DNA of 64,000 bases. Source: Aeromicrobium sp. Root344 (GTDB taxonomy: Bacteria; Actinomycetota; Actinomycetes; Propionibacteriales; Nocardioidaceae). Where the stretch lies: positions 2,452,167 to 2,516,166 of the forward strand of contig NZ_LMDH01000001.1 in assembly GCF_001425755.1 (NCBI RefSeq), in the 5' to 3' direction. Both the position numbers and the translations under genes were made by a program. Below, in pieces: positions 1 to 64,000 of this stretch; position 1 is the first letter of the stretch, and each line of letters starts with the position of its first letter. The notes beneath the pieces were generated by a model that searched no databases, was not told where the DNA came from, and saw nothing but the letters and a program-made list of their open reading frames with translations.

Positions 1-73
1 CGAGCTTGAGCCGCTTCGAGCGGATCATCGACTCGATCTCCTCGATGACGGTCTCGTACGCCTGTGCAGTCAC
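1..73 (-). CDS. GntR/FadR-type transcriptional regulator (N-terminal fragment)
   Basis: Only the first 24 codons lie in the window, read leftward from a GTG at 71-73 with an AAGGAG ribosome site about 7 bases before it. The peptide begins [20 protein letters not shown], which resembles the first helix before the winged helix of FadR-subfamily GntR regulators. It is divergent from lldD, and the space between holds a perfect repeat containing two TGGTNNNACCA half-site pairs, the operator type of this subfamily. That makes it the likely local regulator of L-lactate oxidation (LldR/PdhR-like). The helix-turn-helix and effector domains are outside the window, so the subfamily is inferred. Confidence 0.7.
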
Positions 74-93
74 CTCGGGCTCCTTGGTTGCCG

Positions 94-130
94 TGTGGTT
101 GGACCACAGGTATTGTGTGGTCCAACCACA
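94..130. promoter_or_regulatory. Double FadR/LldR-type operator between the regulator and lldD
   Basis: A perfect 15-bp inverted repeat, TGTGGTTGGACCACA at 94-108 and TGTGGTCCAACCACA at 116-130, is separated by 7 bp. Each arm is itself nearly palindromic and contains TGGTNNNACCA, the known FadR-subfamily consensus. It lies 33 bp before the lldD start and 21 bp before the divergent regulator start, so occupancy could control both genes. Confidence 0.75.
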
Positions 131-162
131 GCCTAGTGGAACGCAGTCCCGAAAGGACCACC

Positions 163-1413
163 ATGGCAACGTCCCAGGTCAAGCAGCACCGCCGCTTCCC
201 GCGCCCGCGTGACTTCCTGCCCCTGCTGAAGTTCAAGAAGCCCGTGCTCAACCCGACCCGCCGACGGCTGGAGCGCGCGCTGACGGTGTGGGACCTGCGC
301 TCGATCGCCAAGCGGCGTACGCCCAAGGCGGCGTTCGACTACACCGACGGCGCCGCCGACGCCGAGCTGTCGCTGGCGCGGGCGCGCCAGGCGTTCGAGG
401 ACATCACGTTCCACCCGGCGATCCTGCGTGACGTGTCAGTGGTCGACACCTCGGTGGACGTCCTGGGCGTACGTTCGGCGCTGCCGTTCGGCATCGCGCC
501 GACCGGGTTCACGCGGATGATGCAGTCCGAGGGCGAGATCGCCGGTGCCACCGCCGCGGAGGCGGCGGGCATCCCGTACTCGCTCTCGACGATGGGCACG
601 ACCGCGATCGAGGACGTCGCAGCAGCCGCGCCGAACGGGCGCAACTGGTTCCAGCTCTACATGTGGAAGGACCGCGAGCGGTCGATGGCGCTGGTCGATC
701 GCGCAGCCAAGGCGGGGTTCGACACCCTGCTGGTCACCGTCGACGTGCCGGTCGCCGGTGCGCGGCTGCGCGACACCCGCAACGGCATGACGATCCCTCC
801 GACCCTGTCGCCCCGCACGGTGCTAAACGCGATCCCGCGACCGGCGTGGTGGCTCAACTTCCTGACCACCGAGCCGCTGGCGTTCGCCTCGCTCGACAAG
901 TGGTCGGGCACCGTCGCGGAGCTGCTGGACACGATGTTCGACCCGACCGTGACGTTCGACGACCTGGCCTGGATCAAGGACCAGTGGCACGGCAAGGTCG
1001 TGGTCAAGGGTGTGCAGAACGTCGACGACGCGGTCAAGCTCGCCGAGCTGGGTGTCGACGCGGTGCTGCTGTCCAACCACGGCGGCCGCCAGCTCGACCG
1101 GGCGCCGGTGCCCTTCCACCTGCTGCCGGACGTGCGCAAGGCCGTCGGCGACTCGGTCGAGATCCACCTCGACACCGGCATCATGTCGGGCCAGGACGTC
1201 GTCGCCGCGCTCGCTCTGGGCGCCGACTTCACGCTGATCGGCCGGGCGTACCTTTACGGGCTGATGGCAGGCGGACGCCGAGGTGTCGATCGTACGATCG
1301 AGATCCTGACGAAGGACATCGAACGTACGATGCGACTCCTCGGCGTCACCTCCGTGGCAGAGCTGGAGCCGGGTCATGTGACCCAGCTCCAGCGTCTGGC
1401 TCCTCGCAGCTGA
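163..1413 (+). CDS. lldD: L-lactate dehydrogenase (quinone), FMN-dependent
   Basis: 416 aa. FMN-dependent alpha-hydroxyacid dehydrogenase that oxidises L-lactate to pyruvate and passes electrons to the membrane quinone pool. The whole length matches what I know of mycobacterial LldD2: an N-terminal extension rich in basic residues, [14 protein letters not shown] near residues 58-70, the flavin/substrate lysine in VVKG (K282) and the catalytic histidine in SNHGGRQLD (H306). I chose the ATG at 163 because it is preceded by GAAAGGA at proper spacing; an upstream in-frame start at 64 would run through the operator. Mycofactocin-associated MftD is a close paralogue, but no mycofactocin genes are nearby. 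Confidence 0.9.
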
Positions 1414-1758
1414 TCACGCCAGCGGGCTCGCGACCGGCTGACGGTCGCGGGCTGGCTGCGCGTCGCTCGGCTCGATGCCGAGCTGGTCGCGGGTGTTGAG
1501 CATCCACGTGAGGAATGCCGTGACGACCACGCCGGGCACGGCTGACCACAGCCACCACGGTGAGTCGATCGACTGGGTGACGACCGCGATCATCCCCCAG
1601 ACGATCAGCTGGACGCCGGTGGTCAGCGCGGTGAAGGCGGCGGCGGCCCAGCGGGCGAAGCGCAGCCAGTCGGTCGGGGCGCCGGCGGGTCGCGGCGTCA
1701 TCTGGTTGGGCCAGAACAGGTGGCCGAGGGCCTTGGTTGCGGGGTTGATGTCGTTCAT
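1414..1758 (-). CDS. Small two-TM membrane protein, unknown function
   Basis: 114 aa, starting at the ATG at 1756-1758 behind AGGAG with 6 bases spacing. Two hydrophobic segments, about residues 34-58 and 65-86, are joined by a short charged loop and followed by a polar tail ending ARDRQPVASPLA. A soluble N-terminus (NDINPATKALGHLFWPNQ) precedes them. It is convergent with lldD with no gap between the stops. I do not recognise a family; it resembles small 2TM proteins common in actinobacteria. Confidence 0.6.
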   Translation of the reverse strand: MNDINPATKALGHLFWPNQMTPRPAGAPTDWLRFARWAAAAFTALTTGVQLIVWGMIAVVTQSIDSPWWLWSAVPGVVVTAFLTWMLNTRDQLGIEPSDAQPARDRQPVASPLA

Positions 1759-1896
1759 GAGGTGCTCCTGGGTTCGGTGGCCGAAAGGCCGGGGATCGAT
1801 GTCTTCGACGCTAGTGATCCCGGAACGGCCGAACGATGGGCTCAACCTGCCTCTTGGCGGTGGGCCTGGACCCACCCCGGTGACGAAGTGCGCCGA

Positions 1897-1902
1897 TAGG
1901 CT
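1897..1902 (+). promoter_or_regulatory. -10 element of the tRNA gene
   Basis: TAGGCT lies 7 bases before the first base of the tRNA, the same spacing seen between TANNNT elements and leaderless starts elsewhere in this window, so transcription probably begins at or next to the mature 5' end. Confidence 0.5.
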
Positions 1903-1909
1903 GGCCGAG

Positions 1910-1983
1910 GCTCCCGTAGCCCAACCGGCAGAGGCAGATGGCTTAAACCCGTCACAGTGTGGGTTCGACCCCCACCGGGAGCA
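1910..1983 (+). tRNA. tRNA with UAA anticodon but class I (short variable loop) fold
   Basis: A full cloverleaf can be drawn: acceptor GCTCCCG/CGGGAGC (7 bp, perfect) with discriminator A, U8-A9, a D-arm with GCC/GGC and GG in the loop, anticodon stem GATGG/CCGTC with loop CTTAAAC, a 5-base variable loop ACAGT, and T-arm GTGGG-TTCGACC-CCCAC. CCA is not encoded. The anticodon reads UAA (leucine UUA codons), yet bacterial leucine tRNAs are class II with a long variable arm. Amino-acid identity is therefore uncertain. It has its own -10 element and sits alone between two protein genes. Confidence 0.75.
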
Positions 1984-2028
1984 CGTGGAGTGGCGGTTTT
2001 CTCCTGCCGTCCCGGGGGTCCTCGCTGC

Positions 2029-2682
2029 TCACGTGTCGCGGCCCACGAAGCCCGTCTCGTAGGCGAGAACGACAGCCTGCACGCGGTCGCGTATGGCCAG
2101 CTTGGTGAGGATGCGCGCGACGTGGGTCTTCACGGTCGTCTCGGCGATCATCATCTCCTCGGCAATCTCCGCGTTGGACAGGGCTCGCGCGACGAGGCGG
2201 AGCACGTCGAGCTCGCGGTCCGTGAGCTGCGCGAGCTGGTCCGGGGTGCCGGGCACTGCCGCCGGCTCCGCGAAGCGCTCCACGAGTCGTTGGGTGATGG
2301 ACGGCTCGATGAGCGAGTCACCGGTGGCCGCGGCGCGGACTGCGGCGACCAGCCGGGACGACGGCGCGTCCTTGAGCAGGAAGCCTGCAGCGCCGGCGCG
2401 CAGTGCGCGGTAGATGTACTCGTTCTGGTCGAACGTGGTGAGGACGACGATCGTCGGCGGGTCCGGTTGCTGCAGGATCTGCTCGGTCGCGGCGAGGCCA
2501 TCGAGCTCGGGCATGCGGATGTCCATCAGGATGACCCGCGGCTTCACCAGCGCCGCCTGCCGGATCGCCTCGTGCCCGTTTCGGGCCTCGGAGACGACCT
2601 CGATGTCGCCTTCGGACTCCAGGATCACCCGGAAGCCGGTGCGCACGAGTTCTTGGTCGTCGGCGATGAGGACCGTGATCAC
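2029..2682 (-). CDS. NarL/FixJ-type two-component response regulator
   Basis: 217 aa. N-terminal receiver with the acid pair D8-D9, phospho-acceptor D54 in LMDIRMPELDG, T82/T83 and K104, followed by a LuxR-type helix-turn-helix at about residues 150-205 (LTDRELDVLRLVARALSNAEIA, shown in part). It is divergent from a three-gene cluster with one degenerate and one intact histidine kinase of the matching HisKA_3 type, so it is probably their partner. The 155-bp gap would hold both promoters. Confidence 0.88.
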   Translation of the reverse strand: MITVLIADDQELVRTGFRVILESEGDIEVVSEARNGHEAIRQAALVKPRVILMDIRMPELDGLAATEQILQQPDPPTIVVLTTFDQNEYIYRALRAGAAGFLLKDAPSSRLVAAVRAAATGDSLIEPSITQRLVERFAEPAAVPGTPDQLAQLTDRELDVLRLVARALSNAEIAEEMMIAETTVKTHVARILTKLAIRDRVQAVVLAYETGFVGRDT

Positions 2683-2837
2683 GGCTTCATTGTGCCGACC
2701 TGGACGCCGCAGCGGGGTCGTTCTTGAGGATGAGGCCGGGCAGGAAGTTCATCCTCAGTGCCGACGCGGGCCACGGCCCCGAGTTGGGAGCGTGGGGCCA
2801 GCGGGGTCACCCAGACGCCCGATCGGAAGGAACGAAG

Positions 2838-3377
2838 ATGGACATCGTCAAGAACATCCGCCCCCTCGACTACGTGTTGGCGGCCCTGATGGTCGCGCTT
2901 GCTGCTTTCATCGGGATCGAGAACGTCAACGCCGGGGCTGACGCCGACCTGGAACACGCCCTCGACTCGCACTCGGCTCTCATGATCCCCGTGTTCGTCT
3001 GCGCGGCACTGCCGATCCTGTGGCGGCGGCGGGGCATCCTCGCCGCGATCGGGGTCTCGTTCGCGATCCTCGCTGCCAGCGTGCCGGCCTTCGGATGGGT
3101 CACCCGGTGTGGATTCGCGCTGCCTCTGTCGTTCGCGATGGCCTACGCAGTGGCGCGGTTCGCGGGCGCGAGGCAGAACCAGCTGATCGGGCTCGTCGGG
3201 CTTGTTGCGCTCCAGTTCGTCACGCTGATCAAGGATTCCTCGACCGGTGGCCTGTCGGCGCTGACGTTCTCGCTGCCGGTGGCCGCTGTCTTCTACGGCA
3301 TCGGGCTGTTGGTGCAGAATCACGCCGAGAAGCAGGTCGCGGAGCCTACTCTGGACACCAAGCGCGTCAGCGCCTGA
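2838..3377 (+). CDS. Membrane protein related to the sensor part of the next gene
   Basis: 179 aa, start ATG at 2838 after GGAAGGAAC. Four or five hydrophobic segments fill most of the protein. It is a paralogue of the first ~170 residues of the following protein: both open with an IRP-(L/V)-D-(Y/W)-VLA motif, both have an SHS or SHSxLM motif before a PVxWxRR turn, and both contain FGWVTRCG. It lacks any cytoplasmic kinase region, so it may be a sensor-only partner. Function is unknown; being first in the kinase operon suggests a role in signal input. Confidence 0.7.
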   Translation: MDIVKNIRPLDYVLAALMVALAAFIGIENVNAGADADLEHALDSHSALMIPVFVCAALPILWRRRGILAAIGVSFAILAASVPAFGWVTRCGFALPLSFAMAYAVARFAGARQNQLIGLVGLVALQFVTLIKDSSTGGLSALTFSLPVAAVFYGIGLLVQNHAEKQVAEPTLDTKRVSA

Positions 3378-3388
3378 GAGGTCGAGCC

Positions 3389-4558
3389 ATGAGTGAGGGC
3401 TTCAGCGGGGTCTTCCGGGGGATCCGTCCGGTGGACTGGGTCCTGGCGGGAGCCCTCACCGCGTTGGGCGTCTGGCTGATGCTCGAGAACATCCAGTTCA
3501 CCGACGAGCATGCGAGATCGGCGATCGCCGAGGGCACGATGGTCCACGCCCTGACGTCCCACTCGTGGCTGATGCTGCCGGCCTTCATGCTCGCGACGGT
3601 TCCGGTGCTGTGGTGGCGGCGCAACGTGGTGGTCGTCGTCGCGATCTCACTGGCTGCCATGGTGCTCCACGACCTGCTCTTCGGCTGGGTCACCAGGTGC
3701 GGTGCCGGGCTGCCGCTGGTGTTCGTGCTGGCCTACCTGGGTGCCGTGGGCCTGGAGCGCAAGCGAGCGACGATCGTGCTGGGGCTCACCGGCCTGCTGA
3801 CGGTCGCGGTCGCCGTCGTCGACGCGACGACTGGGTTCGACGTGCTGGTGCTGGCGGTCCCGATCGTGGCGATCGTCTTCGGCATCGGCCGCGCCGTCCG
3901 CCACCGGACCGCGATGAGTGCCGAGCTCAAGGCGCGTACGAGTGACCTCCGACAGCTGCGGGACGACCGGATCGCGCTCGAGGTCGCAGGCGACCGTGCC
4001 CGGCTCTCGCGCGAGCTCGACGGGCTCCTGCTCGAACGCCTCGCTCAGCTGACGGCGGCCGCGGAGACGGGCCAGGGCCTCGACCCCGGCAGCGCGAGGG
4101 CGCTCTTCGAGTCGATCGAGAGTGACAGCCGCGCGACCCTCGACGGGATGCGCGAGATCGTCGGCCTCCTGCGGGGCGGCGACGTCGCGCTGACCCCGGC
4201 GCCCACGGTCGCCCATCTGGACGCCCTGCTGGCCCGGCACACCCAGGCGGACTCCCGGCTCGTCGTGACGGGTGACCCGCGCTCCCTGCCGGCAACCGTG
4301 GAGCTGTCGGCGTACCGGATCGTCGAGCACCTGGTGAACGTCCTTGCCGACGAGCCGGACTCCCGCATCGAGGTCGGCATGCGGTTCGACGACGACGCCC
4401 TGGAGATCCACGTGAAGGGGCCGGTGCTCAAGTCGTCCGACATCAAGGCCGCGGTCGCCCGGGCCCGGGAGCGGGCCAGCTTCCTCGGCGGGTCCCTGGA
4501 GGCGAAGGTGGCCCGGGGGCGTGCCGACGTGGTCGCCATGCTGCCGGTGCTCGGATAG
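3389..4558 (+). CDS. Degenerate HisKA_3-type histidine kinase (pseudokinase)
   Basis: 389 aa. Residues 1-170 form a membrane sensor paralogous to the preceding gene; 175-265 resemble a HisKA_3 dimerisation helix; 305-389 resemble a HATPase domain. The usual ELHD box is replaced by ELDG at 209-212, so the phospho-accepting histidine is an aspartate (D211). An N-box remnant AYRIVEHLVN remains, but the glycine-rich G-box loop is missing; the tail ARERASFLGGSLEA resembles the helix that normally follows it. It should not autophosphorylate and may act as a scaffold or regulator. The downstream kinase starts 10 bases later, so they are probably co-transcribed. Confidence 0.78.
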   Translation: MSEGFSGVFRGIRPVDWVLAGALTALGVWLMLENIQFTDEHARSAIAEGTMVHALTSHSWLMLPAFMLATVPVLWWRRNVVVVVAISLAAMVLHDLLFGWVTRCGAGLPLVFVLAYLGAVGLERKRATIVLGLTGLLTVAVAVVDATTGFDVLVLAVPIVAIVFGIGRAVRHRTAMSAELKARTSDLRQLRDDRIALEVAGDRARLSRELDGLLLERLAQLTAAAETGQGLDPGSARALFESIESDSRATLDGMREIVGLLRGGDVALTPAPTVAHLDALLARHTQADSRLVVTGDPRSLPATVELSAYRIVEHLVNVLADEPDSRIEVGMRFDDDALEIHVKGPVLKSSDIKAAVARARERASFLGGSLEAKVARGRADVVAMLPVLG

Positions 4559-4568
4559 GAGCGACCGG

Positions 4569-5672
4569 ATGCGCCGACTCGAGCAGGGTGCGATCGCGTT
4601 GGCGGTCGCCCTGCTCATCGCGCTTCCGGTCGCCCTGCACGGCTGGCCGGGCACGTTTCGCGGCAACGTGTTCGTCGCCTTCCTCCTGATCGGCGGACTG
4701 GCACTCGCGTGGTGGCGCGCCCATCCGCGCGTGTCGTCGGTGCTGGCCCTCGGCATGTTCATGGCGGCTCTGGGGATCGACGGTTGGTTCCCCGATGCCG
4801 GCATCGCGGTGTTCTCCGCCACCTTCGCGGTGCTGGCGCTGGGCTGGTCCGGACGCGCCGCGTGGATGGCGGCGCTGGGCGGCGCCGCGTACCTCGTGCC
4901 GTTCTACCATCTCGCCGAGCTGGGCACGTGGGTGCCTGCGGTGATGCTCACTGTGCCACCGTTCGCAGCGGGAACCATCCTGCGGCTACGCCGGGAGACC
5001 GGGGCCGAGCTCGCCATCCGCGCCCAAGAGCTCGAGGACGAACGTGAGCTGTTCGCCGAGCTGGCACTGCAGCACGAACGGACGCGGATCGCCAGCGAGC
5101 TGCACGACATCGTCGGTCACGCGATCAGCGTCATGGTGATCCAGGCCATTGCCGGGCAGCGACTGGTCGACTCCGACCCCGAGCGTGCCAAGGAGGCGTT
5201 CGCCGCCATCTCGGAATCAGCGCGGCAGGGCCGGAAGGACCTCGAACGGCTCGTCGAGCTCCTCGGCGGTCGGCCGGACGCCGGCACGGATCTGTCCCTG
5301 GTCGACGAGGTCGTGACCCGCGCGGGTCGCAGCGGCCTGAACGTCACGTGTCGCTTCGAGGGCGATCGCGACGGTGTGCCTGAACCGGTGGCCCACCTCG
5401 CGTTTCGCGTGGTGCAGGAGAGTCTCACCAACGCGCTCCGGTACGCCCCGGGCGCGGAGGTCCGCATCGTCATCAGCGTCGACGACGGAGGTCGTGGTCT
5501 TGCTGTGAGGGTCGAGAACGATCGCCCCGGACCGCACGACCCGCCCATCGACGGCACGGGGAGCGGCCTGATCGGTCTGCGCGAACGGATCCAGACGCTG
5601 GGCGGCCAGCTCACCGCGGGGACCACCGAGGTCGGCGGGTGGACGGTCGACGCCAAGCTCCCGGGCGTCTGA
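4569..5672 (+). CDS. NarL-type sensor histidine kinase
   Basis: 367 aa, start ATG at 4569 with AGGAG overlapping the previous stop. About six membrane segments in residues 8-139, a short coiled region, then HisKA_3 with intact ELHDIVGHAISVMV (phospho-acceptor H179) and an HATPase domain with N-box FRVVQESLTNALRYA and G-box GTGSGLIGLRERI. This is the competent kinase of the cluster and the likely donor for the divergent NarL-type regulator. Its signal is not evident. A strong hairpin follows the stop. Confidence 0.88.
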   Translation: MRRLEQGAIALAVALLIALPVALHGWPGTFRGNVFVAFLLIGGLALAWWRAHPRVSSVLALGMFMAALGIDGWFPDAGIAVFSATFAVLALGWSGRAAWMAALGGAAYLVPFYHLAELGTWVPAVMLTVPPFAAGTILRLRRETGAELAIRAQELEDERELFAELALQHERTRIASELHDIVGHAISVMVIQAIAGQRLVDSDPERAKEAFAAISESARQGRKDLERLVELLGGRPDAGTDLSLVDEVVTRAGRSGLNVTCRFEGDRDGVPEPVAHLAFRVVQESLTNALRYAPGAEVRIVISVDDGGRGLAVRVENDRPGPHDPPIDGTGSGLIGLRERIQTLGGQLTAGTTEVGGWTVDAKLPGV

Positions 5673-5708
5673 CCCTCGGCACGGTGGCTCGGGCCACCGC
5701 ACCGAGGG
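5673..5708. terminator. Bidirectional hairpin between kinase and DUF4383 genes
   Basis: CCCTCGG (5673-5679) pairs with CCGAGGG (5702-5708), and inside it CGGTGGC pairs with GCCACCG around a TCGG loop. It starts right after the kinase stop and lies between convergent genes. There is no T-run, as is common in actinobacteria. Confidence 0.6.
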
Positions 5709-5728
5709 GACGCGAAATGGGTCGCGGG

Positions 5729-6196
5729 TCAGGCCGTCCGGCGGTCTGACCGGCGACCGTCGAGCTGCTGCTTGACGTAGAACCCGAGCCCGGCGAGCGC
5801 GACCGTCAGCACGAGGTGCAGCCAGTTGTCGGCGGAGTCCAGCGGGACGAAGTTGGCGTCGCTCTCCTTGTCGATCACGATGCCGTAGATCGTCAGCACG
5901 GCATAGATCGCAGCGCTACCGAACAGGAACGGCGGCACCAGCCGGGCCTCTCGGGCAGCGGCGAGCCCCGCGACGCCGAACAGGACGTGCACGAGGTTGT
6001 GCAGGATCGAGACCTGGAAGATGCCGAGCAGCTGGGCGCCGCTGTCGTGGTCGGCGAACGTCATGGCGTCGTAGTCGGTGGTGATGCCAGGGATGAATCC
6101 GAGGACACCGACGAGGAGGAACACGGCCCCGACTGTCGCAGCGGCTGCCTTGGCGAACCGCGCCGCATCGGTGCCGACACTGCGTGACGTACTCAT
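5729..6196 (-). CDS. DUF4383-family membrane protein
   Basis: 155 aa, four predicted membrane helices. The pattern FLLVGVLGFIPGITTDYD, LLGIFQVSILHNLVHVLFG and the terminal SADNWLHLVLTVALAGLG are the hallmarks I associate with DUF4383 proteins, which are frequent in Actinobacteria and have no known biochemical role. I start at the ATG at 6194-6196, preceded by GAAAGGA; an upstream in-frame ATG at 6238 has no ribosome site. Convergent with the kinase gene. Confidence 0.8.
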   Translation of the reverse strand: MSTSRSVGTDAARFAKAAAATVGAVFLLVGVLGFIPGITTDYDAMTFADHDSGAQLLGIFQVSILHNLVHVLFGVAGLAAAREARLVPPFLFGSAAIYAVLTIYGIVIDKESDANFVPLDSADNWLHLVLTVALAGLGFYVKQQLDGRRSDRRTA

Positions 6197-6323
6197 CGAA
6201 CAGTCCTTTCGTCGAACGGTTACCGAGCACATACCCACGGGATGTCAGTGCCAATCGGTCCCCCGCGGACCGCGCCGGGCGGGGTCGTAGGCTGGCCTTC
6301 CGCCACGCGCAAGGAGCACCACG

Positions 6324-7304
6324 ATGGACGTACGCACACTGGGTCGCACGGGACGCCAGGTCTCGGTCGTGGGACTCGGGACGTGGCAGCTCGGCGCGGA
6401 CTGGGGCGATGTGACGCACGACGAGGCGATCGCCGTGCTCGACAGCGCGACGGACGCCGGCGTGACGTTCTTCGACACGGCTGACGTCTACGGCGACGGC
6501 CGCAGTGAGCAGCTGATCGGCGAGTACCTGAAGGCCCGTCCCGAGCTCGACGTCTTCGTCGCCACCAAGATGGGTCGCCGGGCCGAGCAGGACCCCGCGA
6601 ACTTCACGCTCGACAACTTCCGCGCCTGGACCGACCGCTCGCGCACCAACCTCGGCGTCGAGACCCTCGACCTGGTGCAGCTGCACTGCCCGCCGACGCC
6701 GGTGTTCTCCAGCGACGAGGTCTATGACGGACTCGACCTGCTGGTGCAGGAGGGCGTGCTGGCGGCCTACGGTGTCAGCGTCGAGACCGTCGACGAGGCG
6801 CTCACCGCGATCGCCCGTCCCCACGTCGCGAGCGTCCAGATCATCTTCAACGCGTTCCGGCTCAAGCCGCTCGACGAGGTGCTGCCGGCGGCCAAGGAGG
6901 CCGGCGTCGGCATCATCGCCCGCGTGCCGCTCGCGAGTGGCCTGCTCTCTGGCCGCTACACGACCAGCACGACGTTCGCGCCCGACGACCACCGGACCTA
7001 CAACCGCGGCGGCGAGGCGTTCGACGTCGGCGAGACGTTCTCCGGTGTCGACTTCGAGACCGGCGTCCGCGCCGCTCAGGAGTTCGCCGCGGCGGTGCCC
7101 GAGGGCGTGCACCCGGCGCAGGCCGCCATCGCATGGATCCTCGCGCAGGACGGCGTCACCGCCGCGATCCCCGGCGCTCGCAACGTCAACCAGTCGCGCT
7201 CCAACGCCGCGGCAGCCGACGTCGTGCTGCCGGACGGCTTCGACCAGACCGTGCACGACATCTACGACCGGCACCTGCGCGACGCGATCCACCCGCGCTG
7301 GTAG
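6324..7304 (+). CDS. Aldo/keto reductase
   Basis: 326 aa, start ATG at 6324 behind AAGGAG. NADPH-dependent oxidoreductase with a TIM-barrel fold. The N-terminal LGRTGRQVSVVGLGTWQLG, the FFDTADVYGDGRSEQLIG region carrying the catalytic Asp/Tyr, the ATKMGR lysine strand and the C-terminal cofactor region AAIPGARNVNQSRSNA are typical. The physiological substrate cannot be told. The next gene starts 32 bp downstream with its own ribosome site, so they may share a transcript. Confidence 0.88.
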   Translation: MDVRTLGRTGRQVSVVGLGTWQLGADWGDVTHDEAIAVLDSATDAGVTFFDTADVYGDGRSEQLIGEYLKARPELDVFVATKMGRRAEQDPANFTLDNFRAWTDRSRTNLGVETLDLVQLHCPPTPVFSSDEVYDGLDLLVQEGVLAAYGVSVETVDEALTAIARPHVASVQIIFNAFRLKPLDEVLPAAKEAGVGIIARVPLASGLLSGRYTTSTTFAPDDHRTYNRGGEAFDVGETFSGVDFETGVRAAQEFAAAVPEGVHPAQAAIAWILAQDGVTAAIPGARNVNQSRSNAAAADVVLPDGFDQTVHDIYDRHLRDAIHPRW

Positions 7305-7336
7305 TCACCCACCCGCACGACGACACAGGAGCTCCT

Positions 7337-8110
7337 ATGTTCAGCCGGTACGTCGCGATCGGCGACAGCCTCACCGAAGGCCTGGGCGACGATCCATGGC
7401 CGGGGGACGTTCCCCGGGGCTGGGCCGACCGCCTGGCTCAGCACCTGACGGACCAGGCCGGTCACCCGGTCCACTACGCGAACCTCGCTGTCCGTGGCCA
7501 GAAGGCTGCGCAGGTGCGGGCCACCCAGCTGCCGGCCGCGCTCGCTGCGGCTCCTGACCTGGTGACCGTCACGGCAGGCATGAACGACCTGATGCGGCCC
7601 AAGGTCGACATCGACGCCGTGGGGGACGACCTCGATCACATGGCTCAAAGCCTGACCGACCGGGACATCGTCACCGTCCTCGTCCCGCTCCCCGACATGA
7701 CCGGGCTGCTGCCGATCGGTGCCAGGCTCAAGGGTCGCGTGGACGCGCTCAATGCCGTCCTCGCCGATGTCGCCGGCCGGCGCGGAGCCGTGCTCGCCCC
7801 GCTGCCACCTCGCGCCGTGTTCGGGCAGCCGGAGGCGTGGAGCAGTGACCGGCTCCATCTCTCGCCCCTGGGTCACACCCGGTTCGCGCTGGCCATGCTG
7901 CACACCCTCGGGCTGCCGACGACGTCGGCATGGGACGAGCCGTTGGTCCCGGGCGCGAAGCCGCCGGCCGTCCAGCGGGTGGCCGGCGAGGTGCGCTGGT
8001 GGGCCGGGTTCGCCGGGCCGTGGATCGGCCGGCGCCTCAGAGGCCGGTCATCAGGCGACGGTCGTACGGGCAAGCGGCTGGCCCTCGAGCCGTGGGCGAT
8101 GGACGAATAG
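7337..8110 (+). CDS. SGNH/GDSL-type hydrolase
   Basis: 257 aa, ATG at 7337 after AGGAG. Block I GDSLTEG gives the nucleophile serine near residue 10, block III GMNDL carries the oxyanion-hole asparagine, and SSDRLHLSPLGH supplies the Asp/His pair. Members are esterases or lipases acting on varied acyl substrates. No signal peptide is seen, so it is probably cytoplasmic. The C-terminal ~55 residues are basic and lie outside the core domain. Confidence 0.85.
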   Translation: MFSRYVAIGDSLTEGLGDDPWPGDVPRGWADRLAQHLTDQAGHPVHYANLAVRGQKAAQVRATQLPAALAAAPDLVTVTAGMNDLMRPKVDIDAVGDDLDHMAQSLTDRDIVTVLVPLPDMTGLLPIGARLKGRVDALNAVLADVAGRRGAVLAPLPPRAVFGQPEAWSSDRLHLSPLGHTRFALAMLHTLGLPTTSAWDEPLVPGAKPPAVQRVAGEVRWWAGFAGPWIGRRLRGRSSGDGRTGKRLALEPWAMDE

Positions 8111-8160
8111 TCGCTCAACACCCTCGCCCCGGGACTAGGCTGGCGCGCAGCGAGGTGAGG

Positions 8161-8481
8161 ATGGACGCGGAGGCTCGGTTCGACGAGATCGTCGAAGATC
8201 TGGCGCCTCGCGGCGTCCTGCCCGGAGCGTTGTTCGGTGCCCGTTCGCTGACCGTCGAGGGCACGGCGTTCGCGTGCCTCAAGGGCGGACAGCTCGCGGT
8301 CAAGCTGGGTCACGGCACGGTCGCGCACACCGACGCGCTCGCGCTCGACGGTGCATCCCTGTTCGACCCGTCCGGCAAGGGCCGGCCGTTCAAGGACTGG
8401 GTTGCCGTGCCCATGGACGAGTCGGGTACGTGGGGACGGCTGGCCGAGGCCGGCCTCGACGCCCTCGGCGGCGCGGCATGA
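8161..8481 (+). CDS. TfoX/Sxy N-terminal-domain-like small protein
   Basis: 106 aa, ATG at 8161 with GAGGTGAGG directly before it. The pattern of a short helix, GALFGARSLTVEGTAFACLKGG, and a terminal FKDWVAVP motif resembles the TfoX N-terminal domain family, small alpha/beta proteins. Its cellular role in actinobacteria is unknown; competence control should not be assumed. The stop overlaps the start of the acetyltransferase gene, so the two are translationally coupled. Confidence 0.6.
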   Translation: MDAEARFDEIVEDLAPRGVLPGALFGARSLTVEGTAFACLKGGQLAVKLGHGTVAHTDALALDGASLFDPSGKGRPFKDWVAVPMDESGTWGRLAEAGLDALGGAA

Positions 8482-8933
8482 TCTTCTCGTCCCCGGACCC
8501 GGCCAGCGATCCCTACTTCGCGGGTGCGCTGCTGCGTCTGCAGAAGACCTCGTACGCCTTGGAGGCCGAGCTGATCGGCGACGACCGCATCCCGCCGCTG
8601 CAGGAGGACGAGGTCGGGCTCACCGCCTGGCGTGGACGGTGGCTCACCGCGTGGGACGGCGTCGACCTCGTCGGCGCGATCGCGTGGTGGGAGGCCGCGG
8701 ACCGGATCGACATCGAGAAGGTCATGGTCAGCCCGGTTGCCATGCGCCGCGGCGTTGCGAGCGCGCTGCTCGGCGAGGTGCTCGACCGCGCGTCAGGCCG
8801 GCAGATCCTCGTGGCCACGGGCCGGGCCAACACCCCGGCTGTGTCGCTCTATGCCAAGCACGGCTTCCGCGTCGACGGTGACGAGCAGGTCCCGCCGGGC
8901 ATCTGGATCACGCGGATGCGCCGCGCCGGCTGA
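8478..8933 (+). CDS. GNAT-family N-acetyltransferase
   Basis: 151 aa. A GCN5-related acetyltransferase fold with the acetyl-CoA loop VMVSPVAMRRGVASALLGEVL (motif A, near residues 77-97) and the later ATGRANTPAVSLYAKHGFR strand typical of the family C-terminus. Substrate unknown. It starts at the ATG overlapping the previous stop (ATGA). Confidence 0.85.
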   Translation: MIFSSPDPASDPYFAGALLRLQKTSYALEAELIGDDRIPPLQEDEVGLTAWRGRWLTAWDGVDLVGAIAWWEAADRIDIEKVMVSPVAMRRGVASALLGEVLDRASGRQILVATGRANTPAVSLYAKHGFRVDGDEQVPPGIWITRMRRAG

Positions 8934-8936
8934 GGC

Positions 8937-9323
8937 TCAGCTCTGGAGGATGCGCATCGCGGCCCACGTCTCGTCGAGCGCGATGCTCTCGACGGCCGTC
9001 CAGCCGTAGTCGCCGATCAGGTCCTGCAAGGTCGCCTCGTCGAGGTCGGAGTGACCATTGAGGGGATAGGTGATCCACACGATCGGGATCGACCCCAGCT
9101 GCGGGAGCACCTCGTCGAAGTCGTCGGCCAGCGCCGTGCGGTTGTCGGTGACCAGGATCGCCGCGTCGACGTTCTCCGGCTCGTCCTCGTCGCGCACCTC
9201 GATCGTCTCGGCACCTTCGGGCAACGGGTCGAGCAGCGAGGTCTCCTCGACGCTCGCGCCGATGATCCACACGACGAACCCGTCGCCGATCCTGAGCTTC
9301 TCGGCGTTCGAGGTCTCGGTCAT
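8937..9323 (-). CDS. Small DUF3052-like protein
   Basis: 128 aa, acidic, no membrane segment. The layout of an N-terminal KLRIGDGFVVW strand, an acidic middle with AAILVTDNR, then IPIVWITYPLN and a C-terminal WTAVESIALDETWAAMR resembles DUF3052-type proteins, an actinobacterial family of unknown role. It ends 3 bases from the end of the acetyltransferase gene (convergent). The family call is from the pattern only and is moderate. Confidence 0.55.
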   Translation of the reverse strand: MTETSNAEKLRIGDGFVVWIIGASVEETSLLDPLPEGAETIEVRDEDEPENVDAAILVTDNRTALADDFDEVLPQLGSIPIVWITYPLNGHSDLDEATLQDLIGDYGWTAVESIALDETWAAMRILQS

Positions 9324-9332
9324 GCACTCATC

Positions 9333-10043
9333 CTATGCGGGCCGCCGGACGCCGGTGACGTCCCGGATCGTCCGTCCGACGCCGAGGCCCTTGCCCTCGA
9401 ACCGGGTCTGCGGCCGGCCCTCGAACCGCGGTCCCCACTCGCCGCCGTCGAAGTCTGGCGACTGCGTGACGACGTCGCGGATCTGCTCGGCGTAGTCCTC
9501 CCAGTCGGTCGCCAGCCGCCACAGCCCGCCGGGCTCGAGCACTCGAGCCGCAAGTCGGGCGAACTCGGGCGTCACGAGCCGGCGTTTGTGGTGGCGCTTC
9601 TTGTGCCACGGGTCGGGGAAGAAGATGCGCAGCTCGTGCACCGACCCCGGCGCGAGCATCGTCGTGAGCGCCTCGGCGGCGTTGACGACCATCAGGCGTA
9701 CGTTCGTGACCCCGACGTGGCGCATCGTCACGAGCGTCTGGGCGACGCCCGGCACGTAGACCTCGAGGCCCAGGAAGTCGAGCTCGGGATGATCGACCGC
9801 CGCCTGCACCAGGGCCTCGCCACGACCGCTGCCGATCTCGACGACGAGCGGGGCCTCGCGGCCGAACACCTCGCGGGTGTCCAGCACGTACGACGGGTCG
9901 ACCGAGGTGCTCGGGCCGTGTCGCGGGACCTCCAGCACGTACGTCTGGGCGAGCGCGTCCCACGCTGCCTGCTGGCGCTCGGTCAACCGGCCGCCGCGTC
10001 GGGTGAACGAGACCGGCTCGGTCCGGTACGGCGTGGGCTCCAC
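9333..10043 (-). CDS. trmB: tRNA (guanine-N7)-methyltransferase
   Basis: 236 aa. SAM-dependent enzyme forming m7G46 in tRNA. EIGSGRGEALVQAA is the SAM-binding motif, and FFPDPWHKKRHHKRRLV is the diagnostic TrmB motif. I choose the GTG at 10041-10043; there is no Shine-Dalgarno, but a TACGCT -10 element ends 7 bases before it, so the mRNA is probably leaderless. It shares that promoter core with the divergent DinB-type gene. Confidence 0.92.
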   Translation of the reverse strand: MEPTPYRTEPVSFTRRGGRLTERQQAAWDALAQTYVLEVPRHGPSTSVDPSYVLDTREVFGREAPLVVEIGSGRGEALVQAAVDHPELDFLGLEVYVPGVAQTLVTMRHVGVTNVRLMVVNAAEALTTMLAPGSVHELRIFFPDPWHKKRHHKRRLVTPEFARLAARVLEPGGLWRLATDWEDYAEQIRDVVTQSPDFDGGEWGPRFEGRPQTRFEGKGLGVGRTIRDVTGVRRPA

Positions 10044-10049
10044 TCGCGC

Positions 10050-10056
10050 TAGCGTA
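10050..10056. promoter_or_regulatory. Symmetric -10 element shared by two divergent leaderless genes
   Basis: TAGCGTA reads as TAGCGT on the plus strand, 6 bases before the GTG at 10062, and as TACGCT on the minus strand, 7 bases before the GTG at 10043. The two starts are separated by only 18 bp, so one symmetric -10 can plausibly fire both ways. Confidence 0.6.
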
Positions 10057-10061
10057 GACGC

Positions 10062-10580
10062 GTGGACATCGAACCCGACACCAAGGACTGGACCTGGGTC
10101 CTCCGCGACGCCTGCCCCGAGTGCGGTCTGGCCGCCGGCGACGTCCCCCCGACCGAGATCGCGCACCGGGTGCAGGCCGACCTGCCGCGCTGGTCCGCCG
10201 TCCTCGAGCGCCCGGATGCGCGCGAGCGGCCCGCGCCCGCCACCTGGTCGCCGACCGAGTACGCGTGCCACGTCCGCGACGTCCACGTCCTGTTCGCCGA
10301 GCGCATGCGGCTCATGCTCGACCAGGACGCACCGCGCTTCGCCAACTGGGACCAGGACGAGACCGCGATCGCCGACGACTACGCCTCGCAGGACCCCGCG
10401 ACCGTCGCCACGCAGCTCGTCGAGGCCGGCGAGGGCATGGTCGAGCTCCTCGGCTCCATCCCCGACGACGCCTGGGACCGCACCGGGTTCCGCAGCGACG
10501 GCTCGGAGTTCACGGTCGCGACGCTGTCGCAGTACTACCTCCACGACATCGCCCACCACCTCCACGACGTACGAGGCTGA
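10062..10580 (+). CDS. DinB-superfamily protein
   Basis: 172 aa, leaderless GTG start. A four-helix protein of the DinB/YfiT metal-binding superfamily: the helix WSPTEYACHVRDVHVLFAER and a C-terminal YYLHDIAHHLHDV supply the histidine ligands expected for a divalent metal. Actinobacterial members often use mycothiol as a co-substrate; that role is only possible here. It begins a run with mobA (2-base gap), a DUF6457 gene and fdhD. Confidence 0.75.
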   Translation: MDIEPDTKDWTWVLRDACPECGLAAGDVPPTEIAHRVQADLPRWSAVLERPDARERPAPATWSPTEYACHVRDVHVLFAERMRLMLDQDAPRFANWDQDETAIADDYASQDPATVATQLVEAGEGMVELLGSIPDDAWDRTGFRSDGSEFTVATLSQYYLHDIAHHLHDVRG

Positions 10581-10582
10581 CG

Positions 10583-11158
10583 ATGCCGCCGACCGCCGAC
10601 TGGGACGCGATCGTGCTGGCGGGCGGGCGCGGGTCGCGGCTGGGCGGGGTCGACAAGGCCGCGCTCGAGGTCGGCGGTGAGACGCTGCTCGCCCGGACGC
10701 TCCTTGCCGTCGAAGGCGCCGGTCGTGTCATCGTCGCGGGCGACCCGCGACCGCTGCCCGAAGGCACGATCGTCGTGCAGGAGGAGCCCCGCTTCGCCGG
10801 TCCGGCTGCCGCGATCGGCGCGGCGATGGCCGAGGTCCGCGCGCCGTACGTCTTCCTGTCCGGCTGCGACCACCCGTTCCTGTCCGACGCCGTCGACCTG
10901 CTCCTCGACTCGGCATCCGGCGACGGCGTCATCGCGATCGACGGCGACGGCCGTCGGCAGTACCTCATGAGCGTCCTCGACGCCGCCGCCCTGCGTGCCT
11001 CGATCGCCGCCCAGCCGACCCTGGTCGACCTGTCCGTCCGTACGCTCCTGGTGCCGTTGGAGCTCATGGAGATCCCGATCCCCGTACGTGCGGCACTCGA
11101 CATCGACACGTGGCACGATCAGAAGCAGGCGCTGGCAGAAGGGAACCGCGATGGCTGA
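10583..11158 (+). CDS. mobA: Molybdenum cofactor guanylyltransferase
   Basis: 191 aa. Transfers GMP from GTP to molybdopterin. The nucleotide-binding LAGGRGSRLGGVDKA near residues 12-26 and the FLSGCDHPFL metal/substrate motif near residue 93 fit MobA-type NTP transferases. Its place two genes before fdhD supports a role in formate dehydrogenase or another molybdoenzyme. It overlaps the next gene by 8 bases. Confidence 0.85.
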   Translation: MPPTADWDAIVLAGGRGSRLGGVDKAALEVGGETLLARTLLAVEGAGRVIVAGDPRPLPEGTIVVQEEPRFAGPAAAIGAAMAEVRAPYVFLSGCDHPFLSDAVDLLLDSASGDGVIAIDGDGRRQYLMSVLDAAALRASIAAQPTLVDLSVRTLLVPLELMEIPIPVRAALDIDTWHDQKQALAEGNRDG

Positions 11159-11408
11159 CATGACTCTCGACGACTGGGTCGTGATGGTGGCCACCGAGCT
11201 CGGCATCAAGGAGCTCGACCTCGACACCGAGTCCGTGCTCGACCTGGCTGCCGATGCCGCACACGCCGTCGTACGCCCGGCTGCACCACTCACGACCTTC
11301 CTCGCCGGCCTCGCCGCAGGCATGGCCGGAGGGTCGGAGTCCGACCTCAAGGACGCGATCGAGACCGCCACCGCACTGTGTGAGCGGATCGAGGAGGAAT
11401 CCGCATAG
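11151..11408 (+). CDS. DUF6457-type small protein in the molybdenum cofactor run
   Basis: 85 aa, all helical, acidic. DDWVVMVATELGIKELDLDTE followed by LDLAADAAHAVVRPAAPLTTFLAG fits DUF6457, a small actinobacterial family I associate with mobA and fdhD neighbours. It overlaps mobA and abuts fdhD without a gap, so it is translated with them. Biochemical role unknown; a helper in molybdoenzyme maturation is inference from context. Confidence 0.7.
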   Translation: MADMTLDDWVVMVATELGIKELDLDTESVLDLAADAAHAVVRPAAPLTTFLAGLAAGMAGGSESDLKDAIETATALCERIEEESA

Positions 11409-12236
11409 ATGGCCGGCCGGCTGACACGTCGTACCAAGGTCACCCGGTTCGCGCCGGACGGCTCGTCGACCGTCCGTGAGGACGCGCTCGCGGTCGAGGA
11501 GCCGCTCGAGATCCGCGTGGGCGGCGCGTCCCTGTCGGTCACGATGCGCTCGCCCGGCGACGACTTCGACCTGGTGGCCGGGTTCCTGGTCTCCGAGGGC
11601 GTCATCTGGTCGGCCGACCAGCTCGTCTCGATGCGGTTCTGCGCCGGCACCGACGACAACGGGCTGCAGACGTTCAACGTCGTCGACGCCGAGCTGAGCG
11701 CCGACACCCCGCCGCTGGACGTCTCGCTCGAGCGCCACGTCTACACCTCGAGCTCGTGCGGCATCTGCGGCACCGCGTCGATCGACGCCGTGCACAAGGC
11801 GGCGCACTTCGGCCATCTCGACGACGCGTCGTCGTGGTCCGCCGAGCTGCTCGGGTCGCTGCCCGACCGGCTGCGCGCGGGCCAGAAGGTCTTCGACCGC
11901 ACCGGGGGAGTGCACGCCGCTGGGCTGTTCGACGCGTCCGGGGCGCTGTTGTGCCTCCGCGAGGACGTCGGCCGGCACAACGCGGTCGACAAGGTCGTCG
12001 GCTGGGCGCTGCGCGAGGGCCGGCTGCCGTTGTCCGGCACCGTGCTGCAGGTGTCGGGCCGGGCGTCGTTCGAGCTCGTGCAGAAGGCCCACATGGCCGG
12101 CATCCCGATGCTCGCCGCGGTGTCGGCGCCGTCCTCCCTCGCGGTGGAGCACGCCGAGTCGGCCGGCATGACGCTGCTCGGCTTCAGCCGCGACGGCGCC
12201 TTCAACGCGTACGCCGGACCACACCGCATCTCCTGA
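11409..12236 (+). CDS. fdhD: Formate dehydrogenase accessory sulfurtransferase
   Basis: 275 aa. FdhD carries sulfur from a cysteine desulfurase to the molybdenum cofactor before it enters formate dehydrogenase. The catalytic loop SSSCGICG gives C117 and C120; RSPGDDFDLVAGFLVSEG (48-65) and the C-terminal GRASFELVQKA are family features. The ATG is directly after the previous stop, with GGAGGAA 10 bases upstream. No formate dehydrogenase gene is in this window. Confidence 0.92.
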   Translation: MAGRLTRRTKVTRFAPDGSSTVREDALAVEEPLEIRVGGASLSVTMRSPGDDFDLVAGFLVSEGVIWSADQLVSMRFCAGTDDNGLQTFNVVDAELSADTPPLDVSLERHVYTSSSCGICGTASIDAVHKAAHFGHLDDASSWSAELLGSLPDRLRAGQKVFDRTGGVHAAGLFDASGALLCLREDVGRHNAVDKVVGWALREGRLPLSGTVLQVSGRASFELVQKAHMAGIPMLAAVSAPSSLAVEHAESAGMTLLGFSRDGAFNAYAGPHRIS

Positions 12237-12257
12237 TCCCGACACGCCAGAGCTGTC

Positions 12258-12280
12258 GTGCGTCACGCACGCTAGTGCGT
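12258..12280. promoter_or_regulatory. Candidate PadR operator
   Basis: Three alternating half-sites GTGCGT (12258-12263), ACGCAC (12265-12270) and GTGCGT (12275-12280) form two overlapping palindromes just upstream of a TACTGT -10 at 12290-12295. The padR ATG is 7 bases after that -10, so it is probably leaderless. Autoregulation is inferred. Confidence 0.55.
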
Positions 12281-12302
12281 ATTGCGTGGTACTGTCCCAT
12301 CC

Positions 12303-12629
12303 ATGGATGCAACCCAGCTGCTCAAGGGCGTGCTCGACGTCGCGGTGCTCGCCGTCGTCGAGGACGAGGACGGATACGGCTACGACGTCGTGCGCAGGCT
12401 GCGCGCCGCGGGCCTCGAAGAAGTCGGAGACGCCTCCGTCTACGGGACGCTGCGCAGGCTCTACACCGCGGGCGCCCTCACGTCGTACGTCGTGCCGTCC
12501 GAGGAGGGGCCGCACCGCAAGTACTACGGCATCAACGCCCAGGGGAGGGCGATGCTCGAGCTCCAGCGCAAGGTCTGGACCGAGTTCTCCACCACGATGA
12601 ACCACCTGCTCACAGGGGAGGCAGCATGA
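12303..12629 (+). CDS. PadR-family transcriptional regulator
   Basis: 108 aa. Winged-helix PadR fold: LLKGVLDVAVLAVV, then EDGYGYDVVRRLR, ASVYGTLRRLYTAGAL as the recognition helix, and RKYYGINAQGRAML as the wing. ATG at 12303. The stop overlaps the start of the next gene (ATGA), a HAAS-type membrane protein; PadR plus HAAS pairs are a common Gram-positive signalling arrangement. Confidence 0.88.
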   Translation: MDATQLLKGVLDVAVLAVVEDEDGYGYDVVRRLRAAGLEEVGDASVYGTLRRLYTAGALTSYVVPSEEGPHRKYYGINAQGRAMLELQRKVWTEFSTTMNHLLTGEAA

Positions 12630-13642
12630 CCACGTCCACCGTCACGCCCGAGATCGTCGCGTTCGCCCAAGGGGTCCGTGCCGCGCTGGCCGACCTGCCC
12701 GCCGAGGAGGTCGACGACCTGACCGACGGGCTCGAGGCCGACCTCGCCGAGGCGTACGCCGAGGACCTCCAGCGTGAGCTGCCCGATCCCGGGGCGTACG
12801 CGACCGAGCTGCGCGCGGCTGCCGGACTGCCGATGCGTACCAAGGTCAAGACCGGCGTGCTCGCGGGGCTGGCGCAGAGCTGGGCCGACACCCGAGCCGA
12901 TGTCGGCGTGGCGATCCGGCGCAACCCGGCGCTGGCGAGTGTCGTGGAGTTCCTCGGCGAGCTGCGACCCGCGTGGTGGATCGTCCGTGCCTGGCTGGCC
13001 GCGTGGTTGGTCGCCTGGTTCTTCGGCAACGAGCGAGGCTTCGGCCTGGCCGGCAGCTGGTGGCTGGTCTTCGTGGCGTTCGCCGTCGTGAGCGTCCAGT
13101 GGGGTCGCGGCCGCTGGCAGGGCGCGGGGGTGCCCGCGCTGATCGCGATCGGCAACGTCGTGGCGGTCGTCGCCTTCCTCCCGGTCATGGCAGCCGCCGA
13201 CGACCCACGAAGCAGTGCCGGTGACTTCGACCGGGGCTTCCAGTCCGGCGTCGACGCCACGGTCAACGACCCTCCAGCGGACGGCTTGACGTTCCGTGGC
13301 CACCCGGTGGCGAACATCTTCGCGTACGACGCCTCGGGCAAGCCCCTGCGGGACGTCCAGCTGTTCACTCCTGACGGCAAGCCGCTCGAGCCCTACGCCT
13401 CGCAGTCCGACGACGTCCCGTGCGCCGCCAACGAATGCTCGACGGTGTGGCAGTCGAGGCAGCTCGAGACCGGGCAGCCGGTCTTCAACGTGTTCCCTCT
13501 GGGGACGGTGGCCGCGGAGTGGGACGACCAGGCGCAGCAGACCGTCCCGAAGCCGGGTGCGACCGCGGTGGTCCCCAAGGCGCCCTACCTCAAGGTTCCG
13601 GGGGTGCTCGCCCCCAAGAAGGTTGCCAACTCCAACGAGTGA
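12626..13642 (+). CDS. HAAS-domain membrane protein paired with PadR
   Basis: 338 aa. Residues 1-75 are an acidic helical domain of HAAS/DUF1700 type (LADLPAEEVDDLTDGLEADL and similar), followed by three or more membrane helices (about 115-130, 143-158 and 171-190) and an extracytoplasmic domain of about 130 residues with two cysteines (VPCAANECS). Translationally coupled to padR, so the two probably act together at the envelope. The ligand of the outer domain is unknown. Confidence 0.7.
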   Translation: MTTSTVTPEIVAFAQGVRAALADLPAEEVDDLTDGLEADLAEAYAEDLQRELPDPGAYATELRAAAGLPMRTKVKTGVLAGLAQSWADTRADVGVAIRRNPALASVVEFLGELRPAWWIVRAWLAAWLVAWFFGNERGFGLAGSWWLVFVAFAVVSVQWGRGRWQGAGVPALIAIGNVVAVVAFLPVMAAADDPRSSAGDFDRGFQSGVDATVNDPPADGLTFRGHPVANIFAYDASGKPLRDVQLFTPDGKPLEPYASQSDDVPCAANECSTVWQSRQLETGQPVFNVFPLGTVAAEWDDQAQQTVPKPGATAVVPKAPYLKVPGVLAPKKVANSNE

Positions 13643-13726
13643 CTCGGGATCAAACGGGGTGTCTGCAACGTTGGATAGAGTGAACGACAACGACTCCATC
13701 TTCGGAGCCATCCCACGGAGGGAATC

Positions 13727-14563
13727 ATGAAGAGCAGCAACCCCGTCTTCGCCCGCAGCGCCGAGTTCAACGGCCGCGGCGGTGCAGTCGCCACGGACCC
13801 GTCCCAGTGGCAGATCGACCTCAACGGGTCGCCCACGCACACCGAGCGCGGCGCGGGCCGCATGACGATCGACACGGTCGTGGAGAAGACCGGCATCACG
13901 CTGGGCATCCTCGCCGTCGCCGCCGGCATCACCTGGGTCATGATCGGCGACCTGACGACCATCGACCCGACTGCCAGTGACGCGTACGGTCGCGCCTTCA
14001 CGTTCGCGATCGCCGGAGCGCTCATCGGTCTGGTCCTGTCGCTGGTCAACTCGTTCAAGAAGGTCATCAGCCCGGCGCTCGTCATCGCCTACGCGGTGTT
14101 CGAGGGTGTCTTCGTCGGCGCCTTCTCCAAGGTCATCGCGGCCTACGTCAACGACACCAGCATCGTGTTCCAGGCGATCGCCGCCACGATGGTGGCCTTC
14201 GGTGGCACGCTGGCGGCCTACAAGTTCTTCAACATCCAGGTCACCGACAAGTTCCGCAAGGTCGTGACGATCTCGGTCTTCGCGTTCGTCGGTGCGACGC
14301 TGCTCAACCTGCTGCTGAGCTGGACCGGAGTCGTCGACAATGGCGGCATCCGTGGCTTCAACACGCTCGGCCTGGTCGTCTCAGCCGTCGCGGTCGTGCT
14401 CGCGGTCTTCATGCTGATCATGGACTTCGACTACGTCGAGCGCGGCGTCGAGGCCGGACTGCCGGAGCGCGAGTCCTGGCGTGCGGCGTTCGGTCTCACG
14501 GTCACCCTCGTGTGGCTCTACATCGAGATCCTGCGCATCCTCGCGATCCTGCGTGGCGACTGA
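13727..14563 (+). CDS. Bax inhibitor-1/YccA-family membrane protein
   Basis: 278 aa, ATG at 13727 behind GGAGGGAATC. A ~45-residue polar N-terminus (MKSSNPVFARSAEF) precedes seven membrane helices. The AYAVFEGVFVGAFSKVI segment and the C-terminal acidic DFDYVERGVEAGLPERESW are typical of actinobacterial Bax inhibitor-1-like proteins, which may act as pH-sensitive ion leaks. A strong terminator follows. Confidence 0.88.
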   Translation: MKSSNPVFARSAEFNGRGGAVATDPSQWQIDLNGSPTHTERGAGRMTIDTVVEKTGITLGILAVAAGITWVMIGDLTTIDPTASDAYGRAFTFAIAGALIGLVLSLVNSFKKVISPALVIAYAVFEGVFVGAFSKVIAAYVNDTSIVFQAIAATMVAFGGTLAAYKFFNIQVTDKFRKVVTISVFAFVGATLLNLLLSWTGVVDNGGIRGFNTLGLVVSAVAVVLAVFMLIMDFDYVERGVEAGLPERESWRAAFGLTVTLVWLYIEILRILAILRGD

Positions 14564-14579
14564 CCTCCAGCGCTGACAC

Positions 14580-14615
14580 ACGAACGGCCGATCCCTTCGG
14601 GGGTCGGCCGTTCGT
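14580..14615. terminator. Intrinsic-type hairpin after the Bax inhibitor gene
   Basis: A 16-bp stem, 14580-14595 with 14600-14615, closes a TTCG tetraloop. One G-T pair sits within it. It begins 17 bases after the stop codon; the tail is CTGTT rather than a T-run. Confidence 0.85.
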
Positions 14616-14633
14616 CTGTTCAGAGCCCCGGGC

Positions 14634-14764
14634 GGTGGATGTTCCACCGAATGCCCTCAGCGGTGGATGTTCCACCGAATGGGGCTCCAAAAGGTGGAGG
14701 ATCCACCGCCCGCAACCAAAAGGTGGAGGATCCACCGCTCGCGGCCAAAGGTGGAGGATCCACC
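14634..14764. repeat. Five-copy array of GGTGGANNNTCCACC palindromes
   Basis: Copies begin at 14634, 14662, 14693, 14722 and 14750, spaced 28-31 bp. The first two have TGT in the centre, the last three GGA. Neighbouring bases repeat too: CGAATG follows the first two, and AAAGG precedes the last three. The array lies between the terminator of the Bax inhibitor gene and the end of the convergent hydrolase gene. No ORF explains it. Confidence 0.9.
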
Positions 14765-14774
14765 GCTCGGGGCG

Positions 14775-15701
14775 TCAGGAGGCGCGGCGGCGGCGCAGGA
14801 CCGAGGCGAAGCGACCGCCGGGGCCGGCATCCTTCGTCACCTGCGTGCCGGGATGCTCGACCGAGACGGCAGCGGCGTCGGCGACCGAGACGAGGTCGTG
14901 CGGGCGACCCGTGTAGGCGAGCTCGCGTTGCTTCTGCCGCAGGGACGCCGTGATCGCGGGGATCAGGACCGACACCATGTTGGCGTAGCCGGTCTCCGAG
15001 GGGTGGAAGTGGTCGGCGCCGAACATGACGTCGCGCCGCTCGGTGAACAGCAGGCCGAGCAGGTCCCCGAGCGACACCGAACGGCCGCCCGCCTCGACGA
15101 CCGCGATCGTCTGCCTGCGGGCCAGTGCGCGACTCAGGCGGCGAGCCACGGCGCGGAGCGGCTGGTGGATCGGCTGCACCGTGCCGAGGTCAGGGCAGGT
15201 GCCGACCACGACGTCGCAGTCCTCGGCGACGAGGCGGCGGACGACCTGGCCGAGCATCCGCGCGGACGCCTGCGGGGTGACCCGGTGCGTGACGTCATTG
15301 GTGCCAACCACGATCACGGCGACATCGGGGTGCCAGTCGGGATCGAGGTCGATCTGGCCCATGAGGTCGGACGTCTGTGCGCCGACGACGGCGCGGCACT
15401 GCACCTCGACGGGAGCATCCATGACGTGGGCGAGGCCGACGCCGATCATCGCGGACGGAGTGGCGTCGGCGCGGGTCACGCCGTAGCCCACGGCGGCGGA
15501 GTCGCCCAGCACGAGCACGCGGATCGTACGCCCGGGCAGGTCGTCGCCGTAGATGCCGTCAGGCGAGGGTGGTCGGTCGTCCGTGGTGCCGATCGCCCGG
15601 CGGGCGAGGATCGCCTCGCCGATCAGGAATCCGTAGAAGCCCGAGAGTGTGGCACTGCCGCCGATCAGCGTGGCGGCAGCGATACGACGGGGGCGAGGCA
15701 C
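14775..15701 (-). CDS. SGNH-type hydrolase, membrane-anchored
   Basis: 308 aa from a GTG at 15699-15701. A TAAAAT -10 ends 6 bases before it, so it is probably leaderless. One N-terminal hydrophobic segment (residues 8-32) could be a signal anchor. Block I VLGDSAAVGYG (serine near 68), VVGTNDVTH for the oxyanion Asn, and FGADHFHPSETGY for Asp/His mark an SGNH esterase. The C-terminal 40 residues are basic and variable. Substrate unknown; export and cell-envelope work are plausible. Confidence 0.82.
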   Translation of the reverse strand: MPRPRRIAAATLIGGSATLSGFYGFLIGEAILARRAIGTTDDRPPSPDGIYGDDLPGRTIRVLVLGDSAAVGYGVTRADATPSAMIGVGLAHVMDAPVEVQCRAVVGAQTSDLMGQIDLDPDWHPDVAVIVVGTNDVTHRVTPQASARMLGQVVRRLVAEDCDVVVGTCPDLGTVQPIHQPLRAVARRLSRALARRQTIAVVEAGGRSVSLGDLLGLLFTERRDVMFGADHFHPSETGYANMVSVLIPAITASLRQKQRELAYTGRPHDLVSVADAAAVSVEHPGTQVTKDAGPGGRFASVLRRRRAS

Positions 15702-15787
15702 GTTGTCATTTTACGTCGGCCCGACGACGCAAACACGCGAAAAGGGCTGGTCAGCGGTGTGGTCTTCATTGCGCTTAGGGTGGCTGC

Positions 15788-16474
15788 GTGCGCGAATTCG
15801 TCCCCAACCTCCGAGATGTCGGCGGAGTGGAGGCGGCGGACGGCCGGCTGGTCCGACGGGGCCGGGTCCTGCGCAGCGCGATGCCGTCGCACAAGGACCA
15901 CGCACCCGACGACATCGTCTGGCCGCCCTCGCTCGTGATCGACCTGCGATCGGCCAACGAGTCCGAGGACATCCACCCGCTCGCGCGATCGGGAGCGCGC
16001 ATCGTCAACCTCCCGCTGCTCAGCGCCCTGCGTCCCGGACTGGCGCCGCCTGAGAGCCTCGCGAGCCTGTACCTGCTGATGCTCGATCACGCCTCGATGT
16101 ACCTCGTCGAGCTGGTCCGGGAGGTCGGCGCGGCGCGCGGCGCGACGTTGATCCACTGTGCCGCCGGCAAGGATCGCACGGGTGTCTCGGTGGCGATGCT
16201 GCTGCGGCTCGTCGGGGTCGAGCGGCAGCACGTCATCGCGGACTTCCTCGAGACCGAGCACGCCGAGCAGGCCATCTCGTCCCGGCTGCGCAAGCTGCCC
16301 GGTCGTCATCACCGGGCGGCGCTGCCGCCGGAGTTCCTGGCGGTCCCGGTCGAGGCGATCGAGGGCGTGCTCGACCTCTGGGACTCGCACGACGATGGTG
16401 TCGTGGGCTGGTTCCTGGACGTCGGCGGCAGCGAGGACCTGGTCGAGCAGCTGAGACGTACGCTTCTCACATGA
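15788..16474 (+). CDS. Tyrosine-protein phosphatase (PtpB/DSP-like)
   Basis: 228 aa. The P-loop HCAAGKDRTGVS carries the catalytic cysteine and arginine of the protein-tyrosine/lipid phosphatase family; the N-terminal NLRDVGGVEAADGRLVRRGRVLRS is the usual opening of this bacterial subgroup (PF13350 type). GTG start at 15788 lies 6 bases after TAGGGT, so it is probably leaderless. Overlaps pirin by 4 bases. Substrates may be phosphotyrosine or phosphoinositide. Confidence 0.87.
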   Translation: MREFVPNLRDVGGVEAADGRLVRRGRVLRSAMPSHKDHAPDDIVWPPSLVIDLRSANESEDIHPLARSGARIVNLPLLSALRPGLAPPESLASLYLLMLDHASMYLVELVREVGAARGATLIHCAAGKDRTGVSVAMLLRLVGVERQHVIADFLETEHAEQAISSRLRKLPGRHHRAALPPEFLAVPVEAIEGVLDLWDSHDDGVVGWFLDVGGSEDLVEQLRRTLLT

Positions 16475-17373
16475 CCTCGCTCGACCTCTCACTGGATGCG
16501 CGGGAGGTTCCGCTCGGCGGGGTCCGCGGCATCTCGGTGCACCGCACCCTTCCCCATCGCGGATTGCCGACAGTCGGTCCGTGGTGCTTCGTCGACCACT
16601 TCGGGCCCACCGCCGACCACATGAACGTCCTGCCGCACCCGCACACCGGGCTGCAGACCGTGACCTGGCCGCTCGCCGGAGACATCCGGCACCGCGACAA
16701 CCTCGGCAGCGACGTCGTGCTCAAGCCCGGCGAGCTCAACCTCATGACGTCGGGTGACGGCGTGGCGCACTCGGAGTTCTCCGTCGGCGACACGAGTGGG
16801 CCGATGCACGGGCTGCAGCTGTGGGTCGCGCTGCCCAACCTCCGGCGTACGGGCGCGGCCGGCTTCGAGCACCACCCCGACCTGCCGGTCGCCGACGGCA
16901 AGAACTGGACGGCCACGGTCCTGATGGGTGAGCTCGACGAAGCGGCGTCGCCGGCCACGACGTACTCACCGATGGTCGGCGCCGAGCTGACCGTACGTCC
17001 CGGCGGCGCGGTCGTACCGCTGCGGCCCGAATTCGAGCACGCGGTGCTTGCGGTGACCGGCGAGGCGCTCGTCGGCGGCACCGAGATCGTGCACCGGCAG
17101 ATGCGCTACCTCGCGCCGGGTCGCGAGGACGTCGAGCTGTTCGTCCCCGCGGAGACGACCCTCCTGCTGATCGGCGGCACGCCGTTCGACGAGGAGCTCG
17201 TGATGTGGTGGAACTTCATCGGCCGGTCGCACGAGGACATCGTGCAGGCGAGGGACGACTGGGAGAGCGCGTCGGAGCGTTTCGGCGAGGTGGCCGGGCA
17301 CAAGGGACAGCGCATTCCCGCACCGCCGATGCCCGAGCTGCGGCTCAAGCCACGTCGCCGCACCATCGCGTAG
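16471..17373 (+). CDS. Pirin-family cupin protein
   Basis: 300 aa. The N-terminal cupin contains GPWCFVDHFGP, HPHTGLQTVTW and the later HSEFS, which supply the His/Glu ligands for a metal in pirins. A second, degenerate cupin fills the C-terminal half. Bacterial pirins have been linked to quercetinase activity or to metabolic regulation. It is translationally coupled to the phosphatase gene (ATGA overlap). Confidence 0.87.
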   Translation: MTSLDLSLDAREVPLGGVRGISVHRTLPHRGLPTVGPWCFVDHFGPTADHMNVLPHPHTGLQTVTWPLAGDIRHRDNLGSDVVLKPGELNLMTSGDGVAHSEFSVGDTSGPMHGLQLWVALPNLRRTGAAGFEHHPDLPVADGKNWTATVLMGELDEAASPATTYSPMVGAELTVRPGGAVVPLRPEFEHAVLAVTGEALVGGTEIVHRQMRYLAPGREDVELFVPAETTLLLIGGTPFDEELVMWWNFIGRSHEDIVQARDDWESASERFGEVAGHKGQRIPAPPMPELRLKPRRRTIA

Positions 17374-17381
17374 CCCTCGAA

Positions 17382-17412
17382 TTGACCTCAACTCTGATTG
17401 AGGTCCTAGGTT
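17382..17412 (+). promoter_or_regulatory. MerR/SoxR-type promoter with 19-bp spacer
   Basis: TTGACC (-35) at 17382-17387 and TAGGTT (-10) at 17407-17412 are 19 bp apart. A perfect repeat GACCTCAA-CTCTGA-TTGAGGTC (17384-17405) fills the spacer. The over-long spacer with a dyad inside is the hallmark of MerR-family activation, and CCTCAA...TTGAGG matches the SoxR box pattern. No MerR gene is nearby. Confidence 0.7.
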
Positions 17413-17464
17413 TGTCGTGCCCGAGGTGGACACTGGGCATGGCCACCCGATCCTGGAGGACGAC

Positions 17465-19351
17465 ATGAGCATGGACGCCGCAGCGTGGAACTCGTTGCAT
17501 CGGGTGATGAACACGCAGGACGGTCCTCAACGACTGACCAAGGTCACGCTCAAGCGGATCGCAGGCTTCGCCGCGCCCCACAAGCGCCGGCTGGTGCAGT
17601 TCCTCGTGCTGAGCGTGGTGTCGGCCTGCCTGGCGGTGGCGACGCCGGTCCTGGCCGGGCACGTCGTCAACGCGATCGTCAACGGTGACTCGCGCAGCAC
17701 GGTGTTCGGCCTCGCCGGGCTCATCGCGCTGATCGCCGTGGCCGATGCCGCGCTCGCGATCTGGACCCGGTGGCTCTCAGCGACGATCGGGGAGGGCCTG
17801 ATCCTGGACCTGCGCACCACGGTGTTCGACCACGTCCAGCGCATGCCGATCGCGTTCTTCACCCGCACCCGCACCGGAGCCTTGGTCAGCCGGCTCAACA
17901 GCGACGTCCTCGGAGCCCAGCGGGCGTTCAGTGGCACCTTGTCGGGCGTCGTCAGCAACCTCGTCACGCTCACGCTGACACTCGTCGTGATGCTCAGCAT
18001 CTCGTGGCAGATCACCGCGGTGGCCCTCGTCCTTCTCCCGGTGTTCGTCGTCCCCGCTCGCCGCATGGGCAGCCGGCTCGCGGCACTCTCACGCGAGGCG
18101 GCCAACCACAACGCGGTCATGAGCACGCGGATGACCGAACGCTTCTCGGCTCCTGGTGCCACGCTCGTCAAGCTCTACGGCCGGCCCGACGAGGAGTCCG
18201 TCGAGTTCGCGGCGCGAGCCAGTCGGGTGCGCGACATCGGCGTGAAGTCGGCGATGCTGCAGTCGGTGTTCGTCACGGCGCTGACCACCGTGTCGGCTCT
18301 GGCGCTGGCGGTCGTCTATGGCCTCGGTGGCTTCTATGCCCTCAAGGGCTCGCTCGACCCGGGCGACGTCGTGGCGCTCGCGCTCCTGCTGACTCGCTTG
18401 TACGCGCCTCTCACCGCGCTCGCGAGCGCTCGCGTCGAGATCATGAGCGCGGTCGTCAGCTTCGAGCGCGTCTTCGAGGTGCTCGACCTACAGCCTCTGA
18501 TCCGCGAGAAGCCAGACGCCACCGCTGTGCCCGACGGGCCGGTGTCGGTCGAGTTCTCGCACGTGACGTTCGCCTATCCCTCGGCCGACAAGGTCTCGCT
18601 GGCCTCGCTCGAGGAGGTCGCGATGCTCGACAACCGCGGCGGAGTCGACGTCCTGCACGACGTGTCGTTCCGGGTCGAGCCCGGGCAGCTGGTCGCCCTC
18701 GTGGGCACGTCCGGCGCCGGCAAGTCCACCATCGCCAGCCTGATCCCACGCCTCTACGACGTCGACGGCGGCTCGGTCTCCCTCGGTGGCGTCGACGTCC
18801 GCGACCTGTCGATGGCGTCGCTGCGCGAGACGCTGGGCATGGCGACGCAGGACGGCCACCTGTTCCACGAGTCCGTGCGCGACAACCTCAGGCTCGCCCG
18901 TCCCGAGGCGACCGACGACGAGCTGTGGTCCGCGTTGCGCGACGCGCGGCTCGACGAGCTCGTGGCGTCCCTGTCCGACGGGCTCGACACGATCGTGGGG
19001 GAGCGGGGCTACCGGCTCTCCGGCGGCGAACGTCAGCGGCTGACGATCGCCCGGCTGCTGCTCGCGCACCCACGTGTCGTGATCCTCGACGAGGCCACGG
19101 CTCACCTCGACTCGACGTCGGAGTCGGCGGTGCAGGAGGCTCTGGCGGTCGCGCTGGCCGGGCGTACGTCCGTCGTCATCGCCCACCGGCTGTCGACCGT
19201 ACGAGCTGCGGATTGCATCCTCGTCGTCGAGGACGGCCGCATCGTCGAGCAGGGCACGCATCACGAGCTGTTGGCGCTGGGTGGACGCTACGAGGAGCTG
19301 CACCGCACCCAGTTCGACGCCGGGACCGTCGAGCAACCCCTTCCTGGCTAA
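17465..19351 (+). CDS. ABC exporter, fused membrane and ATPase domains
   Basis: 628 aa half-transporter. Six membrane helices in residues ~35-320, then an ATPase domain with Walker A GTSGAGKS, Q-loop in MATQDGHLF, signature LSGGERQR, Walker B VVILDEAT and the switch H in IAHRLST: all catalytic residues are intact. It would form a homodimer exporting drugs, lipids or peptides. I start at the ATG at 17465 behind GGAGGA; an upstream in-frame ATG at 17417 is less likely. The MerR/SoxR-like promoter upstream suggests induction by redox-active or toxic compounds. Confidence 0.88.
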   Translation: MSMDAAAWNSLHRVMNTQDGPQRLTKVTLKRIAGFAAPHKRRLVQFLVLSVVSACLAVATPVLAGHVVNAIVNGDSRSTVFGLAGLIALIAVADAALAIWTRWLSATIGEGLILDLRTTVFDHVQRMPIAFFTRTRTGALVSRLNSDVLGAQRAFSGTLSGVVSNLVTLTLTLVVMLSISWQITAVALVLLPVFVVPARRMGSRLAALSREAANHNAVMSTRMTERFSAPGATLVKLYGRPDEESVEFAARASRVRDIGVKSAMLQSVFVTALTTVSALALAVVYGLGGFYALKGSLDPGDVVALALLLTRLYAPLTALASARVEIMSAVVSFERVFEVLDLQPLIREKPDATAVPDGPVSVEFSHVTFAYPSADKVSLASLEEVAMLDNRGGVDVLHDVSFRVEPGQLVALVGTSGAGKSTIASLIPRLYDVDGGSVSLGGVDVRDLSMASLRETLGMATQDGHLFHESVRDNLRLARPEATDDELWSALRDARLDELVASLSDGLDTIVGERGYRLSGGERQRLTIARLLLAHPRVVILDEATAHLDSTSESAVQEALAVALAGRTSVVIAHRLSTVRAADCILVVEDGRIVEQGTHHELLALGGRYEELHRTQFDAGTVEQPLPG

Positions 19352-19375
19352 CCGCATTATCTGATAGCCTCGATC

Positions 19376-19394
19376 CAGATACCCTCAGTATCTG
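19376..19394. promoter_or_regulatory. Operator-like palindrome before the SDR gene
   Basis: CAGATAC-CCTCA-GTATCTG is a perfect 7-bp dyad ending 16 bp before the SDR start; a further TATCTGA copy lies at about 19359. Likely a TetR-type binding site, but the regulator is not identified. Confidence 0.5.
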
Positions 19395-19410
19395 AACGCG
19401 AGAGGACCTC

Positions 19411-20229
19411 ATGACCCACTTCACCGACAAGGTCGCCGTTGTCACCGGCGCCGGGTCCGGCATCGGCCGGGCGCTGGCCGTCGAGCTCGCCCGGCGCGGA
19501 GCCAAGCTCGCGATCTGCGACGTCGACACGCACGGCCTCGCCGAGACCGAGGCGTTGGTCAAGCGAGCCGGGGCCGAGGTCAAGGCCGATCACCTCGACG
19601 TCTCGCAGCGCGAGCTCGTGCTGGCGTACGCCGATGAGGTGGCCGCGCACTTCGGCCGGGTCAACCTGGTGTTCAACAACGCCGGCATCGCCTTCACCGG
19701 CGAGGTCGAGGCGATGTCGTTCAAGGACTTCGACCGCGTCATGGACGTCGACTTCTGGGGTGTCGTCAACGGCACCAAGGCGTTCCTGCCCCACCTCGTG
19801 GAGTCCGGTGACGGTCACGTCGTCAACATTTCCAGCATCTTCGGGCTGTTCTCCGTGCCGACCCAGAGCGCCTACAACGCCGCCAAGTTCGCCGTTCGTG
19901 GATTCACCGAGTCGCTGCGCCAGGAGATGGTGATCAACGAGCGCCCGGTCAAGGTCACGTGCGTCCATCCGGGCGGCATCAAGACCAACATCGCCCGCAA
20001 CGCCGAGCAGGTCGAGGGCCTCGACCACGACAAGCTCGCAGGCTCGTTCGACAAGCTCGCACGCACCTCGCCGGCCAAGGCCGCCAACGTCATCCTCAAG
20101 GGCGTGGAGAACAACAAGGCGCGGGTCCTGATCGGCGCCGATGCCTGGGTGCTCGACAAGTTCGTACGCCTGACCGGCGCCGGCTACCAGCGTGGCGTCT
20201 CGGCGTTCAGCAAGCGCGCGGGGCTCTGA
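19411..20229 (+). CDS. Short-chain dehydrogenase/reductase
   Basis: 272 aa, ATG at 19411 behind GAGAGGA. Classical SDR: TGAGSGIG cofactor loop (12-19), NNAG (near 89-92), catalytic Ser in NISSIFG and YNAAK (Tyr/Lys near 155-159). The acidic residue after strand 2 (CDVDTH) suggests NAD preference. It stands alone after the ABC exporter and ends convergent to the next gene. Substrate unknown. Confidence 0.88.
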   Translation: MTHFTDKVAVVTGAGSGIGRALAVELARRGAKLAICDVDTHGLAETEALVKRAGAEVKADHLDVSQRELVLAYADEVAAHFGRVNLVFNNAGIAFTGEVEAMSFKDFDRVMDVDFWGVVNGTKAFLPHLVESGDGHVVNISSIFGLFSVPTQSAYNAAKFAVRGFTESLRQEMVINERPVKVTCVHPGGIKTNIARNAEQVEGLDHDKLAGSFDKLARTSPAKAANVILKGVENNKARVLIGADAWVLDKFVRLTGAGYQRGVSAFSKRAGL

Positions 20230-20232
20230 GCC

Positions 20233-20685
20233 TCACGACGGCTGGACGCCCAGGCGGTCGAGCAGCTCCTTGGCCTTCTTGACGTAGAGCTTGGGCAGGC
20301 CGAACTCCCACGACGTGCCGTCGGTGAGCTGAAGCGAGAACGGTGACTGCAGTCCACCCTCGTCGAGGGTGAAACCGGTGACGGCGGATCGTGGGATGCG
20401 GGCGATCTCACCGTCGACCTTGGGCCGGACGAGCCCCTGCTTGACGCGGACGAGGACCAGGGCCTCCGGCGTGAGGGCGAGGTAGGCAGCGAGCCACGAG
20501 CCGGAGGCCTGTGGCAACGCATCGGCGGACTTGCGCGCGACGTCGCCGTCGGCTGCGACGCTGATCATGCCGGAGCCGAGGTTGCGGGCCGCGGCGCCTC
20601 GGCCGATCGCGCCGGCGCTGTTGGGCGGGTTGACCACGCACCCGGCCTCCACCGTCGCTCCGACGAGCTCCTCGACGCCCTTCAT
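20233..20685 (-). CDS. Conserved hypothetical protein with PH-like/GRAM-like pattern
   Basis: 150 aa from the ATG at 20683-20685; no strong ribosome site and earlier in-frame starts exist. An N-terminal helical part (EELVGATVEAGCVVNPP) precedes a beta-rich part: YLALTPEALVLVRVKQG, IARIPRSAVTGFTLDEGGLQ, FSLQLTDGTSWEFGLPKLYVKKAKELLD. That strand order is like small PH/GRAM-type domains in actinobacteria. No membrane segment. I do not recognise a named family. Confidence 0.6.
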   Translation of the reverse strand: MKGVEELVGATVEAGCVVNPPNSAGAIGRGAAARNLGSGMISVAADGDVARKSADALPQASGSWLAAYLALTPEALVLVRVKQGLVRPKVDGEIARIPRSAVTGFTLDEGGLQSPFSLQLTDGTSWEFGLPKLYVKKAKELLDRLGVQPS

Positions 20686-20772
20686 CGCATGGTCCGGGAC
20701 ATCGTGTCTGCTGGGGTCATCCGCCGAGGCTATCGGCGCTGATCGGCCTCCGTCGCCGAAACGGCACAAGTG

Positions 20773-21390
20773 CTAGCCGGTCAGGTCGGCCAGCGCCGAC
20801 GGGCGCGATCCTTCGGGCAGGGCGAGCAGGGTGCCGATCAACGCCTGGGCACAGAGGTCGCGCACCTCGTCGCGACTCGTCTCGGTCGAGTCGAGCCACT
20901 GGTGGCAGGCGTTGCGCATGAAGTGCAGCCAGCTGCGGACCGCGATCTGCATGAGCTCGGACGGCTGACCGTGCGGCTCGACCCCCGCGGTGATGCGCTC
21001 CTGCTGGCGCTGGATGTCTTCCTCCACGATCGCCTGGATCTCCGGGTCGGCTGACGCGGCGCCGTGGAAGATCGCCTTGACCCCCATCTTGTGGTCCTGG
21101 CAGTAGTCGAGGTAGGCCTCGATGCCCTGGCGCAGCCGGTCGAGGATCGGCAGCGACTCGTCCGGAGCCGTGAGCTCCATCATCCGCGTGGACTCCCGGC
21201 GCACCATCGCGGCGAAGAACGCCCGCTTGGTCGGGAAGTAGTGATAGAGCAGGCCGCGTGAGACGCCGGCGACCTCGGACAGCTCCTCGATGTGGACGTC
21301 CTCGTAGGAGCGGTCCGCGAACAGCTCGGCGCCGAGCTCGAGCAGCTGGTCCTGTCGGGCCTCGCGGCTCAGACGGGTACGGGTGGCCAT
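20773..21390 (-). CDS. TetR-family transcriptional regulator
   Basis: 205 aa. N-terminal helix-turn-helix: LLELGAELFADRSYEDVHIEELSEVAGVSRGLLYHYFPTKRAFF (residues ~13-56, shown for orientation by its LLYHYFPTK signature), followed by an all-helical ligand domain. Start chosen at the ATG at 21388-21390, 7 bases after TAGTGT; an alternative ATG is at 21411. Divergent from the CYP102-like P450, which it probably represses. Confidence 0.87.
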   Translation of the reverse strand: MATRTRLSREARQDQLLELGAELFADRSYEDVHIEELSEVAGVSRGLLYHYFPTKRAFFAAMVRRESTRMMELTAPDESLPILDRLRQGIEAYLDYCQDHKMGVKAIFHGAASADPEIQAIVEEDIQRQQERITAGVEPHGQPSELMQIAVRSWLHFMRNACHQWLDSTETSRDEVRDLCAQALIGTLLALPEGSRPSALADLTG

Positions 21391-21412
21391 GTCGCTCACA
21401 CTACTTGACATC

Positions 21413-21458
21413 GATTCAGCAAGGACTAGGCTCGCATTATTGAATCACAGTCCAATAA
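21413..21458. promoter_or_regulatory. Candidate TetR operator region, TetR/P450 intergenic
   Basis: Two interlocked dyads are visible: GATTCA (21413-21418) with TGAATC (21441-21446), and TTATTG (21437-21442) with CAATAA (21453-21458). The second lies directly over the P450 ribosome site region. Binding is inferred. Confidence 0.4.
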
Positions 21459-21467
21459 GGAGTCGCG

Positions 21468-22985
21468 GTGCGCAACGACTGGTCAGGTCAGACGTTTCCC
21501 CACCCGCCGGGGCGCAGGCCCATCGTCGGCGACGCGCTCGGCGCCGAGATGCGGGCACCGTTGCAGAGCACGATGCGGCGCGCCAAGGGGCTGGGACCCA
21601 TCTTCGAGCTCCAGGTCTTCGACCAGAAGTTCGTGTTCGTCACGGGGGCGGAGCTGGCGGCCGAGCTGGCCGACGAGTCCCGCTTCGCCAAGGGCCTGTC
21701 GCCGGCGCTGGTCGCGCTGCGGGAGTTCGCCGGTCAGGGCTTGTTCACGGCATACAACGACGAGACCAACTGGGCCCTCGCTCACGACCTGCTGCGGCCG
21801 GCGTTCACCAAGGCGGCGATGCAGCGCTATCACCCGGTCATGCTCGCGGCGGCGCAGGAGCTGTTCGACACGTGGGACGGCCGAGAGGGGCCGGTCGACG
21901 TCTCGGCCGACATGACGAAGCTGACGATGGAGACCATCAGTCGTACGGCGTTCAGCACCGACTTCGGGTCGTTCAGCCGCGCGGAGCCGCATCCGTTCAT
22001 CCCGGCGATGATCGCGGCGCTCAAGGCTGGGCAGCGCAAGGGCTCGCTCAACGCGATGCCGGGCGCGGGGCTGATGGCCAAGCGGATCGACAAGAAGAAC
22101 GCGCACCATCAGGCGTACGTCGACTCCCTGCTCGACGGGATCATCGCGGAACGTCGCAACGCGAGCGAGCCCGACGACAGCGACCTGCTCGGCATCATGC
22201 TGCACACGCCGCACCCGGAGACCGGTGAGCGGCTCGACGACCTCAACATCCGGCACCAGATCCTGACGTTCCTGGTGGCTGGGCACGAGACGACGTCGGG
22301 GGCGTTGTCGTTCGCGCTCTACTACCTCTCCCGCGATCCGGCCGTGCTGGCCAGGGCCCAGGCCGAGGTCGATCAGGTCCTCGGACCGGACCGAGACGCC
22401 GAGCCGACGTTCGAGCAGGTCGCGAAGTTCCGCTACCTGCGTCGGGTGCTCGACGAGGGCCTGCGGCTGTGGCCCACGGCGCCGGCGTTCACCCGCAGCC
22501 CTCGCGAGACCACCGTGCTCAGCACGGGCCACACGATGCGGCCGGAGGACTGGGCGATCGTGATCCTGCCGCTGATGCACCGCGACCCTGCCGTGTGGGG
22601 AGCGGATGCCGACGAGTTCGACCCGGACCGCTTCCTGCCGGAGAACTCGCGCGGCCGGCAACCACACTCCTACAAGCCGTTCGGCACCGGGGAGCGGTCG
22701 TGCATCGGTCGGCAGTTCGCGCTGCACGAGGCGATCCTGGTGCTGGCCCGCCTGCTGCACCGGTACGACATCGCCGGCGATCCGGCGTACGAGCTGGAGA
22801 TCGCCGAGCGGCTCACACTGATGCCCACGGGATTCGAGCTGAGCATGACGCCGCGGACGCCGTCGGTGGTGCCGGCCGTCGACGTGCCTCAGGCCGAGCC
22901 GAGCGAGGTGTGCCCGGTCTCGTCAATCGACCAGCCGGGATTCCAGGCGACCTCCCACGGATGTCCGTCGGGGTCGGCGAAGTAG
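21468..22985 (+). CDS. Cytochrome P450, CYP102 (BM3)-like heme domain without reductase
   Basis: 505 aa, GTG start behind AAGGAG. The I-helix AGHETTSG (271-278), E330/R333 of the ExxR pair in DEGLRLWPTAPAF, and the heme loop FGTGERSCIG (C412) are intact. FAGQGLFTAYNDETNW and the C-terminal LTLMPTGFEL match the heme domain of P450 BM3, a fatty-acid hydroxylase, but the FMN/FAD reductase that should follow is absent. The last ~35 codons run antisense into the VOC gene and have low similarity to anything expected. It must take electrons from separate partners. Confidence 0.88.
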   Translation: MRNDWSGQTFPHPPGRRPIVGDALGAEMRAPLQSTMRRAKGLGPIFELQVFDQKFVFVTGAELAAELADESRFAKGLSPALVALREFAGQGLFTAYNDETNWALAHDLLRPAFTKAAMQRYHPVMLAAAQELFDTWDGREGPVDVSADMTKLTMETISRTAFSTDFGSFSRAEPHPFIPAMIAALKAGQRKGSLNAMPGAGLMAKRIDKKNAHHQAYVDSLLDGIIAERRNASEPDDSDLLGIMLHTPHPETGERLDDLNIRHQILTFLVAGHETTSGALSFALYYLSRDPAVLARAQAEVDQVLGPDRDAEPTFEQVAKFRYLRRVLDEGLRLWPTAPAFTRSPRETTVLSTGHTMRPEDWAIVILPLMHRDPAVWGADADEFDPDRFLPENSRGRQPHSYKPFGTGERSCIGRQFALHEAILVLARLLHRYDIAGDPAYELEIAERLTLMPTGFELSMTPRTPSVVPAVDVPQAEPSEVCPVSSIDQPGFQATSHGCPSGSAK

Positions 22986-23317
22986 CCGGAGTAGCCGCCC
23001 CACGGCTGCTCCTCACCGGACTTGAGGATCGTGCCGCCAGCAGCCGCGGCCTGGCCGAGGATCTCGTCGACCTCGTCATGGGACCGGGTGTTGAAGGCGA
23101 TGCTGATGCCGCTGAACGTGGCTCCGGTGTCGGCGACGCGGGCGTCGGCGGCCAGCTCGGTCCGGGTCCACAGCGCGAGGATCAGGCCGTTGAGCTGGTA
23201 GAACGCGACCTCGTCCTCGGGATTGCCCTTGGTCCAGCCGAGGCCGTCCTCGTAGAACCGGCGGGCGCGCGCGAGGTCGGACACGCCGAGGGTGATCAGG
23301 CTGAGTCGTTGCTCCAT
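22889..23317 (-). CDS. VOC-family (glyoxalase-like) protein
   Basis: 142 aa, ATG at 23315-23317, 7 bases after TAGCGT, so probably leaderless. Two beta-alpha-beta-beta-beta repeats: SLITLGVSDLARARRFYEDGLGW and the later GYFADPDGHPWEVAWNP. Members bind metal and act as glyoxalases, dioxygenases or antibiotic-binding proteins; the substrate cannot be told. Its 3' end overlaps the 3' end of the P450 gene by 97 bases in convergent orientation. Confidence 0.82.
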   Translation of the reverse strand: MEQRLSLITLGVSDLARARRFYEDGLGWTKGNPEDEVAFYQLNGLILALWTRTELAADARVADTGATFSGISIAFNTRSHDEVDEILGQAAAAGGTILKSGEEQPWGGYSGYFADPDGHPWEVAWNPGWSIDETGHTSLGSA

Positions 23318-23327
23318 GTCCCCGACG

Positions 23328-23828
23328 CTAGCGCCGGGACCTGACACGGACCACGCCCGCGACGGCGGCAATCGTCACCAGGAGCGCCAATGCTGCGACG
23401 ACCACGGGCCTGCTCGACGCCGGATCGCCGACGTCGTCGGTGCCGGCGATCGGTGCGCGTACGTGGTCCGGTCGCAGGGACGTCGCGTCGTCAGCCGGCG
23501 CGATCGAGCAGGCATTCGTACGCAGCTTGGCGTCCGCGCCGATCACGTAGCGGGCGCCGCGTTCGAGGTCGGCGTCGTTCGAGCTCGACACGTTGGCCTG
23601 CGTCTGTCCGGAGAGCACCCGCACCGACGACGGCAGGTCGCGGCCGGCCCAGACCTCTTCGACCTGCATCGTCGTGTAGCCACCGGACGTCGTGCCGGCG
23701 ACACCGAGGAAGATCGTGGCCGAGCCGGCCGGTCCGGCGCCGGCCGCGCACGAGGCAACGGCCGGCGAGGTGGCTGACAGCAGGACGCCGAGCAGCACCA
23801 GGACGAGGAACCGGGACGCGGGCCGCAT
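23328..23828 (-). CDS. Secreted or membrane-anchored hypothetical protein
   Basis: 166 aa. Signal peptide (basic start, hydrophobic 6-24, likely cut after AVA), a beta-rich exported domain with two cysteines (VASCAAG and TNACSIAP), and a C-terminal membrane helix (~142-160) ending in a basic tail. The layout SATIFLGVAGTTSGGYTTMQVEEVWAG resembles small actinobacterial exported proteins that cover a surface-tethered beta domain. Function unknown. Confidence 0.65.
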   Translation of the reverse strand: MRPASRFLVLVLLGVLLSATSPAVASCAAGAGPAGSATIFLGVAGTTSGGYTTMQVEEVWAGRDLPSSVRVLSGQTQANVSSSNDADLERGARYVIGADAKLRTNACSIAPADDATSLRPDHVRAPIAGTDDVGDPASSRPVVVAALALLVTIAAVAGVVRVRSRR

Positions 23829-23870
23829 GCTTCATGATGTCGGCACGGCGGCGATTCGTCTCGGTATCGG

Positions 23871-24722
23871 TCAGGCCAGGGCGCGGAGCGTCTCGACGAG
23901 CGGCGTGGTCGGCCGGCCGAGGAGTGCGCGCAGGTCGCCGTTCGTGAGGGCGAGGTCGCCCTGGGCCGTGGCGGCGTCGATCGCGGTGACGAAGCCGGCG
24001 GTGCCCTCGTCGAGACCGGCCTCGACGAGGATCGCGGTCTGCTGCTCCGGGGTGACCTGGCTGACCGTGATCGTGGTGCCGAGCACCTCGCTGAGCGCGG
24101 CGGCGAGCTCGGCCTGGGTCCAGGCGACGTCGCCCGCCAGCTCGTGGACGGGCTTGACCGGGCTGTCAGTGGTGAGCACGACGGCAGCGGCCTCGGCGTA
24201 GTCGGCGCGGGCGGCGCTGGCGACGAGACCCTCGCCGGCACTGGTCAGGACCGACCCGGTCTGACGGGCGGTCTCGAGCGTCTGGCCGTAGTTCTCGTGG
24301 TACCAGTTGTTGCGCAGCAGGACGTGGTCGATGCCAGCGGTCGCGAGGTACTGCTCGGTGGCGAGGTGCTCCGGGGTGACCGGCAGCGCGGACGTCTCGG
24401 CCTGGGGCGCGCTCGTGTAGACGAGGCGGGACACGTGGTTGGCGATCGCGGCATCGATCACGTTGCGGTGCTGGACCGTCCGCTGGCCGAACTCGTTGCC
24501 GGAGATCAGGAGAACTCGGTCGACGCCGGCGAGTGCGTCCTTGAGGGCGGTCGGGTCGTCGTAGCTCGCGACGCGGACGGTGATGCCCTTGGCGGCCAGC
24601 GGCTCGGCCTTGGCAGCGTCGCGGACGACGGCGACGATCTGATCGGGGGTCGTGCGCTCGAGCAGGGCGTCGACGACGAGGCTGCCCAGCTGTCCGGTGG
24701 CGGCGGTGACGGCAATGGTCAT
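23871..24722 (-). CDS. NmrA-like NAD(P)H-binding oxidoreductase (QorB-type)
   Basis: 283 aa, ATG at 24720-24722. Atypical SDR: AATGQLGSLVVDALL near the N-terminus binds NAD(P), then ASYDDPTALKDALAGVDRVLLISG and LLRNNWYHENYG are typical of NmrA/QorB quinone reductases. It is divergent from an HxlR-type regulator with a conserved cysteine, an arrangement known for electrophile or quinone sensing (QorR/QorB type). Probable role: detoxifying quinones. Confidence 0.82.
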   Translation of the reverse strand: MTIAVTAATGQLGSLVVDALLERTTPDQIVAVVRDAAKAEPLAAKGITVRVASYDDPTALKDALAGVDRVLLISGNEFGQRTVQHRNVIDAAIANHVSRLVYTSAPQAETSALPVTPEHLATEQYLATAGIDHVLLRNNWYHENYGQTLETARQTGSVLTSAGEGLVASAARADYAEAAAVVLTTDSPVKPVHELAGDVAWTQAELAAALSEVLGTTITVSQVTPEQQTAILVEAGLDEGTAGFVTAIDAATAQGDLALTNGDLRALLGRPTTPLVETLRALA

Positions 24723-24759
24723 GGTGGTTCCTTCTCGGTTGGCGGTGCTGTCGAACGTA

Positions 24760-24803
24760 CACTAACGAAATGAAAGCACCAACTCTGGGTTAGCACTAAC
24801 GAA
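24760..24803. promoter_or_regulatory. Candidate HxlR operator
   Basis: CACTAACGAA is repeated directly at 24760-24769 and 24794-24803, and GTTAGCACTAAC at 24789-24800 is a perfect dyad. These sit between the NmrA-like and HxlR-type genes, where an autoregulating HxlR would bind. Confidence 0.55.
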
Positions 24804-24834
24804 CTGCTAGCATGGCCCCACAGGAGGACCACCC

Positions 24835-25200
24835 ATGGCTGAAGATCCGCGACGACCGTTCGACGTGTTCAGTGGCGCATGCCCGTCGCGCGAGGTGCTG
24901 GAGCACGTCACGAGCCGATGGGGATCCCTGACGCTGGCGGCACTGAGTCCTGAGCCGGCGCGCTTCGGCGAGCTGCGGCGGTGTGTCGACGGGGTCAGCG
25001 ACAAGATGCTCTCGCAGACCCTCAAGGCGCTGGAGGCGGACGGCCTGGTCGAGCGGCACGTCAAGTCGACGCTGCCGCCCCATGTCGACTACCGGCTGAC
25101 GCCTAACGGCGAGACGGTCGCTGCCGCGGTCAAGGAGCTGATCCTCGCCCTCTACGCCGTGATGCCTGAGGTCATGGAGACCAAGGCGCAGTCGGCCTGA
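24835..25200 (+). CDS. HxlR-family transcriptional regulator
   Basis: 121 aa, ATG at 24835 after AGGAGGACC. Winged helix with the HxlR pattern: CPSREVLEHVTSRWGSLTLAAL, FGELRRCVDGVSDKMLSQTLKALEADGLVER, and PPHVDYRLTPNGE. The cysteine near residue 17 (SGACPSRE) sits where redox-sensing members (YodB, QorR) have their reactive thiol. Likely represses the divergent quinone-reductase-like gene. Confidence 0.87.
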   Translation: MAEDPRRPFDVFSGACPSREVLEHVTSRWGSLTLAALSPEPARFGELRRCVDGVSDKMLSQTLKALEADGLVERHVKSTLPPHVDYRLTPNGETVAAAVKELILALYAVMPEVMETKAQSA

Positions 25201-25238
25201 CGCACTACTCTCGGTGCACGACGTCGAGAGGACCCCTC

Positions 25239-26039
25239 ATGGCCAGGTTCGAGATCCAGGGAGCGCGAGCTCTCGTCACGGGCGCGACCGGAGGCCTTGG
25301 CCAAGCGATCGCCAGGGCGCTGGCGGCAGAAGGCGCAGAGCTCGTGCTCACGGGCCGTCGTCGCGATGTGCTCGATCCTCTCGCGGCCGAGCTCGGTGCC
25401 TCGGCGATCGCGGCCGACCTCTCGGATCTCGATCAGGTCGCCAGGCTCCTCACCGAAGCAGGCGACATCGACGTCCTGGTCGCCAACGCGGCGCTGCCGG
25501 GATCAGGCGACGTCCTCGACTACTCCCACGAGCAGATCCTCCGCAGCCTCACGGTCAACCTCGAGGCGCCGATCCTCATGGCGCGTGACTCGGCCGAGGC
25601 GATGGTCGCCCGGGGGCACGGACACATCGTGATGATCGGGTCGGTGTCCGGCAAGATCGCCTCTGCCGAGGCGGCGATGTACAACGCGACCAAGTTCGGG
25701 CTGCGCGGGTTCTCGCTCGGGTTCCGCCAGGACCTCGCCCGGCACGGCGTCGGGCTCTCGCTCGTCGAGCCCGGATTCGTACGCGACGCCGGGATGTTCG
25801 TCGAGTCCGGCGGCACCCTGCCGAAGGGGCTGCGGACCGTCACCCCGGAGGCCGTGGCGCGCAAGGTCGTCAAGGCGATCCGGCACAACAGCGCCGAGGT
25901 CGTCGTGGCGCCGGTCGAGCTGCGGGCGGGCGCGTCGTTCGGCGCGTCGTTCCCCACGATCTCCGCGACGTTGCAGCGGCTCGGCGGCGGCGAGAAGGTC
26001 TCCAGGTCGATGGTCGAGGGCCAACGCGACAAGCGGTGA
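25239..26039 (+). CDS. Short-chain dehydrogenase/reductase
   Basis: 266 aa, ATG at 25239 behind GAGAGGA. Cofactor loop TGATGGLG, a basic TGRRRD after strand 2 (NADP preference), NAA variant of NNAG, catalytic Ser in GSVSGK, and YNATK. The gene follows the HxlR regulator after 38 bp and may be co-expressed. Substrate unknown. Confidence 0.86.
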   Translation: MARFEIQGARALVTGATGGLGQAIARALAAEGAELVLTGRRRDVLDPLAAELGASAIAADLSDLDQVARLLTEAGDIDVLVANAALPGSGDVLDYSHEQILRSLTVNLEAPILMARDSAEAMVARGHGHIVMIGSVSGKIASAEAAMYNATKFGLRGFSLGFRQDLARHGVGLSLVEPGFVRDAGMFVESGGTLPKGLRTVTPEAVARKVVKAIRHNSAEVVVAPVELRAGASFGASFPTISATLQRLGGGEKVSRSMVEGQRDKR

Positions 26040-26062
26040 CCCACTGCGGCCGAGGTGCCGGG

Positions 26063-26614
26063 TCAGATCACGCCGGCTGCCGACGCCGCTTCCCGATAGG
26101 CCGCGGCGAGCGAGTCCACCGACTCGTGCGCGTTGAGCCCGCTCGGGTTCGGCACGACCCACAGCTGCGCATCGCCGATCGTCTCGTCCTGCCGACCGGC
26201 GCGGGCGGCCTTGCGGCCGAATGCGACGCGGTACGACGTGATGCCGGCGATCGCGACGACACTCGGGCGGTGCTCGGCCACGAACGCCTCGAGGCGCGAG
26301 CGCCCCGCCACCAACTCGGCGGCATCGAGCTCGTCGGCGCGTGCCGAAGCGCGTGCCACGATGTTGGTGATCCCGACGCCACGATCCAGGAGCACGGGTC
26401 TGGCCTCCTGCGGCGTCATGATGTCGGCGGGCAGGATTCCGGCGAGTCGAAGTGCTGGATAGAACCGGTTGCCCGCGCGGGCGAAGTGCAGCCCGGTCGC
26501 GGCGCTCACGAGGCCGGGGTTGATGCCGACGAACAGGAGCCGGAGGTCATCGCCGACCAGGTCCGGAATCGTCCGTCCGGCGTACGAGAGCAGCTCCTCG
26601 CGGGTGTAGCCCAT
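26063..26614 (-). CDS. mug: G/U mismatch-specific DNA glycosylase
   Basis: 183 aa. Family 2 uracil-DNA glycosylase: LFVGINPGLVSAATG carries the GINPG active-site loop with the key Asn, and VVPNPSGLNAHES is the DNA-intercalating motif with the Asn/His. It removes uracil or thymine, and ethenocytosine, opposite G. ATG at 26612-26614. No neighbouring repair genes. Confidence 0.9.
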   Translation of the reverse strand: MGYTREELLSYAGRTIPDLVGDDLRLLFVGINPGLVSAATGLHFARAGNRFYPALRLAGILPADIMTPQEARPVLLDRGVGITNIVARASARADELDAAELVAGRSRLEAFVAEHRPSVVAIAGITSYRVAFGRKAARAGRQDETIGDAQLWVVPNPSGLNAHESVDSLAAAYREAASAAGVI

Positions 26615-26634
26615 CGGGCGAAGCTAGCAGGCGT

Positions 26635-26814
26635 TCATACGTCGTCGTCGAGGTCCGGGACGACGCGCTCGCCGTCAGGGACGATGCCCTGTGCGTCATC
26701 GTCGGGCCACGCGCTCTCGGTCTGGGCGGCTCGATCGCCATCGGGGACGAGGTCGGCCGGATCGCCCGGCTCCTCGGGGATGTCGAGGTCCGGGTCTTCT
26801 GGTGGGACGGTCAT
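26635..26814 (-). CDS. Small acidic proline-rich protein
   Basis: 59 aa, ATG at 26812-26814 behind AGGAGGACTC, a strong ribosome site. Almost every third residue is Asp or Glu, with PEEPGDPADLVPDGD and GIVPDGERVVPDLDD repeats of a VPDG-like unit. It is probably intrinsically disordered. A second small acidic proline-rich gene lies just past the next P450. Function unknown. Confidence 0.55.
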   Translation of the reverse strand: MTVPPEDPDLDIPEEPGDPADLVPDGDRAAQTESAWPDDDAQGIVPDGERVVPDLDDDV

Positions 26815-26918
26815 GAGTCCTCCTGGAGTCGGTCTTGAGCTCGGGCGTACCCGCGGAGCCGGCGGGATAACCCGTCGGCCGGTGCATGTCTCGGGCTCCG
26901 GGGGGAACCATCTGGGGC

Positions 26919-28148
26919 ATGGCAGCCTCGACAGCACTGGCCTCCAGGGCCCTGGCCTTCGGCCCCGACAAGTCGCTTGCGCTGTTGCGCGACGGCTATC
27001 AGTTCTGGCAGAACCTGCGTGACCAGCGAGGCAGTGACGTCGTACGCGCGAGGCTGCTCCACGAGCGGGCCACGTGCATCAGGGGCGGCGACGCGGCGAG
27101 ATTCTTCTACGAGGAGCCGCGACTGGAGCGGTCGTCGGCGCTGCCGGCTCCCATCGTGGGGACGTTGTTCGGTCATGGTGCCGTCCACACGCTCGATGCG
27201 GACCAGCACGTGCACCGCAAGAGCCTGTTCACCGATCTGTTGACGGCCGAGGCCGTGGGCGCGATCGCCGCCGAAGTCGGCCGGCGGTGGGACGAACGCG
27301 CGCCGACGTGGCGAGGCGAGACAGAGCTGTTCGAGGAGGCCAGCGCGATCCTGCTGGGCGCCGTCGGCGCGTGGCTCGGTCTGCCGATCCATGCCGAGGA
27401 CGCAGCGGGCCGAGCGGCGGACATGCTCGCGATGGTGGATGGATTCGGGTCACCCGGCGCGCGACACTGGCGGGGACACCGGGCCCGCGGTCGGACCGAG
27501 CACTGGATGGAGGGGGTGCTCCAGGACATCCGTGACGGGGGATCCCACGAGGCGCCGATCGGGACCGTGGCGCTGTTCCGCGACGGCGGCGGCGAGCTGC
27601 TCCCCGTGCACACGGCTGCCGTCGAGGCCATCAATCTCGTACGCCCGACCGTCGCGATCAGCTGGCTGCTCAGCGGGGTCGCGCTGGCGTTCGACAGCTG
27701 GCCGCACCTGCGCGAGGACCTGGCGTCCGGCACGATCTCGGCGCTCGACCTCGCACAGGAGGTGCGGCGCTGCTATCCGGTCGCTCCGTTCCTGGCGGCC
27801 CGGGCGACCGAGGACCTCGAGTGGTCCGGCGAGCCGATCCCGGCCGGGTCGCTGGTGGTGCTCGACCTGTGGGGCACCGACCACGATCCGCGCATCTGGC
27901 CGGACCCGTTCAGGTTCGATCCCACGCGGTTCCAGCAGACTCCGGTCACGCCGTTCAACCTCGTGCCGCAGGGTGGTGGTGACCGCAACCGTGGACATCG
28001 TTGCCCGGGCGAGGACGTCACGCTCGCCGTCCTGATAACGCTGATCCCGCGCGTCGCCGGGCTCTCGTACGCCGTGGTGGGCGAGCGACCGGGGCTGCGT
28101 CGCATGCCCCCGAGGCCCACGTGCCGCATCGATGTCCGGTCGGCGTAG
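26919..28148 (+). CDS. CYP152-type P450 peroxygenase with OleT-like active site
   Basis: 409 aa. Hydrogen-peroxide-using P450 for fatty acids. The hallmark RPTVAIS (R242-P243) replaces the usual I-helix acid/alcohol pair and holds the fatty-acid carboxylate, and the heme loop is QGGGDRNRGHRCPGE (C362). The distal residues line up with OleT from Jeotgalicoccus: F84 (F79), H90 (H85) and R242 (R245). In OleT these support decarboxylation to a terminal alkene, while hydroxylating P450BSbeta has Gln for the histidine. I prefer the ATG at 26919 by family length; 26886 is an alternative. Confidence 0.88.
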   Translation: MAASTALASRALAFGPDKSLALLRDGYQFWQNLRDQRGSDVVRARLLHERATCIRGGDAARFFYEEPRLERSSALPAPIVGTLFGHGAVHTLDADQHVHRKSLFTDLLTAEAVGAIAAEVGRRWDERAPTWRGETELFEEASAILLGAVGAWLGLPIHAEDAAGRAADMLAMVDGFGSPGARHWRGHRARGRTEHWMEGVLQDIRDGGSHEAPIGTVALFRDGGGELLPVHTAAVEAINLVRPTVAISWLLSGVALAFDSWPHLREDLASGTISALDLAQEVRRCYPVAPFLAARATEDLEWSGEPIPAGSLVVLDLWGTDHDPRIWPDPFRFDPTRFQQTPVTPFNLVPQGGGDRNRGHRCPGEDVTLAVLITLIPRVAGLSYAVVGERPGLRRMPPRPTCRIDVRSA

Positions 28149-28194
28149 GGCGACCTCGTTGCGGGTACGCGAAGAGCGAGGAGAGGAGAGCTCC

Positions 28195-28356
28195 ATGACC
28201 ACGATTCCCGACGACCCGGTCTCGACGCCTCCGGACGGCGAGCCGAGCCTCGATCCCGGCGCCCCGGCGCCGGCGGAGCCGGACGGCGAGCCCGATCCCG
28301 GCTCCGAGCCGTTCACGCATCCCGCGACCGGCCCCGAGACCAGTCCCCAGCGCTAG
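28195..28356 (+). CDS. Small proline-rich acidic protein
   Basis: 53 aa, ATG at 28195 after GAGGAGAGGAGAG. Composition is mostly Pro, Asp, Glu, Gly and Ser with PDGEPSLDPG and PDGEPDPGSEP repeats; probably disordered. It resembles the 59-aa protein on the other side of the P450 gene in style but not in clear alignment. Function unknown. Confidence 0.5.
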   Translation: MTTIPDDPVSTPPDGEPSLDPGAPAPAEPDGEPDPGSEPFTHPATGPETSPQR

Positions 28357-28387
28357 GCTTGGCGGACCAGCCCGAGAGGACCCCGCG

Positions 28388-28543
28388 ATGCCCTACGTCA
28401 TCGGTGCGCTCGCCGTCGGCTTCCTCGCGCTACTGATCGTCGGCGCGCTGACCGGCCGGGTGCGGATGTCGGCCTGCTGCACCGTCGCCGACCCGAGGCG
28501 CGACCTGCGCATGCGTGGCGCGTACGAGACCTCAGACGAGTGA
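28388..28543 (+). CDS. Very small single-TM protein
   Basis: 51 aa, ATG at 28388 with GAGAGGA upstream. One hydrophobic helix (residues 3-22, YVIGALAVGFLALLIVGALT) is followed by a cytoplasmic tail with a CC pair (SACCTVADPRRDLRMRG). This SACC...DPRRDLRMR layout looks conserved and not random. It overlaps the end of the LysR gene by 12 bases in convergent orientation. Function unknown. Confidence 0.6.
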   Translation: MPYVIGALAVGFLALLIVGALTGRVRMSACCTVADPRRDLRMRGAYETSDE

Positions 28544-29392
28544 TGTCAGTACGTCGAGGAGGGCGGCCGTCGGTGGCGGGTCAGGCGGCTCGCCATACGT
28601 CGCTGCGTAGACGTGCCGCGGCGCGCCCGGCACCTCGTACGCGTTGACGTCGGGGTTGCGGTGCCCGCGGAGGGCCAGTCCGGGGATCGTCGCGACCCCC
28701 ATGCCGGAGGCGACGAGCGCTTGGATGCCGACCATGTCGTCGGTCGTGAAGGCGACCTCGGGCTCGAACCCCTCGCGGTTGCACAGCTCGACCAGGTGGG
28801 CCCGGCACCGGACACAACCGGCGACCCAGCGGCCGTCCCGGTGCTGGGCGACGGTGTCGCGATGGTCGGTCGTCAGGAGGTACGTCGGATCGTCCAGCAG
28901 GTGCATCAGCCGGATGCCAGGAGGATCGGGCTCGGTCTCGTCGTAGCGGAACACCACGGCGACATCGACCTCTCCGGCACGCAGCATCGCCATCGCCTCG
29001 GGCGGGTGGGTGTCGACGAGGTCGAGCCGCAGGCCCGGATGGCGTGTCGCCAGCTCGGCGGACGCCTCGGGCATCAGCGCGACGAGTGCCGACCCGAACA
29101 CCGCGACCCGGACCCGGCCGGCGCTGAGGCCGACGTGGGCCTCGAGCTCGGCCGACGCCGACTCCACCCGGCCGAGGATCTCGGTGGCCCGCTCGGCCAG
29201 GACGAGTCCGGCCTCCGTCAGCTTGATGCCGCGGCCCGCCCGCTGGAACAGCTGCGCTCCGGTCTCGGCCTCCAGGCGCGCGAGGTGATGGCTGACCGAA
29301 GGCTGCGAGTAGTGCAGCTCGGCGGCGGCCGCCGTCACGGAGCCGTGCCGAGCCACCGCAGCGAGGACGCGGAGGCGGTTGAGGTCGAGCAT
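28532..29392 (-). CDS. LysR-family transcriptional regulator
   Basis: 286 aa, ATG at 29390-29392. N-terminal winged helix DLNRLRVLAAVARHGSVTAAAAELHYSQPSVSHHLARLE, then a periplasmic-binding-protein-like effector domain. It is divergent from a cysteine-dioxygenase-like gene, and the 74-bp gap contains ATCGATG within a T-N11-A-like context. Likely regulates that gene in response to a sulfur compound; the effector is inference. Confidence 0.87.
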   Translation of the reverse strand: MLDLNRLRVLAAVARHGSVTAAAAELHYSQPSVSHHLARLEAETGAQLFQRAGRGIKLTEAGLVLAERATEILGRVESASAELEAHVGLSAGRVRVAVFGSALVALMPEASAELATRHPGLRLDLVDTHPPEAMAMLRAGEVDVAVVFRYDETEPDPPGIRLMHLLDDPTYLLTTDHRDTVAQHRDGRWVAGCVRCRAHLVELCNREGFEPEVAFTTDDMVGIQALVASGMGVATIPGLALRGHRNPDVNAYEVPGAPRHVYAATYGEPPDPPPTAALLDVLTSLV

Positions 29393-29466
29393 TCATCAAC
29401 TCTATCGATGTTTTCGCAGCGGAATTGGCATTGGACGTGATGAATCAGCGGCCGCATCCTGAAGTC

Positions 29467-30003
29467 ATGAACGCCACGACATACCCGACACAGCCGGCCC
29501 GGGTGGGCCTGCCCGAGCTCCTGGACGGCATCCGGGACCAGACCAGCCGGGGCCTCGACCCCCGGCGTACGGCGCTGGCGGTGGCCGACGTCCTGCGGGA
29601 GCACACGCCCGGCGTCGAGCTGCTCACCGCCCGGGAGCGCCTCGGCGACCCGGACGAGCTGGTCAGCCACGTGCTGCACACCGAGTCGGCATTCTCCGTC
29701 AAGGCTGTCGTGTGGCAGCCGGGTCAGCTCACCGCGATCCACGACCACCTCGCCTGGTGTGCGTTCGTCGTGCTGCAGGGTGTCGAGTACGAGACGCTCT
29801 ACCGCGACCACGGTGACCACCTCACGGAGATCGGGCGGGCGGCGAACGGTCCCGGTGAGGCCAGCGGTTTCGCGCCTCCCGGCGACATCCACCGCGTGCA
29901 CAACACCGGCGACGTCACGGCGATCTCGCTGCACGTCTACGGTGCCGACCTGGGCGCCGACGGCGCGAGCGTGCGGCGGGAGTACGACCTGCCGGTGCGC
30001 TGA
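29467..30003 (+). CDS. Cysteine dioxygenase-like cupin
   Basis: 178 aa. Iron cupin: WQPGQLTAIHDHLAWCAFVVLQG provides the HxH pair (AIHDH) and PPGDIHRVHN the third histidine; the CDO family oxidises cysteine or related thiols to sulfinic acids. The start at 29467 follows a weak GAAG; an alternative ATG is at 29440. The divergent LysR gene supports a regulated thiol-catabolic role. 3-mercaptopropionate or another thiol could be the real substrate. Confidence 0.82.
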   Translation: MNATTYPTQPARVGLPELLDGIRDQTSRGLDPRRTALAVADVLREHTPGVELLTARERLGDPDELVSHVLHTESAFSVKAVVWQPGQLTAIHDHLAWCAFVVLQGVEYETLYRDHGDHLTEIGRAANGPGEASGFAPPGDIHRVHNTGDVTAISLHVYGADLGADGASVRREYDLPVR

Positions 30004-30076
30004 CCAGCCCGTACGTCCCTGACAACCTGCACAGGATCTTCACGAGTCGACCCCGATTCCCGGCCAGCAGCGCTCC

Positions 30077-30082
30077 TACGCT
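30077..30082 (+). promoter_or_regulatory. -10 element of a leaderless two-component operon
   Basis: TACGCT ends 6 bases before the ATG of the OmpR-type regulator, with no Shine-Dalgarno in between, fitting a leaderless mRNA. Confidence 0.5.
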
Positions 30083-30088
30083 GAAGGC

Positions 30089-30778
30089 ATGACCGCACCC
30101 CGCCGCATCCTCGTCGTCGAGGACGAGCCCATCATCAACGGAGCGGTCACCGACCGACTGGTCGCGGAGGGCTACGACGTCGTCCGTGCGTGGGACGGGC
30201 CCGGTGCGGTCGAGGCGTTCGGCACCCACGAGCCGGACCTCGTGGTGCTCGACGTCATGCTGCCGGGGTTCGACGGGCACGAGGTCTGCCGGCGCATCCA
30301 AGCCGTGCGGCCCGTGCCGGTGCTGATGCTGACCGCCCGCGACGACGAGGCCGACATCCTCGTCGGGCTGGCGGTCGGCGCCGACGACTACGTCACCAAG
30401 CCGTTCCGGATGCGGGAGCTCGTGGCACGGGTCGCTGCGCTGCTGCGCCGCGTCGATCGCGCCGTCGAGCTCGCGGGCGAGGGTCTCGCTGATCTCGGCG
30501 ACCTGCGCGTCGACCCGGGCGCCCGACGCGTCTGGGTCGGCGACGACGAGGTCCACCTGACGCCCACGGAGTTCGACCTGCTGCTGTGCCTCGCCGCCAG
30601 TCCCGGCGTCGTGCTGACCCGCGAGCACCTGCTCGCCGAGGTGTGGGGCTGGTCCGACGCCTCTGGCACGCGTACGGTCGACAGCCATGTCAAGGCGTTG
30701 CGCGCCAAGATCGGTGCCGAACGCGTCCGCACGGTGCACGGCGTCGGCTACGCGCTCGAGCCCGGGACCGATCGATGA
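30089..30778 (+). CDS. OmpR-family response regulator
   Basis: 229 aa. Receiver domain with E11-D12, phospho-acceptor D55 in VVLDVMLPG, T82 and K104 in VTKPF; then a winged-helix output domain with VHLTPTEFDLLLCLA, REHLLAEVWG and VDSHVKALRAKIG. Translationally coupled to the kinase gene by an ATGA overlap. Confidence 0.92.
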   Translation: MTAPRRILVVEDEPIINGAVTDRLVAEGYDVVRAWDGPGAVEAFGTHEPDLVVLDVMLPGFDGHEVCRRIQAVRPVPVLMLTARDDEADILVGLAVGADDYVTKPFRMRELVARVAALLRRVDRAVELAGEGLADLGDLRVDPGARRVWVGDDEVHLTPTEFDLLLCLAASPGVVLTREHLLAEVWGWSDASGTRTVDSHVKALRAKIGAERVRTVHGVGYALEPGTDR

Positions 30779-33318
30779 GCACACGTCCGCTCGACCAGGT
30801 CCGGTCGGTCAAGGTCAAGCTCGGTCTCCTGGTCGCCGCGAGCGTGACCGTCGCCTCGATCGTGGGGACGATCGGCTCGGCCGGAGGGGTGCCGATCTGG
30901 CTCAGCATCCCCGTCACGATCGCCCTCGCGCTCGCCGTCACCCAGCTCCTCGCCGTCGGGATGACCTCGCCGCTGCGCGAGATGACCGTCGCAGCGAGGC
31001 GCATGGCGACGGGGGACCACTCGGTGCGCGTCGCTGCGACGTCACGGGACGAGGTCGGCGAGCTGGCGCGGGCCTTCAACCGGATGACGGAGGAGCTCGC
31101 GGGTGTCGACCGGCAACGCCGTGAGCTGGTCGCCAACGTCAGCCACGAGCTCCGCACGCCGCTGACCGCGCTCTGCGCACTGCTCGAGAACCTCGCCGAT
31201 GGCGTCGCCGACCCGGATCCCGAGACGCTGCGCGCCGCTCTCGACCAGGGCGAGCGGATGACCGCGCTCGTCACCGACCTGCTCGACCTGTCACGCGTCG
31301 ACGCGGGCAAGGCGCCCCTGGACCTGCAAGACGTCGCCGTGGCGCCGCTGCTGCAGGGCGCCGTCGCGGAGCTGCGCATCAGCGGCCGCGACGTGACGTA
31401 CGTCGTGGAGGTCAGCCCGCCCGACCTCGTGGCGCAGGGTGACCCGGCGCGGCTGCGGCAGCTCGTCGCCAACCTGCTCGACAACGCCTCGCGGCACAGC
31501 CCGCCCGGCGGGACCGTGACCGTCCGCGCTGATGTCTTCGGCGACCACTGGCACCTCGTCGTCGCCGACCAGGGCCCCGGTGTCGCCCCGGCGCACCGCG
31601 ATCGCGCCTTCGAGAGGTTCGGCACGCTGTCGGACGTCGACGGGGGCGGCGGGACCGGTCTGGGCCTGGCGATCGCCCGCTGGGTCACCGACCTGCACGG
31701 CGGGTCGATCGGTTTTGCCAACCCGGAGCCCGGTGAGTCGGGGGCACGCGTCCTGGCCGACCTCCCGCTCAACCCCACCCCCACCCGTACGAAGGAGAGC
31801 CCGATGACCGAGTCGACCGCTGCACCGACGACGGCCCCGCTGCCGTCGTACGAGCCGCTTCCCTCACTGACGGACAGCACGTTCGGCGCCTTCTGGCCCG
31901 ACGACGGCGTGCCCGGCGACGTACGGGTGCTGCTCGGCGCGCTCGGGGTCGGCGTGCTCGCGGGAGCCGTCATCCCGTTCCGCGATCACGGGCTCGGCGT
32001 CTTCCTGGTCCTGCTCGCCGCTGGTGCGCTGCTGCTGGGCACGAGCCGCCACCGGCGCGACCCGTTCACCCTGACCTGCGCCGGGCTCTGCGGATTGCTG
32101 TCGATCGTCGTGCTGCTCCGGGACGCGGAGTGGATCGTCATGCTGTGCCTGCTCGCCGGGGCGGGCCTCTGCCTCATCGGCCTGGTGCGTGGCCGCAACG
32201 TCCTGTCGTTCGTGCTCGCCGGGATCGCGTGGCCGCTCGCCGGCCTGCGTGGCATGCCGTGGCTGGGGCGTACGCTCCGGCGGATCACCGGCATGGGTGG
32301 CGGCGCGGCCCTGGTACGCACGGCGGTGCTCTCGATCGTCGGCGTCACGGTATTCGCCCTGCTCTTCGCCTCGGCCGACGCCTTGTTCGCCGAGTGGGTC
32401 GGCGCCGTGGTGCCCAACGTCGGTTCGGCCGAGTTCGCGCTGCGCGCCTTCGTCGCGTTCTTCGTCGGCGGGGTCGTGCTCGCCGGGGCGTACCTCGGGC
32501 TCAACCCGCCCGAGGTCAACCGCGCCGAGCGGGCACCCCGCCCGGTGGCGCATCGCTTCGAGTGGCTCGCACCGGTGCTGGTCGTCGATGCGGTGTTCGC
32601 GGTGTTCCTCGTCGCCCAGGCCGCGGTGATCTTCGGCGGTCACGACTACCTCAGGCGTACGACCGGGCTGACCTATGCGGAGTACGTCCACCAGGGCTTC
32701 GGGCAGCTCACCGTCGCCACCGCGCTCACGCTCCTCGTCGTCTGGGCGGCGTCGCGCAAGGCGCCGCGGGAGACGCCGTCGGACCGGGCGTGGATCCGTG
32801 GTTCGCTCGGCGTGCTCTGCGTGTTGACGCTGGTCGTGGTGGCGTCGGCGCTCTATCGGATGCACGTCTATCAGGAGGCGTACGGGTTCACCGGGTTGCG
32901 GCTCCTCGTCGATGTCTTCGAGGGCTGGCTCGGCGTCCTCGTGCTTGGCACGCTCGCCGGCGGCGTGGCCCTGCGGGCGGTGTGGCTGCCGCGGTTCGCA
33001 CTGTTCAGCGGTGTCGCGCTGCTGCTCGGCCTCGCCGCGATCAACCCCGACGCGTGGGTCGCGCGGCACAACATCGATCGCTACGAGACCAGCGGCAAGG
33101 TCGACTGGACGTACCTCCGATCGCTGTCCGACGACGCGCTCCCCGTGCTGGCGACGCTGCCGCCGGACCTCGTCGAGTGTGCGGTGTCGCTCGACGGTCG
33201 TACGCACGACGACTGGCTCGAGTGGAACCTCGGCCGCTCCCGGGCCCGCTCCGCGATCGCCGATCACGCGGGGGAGTGGCGCCAGGACCCGGTCTGCCCC
33301 GGCCAGACCAACAACTGA
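30775..33318 (+). CDS. Histidine kinase fused to a DUF4173-type membrane protein
   Basis: 847 aa. Residues 1-343 are a complete kinase: two membrane helices (12-30, 42-62), HAMP (65-115), HisKA with VSHELRTPL (H124), HATPase with N-box LVANLLDNASRH and G-box GGTGLGLAIARW. Residues 344-847 are a ten-or-more-helix membrane protein of DUF4153/DUF4173 type, normally a separate gene. The two are in one uninterrupted frame, but an AAGGAG lies 7 bases before an in-frame ATG at 31804-31806, exactly at the junction, so the second part may also be made alone. Function of the membrane part is unknown. Confidence 0.82.
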   Translation: MSTRPLDQVRSVKVKLGLLVAASVTVASIVGTIGSAGGVPIWLSIPVTIALALAVTQLLAVGMTSPLREMTVAARRMATGDHSVRVAATSRDEVGELARAFNRMTEELAGVDRQRRELVANVSHELRTPLTALCALLENLADGVADPDPETLRAALDQGERMTALVTDLLDLSRVDAGKAPLDLQDVAVAPLLQGAVAELRISGRDVTYVVEVSPPDLVAQGDPARLRQLVANLLDNASRHSPPGGTVTVRADVFGDHWHLVVADQGPGVAPAHRDRAFERFGTLSDVDGGGGTGLGLAIARWVTDLHGGSIGFANPEPGESGARVLADLPLNPTPTRTKESPMTESTAAPTTAPLPSYEPLPSLTDSTFGAFWPDDGVPGDVRVLLGALGVGVLAGAVIPFRDHGLGVFLVLLAAGALLLGTSRHRRDPFTLTCAGLCGLLSIVVLLRDAEWIVMLCLLAGAGLCLIGLVRGRNVLSFVLAGIAWPLAGLRGMPWLGRTLRRITGMGGGAALVRTAVLSIVGVTVFALLFASADALFAEWVGAVVPNVGSAEFALRAFVAFFVGGVVLAGAYLGLNPPEVNRAERAPRPVAHRFEWLAPVLVVDAVFAVFLVAQAAVIFGGHDYLRRTTGLTYAEYVHQGFGQLTVATALTLLVVWAASRKAPRETPSDRAWIRGSLGVLCVLTLVVVASALYRMHVYQEAYGFTGLRLLVDVFEGWLGVLVLGTLAGGVALRAVWLPRFALFSGVALLLGLAAINPDAWVARHNIDRYETSGKVDWTYLRSLSDDALPVLATLPPDLVECAVSLDGRTHDDWLEWNLGRSRARSAIADHAGEWRQDPVCPGQTNN

Positions 33319-33920
33319 TGCGACTGCTGGAGTGGTCACCGCGTCAGTCTCGGCCACGTTGTTGGGCGGCGGCGTTCGGAATCGCGGCGGTGGTTCTCGG
33401 CGGATGCGCGGTGGTGCTCTCGGGGCTTGCTCCCGACAACACGATCCTGATGCTGGGCCCGTTCCAGTCGGGCAAGGTGATGGTGCTCCTCGTCGCCTCG
33501 GCATTCCTTGCTCTTGGTCTGGCCGTTGTCATGCCGGTGACGATCCTGTGCCTGCGACGCGGGAAGTGGTGGGGTGACCTCCTCGCCGTGGCGTTGTGGA
33601 TTCCTGCCCTACCGTGCGCGGGCATCGCCTTGCTGGTCACGAGCCTTGCGTATGGCGCCGAGCCTGACACGCACAGATTCACCGTCGAAGGCCGTGAGTA
33701 CCTGCTGACGTCGAACCTCGGGTTCCTCATGGCGACCGACCAGACCTATCTGGACCTGTACGAGAAGCAGGGTCGTCTCTATCGCCGCACCGGTCGGAAT
33801 CTGGAAACTGCGGACACCGGCGCCTTCGACCGCGAAGGATTCACCATCGATGGACGAGGGGAGGCGTCGCTGGTCTATCGGGGAAGCTCCGGCGAGATGG
33901 AGCGGGTCACTCTCCCGTAG
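33318..33920 (+). CDS. Membrane protein, unknown
   Basis: 200 aa, ATG overlapping the previous stop (TGATG). Three hydrophobic segments (about 14-38, 52-76 and 85-108) are followed by an ~85-residue extracytoplasmic domain beginning AEPDTHRFTVEGREYLLTSN and ending GEMERVTLP. The tight coupling suggests it works with the kinase-DUF4173 protein. No family recognised. Confidence 0.65.
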   Translation: MRLLEWSPRQSRPRCWAAAFGIAAVVLGGCAVVLSGLAPDNTILMLGPFQSGKVMVLLVASAFLALGLAVVMPVTILCLRRGKWWGDLLAVALWIPALPCAGIALLVTSLAYGAEPDTHRFTVEGREYLLTSNLGFLMATDQTYLDLYEKQGRLYRRTGRNLETADTGAFDREGFTIDGRGEASLVYRGSSGEMERVTLP

Positions 33921-34099
33921 GCGACTTCTGACCAGCAACGGAGACGGGGTGTTCGCCGAGCAAAGTTGTCCGTGGGGCATGACGTATCGCCGATTCGCTG
34001 CTTTCATGGAGGTGGGAAGGAGCGCGGGCGACACCCTGGCCAGCGAATGGCGGCCAAGGAAGCCCGTGACCTTTTCGGGGCAACCGAGCAGGGGACGGC

Positions 34100-35452
34100 A
34101 TGACCCGGACACGCGATCCCGCCCACGCGTTGCTCCTCGGAGGCCTGCGTTTCGAGAGCCGCGACACCGAGCGCGCCTATCGGCGTTGGCGCATCGACAC
34201 CGTCACGCCGTTCGTGCGGATCGGCTACATCGGTTCGGCGCCGAGCTGGATCCTGCTGCTCATCGCCATGATCGTCCTGGATCCGCACGCCGCACACCGC
34301 GCAGCGGGGTGGGTGGTCGGCTGGATCGTCCTGCTCGTCGTGCTCACCGGGCTGACCGTGCCGCCCACGCTGCGCCGCACCGTGATGCCGCTGGCCGCCG
34401 CAGCCAACTGCCTGGCGGGCTTCCTGGTCGTCTGGCTGACGTCGGAGGTCGCGCTCACCGGCGAGGTGGTGCAGACGCGCGCGGGAGTCATGATCGCTGG
34501 CCTGCTCGTCGTGATGTTCTTCGGCTACGGCATCTTCCGCATCCCGCCCGGCGTGGCCATGGCTGCCGTGACCCCCTACGCGGCATTCGGGTCGTACCAG
34601 CTGCTCCAGAACTACAACGGCGGGGAGCTCAACGGCGTCGAGGCCGCCTCCCTGGCCGCGGCGGAGTGGATCGCGTACCTCGGATGCCTCATGGTCTGCG
34701 TCGTCATCGAGATCGTCGAGCGGCGGGCGTTCTGCAAGGACCAGATCATCGACGCGCAGCAGCAGGAGCTGCGCCACAGCCGGGAGACCATCCGCCGCTA
34801 CGTGCCCCGCGCCGTGTTCGAGCACATCGTCAGCGGCGACACGGTCGGCATCGACGTGCCCACGCGTCGACGGGTCACCGTCCTGTTCGCCGACCTGGTC
34901 GGGTTCACCGATCTCGCGGACCGGGTCGAGGCCGAGATCCTGACGCAGGTGGTCAACGACTACATGACGACCATGAGTCAGCTCGTCGACGAGCACGGCG
35001 GTCTGGTGAACGAGTTCGCTGGTGACGGCCTGATGGCCCTGTTCGGGGCACCCGACGCGATGGATGTCGAGGAGCAGGCGGCCAGCGCGGTGCGGGCGGC
35101 GCAGGCGATGCAGAACGGGCTCCCATCCCTCAACGGACAGTGGCAGCGGCTCGGTGTCACCGACCCGATGCGGATGCGGATCGGCATCGACACCGGCGTC
35201 CTGAGCGTCGGCAGCTTCGGCTCCGAAGGGCGGATGACGTACACCGCGATCGGCCTGCACACCAACATCGCGGCCCGTCTCCAGGCACAGTGCGAGCCCG
35301 GCCGGATCCTGCTGAGCGACCACAGCTGGCACCTCGTCAAGGACCGGATCGCCTGCGAGCCGGTCGGTCAGGTCCAGTGCAAGGGCGTGCACTACCCGGT
35401 GCTGGTCTACTCCCCGTCAGGCGCGCCCGGCCTGGACCCAGTAGGAGGCTGA
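34100..35452 (+). CDS. Class III nucleotide cyclase, guanylyl-cyclase-like residues
   Basis: 450 aa. About six membrane helices in residues 40-205, then a cytoplasmic class III cyclase domain (~255-440). Metal ligands D265 (FADLVGFT) and D309 (FAGDG) and the transition-state pair N389/R393 (NIAAR) are present. The base-selecting positions are E305 (where adenylyl cyclases have Lys) and T382 (where many have Asp): that Glu/Thr pair is the one known for cyanobacterial guanylyl cyclase Cya2. ATG at 34100, after GGGGACGGC. An AC assignment is not excluded. Confidence 0.82.
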   Translation: MTRTRDPAHALLLGGLRFESRDTERAYRRWRIDTVTPFVRIGYIGSAPSWILLLIAMIVLDPHAAHRAAGWVVGWIVLLVVLTGLTVPPTLRRTVMPLAAAANCLAGFLVVWLTSEVALTGEVVQTRAGVMIAGLLVVMFFGYGIFRIPPGVAMAAVTPYAAFGSYQLLQNYNGGELNGVEAASLAAAEWIAYLGCLMVCVVIEIVERRAFCKDQIIDAQQQELRHSRETIRRYVPRAVFEHIVSGDTVGIDVPTRRRVTVLFADLVGFTDLADRVEAEILTQVVNDYMTTMSQLVDEHGGLVNEFAGDGLMALFGAPDAMDVEEQAASAVRAAQAMQNGLPSLNGQWQRLGVTDPMRMRIGIDTGVLSVGSFGSEGRMTYTAIGLHTNIAARLQAQCEPGRILLSDHSWHLVKDRIACEPVGQVQCKGVHYPVLVYSPSGAPGLDPVGG

Positions 35453-35612
35453 GGGCGCGGGAGCGGTTCGCTAACGATGAAGGGCGCCAGTCCACTGCTC
35501 GGCAGAGACACCCAGCGTCGACCGGACACCCCTGTGACGACCCAGGCTAGTGGTGGTCGGCATCGGCGGCTCTGAGCCGCTGGCCGAGTTTGCCACGCCC
35601 GGGTCCGTTCGT
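35453..35612. other. Gene-free stretch before the repeat cluster
   Basis: Between the cyclase stop and the repeats there is no convincing gene. The longer frames across here have no ribosome site and read the repeats as protein. Confidence 0.5.
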
Positions 35613-35613
35613 C

Positions 35614-35827
35614 GGTGAGTCAGGTCGAACCGCAACGGTGCGGGTACGACCTAAGTCACCGCTCCGGGGCGCACCCGGCCACCTCGTTCAAGGCGGTGAG
35701 TCAGGTCGAACCGCAACAGTGCGGGTACGACCTAAGTCACCGCTCCGGGGCGCATTCGGCGACCTCGTTCGAAGCGGTGAGTCAGGTCGAACCGCAACGG
35801 TGCGGGTACGACCTGAGTCACCGCTCC
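35614..35827. repeat. Three tandem 81-bp repeats, each with a hairpin
   Basis: Units begin at 35614, 35695 and 35776 and differ at few positions. In each unit GGTGAGTCAGGTCGAACC can pair with GGGTACGACCTAAGTCACC (15 of 18 positions) around GCAAC(G/A)GTGC. The block is intergenic between the cyclase gene and the convergent msrA. A related hairpin lies at 42519-42600, so this is a dispersed family. Confidence 0.9.
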
Positions 35828-35831
35828 AACC

Positions 35832-36467
35832 TCAGGCGTACGAGACGCCCGTGGCGTGCAGCGGGCAGTAGCCGAACGGGTTCTTGACCAGGTACTGCTG
35901 GTGGTAGTCCTCGGCGTAGTAGTACGTCTCGAGCGGCAGGATCGACGTGGTGATCTCGCCGTAGCCGGCCTCGGTCATCCGCACCTGGTAGGCCTCGCGG
36001 GACGCCTCGGCCTCGGCCTGCTGCTCGGGCGTCGTGGTCAAGATGACGGAGCGGTACTGCGTGCCCCGGTCGTTGCCCTGCCGCATGCCCTGTGTCGGGT
36101 CGTGGTTCTCCCAGAACACCTTGAGCAGGTCCGCGTACGTCACCTTGGCCGGGTCGAAGATGACCCGCACGACCTCGGCGTGCCCCGTGCGACCGGTGCA
36201 GACCTCTTCGTACGTGGGGTTGGGCGTGACGCCGCCGGCGTAGCCGACGGAGGTCGACCAGACGCCGGGAACCTCCCAGAACGTCTTCTCCTCGCCCCAG
36301 AAGCAGCCCAGGCCGAAGACCGCGACGCCGAATCCTTCGGGCGCCTGCGTCTCGACGGGGTTGCCGAGCGTGAGGTGCGTCCCGCCGACCTGGTAGGGAC
36401 GGCCCTCGCGGCCGGGGAGGGCGCTCTCGGCGCCCGGGAGCTCTGACTTGCTGCGACTGAAGATCAT
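35832..36467 (-). CDS. msrA: Peptide-methionine (S)-S-oxide reductase
   Basis: 211 aa. Repairs S-sulfoxides of methionine in proteins with thioredoxin. The active site GCFWGEE gives C55; resolving cysteines are likely in the C-terminal [10 protein letters not shown]. The N-terminal ~45 residues are longer than the E. coli core and contain [17 protein letters not shown] at 36465-36467 behind GAGAGGTGG. Confidence 0.93.
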
Positions 36468-36497
36468 GGTTCCACCTCTCGAATCGAGTCTACGGAT

Positions 36498-37241
36498 TCA
36501 CGCCCGCTCGAGGATTCGAGCGATCGTGACGAAGCCGTGACGCCGTGCATGCTCCAAGGGAGTCACGCCGGCGCGATCGGCGATCGACACGTCCGAACCG
36601 TGGTCGACCAATGACTCAACAATGCGCTGCCACGGTCTTGTTCCCTTGCCGAGGATCACGGCCTCGAGCAGGGCGGTCCAGCCGAGGTCGTTGACGTGGT
36701 CGACCTCGATGTCGGTGTGGTCCAGCACGTACGCCACGTAGTCCGCATGCCCGCGCTCGCTCGCCGGGATGTGCGACAGACCGCCGAACCGGTTGCGGAT
36801 CGTGAGGTCCGGCTCCGCCGTCAGGATGACCTTCGCCATCGCGACGCTGCCGGTCACGCCGGCGACGAGCCACGGGGTGTCGTGCCGGTCGTCGAGGGCG
36901 TCCGGGTCGGCACCTGCGGTGACAAGGGCGCGCGCGACCCGGACGCGGTCGTGCGTCACGGCGAGCAGGAGCGGCGTACGTCGGCGCGCATCGCGGACCT
37001 CCGGGTCGGCGCCGGCCGCGAGCAGCTGGCTGACCTCGGCGACCCGGCCCTTCGCCGATGCCGCCAGGAGCCGCGTACCCAGCTCGGCGCCGGACAGCGA
37101 TGCGTACGGGTTCGGGGTCGCGGTCACCGTCGGCGTCGCGGTCGAGGGGGTGGAGGACGGCTCGGGCACGCGGTCAGGCGACGAGCACGCCGTCACCGTC
37201 AACGCGACGACGACCGGCACGACGGACAGGACCTTCTTCAC
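36498..37241 (-). CDS. Ankyrin-repeat lipoprotein
   Basis: 247 aa from a GTG at 37239-37241 after GGGGAG. Signal peptide with lipobox VTAC (Cys near 19), a Pro/Thr/Ser-rich linker, then five ankyrin repeats: KGRVAEVSQLLAAGADPEVRDARRRTPL and similar units, the last being FVTIARILERA. Such lipoproteins are thought to mediate protein contacts in the periplasm-like zone. Partner unknown. Confidence 0.82.
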   Translation of the reverse strand: MKKVLSVVPVVVALTVTACSSPDRVPEPSSTPSTATPTVTATPNPYASLSGAELGTRLLAASAKGRVAEVSQLLAAGADPEVRDARRRTPLLLAVTHDRVRVARALVTAGADPDALDDRHDTPWLVAGVTGSVAMAKVILTAEPDLTIRNRFGGLSHIPASERGHADYVAYVLDHTDIEVDHVNDLGWTALLEAVILGKGTRPWQRIVESLVDHGSDVSIADRAGVTPLEHARRHGFVTIARILERA

Positions 37242-37305
37242 GTCGAGTTGAACTCCCCGGAGCGCCGGGAGGTTCCGACGGCAACACACCACTAGGCTCC
37301 TGCGC

Positions 37306-37323
37306 ATGAGGTGTGGGTCGTGA
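37306..37323 (+). other. Possible leaderless five-codon upstream reading frame
   Basis: A TAGGCT -10 at 37293-37298 ends 7 bases before an ATG at 37306, the leaderless spacing used by other genes here. That ATG opens MRCGS and a stop (TGA at 37321-37323) overlapping the GTG of the permease at 37320. Translation of it is speculative. Confidence 0.3.
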
Positions 37324-38423
37324 GGGAGCGCTACCAGGTGCCGATCGGGGTCGAGATCGCCACGCAGTGGGCCTGGCGGATCCTGGTGATCACGCTGACC
37401 GTGCTGGTGGGCGTGTTCTTCCTCCGCTACTTCTCCGAGATCACGGTGCCGCTCGCGGTCGCGGTGCTCGTCACCGCGCTGACGATCAACCTGGTCGACT
37501 GGCTGGAGGCGCACCGGGTCCCGCGGATCGCCGCCACGTTCATCGTCGTCATCACGTTGCTCATCGCGTTCTTCGGCATGCTCGCGATCGTGGGTCAGCA
37601 GCTCGCGACCCAGGCCACGGATCTGCGTACGAGCGTCGTCGACGGCATCTCCAAGATCCAGGACTGGGCCAAGACCGGGCCGCTCAAGCTCAGCGACGAC
37701 CAGATCCAGACCTGGATCGACAACGCCAAGGAGTCGATCCAGTCCAGCGACACGTCCCTGATCACCCGCGTCGGCGAGGTCGGCACGACGTTGACCCACC
37801 TGTTCGCGGGGTTCTTCATCGCGTTGTTCTCGACGTTCTTCTTCCTCTACGAGGGCAACCGCATCTGGAGCTGGGTCGTCGCGCTGTTCCCCCGCGGTGC
37901 ACGTGAGCGGGTCAACTCCTCGGGCCACACGGCGTGGGCGTCGCTCACGGCGTTCGTACGCGCGACGGTCATCGTCGCCTTGACCGACGCGATGGGCATC
38001 GCGTTCGGCGCCTGGGCGCTCGGCGTGCCGTTGACCTTTGCGATCGGCGTGCTGGTCTTCCTCGGGGCGTTCATCCCGATCATCGGTGCGCTGCTGTCGG
38101 GCATGGTCGCCGTGCTGGTCGCGCTGGTGGCGCAGGGACCGTGGACCGCGCTGTTCATGCTGCTGGTGGTCATCGCGATCCAGCAGATCGAGTCGCACGT
38201 GCTGCAGCCGTTCCTCATGGGCCGCCTCGTCGCGGTGCACCCGCTCGCGATCATCTTCGCAATCACGGCCGGAGTCGTCGTCGCCGGAGTCGTCGGCGCA
38301 CTCATCGCGGTGCCGCTGGCGGCCTGCCTCAACGGTGTCGTGCGCCACCTCGCGATGGTCGCCGAGCAGTTCGACGACGAGCCACCTGACGACGAGAACG
38401 AGCCGTTGCCAGGTCTCGCATGA
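37320..38423 (+). CDS. AI-2E-family transporter
   Basis: 367 aa from GTG at 37320; GTG at 37311 is possible in the same frame. Eight or so membrane helices with a long extracellular segment containing LKLSDDQIQTWIDNAKESIQ. The core FIPIIGALLSGMVAVLVALVAQG and EQQIESHVLQPFLMG-type motif (here IAIQQIESHVLQPFLMG) define the family, whose members export autoinducer-2-like molecules or move Na+/H+. It is translationally coupled to the next gene. Real substrate unknown. Confidence 0.85.
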   Translation: MRERYQVPIGVEIATQWAWRILVITLTVLVGVFFLRYFSEITVPLAVAVLVTALTINLVDWLEAHRVPRIAATFIVVITLLIAFFGMLAIVGQQLATQATDLRTSVVDGISKIQDWAKTGPLKLSDDQIQTWIDNAKESIQSSDTSLITRVGEVGTTLTHLFAGFFIALFSTFFFLYEGNRIWSWVVALFPRGARERVNSSGHTAWASLTAFVRATVIVALTDAMGIAFGAWALGVPLTFAIGVLVFLGAFIPIIGALLSGMVAVLVALVAQGPWTALFMLLVVIAIQQIESHVLQPFLMGRLVAVHPLAIIFAITAGVVVAGVVGALIAVPLAACLNGVVRHLAMVAEQFDDEPPDDENEPLPGLA

Positions 38424-38752
38424 CCGACGTCCATGCGGTGTGCCTGGCCCTGCCCGGCGCGTCGTTGACGTTCCCGTTCGGCGAGGAGACCGCGGTGTTC
38501 AAGGTCGGCGGCAAGGTCTTCGCGATCACCGCCGCAGAGTCACCGACGCACGTCACGCTCAAGGCCGAGCCCGAGGAGGTCACGGGCCTCGTCGACACGT
38601 ACGAGTCGGTGGCCCGTGGCTATCACATGAACAAGAAGCACTGGATCACCGTGCAGGTCGACGGCGCGCTCCCGGCCGGCCTCGTCGAGGAGCTCGTCGA
38701 GGACTCGTACGACCTGGTGGTCGACAACCTCCCCGCCCGCGACCGCCCCTAG
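38420..38752 (+). CDS. MmcQ/YjbR-family protein
   Basis: 110 aa, ATG overlapping the permease stop. CLALPGASLTFPFGEETAVFKVGGKVFAI and HMNKKHWITVQVDG with a C-terminal EDSYDLVVDNLP match the MmcQ/YjbR small alpha/beta family, called DNA-binding by fold, but the role is unproven. Its stop overlaps that of the convergent DHA2 transporter. Confidence 0.85.
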   Translation: MTDVHAVCLALPGASLTFPFGEETAVFKVGGKVFAITAAESPTHVTLKAEPEEVTGLVDTYESVARGYHMNKKHWITVQVDGALPAGLVEELVEDSYDLVVDNLPARDRP

Positions 38753-40293
38753 ATCTCCGTCGCCTCGGCCGGTACCGGGGTGTCGCGCGTGCGCAGCGGG
38801 ATCTCCTTGATGAACAGCGAGATCACGAACGCGATGGCGACGATCGGCAGCGCGGCGATGAAGACGTCGTGCAGAGAATTGGCGAAGGCCTCGATGACCT
38901 TGGACTGCAGCGGCTCGGGCAGCGCGTGGATCGCCTGCGAGTCGTTGGTGTTGATCTTCGGGGCGTCGCCGCCGCGGCCGACCGTCGCCGCGAGGTGGTG
39001 CGTCAACCTGGTGTTGAGCACGGCGCCGAAGATCGCTGCGCCGAACGCGCCGCCGAGGGTCCGGAAGAACGTGATGGTCGAGGTCGCGATGCCCATGTGG
39101 CGGGGGTCGACCGAGTTCTGGACGATCACGGTCAGCAGCTGCATCGTCAGGCCGAGTCCGGCGCCGAGGATGAACATGCCGAGGCCGATGCGCCAGTATC
39201 CGCTGTCGGCGTTCGCCGTCGACAGCACCAGCAGGGCGCCGAAGACGACGACGGTGCTCGAGATCGGCAGCGGGCGGTAGCGGCCGGTCTTGGTGACCCA
39301 GTTGCCCGACGGGATCGAGGTGCAGAACAGTCCGGTCACCATCGGCAGCATGCCGAGGCCCGACCTGGTCGGCGACATGCCCAGGACGATCTGGAGGTAC
39401 AGCGGCACGAAGATGATCGCGCCGAACATCGACATGCCCATCACGATCGACATCGCATTGGTCGTGCGGAAGATCGAGCCGCGGAACAGCTCCATCGGGA
39501 TGATCGGCTCCTTCGCGCGCAGCTCGATCACGATGAACAGGGCGGTCAGCACGACCGCGGCGCCCACGAGGGCGAGCCCGAGGTTCGAGCTCCAGCCGTG
39601 GTCCGGGCCGGCCCACGAGACGTACAGCAGCATCGAGGAGACCCCGGCGACCAGGACTCCGGCGCCGAACCAGTCGATGACGTGCTCGCGACGGGTGTGG
39701 GGAAGCTTGAGGGCGTACGACGTGACGACCAGCGCGACGATGCCGATCGGGACGTTGAGCCAGAAGATCCACTCCCAGCCCGGCCCGTCGGCGAGCCAGC
39801 CGCCGAGCAGCGGGCCGGCGACACTCGACGTGCCGAACACGGCACCCATGTAGCCCATGTAGCGACCGCGCTCACGCGGCGGGATGACGTCGCCGATCGT
39901 GGCGAACGCGAGCGCCATCAGGCCGCCGCCGCCGATGCCCTGCAGCGCACGGAAGCCGATGAGCTCCTCGATGTTGCGGGAGAACCCGCACAGCAGGGAG
40001 CCGACGAGGAACGTCACGATCGCGATCTGGAAGATCAGCCGGCGGCCGTACAGGTCGGAGATCTTGCCCCACAACGGGGTCGAGGCGGTCGAGGCGAGCA
40101 GGTACGCCGTGACGACCCAGCTGAGCTTGTCGAGACCGTTGAGGTCGGAGGTGATGCGGGGGAGGGCTGTGCCGACGATGCTCTGGTCGAGCGACGCGAG
40201 GAACATGCCGGTCATCAGCCCACCGAGGATGACCAGGATCTGGCGGTGGGAGAAGTACGTCGGTGCGGCGACGTCAGGGGTGGTGTCTGTCAT
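38749..40293 (-). CDS. DHA2-family drug:proton antiporter (MFS, 14 TM)
   Basis: 514 aa, 14 predicted helices. Motif A-like GKISDLYGRRLIF, motif C-like GPLLGGWLADGPGWEWIFWLNVPIG, and LDQSIVGTALPRI in helix 1 carry the acidic residue used in drug export. ATG at 40291-40293, overlapping the marR stop. The MarR gene before it and an operator further upstream point to autoregulated efflux of a drug or toxic metabolite. Confidence 0.9.
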   Translation of the reverse strand: MTDTTPDVAAPTYFSHRQILVILGGLMTGMFLASLDQSIVGTALPRITSDLNGLDKLSWVVTAYLLASTASTPLWGKISDLYGRRLIFQIAIVTFLVGSLLCGFSRNIEELIGFRALQGIGGGGLMALAFATIGDVIPPRERGRYMGYMGAVFGTSSVAGPLLGGWLADGPGWEWIFWLNVPIGIVALVVTSYALKLPHTRREHVIDWFGAGVLVAGVSSMLLYVSWAGPDHGWSSNLGLALVGAAVVLTALFIVIELRAKEPIIPMELFRGSIFRTTNAMSIVMGMSMFGAIIFVPLYLQIVLGMSPTRSGLGMLPMVTGLFCTSIPSGNWVTKTGRYRPLPISSTVVVFGALLVLSTANADSGYWRIGLGMFILGAGLGLTMQLLTVIVQNSVDPRHMGIATSTITFFRTLGGAFGAAIFGAVLNTRLTHHLAATVGRGGDAPKINTNDSQAIHALPEPLQSKVIEAFANSLHDVFIAALPIVAIAFVISLFIKEIPLRTRDTPVPAEATEI

Positions 40294-40733
40294 GAAGTGG
40301 CTCCGAGTGAGGCAGTGAGGCGGGTCAGGTCGTGGCGGAGGCGTTCGCGGTCGGCGTCGTCCCAGTCGGCGAGCGCTGCGGTGAGGAAGGCGCGGCGCTG
40401 GTCGAAGGACTTCTTGAGGCTCGCGGCGCCGGCGTGGGACAGGGCGATGATGCGGGCGCGGCCGTCGACCGGATCGGGCTCGCGCTCGATGAATCCGCGG
40501 TCGCCGAGCTGCTGGACGTGCCGGCTGACGGTCGAGGCGTCGAGCTGCATGGCCTCGGCGATGTCGCCGAGACGCATCGAGCCTCGGCACTTCAGCGTGT
40601 AGAGCAGGGCGGCCTGTGACGGGTCGACCGTGTCGCCGTCGATGCGCGAGCGGAATCGGCGGCCCATCGCCAGCATGAGCTGCATGAAGGCGTCCTCGGC
40701 CGTCGTGGCGGCGTCAGCGGGCTGTGTTTGCAT
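40290..40733 (-). CDS. MarR-family transcriptional regulator
   Basis: 147 aa, ATG at 40731-40733. Winged-helix core: SQAALLYTLKCRGSMRLGDIAEAMQLDASTVSRHVQQLGDRGFIEREPDPVDGRARIIALS (residues ~44-105, by the helix and wing pattern). It is first in a two-gene operon with the DHA2 pump and has a dyad in its promoter. Likely a ligand-released repressor. Confidence 0.9.
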   Translation of the reverse strand: MQTQPADAATTAEDAFMQLMLAMGRRFRSRIDGDTVDPSQAALLYTLKCRGSMRLGDIAEAMQLDASTVSRHVQQLGDRGFIEREPDPVDGRARIIALSHAGAASLKKSFDQRRAFLTAALADWDDADRERLRHDLTRLTASLGATS

Positions 40734-40750
40734 GACGCAACCATATAACA

Positions 40751-40767
40751 GGTTGTGACATGCAACC
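40751..40767. promoter_or_regulatory. Candidate MarR operator
   Basis: GGTTGTGACATGCAACC is a 5-bp dyad with 7-bp centre. Another CAACC is present at 40739-40743 near the TTATAT-like -10 of marR. The position is typical for autorepression. Confidence 0.6.
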
Positions 40768-40778
40768 AAATAGCGTGG

Positions 40779-41261
40779 TCAGGGATCGAGACGAAAGCGG
40801 CGGTGCAGGGCGTGGACCTCCTCGTCGAGGCCCGGCACCGGGCCCTCGACGACGACGCCGGGTGCCACGTCCTGGATCGGGATGGCGCGTACGGGGGACG
40901 GGCCGACGCCGAGGTCGCTGAGCCAGGCGCTGGTCTGGGCGGACGAGCTGGCGAAGACGATCCGGCCGAGCCCGACCCACCCGTGCGCCGCCGAGCACAT
41001 CGGGCAGTGCTCGCCGGACGTGTAGACCGTCGCAGCTGCCCGCTGCTCGGGGTCGAGATGCGTCGCCGCCCAACGCGCGAGCGCGAACTCCGGGTGCTGC
41101 GTCTGGTCGCGCTCGGACGTCTCCCGGTTGCGGTCCTCGGCGAGCACCGCGCCGTCACCACCCACCAGGACCGAGCCGAACGGCTCGTCGCCCGCCTCGA
41201 TGGCCTCGGCGGCCAGCTCGACGCAGCGTCGCAGGTGCTTCAGGTCGTCATCGCTCACCAT
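40779..41261 (-). CDS. Zinc-dependent nucleoside/base deaminase
   Basis: 160 aa. Cytidine/deoxycytidylate deaminase fold with HPEFA (variant of the H/C-A-E motif with the proton-shuttle Glu) and CPMC (PCxxC-like) zinc ligands. The FGSVLVGGDGAVLAEDRN opening fits the guanine or cytosine deaminase subgroup. ATG at 41259-41261 is 7 bases after TACGTT (leaderless). Substrate not determined. Confidence 0.8.
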   Translation of the reverse strand: MVSDDDLKHLRRCVELAAEAIEAGDEPFGSVLVGGDGAVLAEDRNRETSERDQTQHPEFALARWAATHLDPEQRAAATVYTSGEHCPMCSAAHGWVGLGRIVFASSSAQTSAWLSDLGVGPSPVRAIPIQDVAPGVVVEGPVPGLDEEVHALHRRFRLDP

Positions 41262-41295
41262 GCCTCCGAACGTACCGCCGTACAGCTGCAGCCAC

Positions 41296-41301
41296 TACGT
41301 T
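41296..41301 (+). promoter_or_regulatory. -10 element of threonine ammonia-lyase
   Basis: TACGTT ends 6 bases before the GTG start at 41308, with no ribosome site, fitting a leaderless start. A second TACGTT on the other strand serves the deaminase. Confidence 0.5.
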
Positions 41302-41307
41302 GGTGAG

Positions 41308-42498
41308 GTGGATCTGAATGACGTGAGGGCCGCCCGCAAGCTTCTCGACGGGGTCACCGAGGTGACTCCCATGGCGCACTCGCGCTGGCTCAGCTCACGG
41401 ACGTCGACGCAGGTGTTCCTCAAGGCCGAGAACCTCCAGCGCACCGGCTCGTTCAAGATCCGCGGCGCGTACGTCCGCATCTCGCGGCTCAGCGAGGACG
41501 AACGTGCCCGCGGTGTCGTCGCGGCGAGCGCCGGCAACCACGCCCAGGGCGTCGCACTGGCGGCGTCGCTGCTCGGCATCAAGGCGACGATCTTCATGCC
41601 TGTCGGTGCGGCGTTGCCCAAGGTCGCGGCGACGGAGGGCTACGGCGCCGACATCCACTTCCACGGCACCGGCGTGACCGAGGCGCTGGTGGCTGCGCGC
41701 GAGTTCGCGGAGCGTACGGGGGCCGTGCTGATCCATCCGTTCGACCACGAGGACATCATCGCGGGGCAGGGCACGCTCGGTCTGGAGATCCTCGAGCAGT
41801 GCCCCGACGTCAAGACGATCCTGGTGCCGCTCGGCGGGGGAGGGCTCGCCGCCGGCGTCGCGCTGCTGCGCACGGAGCGGCCCGACCTGCGCGTCATCGG
41901 GGTGCAGGCCAAGGACGCCGCCGCCTATCCCGCCTCGCTCGCGGCCGGCAAGCCGGTCACGTCACCGATGGGCATCACGATGGCCGACGGCATCTCGGTG
42001 GCGATGCCGGGCGACATCCCGTACGCGATCCTCGAGTCGCTGTGCGACGAGGTGTTGACCGTCAGCGAGGAGTCCATGAGCAGCGCGCTGATCTCGCTGC
42101 TCGAGCGCGCCAAGCTGCTGGTCGAGCCGGCCGGTGCCGCTGCGGTCGCGGCGATCCTCGAGCAGCCGGACGCGTTCGACGGGCCCGTCGTCGCGGTGCT
42201 GTCCGGTGGCAACATCGACGCGCTGGTGCTGCTCGACGTGATCCGGCACGGCTTGGCCGCCGCGGGGCGTTTCCTGCTGTTCCGGGCGCGCATCTCCGAC
42301 CGGCCCGGCGAGCTCATGCGGCTGCTGACGGACCTCGCGGAGATGCAGGTCAACGTGCTCAACGTCAACCACGACCGGGCCTCGGAGACGTTGGGCGTCG
42401 GCCAGGTGGACGTGGACGTCCAGGTCGCGACGCGCGGGCCGCAGCACCGCTCGGAGATCCGCGACCGCCTCGTCGAGCTCGGCTACGAGCTCGTCTGA
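41308..42498 (+). CDS. ilvA: Threonine ammonia-lyase
   Basis: 396 aa. PLP enzyme converting threonine to 2-oxobutanoate plus ammonia, the first step to isoleucine. K50 in GSFKIRG binds PLP; GGGGLAAGVALL binds the phosphate; the C-terminal ~75 residues form an ACT-like domain (ISDRPGELMRLLTDLAEMQVNVLNV). One regulatory domain rather than two fits the short actinobacterial form. GTG at 41308, leaderless. Serine or catabolic (tdcB-like) use is possible. Confidence 0.87.
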   Translation: MDLNDVRAARKLLDGVTEVTPMAHSRWLSSRTSTQVFLKAENLQRTGSFKIRGAYVRISRLSEDERARGVVAASAGNHAQGVALAASLLGIKATIFMPVGAALPKVAATEGYGADIHFHGTGVTEALVAAREFAERTGAVLIHPFDHEDIIAGQGTLGLEILEQCPDVKTILVPLGGGGLAAGVALLRTERPDLRVIGVQAKDAAAYPASLAAGKPVTSPMGITMADGISVAMPGDIPYAILESLCDEVLTVSEESMSSALISLLERAKLLVEPAGAAAVAAILEQPDAFDGPVVAVLSGGNIDALVLLDVIRHGLAAAGRFLLFRARISDRPGELMRLLTDLAEMQVNVLNVNHDRASETLGVGQVDVDVQVATRGPQHRSEIRDRLVELGYELV

Positions 42499-42518
42499 GC
42501 CTCGCCTCCTGCTGGAGC

Positions 42519-42600
42519 GGTGAGCCAGGTCAAACCGGGAACACCCGGGTTCGACCCAGGTCACCGCTGCTACAGCGGGGTTCGACCCAGGTCACCGCTC
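42519..42600. repeat. Hairpin repeat related to the 35.6 kb cluster
   Basis: GGTGAGCCAGGTCAAACC (42519-42536) pairs with GGGTTCGACCCAGGTCACC (42547-42565) around GGGAACACCC; a second right-hand arm lies at 42577-42595. It sits between convergent ilvA and greA and could also stop transcription. Confidence 0.85.
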
Positions 42601-42611
42601 GACGCTCAGGG

Positions 42612-43115
42612 TCAGAACGGCTTGGCGTCGACGACCTCGACGGTGATGTTCTTGCCGTTGGGCGCCTCGTAGGTCGCCTCGTCGCCCTGCTTCTTGCCGA
42701 GGATCGCCACGCCGAGCGGCGAGGTCGGCGAGTAGACGTCGATGTCGACGCTGGAGTCCATGCTGAGCAGCTCGCGCGAGCCGAGCAGGAACTGCTCGGT
42801 GTCGGTGTCGCCCTTGAAGCGGATCGTGACGATCATGCCGGCCTCGACCAGGCCGTCGTCGGCAGGCTTGTCGCCGACCTCGGCACGGCGCAGCATGTCC
42901 TCGAGCTGGCGGATGCGGGCCTCGGTCTTGCCCTGCTCCTCGCGGGCGGCGTGATAGCCGCCGTTCTCCTTGAGGTCGCCCTCGTCGCGCGCAGCGGCGA
43001 TCTTGGCCGTGATGTCGGCGCGCACGTCGCCCTTCAGGTGCTCAAGCTCCTGCTGCAGACGCGCGTATGCCTCCTGGGTCACCCAGATGGTGTCGGTCTC
43101 GGTGGGCTGAGTCAT
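42612..43115 (-). CDS. greA: Transcription elongation factor GreA
   Basis: 167 aa. Coiled-coil N-terminal domain (AYARLQQELEHLKGDVRADI ... REEQGKTEARIRQLE) with the acidic tip DEGDLKENGGYHAA that reaches the RNA polymerase active site, and a C-terminal FKBP-like domain (SPTSPLGVAILGKKQGDE). It rescues stalled polymerase. ATG at 43113-43115 behind AAAGGAG. Starts the greA-DUF4307-(SDR)-mca neighbourhood. Confidence 0.95.
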   Translation of the reverse strand: MTQPTETDTIWVTQEAYARLQQELEHLKGDVRADITAKIAAARDEGDLKENGGYHAAREEQGKTEARIRQLEDMLRRAEVGDKPADDGLVEAGMIVTIRFKGDTDTEQFLLGSRELLSMDSSVDIDVYSPTSPLGVAILGKKQGDEATYEAPNGKNITVEVVDAKPF

Positions 43116-43179
43116 GTGAGCGCTCCTTTACGTGCTGCACCCCAGGCGTACGCCCGGGGTGAACCTCCAACGTTAGCAC

Positions 43180-43566
43180 TCAAGTCTTGGGTTCACACGT
43201 CTTCAGCACACCGGTGACAGCTCGTCGCTCGGTCTGAACATCGATCGTGATGCGGGTCTTCTCGGCGGTGCCCCGGGACACGTCGACGGTCTTCTCGCCG
43301 ACGATCGAGTGGTCGGCGGCCTGCGCGTAGACGGTGCAGCGTACGGCCAGGGGATCGGGCCGGATGACGTCGACCTTGAGCGTCACGAGGTGGTCGCTCT
43401 TGACGTCGTAGCCCCACAGACGGCCCTTGACCGGCTCGTCCTGGAAGCCGACCCACGCGGCGAACGAGATGCCGATCGCGATGCCGATCGCCGCGATGGC
43501 GGGCCAGAACCAACGGGGTCGGGTCCGGGTGCCATAGCGGGAGCTGAGGTCGGTCACGCCTGCCAT
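43180..43566 (-). CDS. DUF4307-family membrane protein
   Basis: 128 aa, one N-terminal membrane helix (~21-42, FWPAIAAIGIAIGISFAAWVG), then an extracytoplasmic domain of the DUF4307 pattern (GYDVKSDHLVTLKVDVIRPDPLAVRC, ending GVLKTCEPKT) with two cysteines. Homologues sit beside greA and mca in other actinobacteria. Function unknown. ATG at 43564-43566; a GTG 9 bases later is possible. Confidence 0.82.
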   Translation of the reverse strand: MAGVTDLSSRYGTRTRPRWFWPAIAAIGIAIGISFAAWVGFQDEPVKGRLWGYDVKSDHLVTLKVDVIRPDPLAVRCTVYAQAADHSIVGEKTVDVSRGTAEKTRITIDVQTERRAVTGVLKTCEPKT

Positions 43567-43570
43567 TGTC

Positions 43571-44416
43571 TCAGGAGCCGAGGATCTGCTTCCGTACGGC
43601 CTTGTCGAACGTCCGGAACGGCAGCAGGCTCGACGCCGCAGCGATCATCTTGGCTTCGGTGCCGACGAGGTACTCGGCCTTGGCGCGGCGCGCGAACACC
43701 GCATGATGAGCCGCCTCGGCGACCTTCGACGCGGGGATGCCGCCGTGACGCGCGTCCTTGGAGATCGACCGCATTGCGGTGAGTGCATCGCCGTAGAGCT
43801 CGAGCGCCTGCGGAGAGAGCTTTGCCTCGGCCTCGTCGATGTCGGCGCCGGCCTTGTCCCAGATCGGGGTCGACACCGTCGCCGGGGAGAGCACCGAGAC
43901 GCCGATGCCCCACGGCTTGAGCTCACGGCGCATCGACTCGGCCATGCCGTTGAGGGCGTGCTTCGAGGCGGCGTAGGGGCCGATGAACGGGGCCGCCATG
44001 CGCCCGGCCACGGAGCTGGTGAACACGATGCGACCCTTGCCGTGCTGGCGCAGCAGCGGGAGGAACGCCTGGGTCACGGCGAGCTGGCCGATGACGTTGA
44101 CCTCGAGCTGGCGGCGCAGGTCGTCGAGGTCGAGGAACTCCAAGGGGCCGCCGACGGCGATGCCCGCGTTGTTGACGATGCCGCGCAGCCGGGTGTCGGT
44201 GCCCAGGGCATCGCGGACGACGTCGGCGGCGTCGAGCGCTTCCTGCGCCGACGTGACGTCGAGGCGTACAGGCGTGACGAGCGGGTGTGCCTCGACCGTG
44301 GACAGGTCGCGTACGGCGGCGAACACGCGGATGCCGTTGGTGGCGAAGTTGGCGACCATGGCCTCGCCGATCCCGGTCGAGGCGCCGGTCACGATCACGG
44401 CATCAGGGGTTGTCAT
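43571..44416 (-). CDS. Short-chain dehydrogenase/reductase
   Basis: 281 aa. TGASTGIG cofactor loop (10-17), AVRD after strand 2 (NADP-like), NNAG, Ser in FTSSVAG, YAASK. ATG at 44414-44416; a CATACT -10 lies 6 bases before it. It interrupts the usual DUF4307-mca pairing and is divergent from mca. Substrate unknown, though such SDRs often act on lipids or sterols. Confidence 0.86.
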   Translation of the reverse strand: MTTPDAVIVTGASTGIGEAMVANFATNGIRVFAAVRDLSTVEAHPLVTPVRLDVTSAQEALDAADVVRDALGTDTRLRGIVNNAGIAVGGPLEFLDLDDLRRQLEVNVIGQLAVTQAFLPLLRQHGKGRIVFTSSVAGRMAAPFIGPYAASKHALNGMAESMRRELKPWGIGVSVLSPATVSTPIWDKAGADIDEAEAKLSPQALELYGDALTAMRSISKDARHGGIPASKVAEAAHHAVFARRAKAEYLVGTEAKMIAAASSLLPFRTFDKAVRKQILGS

Positions 44417-44504
44417 TCCGCGAGTATGGCGGATGGAACAACCCGGGCTGCGCATGATGTTGCAGACAGTGCGAGGATTTTGCTCGAGCCTTCGAAGGAG
44501 AACC

Positions 44505-45398
44505 GTGGTCGACCAGCTGCGCCTCATGCACGTACACGCCCACCCAGACGACGAGTCGAGCAAGGGAGCGGCGTCGACGGCGAAGTATGTCGCCGAGGGC
44601 GTCGACGTCCATGTCGCCACGTGCACGGGCGGCGAACGGGGCTCGATCCTCAACCCCGGCTTCGAGCATCCGGGCATCGTCGACAACCCCGAGCTGATCA
44701 CCGAGATCCGCCGCGAGGAGATGGATCGGGCCCGCGAGATCCTCGGGGTCAAGCAGGACTGGCTCGGCTTCGTCGACTCCGGCTGGCCCGAGGGCGACCC
44801 CAAGCCGCCGCTGCCCGAGGGCTGCTTCGCTCTGGTGCCGATCGAGGAGGCCGCAGCGCCGCTCGTACGCCTGATCCGCTCGTTCAAGCCGCACGTCCTG
44901 ACGACGTACGACGAGAACGGCGGCTACCCGCACCCCGACCACATCAAGTGCCACGAGATCAGCGTCTACGCCTACGAGGCGGCGGCGGATCCGGAGCGCT
45001 ACCCCGAGACGGGCGAGCCGTGGCAGGTGTCCAAGCTCTACTACCACCTGGGCTGGAGCTGGAAGCGCATGGACGCGATCGCCAAGGCGATGGTGGCGCA
45101 CGGGCTCGAGAACCCCTACGAGGAGCGCTTCAAGGACTGGGAGCGCAAGCCCGAGGACGAGGCTCGGCTGACGACGCGCGTCGAGTGCGCGGACTACTTC
45201 GGCGTACGTGACCAGGCGCTGCTGGCGCACGCGACGCAGATCGACCCCGACGGCTTCTGGTTCGCGATCCCGCACGAGATCCAGGCCGAGGCCTGGCCGA
45301 CCGAGGACTACCAGCTCGTCGACTCCAAGGTCGAGACCAGCGTCCCCGAGGACGACCTGTTCGCCGGTCTGCGCGAGACGGGCGCCTCCCTGCCGTAG
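44505..45398 (+). CDS. mca: Mycothiol S-conjugate amidase
   Basis: 297 aa, GTG at 44505 behind GAAGGAG. Zinc amidase that cleaves mycothiol-toxin conjugates. Ligands lie in HVHAHPDDES (H13, D16) and GGYPHPDHIKCHE. The length and the C-terminal region WFAIPHEIQAEAWPTEDYQLVDS favour Mca over the deacetylase MshB. Mycothiol confirms an actinobacterium. Its neighbour greA is a known companion. Confidence 0.93.
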   Translation: MVDQLRLMHVHAHPDDESSKGAASTAKYVAEGVDVHVATCTGGERGSILNPGFEHPGIVDNPELITEIRREEMDRAREILGVKQDWLGFVDSGWPEGDPKPPLPEGCFALVPIEEAAAPLVRLIRSFKPHVLTTYDENGGYPHPDHIKCHEISVYAYEAAADPERYPETGEPWQVSKLYYHLGWSWKRMDAIAKAMVAHGLENPYEERFKDWERKPEDEARLTTRVECADYFGVRDQALLAHATQIDPDGFWFAIPHEIQAEAWPTEDYQLVDSKVETSVPEDDLFAGLRETGASLP

Positions 45399-45402
45399 TC
45401 GC

Positions 45403-46329
45403 ATGAACTTCACGGTCGTCATCGCCCTGCTCGCCAACGCACTCGTCGCGCTGGCGAAGTCGGCGGCGGCGATGTTCACCGGCTCGGCGTCGATGGTGGC
45501 CGAGGCGGCGCACTCGTGGGCCGATGCCGGCAACGAGGTGTTCCTGCTCGTCGCCGACCGACGATCGAGGCGTCATCCGGACCACTCCCACCCGCTGGGC
45601 TACGGCCGCGAGGCATACGTGTGGTCGATGTTCGCGGCGCTCGGTCTGTTCGTCGCCGGCGCCGCGGTCTCGATCACGCACGGCGTCCAGGAGCTGATCG
45701 ACCCGGGCGAGGCGTCGGACTTCCTCGTCGCGTACGTCGTGCTGGGCGTCGCGTTCGTGCTCGAGGGGGTGTCGTTCGTCCAGGCGTTCCGGCAGGTCGG
45801 GCGCGAGGCGTCGGCGATCGACCGTGAGCTGCTGGAGCACGCGCTGCACACGTCCGACCCGACGCTCCGGGCGGTGTTCGCCGAGGATGCGGCAGCGTTG
45901 CTCGGCATCGTGATCGCCGGCGGTGGCATCGTGCTGCACCAGGTCACGGGTTCGCCGACGCCCGACGCGATCGGCTCGATCCTCGTCGGCGTGCTCCTCG
46001 CCGTCGTCGCGATCGTGCTGATCGACCGCAACCGCCGGTTCCTCGTCGGCATGGAGGCGTCGCCGATGCTGCTCGACGCCGCCCGCACGCGGCTCGCGGC
46101 GATGGCCGGTGTCTCGAGCGTCGGCTACCTCCACATGGAGTTCGTCGGGCCGCGGCGCGTCTACCTGGTCGCGAGCGTCGACCTGGTCGGCGACGACGTC
46201 GAGTCCAGTGTCGCCGACCACTTACGCATGCTGGAGAGCGAGCTCGAGACCGACGAGGCGATCGTCGAGGCCGTGCTGACGGTGTCACGCCCCGGCCAGC
46301 CGCCCAACCCCGACCTCGACGCGATCTAG
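45403..46329 (+). CDS. Cation diffusion facilitator (CDF) transporter
   Basis: 308 aa, six helices plus a short C-terminal domain. The helix-2 metal motif HSWADAGNEV keeps His and Asp, and helix 5 has EDAAALLG, where many zinc CDFs have HxxxD; the metal is therefore uncertain. ATG at 45403, 5 bases after the mca stop. Codon 274 is TTA (46222-46224), the rarest leucine codon in this genome and the one the tRNA at 1910 could read. Confidence 0.85.
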   Translation: MNFTVVIALLANALVALAKSAAAMFTGSASMVAEAAHSWADAGNEVFLLVADRRSRRHPDHSHPLGYGREAYVWSMFAALGLFVAGAAVSITHGVQELIDPGEASDFLVAYVVLGVAFVLEGVSFVQAFRQVGREASAIDRELLEHALHTSDPTLRAVFAEDAAALLGIVIAGGGIVLHQVTGSPTPDAIGSILVGVLLAVVAIVLIDRNRRFLVGMEASPMLLDAARTRLAAMAGVSSVGYLHMEFVGPRRVYLVASVDLVGDDVESSVADHLRMLESELETDEAIVEAVLTVSRPGQPPNPDLDAI

Positions 46330-46763
46330 CTCGTCAGCGTGAACTCGTAGCCGCCCTCGGGTGGTGGCCCGGCCATCGACACGTCGGCCGAGCCGGCGAG
46401 GTCGGTGAGCTCGTCGGTGCCGAGGCCGGGCAGCACCTCGACGTGGTCGCTGACGGCGCCGTCCTCGTACGAGCCGGTGTGCCGGAACACGCACGATCCC
46501 GCCCGGCCGCCGATCGTTCCGGTGAAGCGTTCGTAGCCGACGATGTCGGCGTGCCCGGCCTTGCTGTCGCGGTATGCGAAGAGATAGGTCGTGGCGCCGG
46601 TGCCCTCGATGTCGCCGGTGTACTGGAACGTGACCTTGGCCGTCGTGACCCCGCGGCTGGGGTAGTAGGTGCCGTTCTTGGTCTCGCCCTCGCCGTCGAT
46701 GTCCTCGATGACCGACTCGTCCCAGCCGGTCGGCATGAATCGTCCTGTCGTCTCGGTGCTCAT
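46326..46763 (-). CDS. DUF3224-family protein
   Basis: 145 aa, ATG at 46761-46763. Beta-rich single domain of the DUF3224 family: GRFMPTGWDES, GVTTAKVTFQYTGDIEG, YERFTGTIGGRAGSCVFRHTGSYE. It is a paralogue of the next gene (same motif order). Its stop overlaps the CDF stop by 4 bases. Function unknown; the family may bind small lipophilic compounds. Confidence 0.82.
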   Translation of the reverse strand: MSTETTGRFMPTGWDESVIEDIDGEGETKNGTYYPSRGVTTAKVTFQYTGDIEGTGATTYLFAYRDSKAGHADIVGYERFTGTIGGRAGSCVFRHTGSYEDGAVSDHVEVLPGLGTDELTDLAGSADVSMAGPPPEGGYEFTLTS

Positions 46764-46800
46764 GTGCTCACTGTCCTCCCGTTCGCGGTCGGCGGCATGT

Positions 46801-47238
46801 TCACAGGTCGTAGCTCAGGGTGATCGGGTAGCCGTCGTCGCTGTGCCCAGCGAGTTCGATCGTCGCCTCGCCCCTCATGCCCTCGAGGCCTCCGGTGCCC
46901 ATCCCCTCGACGATCGTCAGCGTGGCGCGGACGGCCTCGGCGTCGTGGTCGCCGACGTGCTGGAGCACGAGCGAGCCGTCGTGCCCGTCGATCGAGCCCT
47001 CGAACCGCTCGAAGCCGGTGACCGGCGCGAAGCCGTCGTTGTAGGAGATGAGATAGGCCACGGTGCTCGTGCCCTCGATGTCGCCGGAGTAGGCGTACGT
47101 CGTGTCGGCCCGCGAGAACCCCCGCTTGGGATAGGTGACCCCGTTGATCTCGGTGCCCTCGCCGTCGATGTCGACGACCACCTTCTCCTCCCACGACGTG
47201 ACGGTGAACCTGCCTGTGCTGGTGTGTGCTCTGCTCAT
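46801..47238 (-). CDS. DUF3224-family protein (tandem paralogue)
   Basis: 145 aa, same length and fold as the neighbour: GRFTVTSWEEKV, GFSRADTTYAYSGDIEG, FERFEGSIDGHDGSLVLQHVGDHD. It is the product of a tandem duplication. ATG at 47236-47238. Divergent from an AraC-type regulator across 58 bp, which may control both copies. Confidence 0.82.
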   Translation of the reverse strand: MSRAHTSTGRFTVTSWEEKVVVDIDGEGTEINGVTYPKRGFSRADTTYAYSGDIEGTSTVAYLISYNDGFAPVTGFERFEGSIDGHDGSLVLQHVGDHDAEAVRATLTIVEGMGTGGLEGMRGEATIELAGHSDDGYPITLSYDL

Positions 47239-47296
47239 GGTTCGACGCTAGGAGGCCATGGCCGGAAGTGTCTTGGACAAACGCGACACTGGACGC

Positions 47297-48109
47297 ATGA
47301 CCTCAGAGCCCGCCGGCAGGGGAGACTCGGCGATCGTGCGGCCGACCGCTGCCGCGCAGCACATCGACATTCGCCGCGTCGTGCCGTCGGAGCGGTGGCA
47401 GCCGTTCATCCAGTACCACTGGATCGTCCGCTGGGAGTGCCCCGAGCCGTTCGCGCAGCAGGTCATCCCGCAGCCGTGCGTGCACGTGTCGGCCGAGCCT
47501 TTCGAGGGCGCCCCGCGGCTGCTCGTCAACGGGATCACCCGCGAGCCGTTCGTCCGTACGCTCACCGGCACGGGTCACGTGCTCGGCGCCGCGTTCAGGC
47601 CGGCGAGCTTTCGTGCCGTGCTCGGCGCCGACCTGAGCTCCGTGGCCGGCCGGATCGTGCCGCTCGGTGAGCTGGTGAGTCACGATGACTCACCAGCCGC
47701 CACCGAGATCCTGCGGCCGGACGCGACCGACGAGGATATGGTCGCGGCGCTCGAGGCATGCCTCGACCGGCTCGACGTCATCGCCGATCCCTACGCCGAG
47801 GAGCTCAACGACCTCGTCGACGCTGCAGAGCGCGACCGGTCGCTGATCCGCGCCGAGCAGCTGGCTGAGCTCGCCGGGGTGAGCCTGCGGACGCTGCAGC
47901 GGCAGTTCACGGCCTACCTCGGCATCGGTCCCAAGTGGGTCGTGCAACGGTTCCGTCTGCTCGATGCCGCGGCGGCTGCGCACACCGGCGTGCGCACGGA
48001 CTGGGCGGCGTTGGCGACCGACCTCGGCTTCAGCGACCAGGCGCACCTGACCCGCGCGTTCACCGCGGTCGTCGGCACCCCACCCGCGACGTACGCCAGG
48101 GACGCCTGA
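47297..48109 (+). CDS. AraC-family transcriptional regulator
   Basis: 270 aa. N-terminal effector domain (DUF6597-like: PSERWQPFIQYHWIVRWECPEPFAQQVIPQPCVHVS) and a C-terminal double helix-turn-helix (SLIRAEQLAELAGVSLRTLQRQFTAYLG and LATDLGFSDQAHLTRAFTAVVG). ATG at 47297 is 6 bases after GACACT. Likely regulator of the divergent DUF3224 genes. Confidence 0.87.
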   Translation: MTSEPAGRGDSAIVRPTAAAQHIDIRRVVPSERWQPFIQYHWIVRWECPEPFAQQVIPQPCVHVSAEPFEGAPRLLVNGITREPFVRTLTGTGHVLGAAFRPASFRAVLGADLSSVAGRIVPLGELVSHDDSPAATEILRPDATDEDMVAALEACLDRLDVIADPYAEELNDLVDAAERDRSLIRAEQLAELAGVSLRTLQRQFTAYLGIGPKWVVQRFRLLDAAAAAHTGVRTDWAALATDLGFSDQAHLTRAFTAVVGTPPATYARDA

Positions 48110-48143
48110 CCGCCGCGATGTGGCCTAACCGCCGCGATGTGGC
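48109..48143 (+). repeat. Direct repeat ACCGCCGCGATGTGGC (two copies)
   Basis: 16-base copies at 48109-48124 and 48128-48143; the second runs into the large hairpin that follows. A related GATGTCGCGGACATGTGGCG is seen near 53990. Confidence 0.7.
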
Positions 48144-48195
48144 GGCAGAACCACCACGGGAGCGGCACTCCATGGTGGTTCTCCCGCCAGATCGC
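48134..48195. repeat. Large 23-bp-arm hairpin upstream of a leaderless gene
   Basis: Arms at 48134-48156 and 48173-48195 pair at 21 of 23 positions (core GGCGG-AGAACCACCA), with a 16-base loop. It lies between the AraC stop and the -10 of the next gene, so it may end the first transcript or be an operator for the second. Confidence 0.8.
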
Positions 48196-48202
48196 GGGCG
48201 AC

Positions 48203-48208
48203 TACTCT
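48203..48208 (+). promoter_or_regulatory. -10 element of the 61-aa membrane protein
   Basis: TACTCT ends 6 bases before the ATG at 48215 with no Shine-Dalgarno between; leaderless. Confidence 0.5.
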
Positions 48209-48214
48209 GGAGAC

Positions 48215-48400
48215 ATGAACGTGTACGCGATTGCCTCCTTCGTCACGGCCGAGCCGGCCTTCACCGACGACGACGTCAAGCCCGGCTGGCTCGCGCTCGG
48301 CATCGTGGTGGCCCTCTGCGTCGCGACGTACTTCCTCGCGCGTTCGTTCCTCCGCCACTCCAAGAAGGCGCAGCAGCCCTGGGAGGGCGAGGACCGCTAG
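48215..48400 (+). CDS. Small single-TM protein (Rv1083-position homologue)
   Basis: 61 aa: a short acidic outer part (AEPAFTDDDVKPG), one helix (about 24-44) and a basic, then acidic tail (KKAQQPWEGEDR). In mycobacteria a small protein gene lies at this place between mca and the DUF255 gene; similarity is inferred from position and size only. Leaderless start. Function unknown. Confidence 0.6.
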   Translation: MNVYAIASFVTAEPAFTDDDVKPGWLALGIVVALCVATYFLARSFLRHSKKAQQPWEGEDR

Positions 48401-48404
48401 CCGG

Positions 48405-48848
48405 TCAGAGCCTCAATCGCGGACGACTGAACCAGGCGGTCACGAGTCCGATGACGGCCGCTGCCGCGCACCAGATGGCGATCGAACGCACGGTGGCGGT
48501 CGGCATCGGGTCGTACATCGTGCCCGAGTCGTCGCCCAGGTCCGAGATCTGGGTCCCGAAGAAGAAGGCCAGCCACGCACCATTGACCGCGGATGCCGTG
48601 CCGGCCGCGAAGGCGACGTCGCGCCACATGAGTCTCGGGTTCCTGACGGACAGGAGGATCAGGACGAGAGTCGTGAGCACCGCCGAGATGACACCCCATT
48701 GGAGATAGCTGAGGTTGTCGGCTCTTCCGGGGAGGTCATTCATGAAGTAGCTCGACAGGCCGGCCCAGAAGTAGATGGGGATGCCAACCCCTAAGGTCAC
48801 GCCGAGCGCGATGAGGGTCGCTCCTGTCGCCGGACTGGAACGCGCCAT
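48405..48848 (-). CDS. Four-TM membrane protein, unknown
   Basis: 147 aa, ATG at 48846-48848. Four helices: about 10-34, 46-67, 76-95 and 122-140, with a short extracellular loop (DLGDDSGTMYDPMP). It is convergent with the 61-aa gene and close to the divergent DUF255 gene. No family recognised. Confidence 0.6.
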   Translation of the reverse strand: MARSSPATGATLIALGVTLGVGIPIYFWAGLSSYFMNDLPGRADNLSYLQWGVISAVLTTLVLILLSVRNPRLMWRDVAFAAGTASAVNGAWLAFFFGTQISDLGDDSGTMYDPMPTATVRSIAIWCAAAAVIGLVTAWFSRPRLRL

Positions 48849-48869
48849 GCCGACATCGAATCACGCACC

Positions 48870-48875
48870 TAGGCT
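48870..48875 (+). promoter_or_regulatory. -10 element of the DUF255 gene
   Basis: TAGGCT ends 6 bases before the ATG at 48882; leaderless pattern. Confidence 0.5.
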
Positions 48876-48881
48876 GGCGGT

Positions 48882-50847
<1,966 letters not shown>

Positions 50848-50876
<29 letters not shown>

Positions 50877-51549
50877 CGCCGATGTAGTGCACGATGAACG
50901 CCGCGATCGTGAACGCGTGGAAGATCTCGTGGAAGCCGAAGTACTTGGGCGAGGGGTCGGGCCACTTGAAGCCGTAGACCACGGCGCCGAGCGAGTAGAG
51001 CGCTCCGCCCGTGATGAGCAGCACCAGGACCGCGGTCGACGCGTTGTCGACGAACTCGGGGAAGTAGAGCACCGCCGCCCAGCCCAGCAGCAGGTAGAGC
51101 GGGACGTACAGCCACCGCGGAGCGCCGATCCAGAAGATCTTGAACGCGACACCGAGCAGCGCGCCGCCCCACACGAGCGAGAGCATGATCGCCGCGTGCT
51201 GCTTCGACAGCAGGAGCAGCGAGAACGGGGTGTAGGAGCCGGCGATGAGCAAGAAGATGTTGGCGTGGTCGAAGCGTTTCCAGAAACCCTTGACGCGGTC
51301 GTTCCAGGTGCCCCGGTGATAGACCGCGCTGACGCCGAACAACAGCATCGAGCTGACCATGAACACCGCGACACCGACGCGCACCAGGAAGTCGTCGGAG
51401 ATGACCAGCATCACGATGAACGCGAAGAACGCCAGGGGCAGCGTGATGGCGTGCAGCCACCCGCGGAGCTTGGGCTTGATCTCGTCGACGGTCTCGCGGA
51501 TCCGATCGGTTGCCTCGTGCACGATGCCCTCGGGCTGCCGGTCGGTCAT
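50848..51549 (-). CDS. trhA: Hemolysin III/PAQR-family membrane protein
   Basis: 233 aa, seven helices. The PAQR motifs are seen as FGVSAVYHRG, FDHANIFLLIAGSYTPF and the C-terminal FGFHEIFHAFTIAAFIVHYIGV, which hold the His/Asp/Ser zinc site. The family includes the YqfA/TrhA proteins that affect membrane lipid balance. ATG at 51547-51549 lies 6 bases after TACGCT (leaderless). Divergent from the isoprenyl transferase. Confidence 0.9.
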
Positions 51550-51577
51550 GCGCACAGCGTAGTGCGTGGCCGGGTAC

Positions 51578-51583
51578 TACTCT
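51578..51583 (+). promoter_or_regulatory. -10 element of the isoprenyl transferase
   Basis: TACTCT ends 7 bases before the ATG at 51591; leaderless pattern. Confidence 0.5.
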
Positions 51584-51590
51584 GGCCCGC

Positions 51591-52352
51591 ATGGGAGTCA
51601 GCGACCTCGCGTACGGCGTGTATGAGCGGCGTCTCGTCAAGAGCCTCGATCCCGCCCGGCTCCCACACCACGTCGGGGCGATCGTCGACGGCAACCGGCG
51701 CTGGGCGAAGGGCGCCGGCACGCGGTTCGAGCACGGCTATCAGGCTGGTGCCGACAAGATCTCGGAGTTCGCCCAGTGGTGTGACGAGCTGGGTGTGGAG
51801 ATCGTCACGCTGTGGCTCCTGTCGACCGACAACCTGCAGCGCTCGCCCGAGGAGGTCGGCAGCATCCTCGCCGCCGTCGAGGGCTTGATGGAGAAGCTGT
51901 CGGCCGAGCAGCGCTGGTCGCTGGCGGTCATCGGCAACCTCGACATGCTGCCCGACGAGTCGGCCGGGCGGATGAAGCGGCTCGCCGACTCGACCTCGAA
52001 CGTCAAGGGCATGCGGGTCAACATCTGCGTCGGCTACGGCGGTCGCCAGGAGCTCACCGACGCGATGCGTTCGCTGCTGCTCGACCAGGCGTCCAAGGGC
52101 CGCAGCCTCGCCGACGTGGCCGAGACCCTCGAGGTCGACGACATCGCCGAGCACCTCTACACCAAGGGCCAGCCCGACCCCGACCTCGTGATCCGTACGT
52201 CGGGGGAGCAGCGGCTGTCGGGCTTCCTGCTGTGGCAGAGCGTGCACTCGGAGTTCTACTTCAGCGACGCCCTGTGGCCGGCGTTCCGGCACGTCGACTT
52301 CCTCCGCGCGATGCGCTCGTACGCCGCAAGGGAGCGAAGGTTCGGCCAGTAG
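51591..52352 (+). CDS. Cis-isoprenyl diphosphate synthase (short Z-type)
   Basis: 253 aa. Cis-prenyltransferase: VDGNRRWAKG is the pyrophosphate-binding motif, TLWLLSTDNLQRSPEE the substrate loop, and DLVIRTSGEQRLSGFLLWQ the second binding region. By its neighbourhood (next to hemolysin III and DUF255 genes, as mycobacterial Rv1086), it is probably the short-chain Z-farnesyl diphosphate synthase rather than the undecaprenyl enzyme. The product feeds decaprenyl or undecaprenyl carriers. Confidence 0.88.
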   Translation: MGVSDLAYGVYERRLVKSLDPARLPHHVGAIVDGNRRWAKGAGTRFEHGYQAGADKISEFAQWCDELGVEIVTLWLLSTDNLQRSPEEVGSILAAVEGLMEKLSAEQRWSLAVIGNLDMLPDESAGRMKRLADSTSNVKGMRVNICVGYGGRQELTDAMRSLLLDQASKGRSLADVAETLEVDDIAEHLYTKGQPDPDLVIRTSGEQRLSGFLLWQSVHSEFYFSDALWPAFRHVDFLRAMRSYAARERRFGQ

Positions 52353-52614
52353 GGCGCACGGCTCGCTGCGCTCGCCGTTCCAGCGACTGCGTCGCTGCCG
52401 GGCTTCGCCCGGGCGCCTGCCTCGCTGCGCTCGGTCCATGGTCACCCTGGGCTCGTGTTCACGTGGATGTCACACGCAGTCGGGCGTGTCATACCGAAAT
52501 CGGCGACCGGCCGCCGTACGTTCGAGATGTGTTGACGCTCGCCCCTGAGCCCCGATTTCCCGCCCACGAGTAGGGCCGGCGCAGGGTGCGCGCGGGCTCG
52601 TTGAGGAGACAGTT
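52353..52614. other. Gene-free leader with short hairpins before phoH2
   Basis: The first 90 bases hold a run of short GC-rich dyads: AGCGAC-TGC-GTCGCT (52382-52396), CCGGGC-TTC-GCCCGG (52398-52412), and CTCGCTGCGCTCG twice. Further on, ACACGC-AGTCGG-GCGTGT (about 52471-52488) is a dyad. No ORF or known riboswitch fold was recognised. Confidence 0.6.
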
Positions 52615-53943
52615 GTGGCCGCAACGCGCACGAAGAAGCCGAGCACGAGCCCTGTCCGCCGCACGTACGTCCTGGACACCAGCGTCCTGCTCGCGGACCC
52701 CAACGCGGTCAACCGCTTCCACGAGCACGAGGTCGTCATACCCGTTGTGGTGATCACCGAGCTCGAGGGCAAGCGGCACGACCCGGAGCTCGGCTACTTC
52801 GCCCGCAGCGCGCTGCGCTTCCTCGACGACCTGCGGGTGCTGCACGGCACCCTCGACGTGCCGCTGCCCATCGGCGACGAGGGCGGCACGATCCGTGTCG
52901 AGCTCAACCACACCGACTCGTCGTCGCTGCCGTCGGGCTTCCGCCTCGGCGACAACGACACCCGCATCCTGTCGGTCGCCAAGAATCTCGCCGACGAGGG
53001 CAACGACGTCACGATCGTCTCCAAGGATCTGCCGATGCGGGTCAAGGCGTCGGCGGTCGGCCTGATTGCCGAGGAGTACCGCGCCGAGCTGGCGCTCGAG
53101 TCCGGCTGGACCGGCATGCGCGAGCTCGAGGTCGAGAGCATCGACCTCGACACGCTCTACGAGGGCGGCACGCTCGACCTGCCCGAGGCGCGGGACCTGC
53201 CGTGCCACACGGGCCTGGTGCTGCTGTCCGACAAGGGCAGCGGACTCGGCCGGGTCACCGCCGACAAGGAAGTGCAGCTCGTACGCGGCGACCGTGATGC
53301 GTTCGGCATCCACGGCCGGTCGGCCGAGCAGCGGGTCGCGCTCGACCTCTTGCTCGATCCCGACATCGGCATCGTGTCGCTCGGCGGCCGCGCCGGCACC
53401 GGCAAGTCGGCCCTCGCGCTGTGCGCCGGGCTCGAGGCGACGATGGAGCGCGGCCAGCACAAGAAGGTCGTGATCTTCCGCCCCCTCTACGCCGTCGGCG
53501 GCCAGGAGCTGGGCTACCTGCCGGGCAGCGAGTCCGAGAAGATGGGTCCCTGGGGCCAGGCGGTGTTCGACACGCTCGGCGCGGTCGCCTCACCTGCGGT
53601 CATCGAGGAGATCCTCGACCGCGGGATGCTCGAGGTGCTGCCGTTGACGCACATCCGCGGCCGCTCGCTCCACGACTCCTACGTCATCGTCGACGAGGCC
53701 CAGTCGCTCGAGCGCAACGTCCTGCTGACGGTGCTCTCGCGCATCGGCGCCAACTCCAAGGTCGTCCTCACGCACGACGTCGCCCAGCGCGACAACCTGC
53801 GGGTCGGCCGCCACGACGGTGTCGTCGCCGTGGTCGAGAAGCTCAAGGGCCACCCGCTGTTCGCCCACGTCACGCTGACCCGCTCGGAGCGCTCGCCCGT
53901 CGCCGCGCTGGTCACCGAAATGCTGGAGGACGTCACCTTGTAG
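52615..53943 (+). CDS. phoH2: PhoH2-type PIN-PhoH ATPase/RNase
   Basis: 442 aa, GTG at 52615 behind GAGGAG. N-terminal PIN nuclease domain ([15 protein letters not shown] with the acid D21, [22 protein letters not shown]) and C-terminal PhoH ATPase (Walker [11 protein letters not shown] near 258-266, Walker B-like YVIVDEAQS). Mycobacterial PhoH2 is a sequence-dependent RNA helicase/RNase preceded by a small antitoxin-like gene; none is seen here. fumC follows further on, as in mycobacteria. Confidence 0.92.
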
Positions 53944-54053
53944 GTCAGAGGGAGGCCGTGGAAGCCGCGGCCTCCCGAGGGGTGACCGGATGTCGCGGAC
54001 ATGTGGCGGCAAACCGGCTGGGGCGGGCCACGCCGTACGACGAGACTTGAGCC

Positions 54054-55331
54054 GTGCTCGGGGCCAGGTGGATGCGGCGACGCCCCGACCCGGCCGAGTC
54101 GCCGTGGCGATTCACCGACTTCAACGTTCTGTTCCGCTCCGCCAGCCTGAGCCAGCTCGCCAGCAACACCGGCTACGTCGCACTCCCTCTGATCGCCGTC
54201 ACGGCTCTGCGCGCGGGCCCCGCCGAGGTCGGTGCGCTCGCCGCGCTCAGCACGGCGGCGTTCCTGCTGATCGGGCTTCCGGTCGGCGCGTGGGTCGATC
54301 GCACTCGGCACCGCCAGGTGCTGATCGTCGCCGACGTCGCCCGAGCGGTCCTGTTCGCCACGATCCCCGTCGCGTGGTGGCTGGACTCCCTCACGATGCA
54401 GCAGCTGTACGCCGTGGCGTTCGCAAGCGGCGCGGCGACGGTGTTCTTCGACGTCGGATCGCAGAGCGTGCTGCCCCGCATCGTCGGGCCGGCGGCGCTC
54501 GTGCGGGCCAACGCCGCGATCGTCACGATGATCGCGCTGGCCAACGTCGCCGGGCGTGGTGCGGGCGGGGCGCTGGTCCAGCTGCTGACCGCGCCCGTGG
54601 CTGCGTTGTGCTCCGCGATCGCCTACCTGCTGTCGGCCGTCACGCTCACCCGGATGACTCGGGTGCCGCGTGCACCGGCCGGCACGGAGGCCCGGCCCCG
54701 CCTCGGGGTCCAGATCGTGGAGGGCCTGCGCCACGTCCTGGGGCACGCGGAGCTGCGCGCCCTCGCGTTGACCGCGACGCTCAACAACCTCGGCAGCCAG
54801 GTCATCAACACGATGCTGCCGATCCTGTTCGTCCGCGGTCTCGACCTGCCGGCCGGCGCGCTCGGCACCTTCTGGGCGGCCGGCGGCGCGGGCCTGCTCA
54901 TCGGAGCACGCTGTGCCTTGCCGACGGCGCGACGGCTGGGGTACGGCCGCAACCTCGCGCTGATCGGGCTCTGCGTCGCACCCGCCGCCCTGCTCGTGCC
55001 CCTGGTCGACCGGGGTCCGTTGCTGTGGCTCGCCGGCGCCGGCTGGACCCTGGCGCTCTGCAAGACCGGGATGGACAACGTCGTCGGGGTGAGCCTGCGG
55101 CAGCGGATGACCCCGCCGGCGCTCGTCGGCCGGATGAACGCCACGTTCCGCTTCCTGCTGACCGGGGCCCTGGCCCTCGGCGCCGTCCTTGGAGGTGTGC
55201 TCGGCGAGCTCATCGGCGTCCGCGGGACCCTCTGGGTGGGCGCGGTGATCCTCGCGCTGGCGTTCGTCCCGGTCTTCGTGTCGCCCGTCCGCCGACGCCG
55301 CGAGCTGCCCACAGCGCTGGCTGTGACGTGA
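54054..55331 (+). CDS. MFS transporter (MFS_3/EntS type)
   Basis: 425 aa, 10-12 helices. GAWVDRTRHRQVLIVADVARAVL is the A-like loop between helices 2 and 3, and RVRANAAIVT-like (PAALVRANAAIV) and MTPPALVGRMNATFRFL motifs are typical of the group that exports siderophores or macrolides. GTG at 54054; a strong hairpin follows the stop. Substrate unknown. It separates phoH2 from the sugar-transport operon. Confidence 0.85.
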   Translation: MLGARWMRRRPDPAESPWRFTDFNVLFRSASLSQLASNTGYVALPLIAVTALRAGPAEVGALAALSTAAFLLIGLPVGAWVDRTRHRQVLIVADVARAVLFATIPVAWWLDSLTMQQLYAVAFASGAATVFFDVGSQSVLPRIVGPAALVRANAAIVTMIALANVAGRGAGGALVQLLTAPVAALCSAIAYLLSAVTLTRMTRVPRAPAGTEARPRLGVQIVEGLRHVLGHAELRALALTATLNNLGSQVINTMLPILFVRGLDLPAGALGTFWAAGGAGLLIGARCALPTARRLGYGRNLALIGLCVAPAALLVPLVDRGPLLWLAGAGWTLALCKTGMDNVVGVSLRQRMTPPALVGRMNATFRFLLTGALALGAVLGGVLGELIGVRGTLWVGAVILALAFVPVFVSPVRRRRELPTALAVT

Positions 55332-55346
55332 GTCAACTCATGTGAC

Positions 55347-55385
55347 GGAGGGGCCTTTCCCGGTATCCCCGGGAATGGCCCCTCC
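55347..55385. terminator. Strong hairpin between the MFS and ABC-import genes
   Basis: 17-bp arms at 55347-55363 and 55369-55385 with one mismatch and a TATCC loop. It lies 15 bases after the MFS stop and 20 before the lipoprotein start. Confidence 0.8.
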
Positions 55386-55405
55386 TCTGTGGCAAAGTTG
55401 CGCAG

Positions 55406-56647
55406 GTGAGCGCACCAGGGAGGGTATGGGCACGCGTGGGCGCCGCTGCCCTGCTGTGCGTCCTCGCTGCCTGCGGGTCGGCCGGCACCAAGCCCGGCGG
55501 GACCCCCACGCTCACCTGGTACGTCGGCCCGGATCGCGCCGACACCGCGGCCCTCGCGCGTACGTGCACCGAGGCGGCCAAGGGTGCCTACGACATCAAG
55601 GTCCAGCAGCTGCCGACCGATGTCGACGCGCGGCACGCCCTCCTCGTCCGCCGGCTGGTCGCCAAGGACACGTCGATCGACCTGTTGAGCCTCGACTCGG
55701 CGTTCACCGCCGAGTTCGCCGCCGCCGGGTTCCTCGCGCCGCTGCCCGAGGAGCTCAAGGCGCCCTTTGCGCAGGACATCGCGCCGGCTGCGCTCGCGGC
55801 TGCGACGTACGACGGCCAGCTCGCCGTGGCGCCGTGGTGGTTCGACCCGCAGCTGCTCTGGTATCGCGGCAACGTCGCCGAGCGGGCCGGTCTCGACACG
55901 ACCAAGCCCATCAGCTGGGACGACCTCGTCGCGGGCGCGGAGCGGCTCGGCGTGACGATCCAGATCGCCGACGACGACGGCTCGGGGCTGGCGCAGTGGG
56001 TCAACGCGCTGGTCAAGGGTGCGGGCGGCTCACTCGTCGACGGCGCGGGTCGCCGCGCCAAGGTCGGTCTCGACACCGCAGCCGGACGAGCCGCCGCTTC
56101 GGTCGTCGAGTTCTACCTCGAGTCCGGGGGAGCCGGGCCGTCGAAGGACGCGCTCAAGAAGTTCGCCGGCGCCGAGGGCGGATTCCTGCTGGCCCCGAGC
56201 TCGGTCATCGCCGACCGGGACCTCGCCGCGGTGGCCTCGGACCTGTCGTGGACGGCCTATCCCACGGTCGCCGACACCAGCGTCGCGCCGCTGTCCGGTG
56301 TCGGCCTCGCGGTGCCGCTCTACGCCCCGCACACCGACCTGTCGTACCAGGCGATCAGCTGCTTGACGTCGCCCGCCGTGCTCACCTCGATCATGGCGAG
56401 CACCGGCCACAGCGCGAGCCGCCTCACGACGTACGACGACCCGGCGGTCAAGCGGGCCTATCCGCTGGCCGCGGTGACCCGTCCTGCCGTGCTCTCGGGC
56501 GCGACGCTGCCCGTGACGCCCTACTGGCAGGTCGCGGAGCAGGCGCTCGACGACACGTGGTTGCCGCTGCGGGACTTCTCGCAGGACACGACGCTCGAGC
56601 ACTCGCAGAAGGCCGTACGCGCCGCGATCCGAGGGCAGCTCCGGTGA
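55406..56647 (+). CDS. Extracellular solute-binding lipoprotein
   Basis: 413 aa, GTG at 55406. Signal peptide with lipobox LAAC (Cys near 23); mature domain opens TLTWYVGPDRADTAALA, with SIDLLSLDSAFTAEFAAAGFLAPL and APWWFDPQLLWYRGNVAERAGL. It is a family 1 (LpqY/MalE-like) binding protein, probably for a sugar or trehalose-like compound. First of five overlapping genes (ABC import). Confidence 0.88.
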   Translation: MSAPGRVWARVGAAALLCVLAACGSAGTKPGGTPTLTWYVGPDRADTAALARTCTEAAKGAYDIKVQQLPTDVDARHALLVRRLVAKDTSIDLLSLDSAFTAEFAAAGFLAPLPEELKAPFAQDIAPAALAAATYDGQLAVAPWWFDPQLLWYRGNVAERAGLDTTKPISWDDLVAGAERLGVTIQIADDDGSGLAQWVNALVKGAGGSLVDGAGRRAKVGLDTAAGRAAASVVEFYLESGGAGPSKDALKKFAGAEGGFLLAPSSVIADRDLAAVASDLSWTAYPTVADTSVAPLSGVGLAVPLYAPHTDLSYQAISCLTSPAVLTSIMASTGHSASRLTTYDDPAVKRAYPLAAVTRPAVLSGATLPVTPYWQVAEQALDDTWLPLRDFSQDTTLEHSQKAVRAAIRGQLR

Positions 56648-57465
56648 AGGGCTGGCGCTGGCTCGCCCTGCCGTTCGCGGTCCTGCTGACGATCACAGGC
56701 TGGCCGATCGGGCGCGGCATCTGGCTGTCGCTGCACTCCGCTCCGCTGACGAACCCCGACGACCGTACGTTCGTGGGCGCCGACAACTACACCGACGTGC
56801 TGACCAACCGAGGTTGGTGGCTCGCGGTCGCCACGACTCTCGTGATCGTCCTGGCCGTCGTGATCCTGCAGCTGCTCGTCGGTCTGGTGTTCGCCGTGGC
56901 GCTGCGGCGGCTCACGTTCCTGTGGCCGGTGACCCGCATCATCGTGCTGATCCCGTTCGCCCTGCTCGCGGTCGTGTCGGCCGTCGTGTGGCGCGACGCC
57001 GTCACGACCGGGTTCGCGGCCGAGTGGTTCCGTCTCGACGACGTTGGGCCGTTCGGCCAGCTCGTCGGTGTCACGGTCGGTGAGCTCTGGCGCGGCACCG
57101 GCATCACGGCCCTGATCCTGCTCGCCGGGCTGCTGCGGGTCCCGAGCTCGCTCATGGCGTCCGCCATCGCCGACGGCGCCACCGCCTGGCAGCGCTCACG
57201 ACGTGTGGTCCTCCCGGCGATGGGTCCGGCGATCGCGGTCGCCGCGACCTATCGCGGCCTCGACACCTTCCGCATCCTCGAGGGGCCACTGCTGGTCGAC
57301 CGGCCCGGCGCCACGATCCGCACCGCACCGCTGCTGGTCTGGGACACGACGTTCTCGTCGCTCGAGCTCGGTCTCGGCGCCGCGATGTCGATGGTCCTGC
57401 TGGTCATCGCGTTGCTGATGGGCGCGATCATGGTGCCGTTGTTCCGTGTGAGGAGGGTCGTGTGA
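56644..57465 (+). CDS. ABC sugar permease (MalF/SugA type)
   Basis: 273 aa, GTG overlapping the previous stop. Six helices; the cytoplasmic EAA-type loop ASAIADGATAWQRSRRVVLP (near 180-199), where the ATPase docks, is retained. Shorter than many MalF homologues. Partner of the following permease. Confidence 0.88.
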   Translation: MKGWRWLALPFAVLLTITGWPIGRGIWLSLHSAPLTNPDDRTFVGADNYTDVLTNRGWWLAVATTLVIVLAVVILQLLVGLVFAVALRRLTFLWPVTRIIVLIPFALLAVVSAVVWRDAVTTGFAAEWFRLDDVGPFGQLVGVTVGELWRGTGITALILLAGLLRVPSSLMASAIADGATAWQRSRRVVLPAMGPAIAVAATYRGLDTFRILEGPLLVDRPGATIRTAPLLVWDTTFSSLELGLGAAMSMVLLVIALLMGAIMVPLFRVRRVV

Positions 57466-58442
57466 CGCCCTCCGTACGCTCGCGCCTCTGGGCCTCGGGC
57501 TTCGCGTTCGTCCTGGGCTTCGCGGTGGCCAACTACGGCATCATCCGGGTCGCCCGGCCCGACCTGTGGATCTGGGTCGGCCTCGCGGTCGTCCTGATGG
57601 TCACGAGCGCTGCCGGGGTGCTGTTCGCCGACACCTCGCGACCGCTGTCGATCTGGTCGATCATCGGCATCGAGCTGTTCGCGGTGTTCACCCTCGTGCC
57701 GCTGCTCTGGACGTTCACCGTGGCGACCGCGCCGGACGGCACCACCCCGCGATCGGTGTGGCCGCAGGACATCTCGTGGGACGCGTTCGACGGCGCGCTG
57801 CACTCGCAGATCCTGCAGGACGCCGCGGTCACCTCGGTCGTGGTCGCCGGCATCGCCACCGCCGTCGCGATGCCGCTGGCGATCGCCGCCGCATACGCCT
57901 TCGTGCGCCAGCCGATGCGGGGGCGCCGTGCGGCGTACGGGCTGGTCGTGGCGACGCTCCTGATCCCGCTGCTGGCGCTGGCGGGGCCGATCACCGACCA
58001 GGTCATCGCCGCCGACAGGTTCGGCAGCCGGATGTCTCTCGTCCCGCCGGCGCTGCTCATCACGCTGCCGCTGGCGATCTGGCTGTGCGTCACGGTGTTC
58101 CGCGACGTGCCGTGGTCGCTGCGCGACGCGGTGCGTGCCGACGGGGCCACCTGGCTGCAGGCATTCGTACGCTTCGGGCTGCCCAACGTCGCGCCGGGCG
58201 TCGCCCTCGCGACGGCGCTGGTCTTCGTGGCCGGCTGCAACGACTTCGTCCTCGGCGCCGCGCTCTCGGCCAACGACGAGTCGCGGCCGCTGCCGGCCAC
58301 CCTGATGCTCGCGACGGGCCAGCTCGAGACCTCGAGCTCCGCCGTCGCCGCGGCCGGGCTGCTGTGGCTCGCGCCGGTCGTCCTCCTGCTGCTCGTGTTC
58401 CCGCGCCGGATCACTCAACTCCTGGGAAGGTCGTACCGATGA
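57462..58442 (+). CDS. ABC sugar permease (MalG/SugB type)
   Basis: 326 aa, GTG overlapping the previous stop. An added N-terminal helix pair (~10-55) comes before six core helices; the docking loop RDAVRADGATWLQAFVRFGLP (near 223-243) is intact. LVFVAGCNDFVLGAAL near the end fits the MalG type. Confidence 0.88.
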   Translation: MTPSVRSRLWASGFAFVLGFAVANYGIIRVARPDLWIWVGLAVVLMVTSAAGVLFADTSRPLSIWSIIGIELFAVFTLVPLLWTFTVATAPDGTTPRSVWPQDISWDAFDGALHSQILQDAAVTSVVVAGIATAVAMPLAIAAAYAFVRQPMRGRRAAYGLVVATLLIPLLALAGPITDQVIAADRFGSRMSLVPPALLITLPLAIWLCVTVFRDVPWSLRDAVRADGATWLQAFVRFGLPNVAPGVALATALVFVAGCNDFVLGAALSANDESRPLPATLMLATGQLETSSSAVAAAGLLWLAPVVLLLLVFPRRITQLLGRSYR

Positions 58443-59605
58443 CCTCGATCGAAGTCCGCAACCTCACGACGTCCGGCACGGGTGATCGCCCGCTGCTCGA
58501 CGACATCAACCTCACGGTGCCGTCGGGTGAGACGCTGGCGCTCACGGGTCCGTCGGGTGCGGGCAAGAGCCTGCTGCTCAAGACCCTCATCGGCCTCGAG
58601 GAGCAGACCTCCGGCGACATCCTGATCGACGACGTCGTGGTCAACACCGCCGATCCGCGTCGACGTGACCTCGCGATGGTGTTCCAGGACTACGCCCTGC
58701 ACCCGCACCTCGACGTGTTCGACAACCTCGCGTTCGCGGCGACCCTGCGTCGCGGCTACAACCGAGGCGAGCTGTCGGAGCGCATCCACGAGGTGGCCGA
58801 CCTGCTGGCCCTCGGTGAGCTGCTCGACCTCAAGCCCGCCGAGCTCGACGACGCACAGCGCCAGCGCGTCGCCCTGGGCCGCTTGCTCGTGCGCGACGCC
58901 AAGGCGTACCTGCTGGATGCCCCGTTCTCGCAGCAGTCCGAGCGCGTGCGCACGCAGGTCCGCTCGGTCACCAGCCAGTGGCAGCAGGAGAACAAGCGCA
59001 CCTCGATCTTCACGACCAACGACGTCGCGGAGGCGCTCAGCACCGCCGACCGGGTCGCCGTGATGCACCAAGGGTTCATCCACCAGGTCGGCACGCCGCG
59101 AGATCTCTACGAACGGCCCGCCGACATGTTCGTCGCCGGCTACCTCGGCTCGCCGCCGATGAACCTCGTGCCGGCGTTCCCGATGGGGCGCCAGCTCGTC
59201 ATGCCCCTGGCCACGATGCTGCTCGACGACCACCTGCTGGAGCGCATCGGCGAGCGCGGTGTCGTCGTCGCCGGCATCCGGCCCGAGCACTGCTACGACG
59301 CGACGGGTCACGGTGGCCAGGCGGTCACCGACCGGGTCGAGTTCACGACCCGCATCGACGACGTGGAGTGGCGCGGCAGCAGCCAGTTCGCCTACCTCGG
59401 CTACGACATCGCGCCCGAGGTCGAGGAGCTGCTCAACGAGGTCGAGGACCTGCTCGAGTTCGACCTGTTCCAGAGCTTCCTGGTCGCCGAGCTCGCCGCC
59501 GAGAGCACGCTGCGACCGGGCATGTCGATCCGGGTCGTCATCCCGCGCCAGAGGGTGCACGTGTTCGACCCCGAGACGGGTGAGAACCTCACGCTCGCCC
59601 GATGA
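58439..59605 (+). CDS. MalK/SugC-like ABC protein with degenerate ATPase motifs
   Basis: 388 aa. Walker A GPSGAGKS (37-44) and Q83 are normal. The rest is altered: signature LSGGQ is LDDAQ (136-140), the catalytic Glu after Walker B is Ala (LLDAP, A161), the D-loop is FSQQSER, and the switch His is Asn (TTND, N194). The C-terminal 150 residues keep a MalK-type OB/TOBE region (VAGIRPEHCYD and IRVVIPRQRVHVF). It should bind ATP but barely hydrolyse it. Overlaps both neighbours. Confidence 0.87.
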   Translation: MTSIEVRNLTTSGTGDRPLLDDINLTVPSGETLALTGPSGAGKSLLLKTLIGLEEQTSGDILIDDVVVNTADPRRRDLAMVFQDYALHPHLDVFDNLAFAATLRRGYNRGELSERIHEVADLLALGELLDLKPAELDDAQRQRVALGRLLVRDAKAYLLDAPFSQQSERVRTQVRSVTSQWQQENKRTSIFTTNDVAEALSTADRVAVMHQGFIHQVGTPRDLYERPADMFVAGYLGSPPMNLVPAFPMGRQLVMPLATMLLDDHLLERIGERGVVVAGIRPEHCYDATGHGGQAVTDRVEFTTRIDDVEWRGSSQFAYLGYDIAPEVEELLNEVEDLLEFDLFQSFLVAELAAESTLRPGMSIRVVIPRQRVHVFDPETGENLTLAR

Positions 59606-60933
59606 CGGGGTCCACTCGCGGCCAGCGGCTGATCGCCGGGCTGCTCGCCGTCGCTGTAGGCGCGGCGTACGGCGTGCTGACGCTGATGCGCTATCGCCGG
59701 TTCACGATCTCGTCGTGGGACCACGCGATCTTCGAGCAGGCGGTCAAGGGCTATGCCCGGCCTGGCGCGCCGATCGTCGACGTCAAGGCGCCGGGGTTCA
59801 ACATCCTCGGCGACCACTTCTCGCCGATCGATGCGCTGATCGCGCCCTTCTACCGGGTCTTTCCGTCAGCGCAGACGATCCTGCTGGCGCAGGTCGTGCT
59901 GATCGCGGTCTCCGTGGCGGTGATCGCCCTCGTCGCGATGCGGCACGTCGGCACGCTGACCGGCGCGGTGATCGGCCTCGCGTACGGGTTGTCGTTCGGG
60001 CTCCAGTCCGGGGTCGAGGCGGAGTTCCACGAGGTGGCGTTCGGCGCTCCTCTGCTGGCACTGGCCGGTGCGGCGTACGTCGACCGGCGGTTCCGGGCTG
60101 TCGTGCTGTGGTCGCTGCCGTTGCTGCTGGTCAAGGAGGACCTCGGACTGACGGTCGCGATGATCGGCGGCGTGCTGTGGCTCGCGGGGGAGCGGCGCCG
60201 CGGCGTGCAGCTCGCCGCGACCGGGCTCATCGCGATGGCGTTCATCGTGCTGGTCATCGTGCCGTCGTTCAACCCCGGCGACTCGTACGCCTACACGTCA
60301 TCGCTCGGCGGTGATCGCGGGATCGTCGCGACGCTGCTCGACGACCCTGACCGCAAGCTGGGCACGGTGGCGCTGACGGTCGGGATCACCGGGCTCGCGG
60401 CGCTGGTGTCGCCCTGGGTGCTGCTCGTGCTGCCGACGTTCGCGTGGCGGTTCGCCGGAGACAACGCGTACTACTGGGGCACCGAGTGGCACTACTCGCT
60501 GCTGCTCATGCCGATCGTCTTCATCGCGATGGTCGACGGGATGCGCCGGTGGCCGGTGCTGCGGTGGGCGACGGTCGCGGCGGTCGTCGTCACCGGGTTC
60601 ACGCTGGTCAGCTCGCCGCTCTCGACGCTGCTCGACTCCGAGACGTACGACGAGCCGCCACGTGCGACCGCCGCCCACGCGGTCATCGCCGCGGTGCCGA
60701 AGGGCGCGACCGTCGAGACCGACATCGCGATGATGAGCCATCTCGTCACCGACCACACCGTCTACTGGTGGGGCACGATCGGCAAGCAGGTCACTCCGTC
60801 GTACGTGCTGTTCGACGCCGCTGCCGGCATCGACTCACCCGTCGACGTCGTCGCGTACGCCGAGGAGGCCCACGGTGGGACGTACGACCTGGTGTTCAAC
60901 CGCGACGGCTACGTCCTCGCCAAACGCCGCTGA
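59602..60933 (+). CDS. DUF2079-family membrane protein
   Basis: 443 aa, ATG overlapping the ABC gene. About ten helices in residues 10-350 with conserved WDHAIFEQAVKGYARPGAPIVDVKAPGF and LGDHFSPIDALIAPFYRVFPSAQT motifs after helix 1, like DUF2079 (GT-C-fold-like) proteins, and a C-terminal outer domain (VETDIAMMSHLVTDHTVYWWGT). Role unknown; its coupling to sugar import suggests envelope glycan work. Confidence 0.82.
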   Translation: MTGSTRGQRLIAGLLAVAVGAAYGVLTLMRYRRFTISSWDHAIFEQAVKGYARPGAPIVDVKAPGFNILGDHFSPIDALIAPFYRVFPSAQTILLAQVVLIAVSVAVIALVAMRHVGTLTGAVIGLAYGLSFGLQSGVEAEFHEVAFGAPLLALAGAAYVDRRFRAVVLWSLPLLLVKEDLGLTVAMIGGVLWLAGERRRGVQLAATGLIAMAFIVLVIVPSFNPGDSYAYTSSLGGDRGIVATLLDDPDRKLGTVALTVGITGLAALVSPWVLLVLPTFAWRFAGDNAYYWGTEWHYSLLLMPIVFIAMVDGMRRWPVLRWATVAAVVVTGFTLVSSPLSTLLDSETYDEPPRATAAHAVIAAVPKGATVETDIAMMSHLVTDHTVYWWGTIGKQVTPSYVLFDAAAGIDSPVDVVAYAEEAHGGTYDLVFNRDGYVLAKRR

Positions 60934-60939
60934 GCCGGC

Positions 60940-62325
60940 TCAGGGGTGCGTCATGGACATGACGTCGAGCGCCTTATCCAGGTCCGCCTCGCTGATCTCG
61001 CCGCGCTCGACGAAGCCCATCTCGACGACGACCTGACGGATCGTCTTCTTCTCCTTGACCGACGTCTTGGCGACCTTGGCCGCGTTCTCGTAGCCGATGA
61101 ACCGGTTGAGCGGCGTGACGACCGACGGCGACGACTCGGCGAGCTCGAGGCAGCGCTCCTCGTTGGCCGTGATGCCGTCGATGCAGCGGTCGGCGAGCAC
61201 GCGCGACGCGTTGCCGAGCAGGCGCATCGACTCGAGGATGTTGCGGCCGATGACCGGCAGCATGACGTTGAGCTCGAACGACCCGGAGGCGCCGGCGGTG
61301 GCGATCGTCGCGTCGTTGCCGATGACCTGGGCGGCGACCATGAGCGTCGCCTCGGGCAGGACCGGGTTGACCTTGCCCGGCATGATGCTCGAGCCGGGCT
61401 GCAGGTCGGGGAGGGCGATCTCGCCGAGACCCGTGCGCGGGCCCGAACCCATCCAGCGCAGGTCGTTGCAGATTTTGGTGAGGCTGACCGCGATCGTGCG
61501 GAGCTGGCCCGACATCTCGACGAGGCCGTCGCGTGCGCTCTGCGCCTCGAAGTGGTCAGTGGCCTCGGTGATCGGCAGGCCGGTGTTGTCCGCGAGGATC
61601 TCGATGACCCGCTGGGGGAAGCCGATCGGCGTGTTGATGCCCGTGCCGACCGCCGTGCCGCCGAGGGGGACCTCGGCCGTACGCGGGAGGGAGGCCTCGA
61701 CGCGCTCGATGCCGCGGCGGATCTGCGCCGCGTAGCCGCCGAACTCCTGGCCCAGCGTGACCGGGGTGGCGTCCATGAGGTGCGTACGGCCGGACTTCAC
61801 GACGCTCGCGAACTCCTTGGCCTTGGCCTCGAGCGAGGTGGCGAGGTGGTCGAGCGCGGGGATCAGCTCGTTGGTCGCCGACGCGGTGGCGGCGACGTGG
61901 ATCGAGGTGGGGAAGACGTCGTTGGACGACTGGCTGGCGTTGACGTGGTCGTTGGGGTGCACGTCCTTGCCGAGCGACTTCGTGGCCAGGGTCGCGAGGA
62001 CCTCGTTGGTGTTCATGTTGCTCGACGTGCCGGAGCCGGTCTGGAACACGTCGATGGGGAACTGCGCGTCGTGGGCACCGGAGGCGACTTCCTCGGCCGC
62101 GGCGACGATCGCGTCGGCGATGTCCTGGTCGAGGATGCCGAGCTCGGCGTTGGCCTTGGCGCAGGCGGCCTTGATCTGGGCCAGGGCGCGGATCTGCGCG
62201 GGCTCGATCGGGGTGCCGGAGATCGGGAAGTTCTCGACGGCGCGCTGGGTCTGGGCTCGCCAGAGGGCGTCGGCGGGGACGCGGACCTCGCCCATGGTGT
62301 CGTGCTCGATGCGGTATTCGGTCAT
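60940..62325 (-). CDS. fumC: Fumarate hydratase, class II
   Basis: 461 aa. Hydrates fumarate to malate in the citric acid cycle without an iron-sulfur cluster. [12 protein letters not shown] is the superfamily signature with the catalytic serine loop, [14 protein letters not shown] and [16 protein letters not shown] are substrate loops. ATG at 62323-62325 is 7 bases after TATCGT (leaderless). Convergent with the DUF2079 gene. Confidence 0.94.
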
Positions 62326-62374
62326 GCTTCCGACGATATCGCTGCGGTGTCGACGCGTATCGGGCAGGCGTGGG

Positions 62375-63016
62375 TCAGAACGCGGAGACCGAGCCGGGCG
62401 CACGTTGTGGCCGGCTCAGGGTGCGTACGACCGCCGCCTGGCCGTGCCTGCGCATCGCGACGCCGCCGAGCAGGTCGACCACGTGCGCGGCGACCGTGCC
62501 GGGGAACTCCGGCGTCGGGAGCCCGACGCTCGCGGCGAGGTCGTCGGAGTGCACCATCAGCTCCATCGACCGGGTGACGAGGAAGTCGTCGGTCGTGAGC
62601 GCCCAGCCCTGCCACGGGATGAAGATCGTGTCGGGGTCACGCGGCGTGCGCAGCAGGTCGGGCAGCTGGTCGAGCAGCGGCGCAACCTCCGCGAGCACCG
62701 CGTCGCGTCCCGCCCGGGCTGCCTCGTTGCCCTCGTCGCGGATCGAGGTGTTGGCCTCGTCCTCGGGACGTGCGGTCACCCACTCGGCCCCCGCGTAGTG
62801 GTCGAGCAGCGGGATCGGGTCGTCGGTCGTCGGCGGCTGCGCCAGGAACCGCGCCGCGTGCTTGACCTGCGCGAGCAGGTGGTGCGCCAGCCCGCCGACG
62901 GTCATCCCGGCACACGCGCTCTCGGCTTCCCACGACTCGGCGACCTCAGGGCGCTCGGCCAGCCGGTAGGCGATGTGGCCGGCGTCGACGAACTCGGTGC
63001 GATCCAACGGCTGCAT
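62375..63016 (-). CDS. Maleylpyruvate-isomerase-like mycothiol-dependent protein
   Basis: 213 aa, ATG at 63014-63016, 7 bases after TAACGT (leaderless). DinB-fold helical protein: [21 protein letters not shown] carries the first metal His, and [17 protein letters not shown] the C-terminal ligands, as in mycothiol-dependent maleylpyruvate isomerase family members. The reaction here is unknown. Confidence 0.8.
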
Positions 63017-63026
63017 GCGTACGACG

Positions 63027-63665
63027 TTAGTCGGCGGCGGCGGCATCGTCGCGCCGAGTGCCCGACACGATCCAGTAGCGCTCGGCCCGACCTTGCAGCT
63101 GTACGTCGAAGGCTTCCTCGCGGACGTCGGTCAGCACGGCGTCGAGGCTCGCGGTGAGGCTCGCCGACGGCGCCATGGTCCAGATGCACAGCCCCCCGCC
63201 GGGCCGGAGCCGCAGGGCGCACACCTCCACGAACTCGGCGGCATAGACCGCGGCATTGGCGTCGTGCACGAGGAAGTCCGGCCCGTTGTCGACGTCGAGC
63301 ACGATCGCGTCGAGCGACGCGGGCGACTGCGCGGCGACCACGCCGCGCACGTCGCCGACCGTGACCTGCGTACGTGCGTCAGCCAGCAGGTCGGCGCCGG
63401 GGATCGTGCCGTCCCGCATCCAGCCGACGATCTCGGCGTGCAGCTCGGCGACGACGACGCGGGTGACCTGCGGCGACGCCAGCAGGGCGCGCAGCGTGTA
63501 GCCGAGCCCCAGGCCGCCGACCAGGACCTCGCGGGCGCCGAGGTCGATGACCGTCCGCGCGAGGGCCCGTTCCGACGAGGTCTCGACGTCGTCCATGACG
63601 AACACGCCGTTGACTCGCAGCTCCAGAGCGCCGTCGTCGCGGCGGCGGAGGGTTGCACCCGTCAT
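63027..63665 (-). CDS. Spermidine-synthase-like methyltransferase-fold protein
   Basis: 212 aa, ATG at 63663-63665, 6 bases after TAGGGT (leaderless). Rossmann-like fold: VLVGGLGLGYTLRALL, VAELHAEIVGWMRDG, DARTQVTVGDVRG and DAIVLDVDNGPDFL are typical of the spermidine synthase superfamily, with the acidic DVDNG where the amine-binding DxxDP would be. Real polyamine transfer is not assured. Ends 10 bases before the preceding gene. Confidence 0.78.
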   Translation of the reverse strand: MTGATLRRRDDGALELRVNGVFVMDDVETSSERALARTVIDLGAREVLVGGLGLGYTLRALLASPQVTRVVVAELHAEIVGWMRDGTIPGADLLADARTQVTVGDVRGVVAAQSPASLDAIVLDVDNGPDFLVHDANAAVYAAEFVEVCALRLRPGGGLCIWTMAPSASLTASLDAVLTDVREEAFDVQLQGRAERYWIVSGTRRDDAAAAD

Positions 63666-63680
63666 GGTCCGACCCTACGG

Positions 63681-64000
63681 TCACCCGAACGCGTACGAGA
63701 AGACCTCCAGCTGGCCGCGAAATCGAATCGTGAGCGTCTCGCGGTCCGCCTTCGGCGCTGCGTAGACCTGCACGAAGTCCGGCCGCCCACGAACTGGAAT
63801 GCGCCGGCTGACGCCCTCGGACGTCGAGACCTCGAGCCATCCCCGACCGCCGACGAGCACGTACGCCCGCCTCGCCCCGAACGTCACCCGGCCGACGGCG
63901 CGGGCCTTCGGCACGGCGCTCTCCGGGTCGACGCGCCAGCGGCCGCCGATGCTGGCGATGCCCGGTCGAGGCCGCTTCGCCAGCCGGTAGAGCTGCTCAC
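63681..64000 (-). CDS. Hypothetical protein (C-terminal fragment, runs off the window)
   Basis: The frame is open from 64000 down to the stop at 63681, so only the C-terminal ~105 residues are seen. They are basic and beta-rich: RPGIASIGGRWRVDPES, RRAYVLVGGRGWLEVS, IRFRGQLEVFSYAFG. A GTG at 63912-63914 could start a shorter protein. Family not recognised. It may precede the methyltransferase-like gene as an operon mate. Confidence 0.45.
   Translation of the reverse strand, partial: EQLYRLAKRPRPGIASIGGRWRVDPESAVPKARAVGRVTFGARRAYVLVGGRGWLEVSTSEGVSRRIPVRGRPDFVQVYAAPKADRETLTIRFRGQLEVFSYAFG

Follow-up and report, generated by a model that had tools for sequence, protein, structure and literature searches.

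Organization of the locus

The window analysed here, that is, the whole stretch of 64,000 nucleotides, comes from a genome of the genus Aeromicrobium that is represented by a single contig. The preliminary description of this DNA had recognized a compact operon for a binding protein, two permeases, an ATPase and a DUF2079 protein, and this composition was found again in the present analysis. The genes follow one another in the order SBP-P1-P2-ATPase-DUF2079, with a 4-base overlap between every neighbouring pair, and they lie between two landmarks that were found by synteny in related loci. The features are listed below.

52615-53943, plus strand: upstream syntenic landmark, a putative PhoH-like protein, named from its sequence
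55406-56647, plus strand: lipoprotein solute-binding protein (SBP); Pfam SBP_bac_1, 56.9 bits; the closest solved relatives are LpqY
56644-57465, plus strand: permease 1 (P1), SugA/UgpA/MalF-like, GTG start assumed; BPD_transp_1, 21.3 bits against a cut-off of 26.4
57462-58442, plus strand: permease 2 (P2), SugB/MalG-like, with an N-terminal extension; BPD_transp_1, 38.3 bits, above the cut-off
58439-59605, plus strand: pseudo-ATPase, a SugC/MalK-like NBD of 388 amino acids, ATG start
59602-60933, plus strand: DUF2079 membrane protein; Pfam DUF2079, 170 bits
60940-62403, minus strand: downstream syntenic landmark, presumably a fumarase (FumC-like)

The NCBIfam matches of P1 are UgpA/GlcT-like and all below cut-off; despite its score below the Pfam cut-off as well, P1 can be aligned to canonical SugA-like proteins. 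The best NCBIfam matches of the pseudo-ATPase are UgpC and MalK. Only one NBD gene is present in the block of the window, and a second, complementary NBD gene is absent from it. The mycobacterial trehalose importer LpqY-SugABC (8ja7, 7cae, 7ape) has the same subunit set, and among solved structures its SugC and LpqY are nearest to the ATPase and the SBP, respectively.

Loss of the ATPase motifs

The reading frame at 58439-59605 is open, with no internal stop, and the encoded protein has the Walker A motif GPSGAGKS (residues 37-44) and Q83. At residues 136-140, LDDAQ replaces the signature LSGGQ; Ala161, following the Walker B Asp160 (YLLDAP), occupies the place of the catalytic Glu; the D-loop is replaced by SQQSE, and the switch His by Asn194 (TTND). 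These four losses, which were the central claim of the preliminary description, are all confirmed in the ORF of 388 residues, and a further one is to be added to them, since the A-loop Tyr13 is replaced by Gly. A profile of the pseudo-ATPase alignment (A2) spans residues 1-385 against SugC 8ja7 (E = 9.7e-97), and for the MalK-type C-terminal OB/TOBE domain the window's protein scores 24.0 bits with OB_MalK, whose cut-off is 27. Note that the predicted structure of the pseudo-ATPase, made from an alignment of five sequences, reached a pLDDT of 33 and carries no claim here.

For comparison, eight ATPase hallmarks were scored, the signature being counted as kept if four of its five letters matched. 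All eight are present in each of 43 canonical SugC-like relatives, a set that leaves out the intermediate copy L204 and the divergent second-locus copies L219-L223. Among the 32 pseudo copies of the genus, one hallmark is left in five copies, two in five, three in 20 and four in two. The LSGGQ signature, the D-loop Asp, the switch His and the A-loop Tyr are gone in 32/32. The catalytic Glu is present in five copies, all of them without the signature and the His, and position 161 drifts among Ala, Asp, Ser and Glu. Q83 is kept in 20 copies and lost in 12, the Walker B Asp is kept in 31, and the Walker A Lys43 is kept in 27, with Arg in the other five, whose genes are still intact. In addition, some residues are newly fixed in the pseudo copies, that is, Gln166 in the former D-loop and R312, G321 and FDLFQxF (residues 341-347) in the C-terminal part, where E336 is another conserved residue gained.

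A sequencing error or a strain-specific mutation, to which orthologues with normal motifs would have pointed according to the preliminary description, is ruled out by the same losses in 32 genomes. The alignment of relatives at the motif positions shows the loss to be fixed in all genus copies, and probable orthologues with normal motifs, none of which occurs within the genus, are present outside it. It should be noted that the near copies L031-L034 agree as well, but they correspond to the assemblies G010, G041, G037 and G044 and are not independent evidence. Throughout Aeromicrobium, a predicted importer of the LpqY-SugABC type has an ATPase without the hydrolysis motifs, and we infer that ATP hydrolysis has ceased to drive pumping by the complex.

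Selection on the block

The dN/dS ratio of the pseudo-ATPase (Nei-Gojobori) ranges from 0.052 to 0.180 in 16 species pairs, which were picked for closeness, are not independent of each other and include 19 of the 32 copies. The corresponding range for canonical SugC-like ATPases is 0.081-0.170 (seven pairs). In 12 of the 16 pairs the pseudo-ATPase has the lowest value of the five genes, and for its N-terminal ATPase-like core the range is 0.015-0.199. The frames of all four block genes are open in 32/32 genomes; an apparent internal stop in L160 proved to be the natural end of the gene. All four block genes are under purifying selection. A pseudogene in decay is ruled out by the low dN/dS and the unbroken frames, and the earlier suggestion of selection for a non-hydrolysing subunit, not decay, is backed by ratios like those of active SugC.

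The mean column entropy of the pseudo copies is 0.90 in the core and 1.03 in the C-terminal part, versus 0.46 and 1.38, respectively, in canonical copies. These values are no more than an indication of a shift of constraint from the core to the C-terminal part, as the canonical copies come from a broader range of taxa. For residues 78-104, which form the docking side of the pseudo-ATPase, the entropy is 0.66, compared with 0.95 for the protein on average.

Distribution in Aeromicrobium

With presence of the ATPase defined by E ≤ 1e-105, the SBP-P1-P2-pseudo-ATPase block was found in 32 of 49 Aeromicrobium genomes; among those of good quality, the ATPase is present in 24/37 and the block is absent from 13/37. 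The block is dispensable, as 17 of the 49 genomes are without it. P2 and the NBD occur in the same 32 genomes, and neither occurs in the other 17, so that the block is kept or lost as a unit. Gene order at other loci was determined with the window's proteins as queries, with one best match each. SBP, P1, P2, ATPase and DUF2079 are together in all 31 fetched loci as well as in the window, with phoH upstream in 28 of the 31 (beyond the fetched stretch in L157, L158 and L186). On the downstream side fumC was found in 29, the other two loci, L171 and L172, being cut off by the end of a contig or close to it. Database matches in Aeromicrobium records have 83-98% identity, the copy of A. ginsengisoli being 98% identical. 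When 391 genomes of the order were searched, no pseudo-type ATPase (E ≤ 2.3e-182) was among the matches listed outside Aeromicrobium; the next matches, at 1.3e-122 and weaker, include canonical phoH-locus copies, and G065, the intermediate genome, does not figure in the matches listed.

The DUF2079 gene, which lies downstream of the block in 32/32 loci, is more widespread than the block itself. It is present in 48 of the 49 genus genomes, including 16 of the 17 importer-less ones. In the 14 of these 16 that were retrieved, the gene has phoH and/or fumC as a neighbour, and importer genes were not found next to it. No sequence relative of the protein was found in the PDB (best E, 0.15). Its model has a pLDDT of 53 and a pTM of 0.51, and the Foldseek and VIA-align matches are GT-C glycosyltransferases; judged from this low-confidence model, the protein looks like a GT-C glycosyltransferase. 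In a quick DUF2079 tree used to count independent losses, with 14 of the 16 importer-less genomes that have DUF2079 and with the truncated L171 and L172 rows dropped, the importer-less group requires two changes, of which strongly supported branches force only one.

Origin of the motif-less form

Related operons outside the genus were searched with P2 over 341 genomes of the family. Some relatives outside the genus align with the N-terminal extension of P2 from its very beginning, unlike other permeases, whose matches start at about residue 54-68. In eight loci of three sister genera (L205-L212), SBP-P1-P2-ATPase is located beside phoH. These operons have the same place, the same gene order and the same P2 extension as the Aeromicrobium block, but differ from it in their ATPases, whose motifs are canonical in 8/8 (L205 reads MSGGQ). 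DUF2079 is downstream in seven of the eight loci, and L205 and L206 have an extra gene of about 230 amino acids between the ATPase and DUF2079. Because DUF2079 is found both near canonical importers and without an importer, this neighbourhood probably predates the loss of the ATPase motifs. An intermediate ATPase is found in L204, from another genus, with LSESE in place of the signature, Asp for the catalytic Glu, TLD kept and Gly for the switch His; its permease 1 keeps the EAA.

Trees were built with 18 of the 32 pseudo copies, L204, the eight canonical phoH-locus copies, 14 second-locus copies and 13 others, with midpoint rooting. In both the NBD and the P2 trees, L204 and all 18 pseudo copies sampled fall into a single clade on a long stem, with support of 100/100, and a sister relation of this clade to the canonical phoH-locus copies was recovered in neither. 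A quick P1 tree, in which long branches were flagged, places L204 apart from the other pseudo copies. Consequently, the trees give no support for orthology, and it is on the position beside phoH, the gene order and the shared P2 extension that we regard the canonical operon of the sister genera as probably orthologous to the Aeromicrobium block. Since the syntenic operon of the sister genera has a canonical ATPase, the motor was most likely lost in the Aeromicrobium lineage.

Changes in the permeases and the binding protein

The docking loops of the permeases had been described as intact in the preliminary description, which is not the case for P1. In the window, ASA takes the place of its EAA, and the Glu is gone in 30 of the 32 block copies; it is present in two, with Ala in 17, Asp in 10, Arg in two and Thr in one. 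Canonical P1 proteins have the Glu in 43/48 and Lys in five, the 48 canonical permeases including those of the divergent second-locus copies L219-L223. The P2 loop reads DAV in the window and is of DAV/DSI type in the block copies, versus QAA in 41/48 canonical ones. Loss of the EAA Glu from both permeases was considered and rejected, as canonical P2 has QAA and the loss of Glu is confined to P1. The loop Gly is invariant (32/32) in both P1 and P2. With the docking region of the pseudo-ATPase conserved and the loops changed, the subunits probably still assemble, with reshaped contacts.

The SBP matches the LpqY chains 7cae, 7ape and 8ja7 with phmmer E-values from 1.9e-36 (7cae) to 4.8e-33, and LpqY is also the closest solved relative of a canonical sister-genus SBP (L206). 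N134, E241, W259 and R404 are named as critical contacts of LpqY with trehalose (PMC7949145). Equivalents of N134, E241 and W259 are found in 0/32 pseudo-operon SBPs versus 8/8 canonical phoH-locus SBPs, the E241 column, which borders a deletion, being the least certain of the alignment. An R404 equivalent is present in 26/32, and most of the other canonical SBPs in the comparison lack it; the equivalents of D80 (30/32) and G334 (32/32) and the lipobox (32/32) are largely or always retained. Throughout Aeromicrobium, therefore, the ligand pocket as predicted from the alignment differs from that of LpqY. Compared with LpqY-SugABC, the Aeromicrobium block is without the ATPase motifs, without these three contacts and, mostly, without the P1 EAA Glu.

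Candidate power sources

The preliminary description had proposed that a shared MsiK-like ATPase encoded elsewhere might power the permeases. A search of the window's genome did reveal an orphan MsiK-like/MalK-like ATPase (L238, 7509-8603, minus strand), as well as, at L224, a canonical SugC-like ATPase accompanied by permeases of its own. The permease pair nearest to the orphan gene is about 3 kb off, on the opposite strand. In this genome, no ATPase gene adjoins at least five of the permease pairs found, and a sixth pair without a nearby ATPase match lies at G000:C1:2562442-2563862. An orphan ATPase and ATPase-less permease pairs are likewise the configuration of MsiK/MsmX-type importers, and multitask ATPases that serve several importers are established (PMC7658222).

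Among 12 of the 32 pseudo-bearing genomes, which were surveyed for such a motor, a SugC copy (at least 85% identity) is present in nine, the window's genome included, and G024 has an MsiK-like ATPase and no SugC copy. In G011 and G013, single contigs with completeness of 99 and 98%, respectively, the whole block is present and no SugC/MsiK-type ATPase was found besides the pseudo one. From the 57 non-pseudo ABC matches of these two genomes, the eight strongest (five in G011 and three in G013) were classified. Two CysA-type proteins (L258 and L259) and a PotA-type one (L257) are over the cut-off; the other five are below every cut-off, with PotA/PhnT/ProV-like best matches. The OB_MalK domain, which is found in SugC and MsiK, is absent from all eight. 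A promiscuous motor of another family might serve in G011 and G013. Consequently, the orphan ATPase that had been postulated exists, but the role assigned to it is weakened, since no ATPase of this type besides the pseudo one was found in G011 and G013 and the P1 EAA Glu is mostly lost. The Aeromicrobium system also differs from MsiK/MsmX-type importers in keeping a dead ATPase gene in its operon.

Possible functions of the block

We consider that the block is, with a probability of about one half, a neofunctionalised relative of LpqY-SugABC, which would act independently of ATP hydrolysis as a ligand-responsive receptor or a regulatory scaffold, with the pseudo-ATPase as its output. That is, the lipoprotein would capture a ligand, which would not be trehalose bound by the LpqY recipe, and the loaded lipoprotein would dock on the two permeases. 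A change of shape would then reach the pseudo-ATPase via the docking region, and the C-terminal part of this protein, with R312, G321, E336 and FDLFQxF, would relay the signal to a partner in the cytosol or the membrane. MalK, which regulates MalT and is a target of EIIA, is a precedent for a C-terminal domain that serves as a signalling surface, but it is an active ATPase, unlike the Aeromicrobium protein. The importance of ATP binding may differ between clades, as 27 of the 32 copies have the Walker A Lys and five do not. Rather more tentatively, and at somewhat less than even odds, we suggest a complete type I importer turned into a receptor that is independent of nucleotide hydrolysis. A new ligand would be sensed by the SBP, the permeases would serve as a signal hinge and not as a pump, and the dead ATPase would be the output, nucleotide-free in the clade without Lys43.

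The receptor reading is favoured by the genus-wide fixation of the losses, the purifying selection, the likely loss of the motor in this lineage, the retention or loss of the genes as a block, the changed pocket, the shift of constraint and the genomes G011 and G013, in which no SugC/MsiK-type motor was found. Several observations stand against it. The Walker A Lys (27/32) and the Walker B Asp (31/32) mean that nucleotide binding may drive a cycle; a canonical SugC-like (nine) or MsiK-like (G024) ATPase is present in 10 of the 12 tested genomes; the block is missing from 17/49 genus genomes; 10 of the 30 Glu losses in P1 are to Asp; and the pseudo clade sits on a long stem and is not recovered as the sister group of the canonical copies at the phoH locus.

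Several other explanations were considered. An MsiK-like or SugC ATPase encoded elsewhere could power the permeases, with the pseudo-ATPase as a regulator or place-holder. The orphan L238, the ATPase-less permease pairs (at least five) of the window's genome, the SugC copies in 9/12 tested genomes and the known multitask ATPases all agree with such sharing; nevertheless, we think it unlikely, as G011 and G013 have no such match besides the pseudo one, the EAA Glu is gone from P1 in 30/32, and the pseudo-ATPase would vie for the same docking sites. Nor is a switch driven by ATP binding, with no hydrolysis or a very slow one, that is, a gated facilitator or a slow pump, a probable solution. The Walker A Lys, the Walker B Asp and, in 20/32, Q83 would allow it, but the A-loop Tyr and LSGGQ are gone in 32/32, and Lys43 has become Arg in five copies whose genes are intact. 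A mixed motor, in which one pseudo-ATPase is combined with one active SugC-type subunit in the style of degenerate-site transporters, is very improbable. In known degenerate ABC heterodimers the losses leave one good nucleotide site, and ABC exporters with one degenerate site have likewise lost a catalytic Glu and a signature in an NBD. Here, however, the sole NBD gene of the operon is without both halves: signature and His are both lost, and Glu in 27/32, which would leave both composite sites defective. The Walker A Lys (27/32) and the SugC copies (9/12) are in favour of a mixed motor, but no SugC-type partner was found in G011 or G013.

The preliminary description had offered, as its other possibility, a receptor or scaffold for the DUF2079 protein, and a scaffold or regulator devoted to this putative glycosyltransferase accords with the gene being downstream in 32/32 loci and with a model that matches GT-C enzymes. 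Yet DUF2079 persists in 16/17 genus genomes from which the importer is missing and lies near canonical importers in 7/8 sister-genus loci, which makes this idea weak and quite improbable. That the block is a decaying importer en route to loss is hardly credible; its absence in 17/49 genomes and the drift of catalytic positions between copies would fit, but the frames of all four genes are open in 32/32, and the dN/dS of the ATPase is 0.052-0.180 in the 16 pairs and falls below that of the other four genes in 12.

ATP hydrolysis is taken to be what defines ABC importers, and the Aeromicrobium block belongs to a natural series at one locus, from the canonical form in sister genera through the intermediate L204 to the genus-wide dead form and a sub-clade without the Walker A Lys, the genes being intact. 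With this series, one can ask directly what is left for an ABC importer to do after the loss of its motor. In the open-licence literature of PubMed Central, none of the top matches listed describes a bacterial importer with a dead sole ATPase or deals with this locus, and no paper containing the term DUF2079 was among them. It should also be noted that annotation by family profiles would label the pseudo-ATPase as the ATPase of a sugar importer.

ATPase-less permease pairs and an orphan ATPase

Five permease pairs, at loci L233 to L237, occur in the genome of Aeromicrobium sp. Root344 with no ATPase adjoining any of them, and by eye a lipoprotein-like ORF lies next to each. This genome also encodes one orphan ATPase and has a sixth permease pair:

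L238:7509-8603, - strand, orphan MalK/MsiK-like ATPase
G000:C1:2562442-2563862, sixth permease pair

The five ATPase-less pairs and the orphan ATPase constitute a shared-motor set-up.

An intermediate operon

The operon at locus L204, from a genome (G065) assigned to another genus, has an intermediate form. Its ATPase is half-degenerate, with LSESE, Glu replaced by Asp and His replaced by Gly, while TLD is kept; the EAA of permease 1 is still present, and the change in the pocket is already there. Note that the genus label is unsure, since the contamination of G065 is 8%.

Genes around the importer block

The genes considered here in the window are as follows:

51510-52352, upstream of phoH, presumably a cis-prenyltransferase-like gene
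54054-55331, between phoH and the block, MFS-like transporter gene (named by eye)
59602-60933, DUF2079 gene

Among the 31 genus loci that were fetched, the MFS-like gene turned up at just two, L157 and L158, and therefore it is probably a recent neighbor. The DUF2079 gene is carried by 48 of the 49 genus genomes, and the fold predicted for its product is, with low confidence, GT-C glycosyltransferase-like. At L187 (G001) and L188 (G015), from importer-less genomes, the phoH-DUF2079 interval contains two genes in place of the importer, both named by eye: one, of 490 aa, is membrane-enzyme-like, and the other encodes a PadR-like regulator. At the sister-genus loci L205 and L206, the canonical ATPase is separated from DUF2079 by a gene of ~230 aa, whose product has a hydrophobic N-terminal stretch; the ATPase-DUF2079 gap in the 32 Aeromicrobium loci is too small for this gene.
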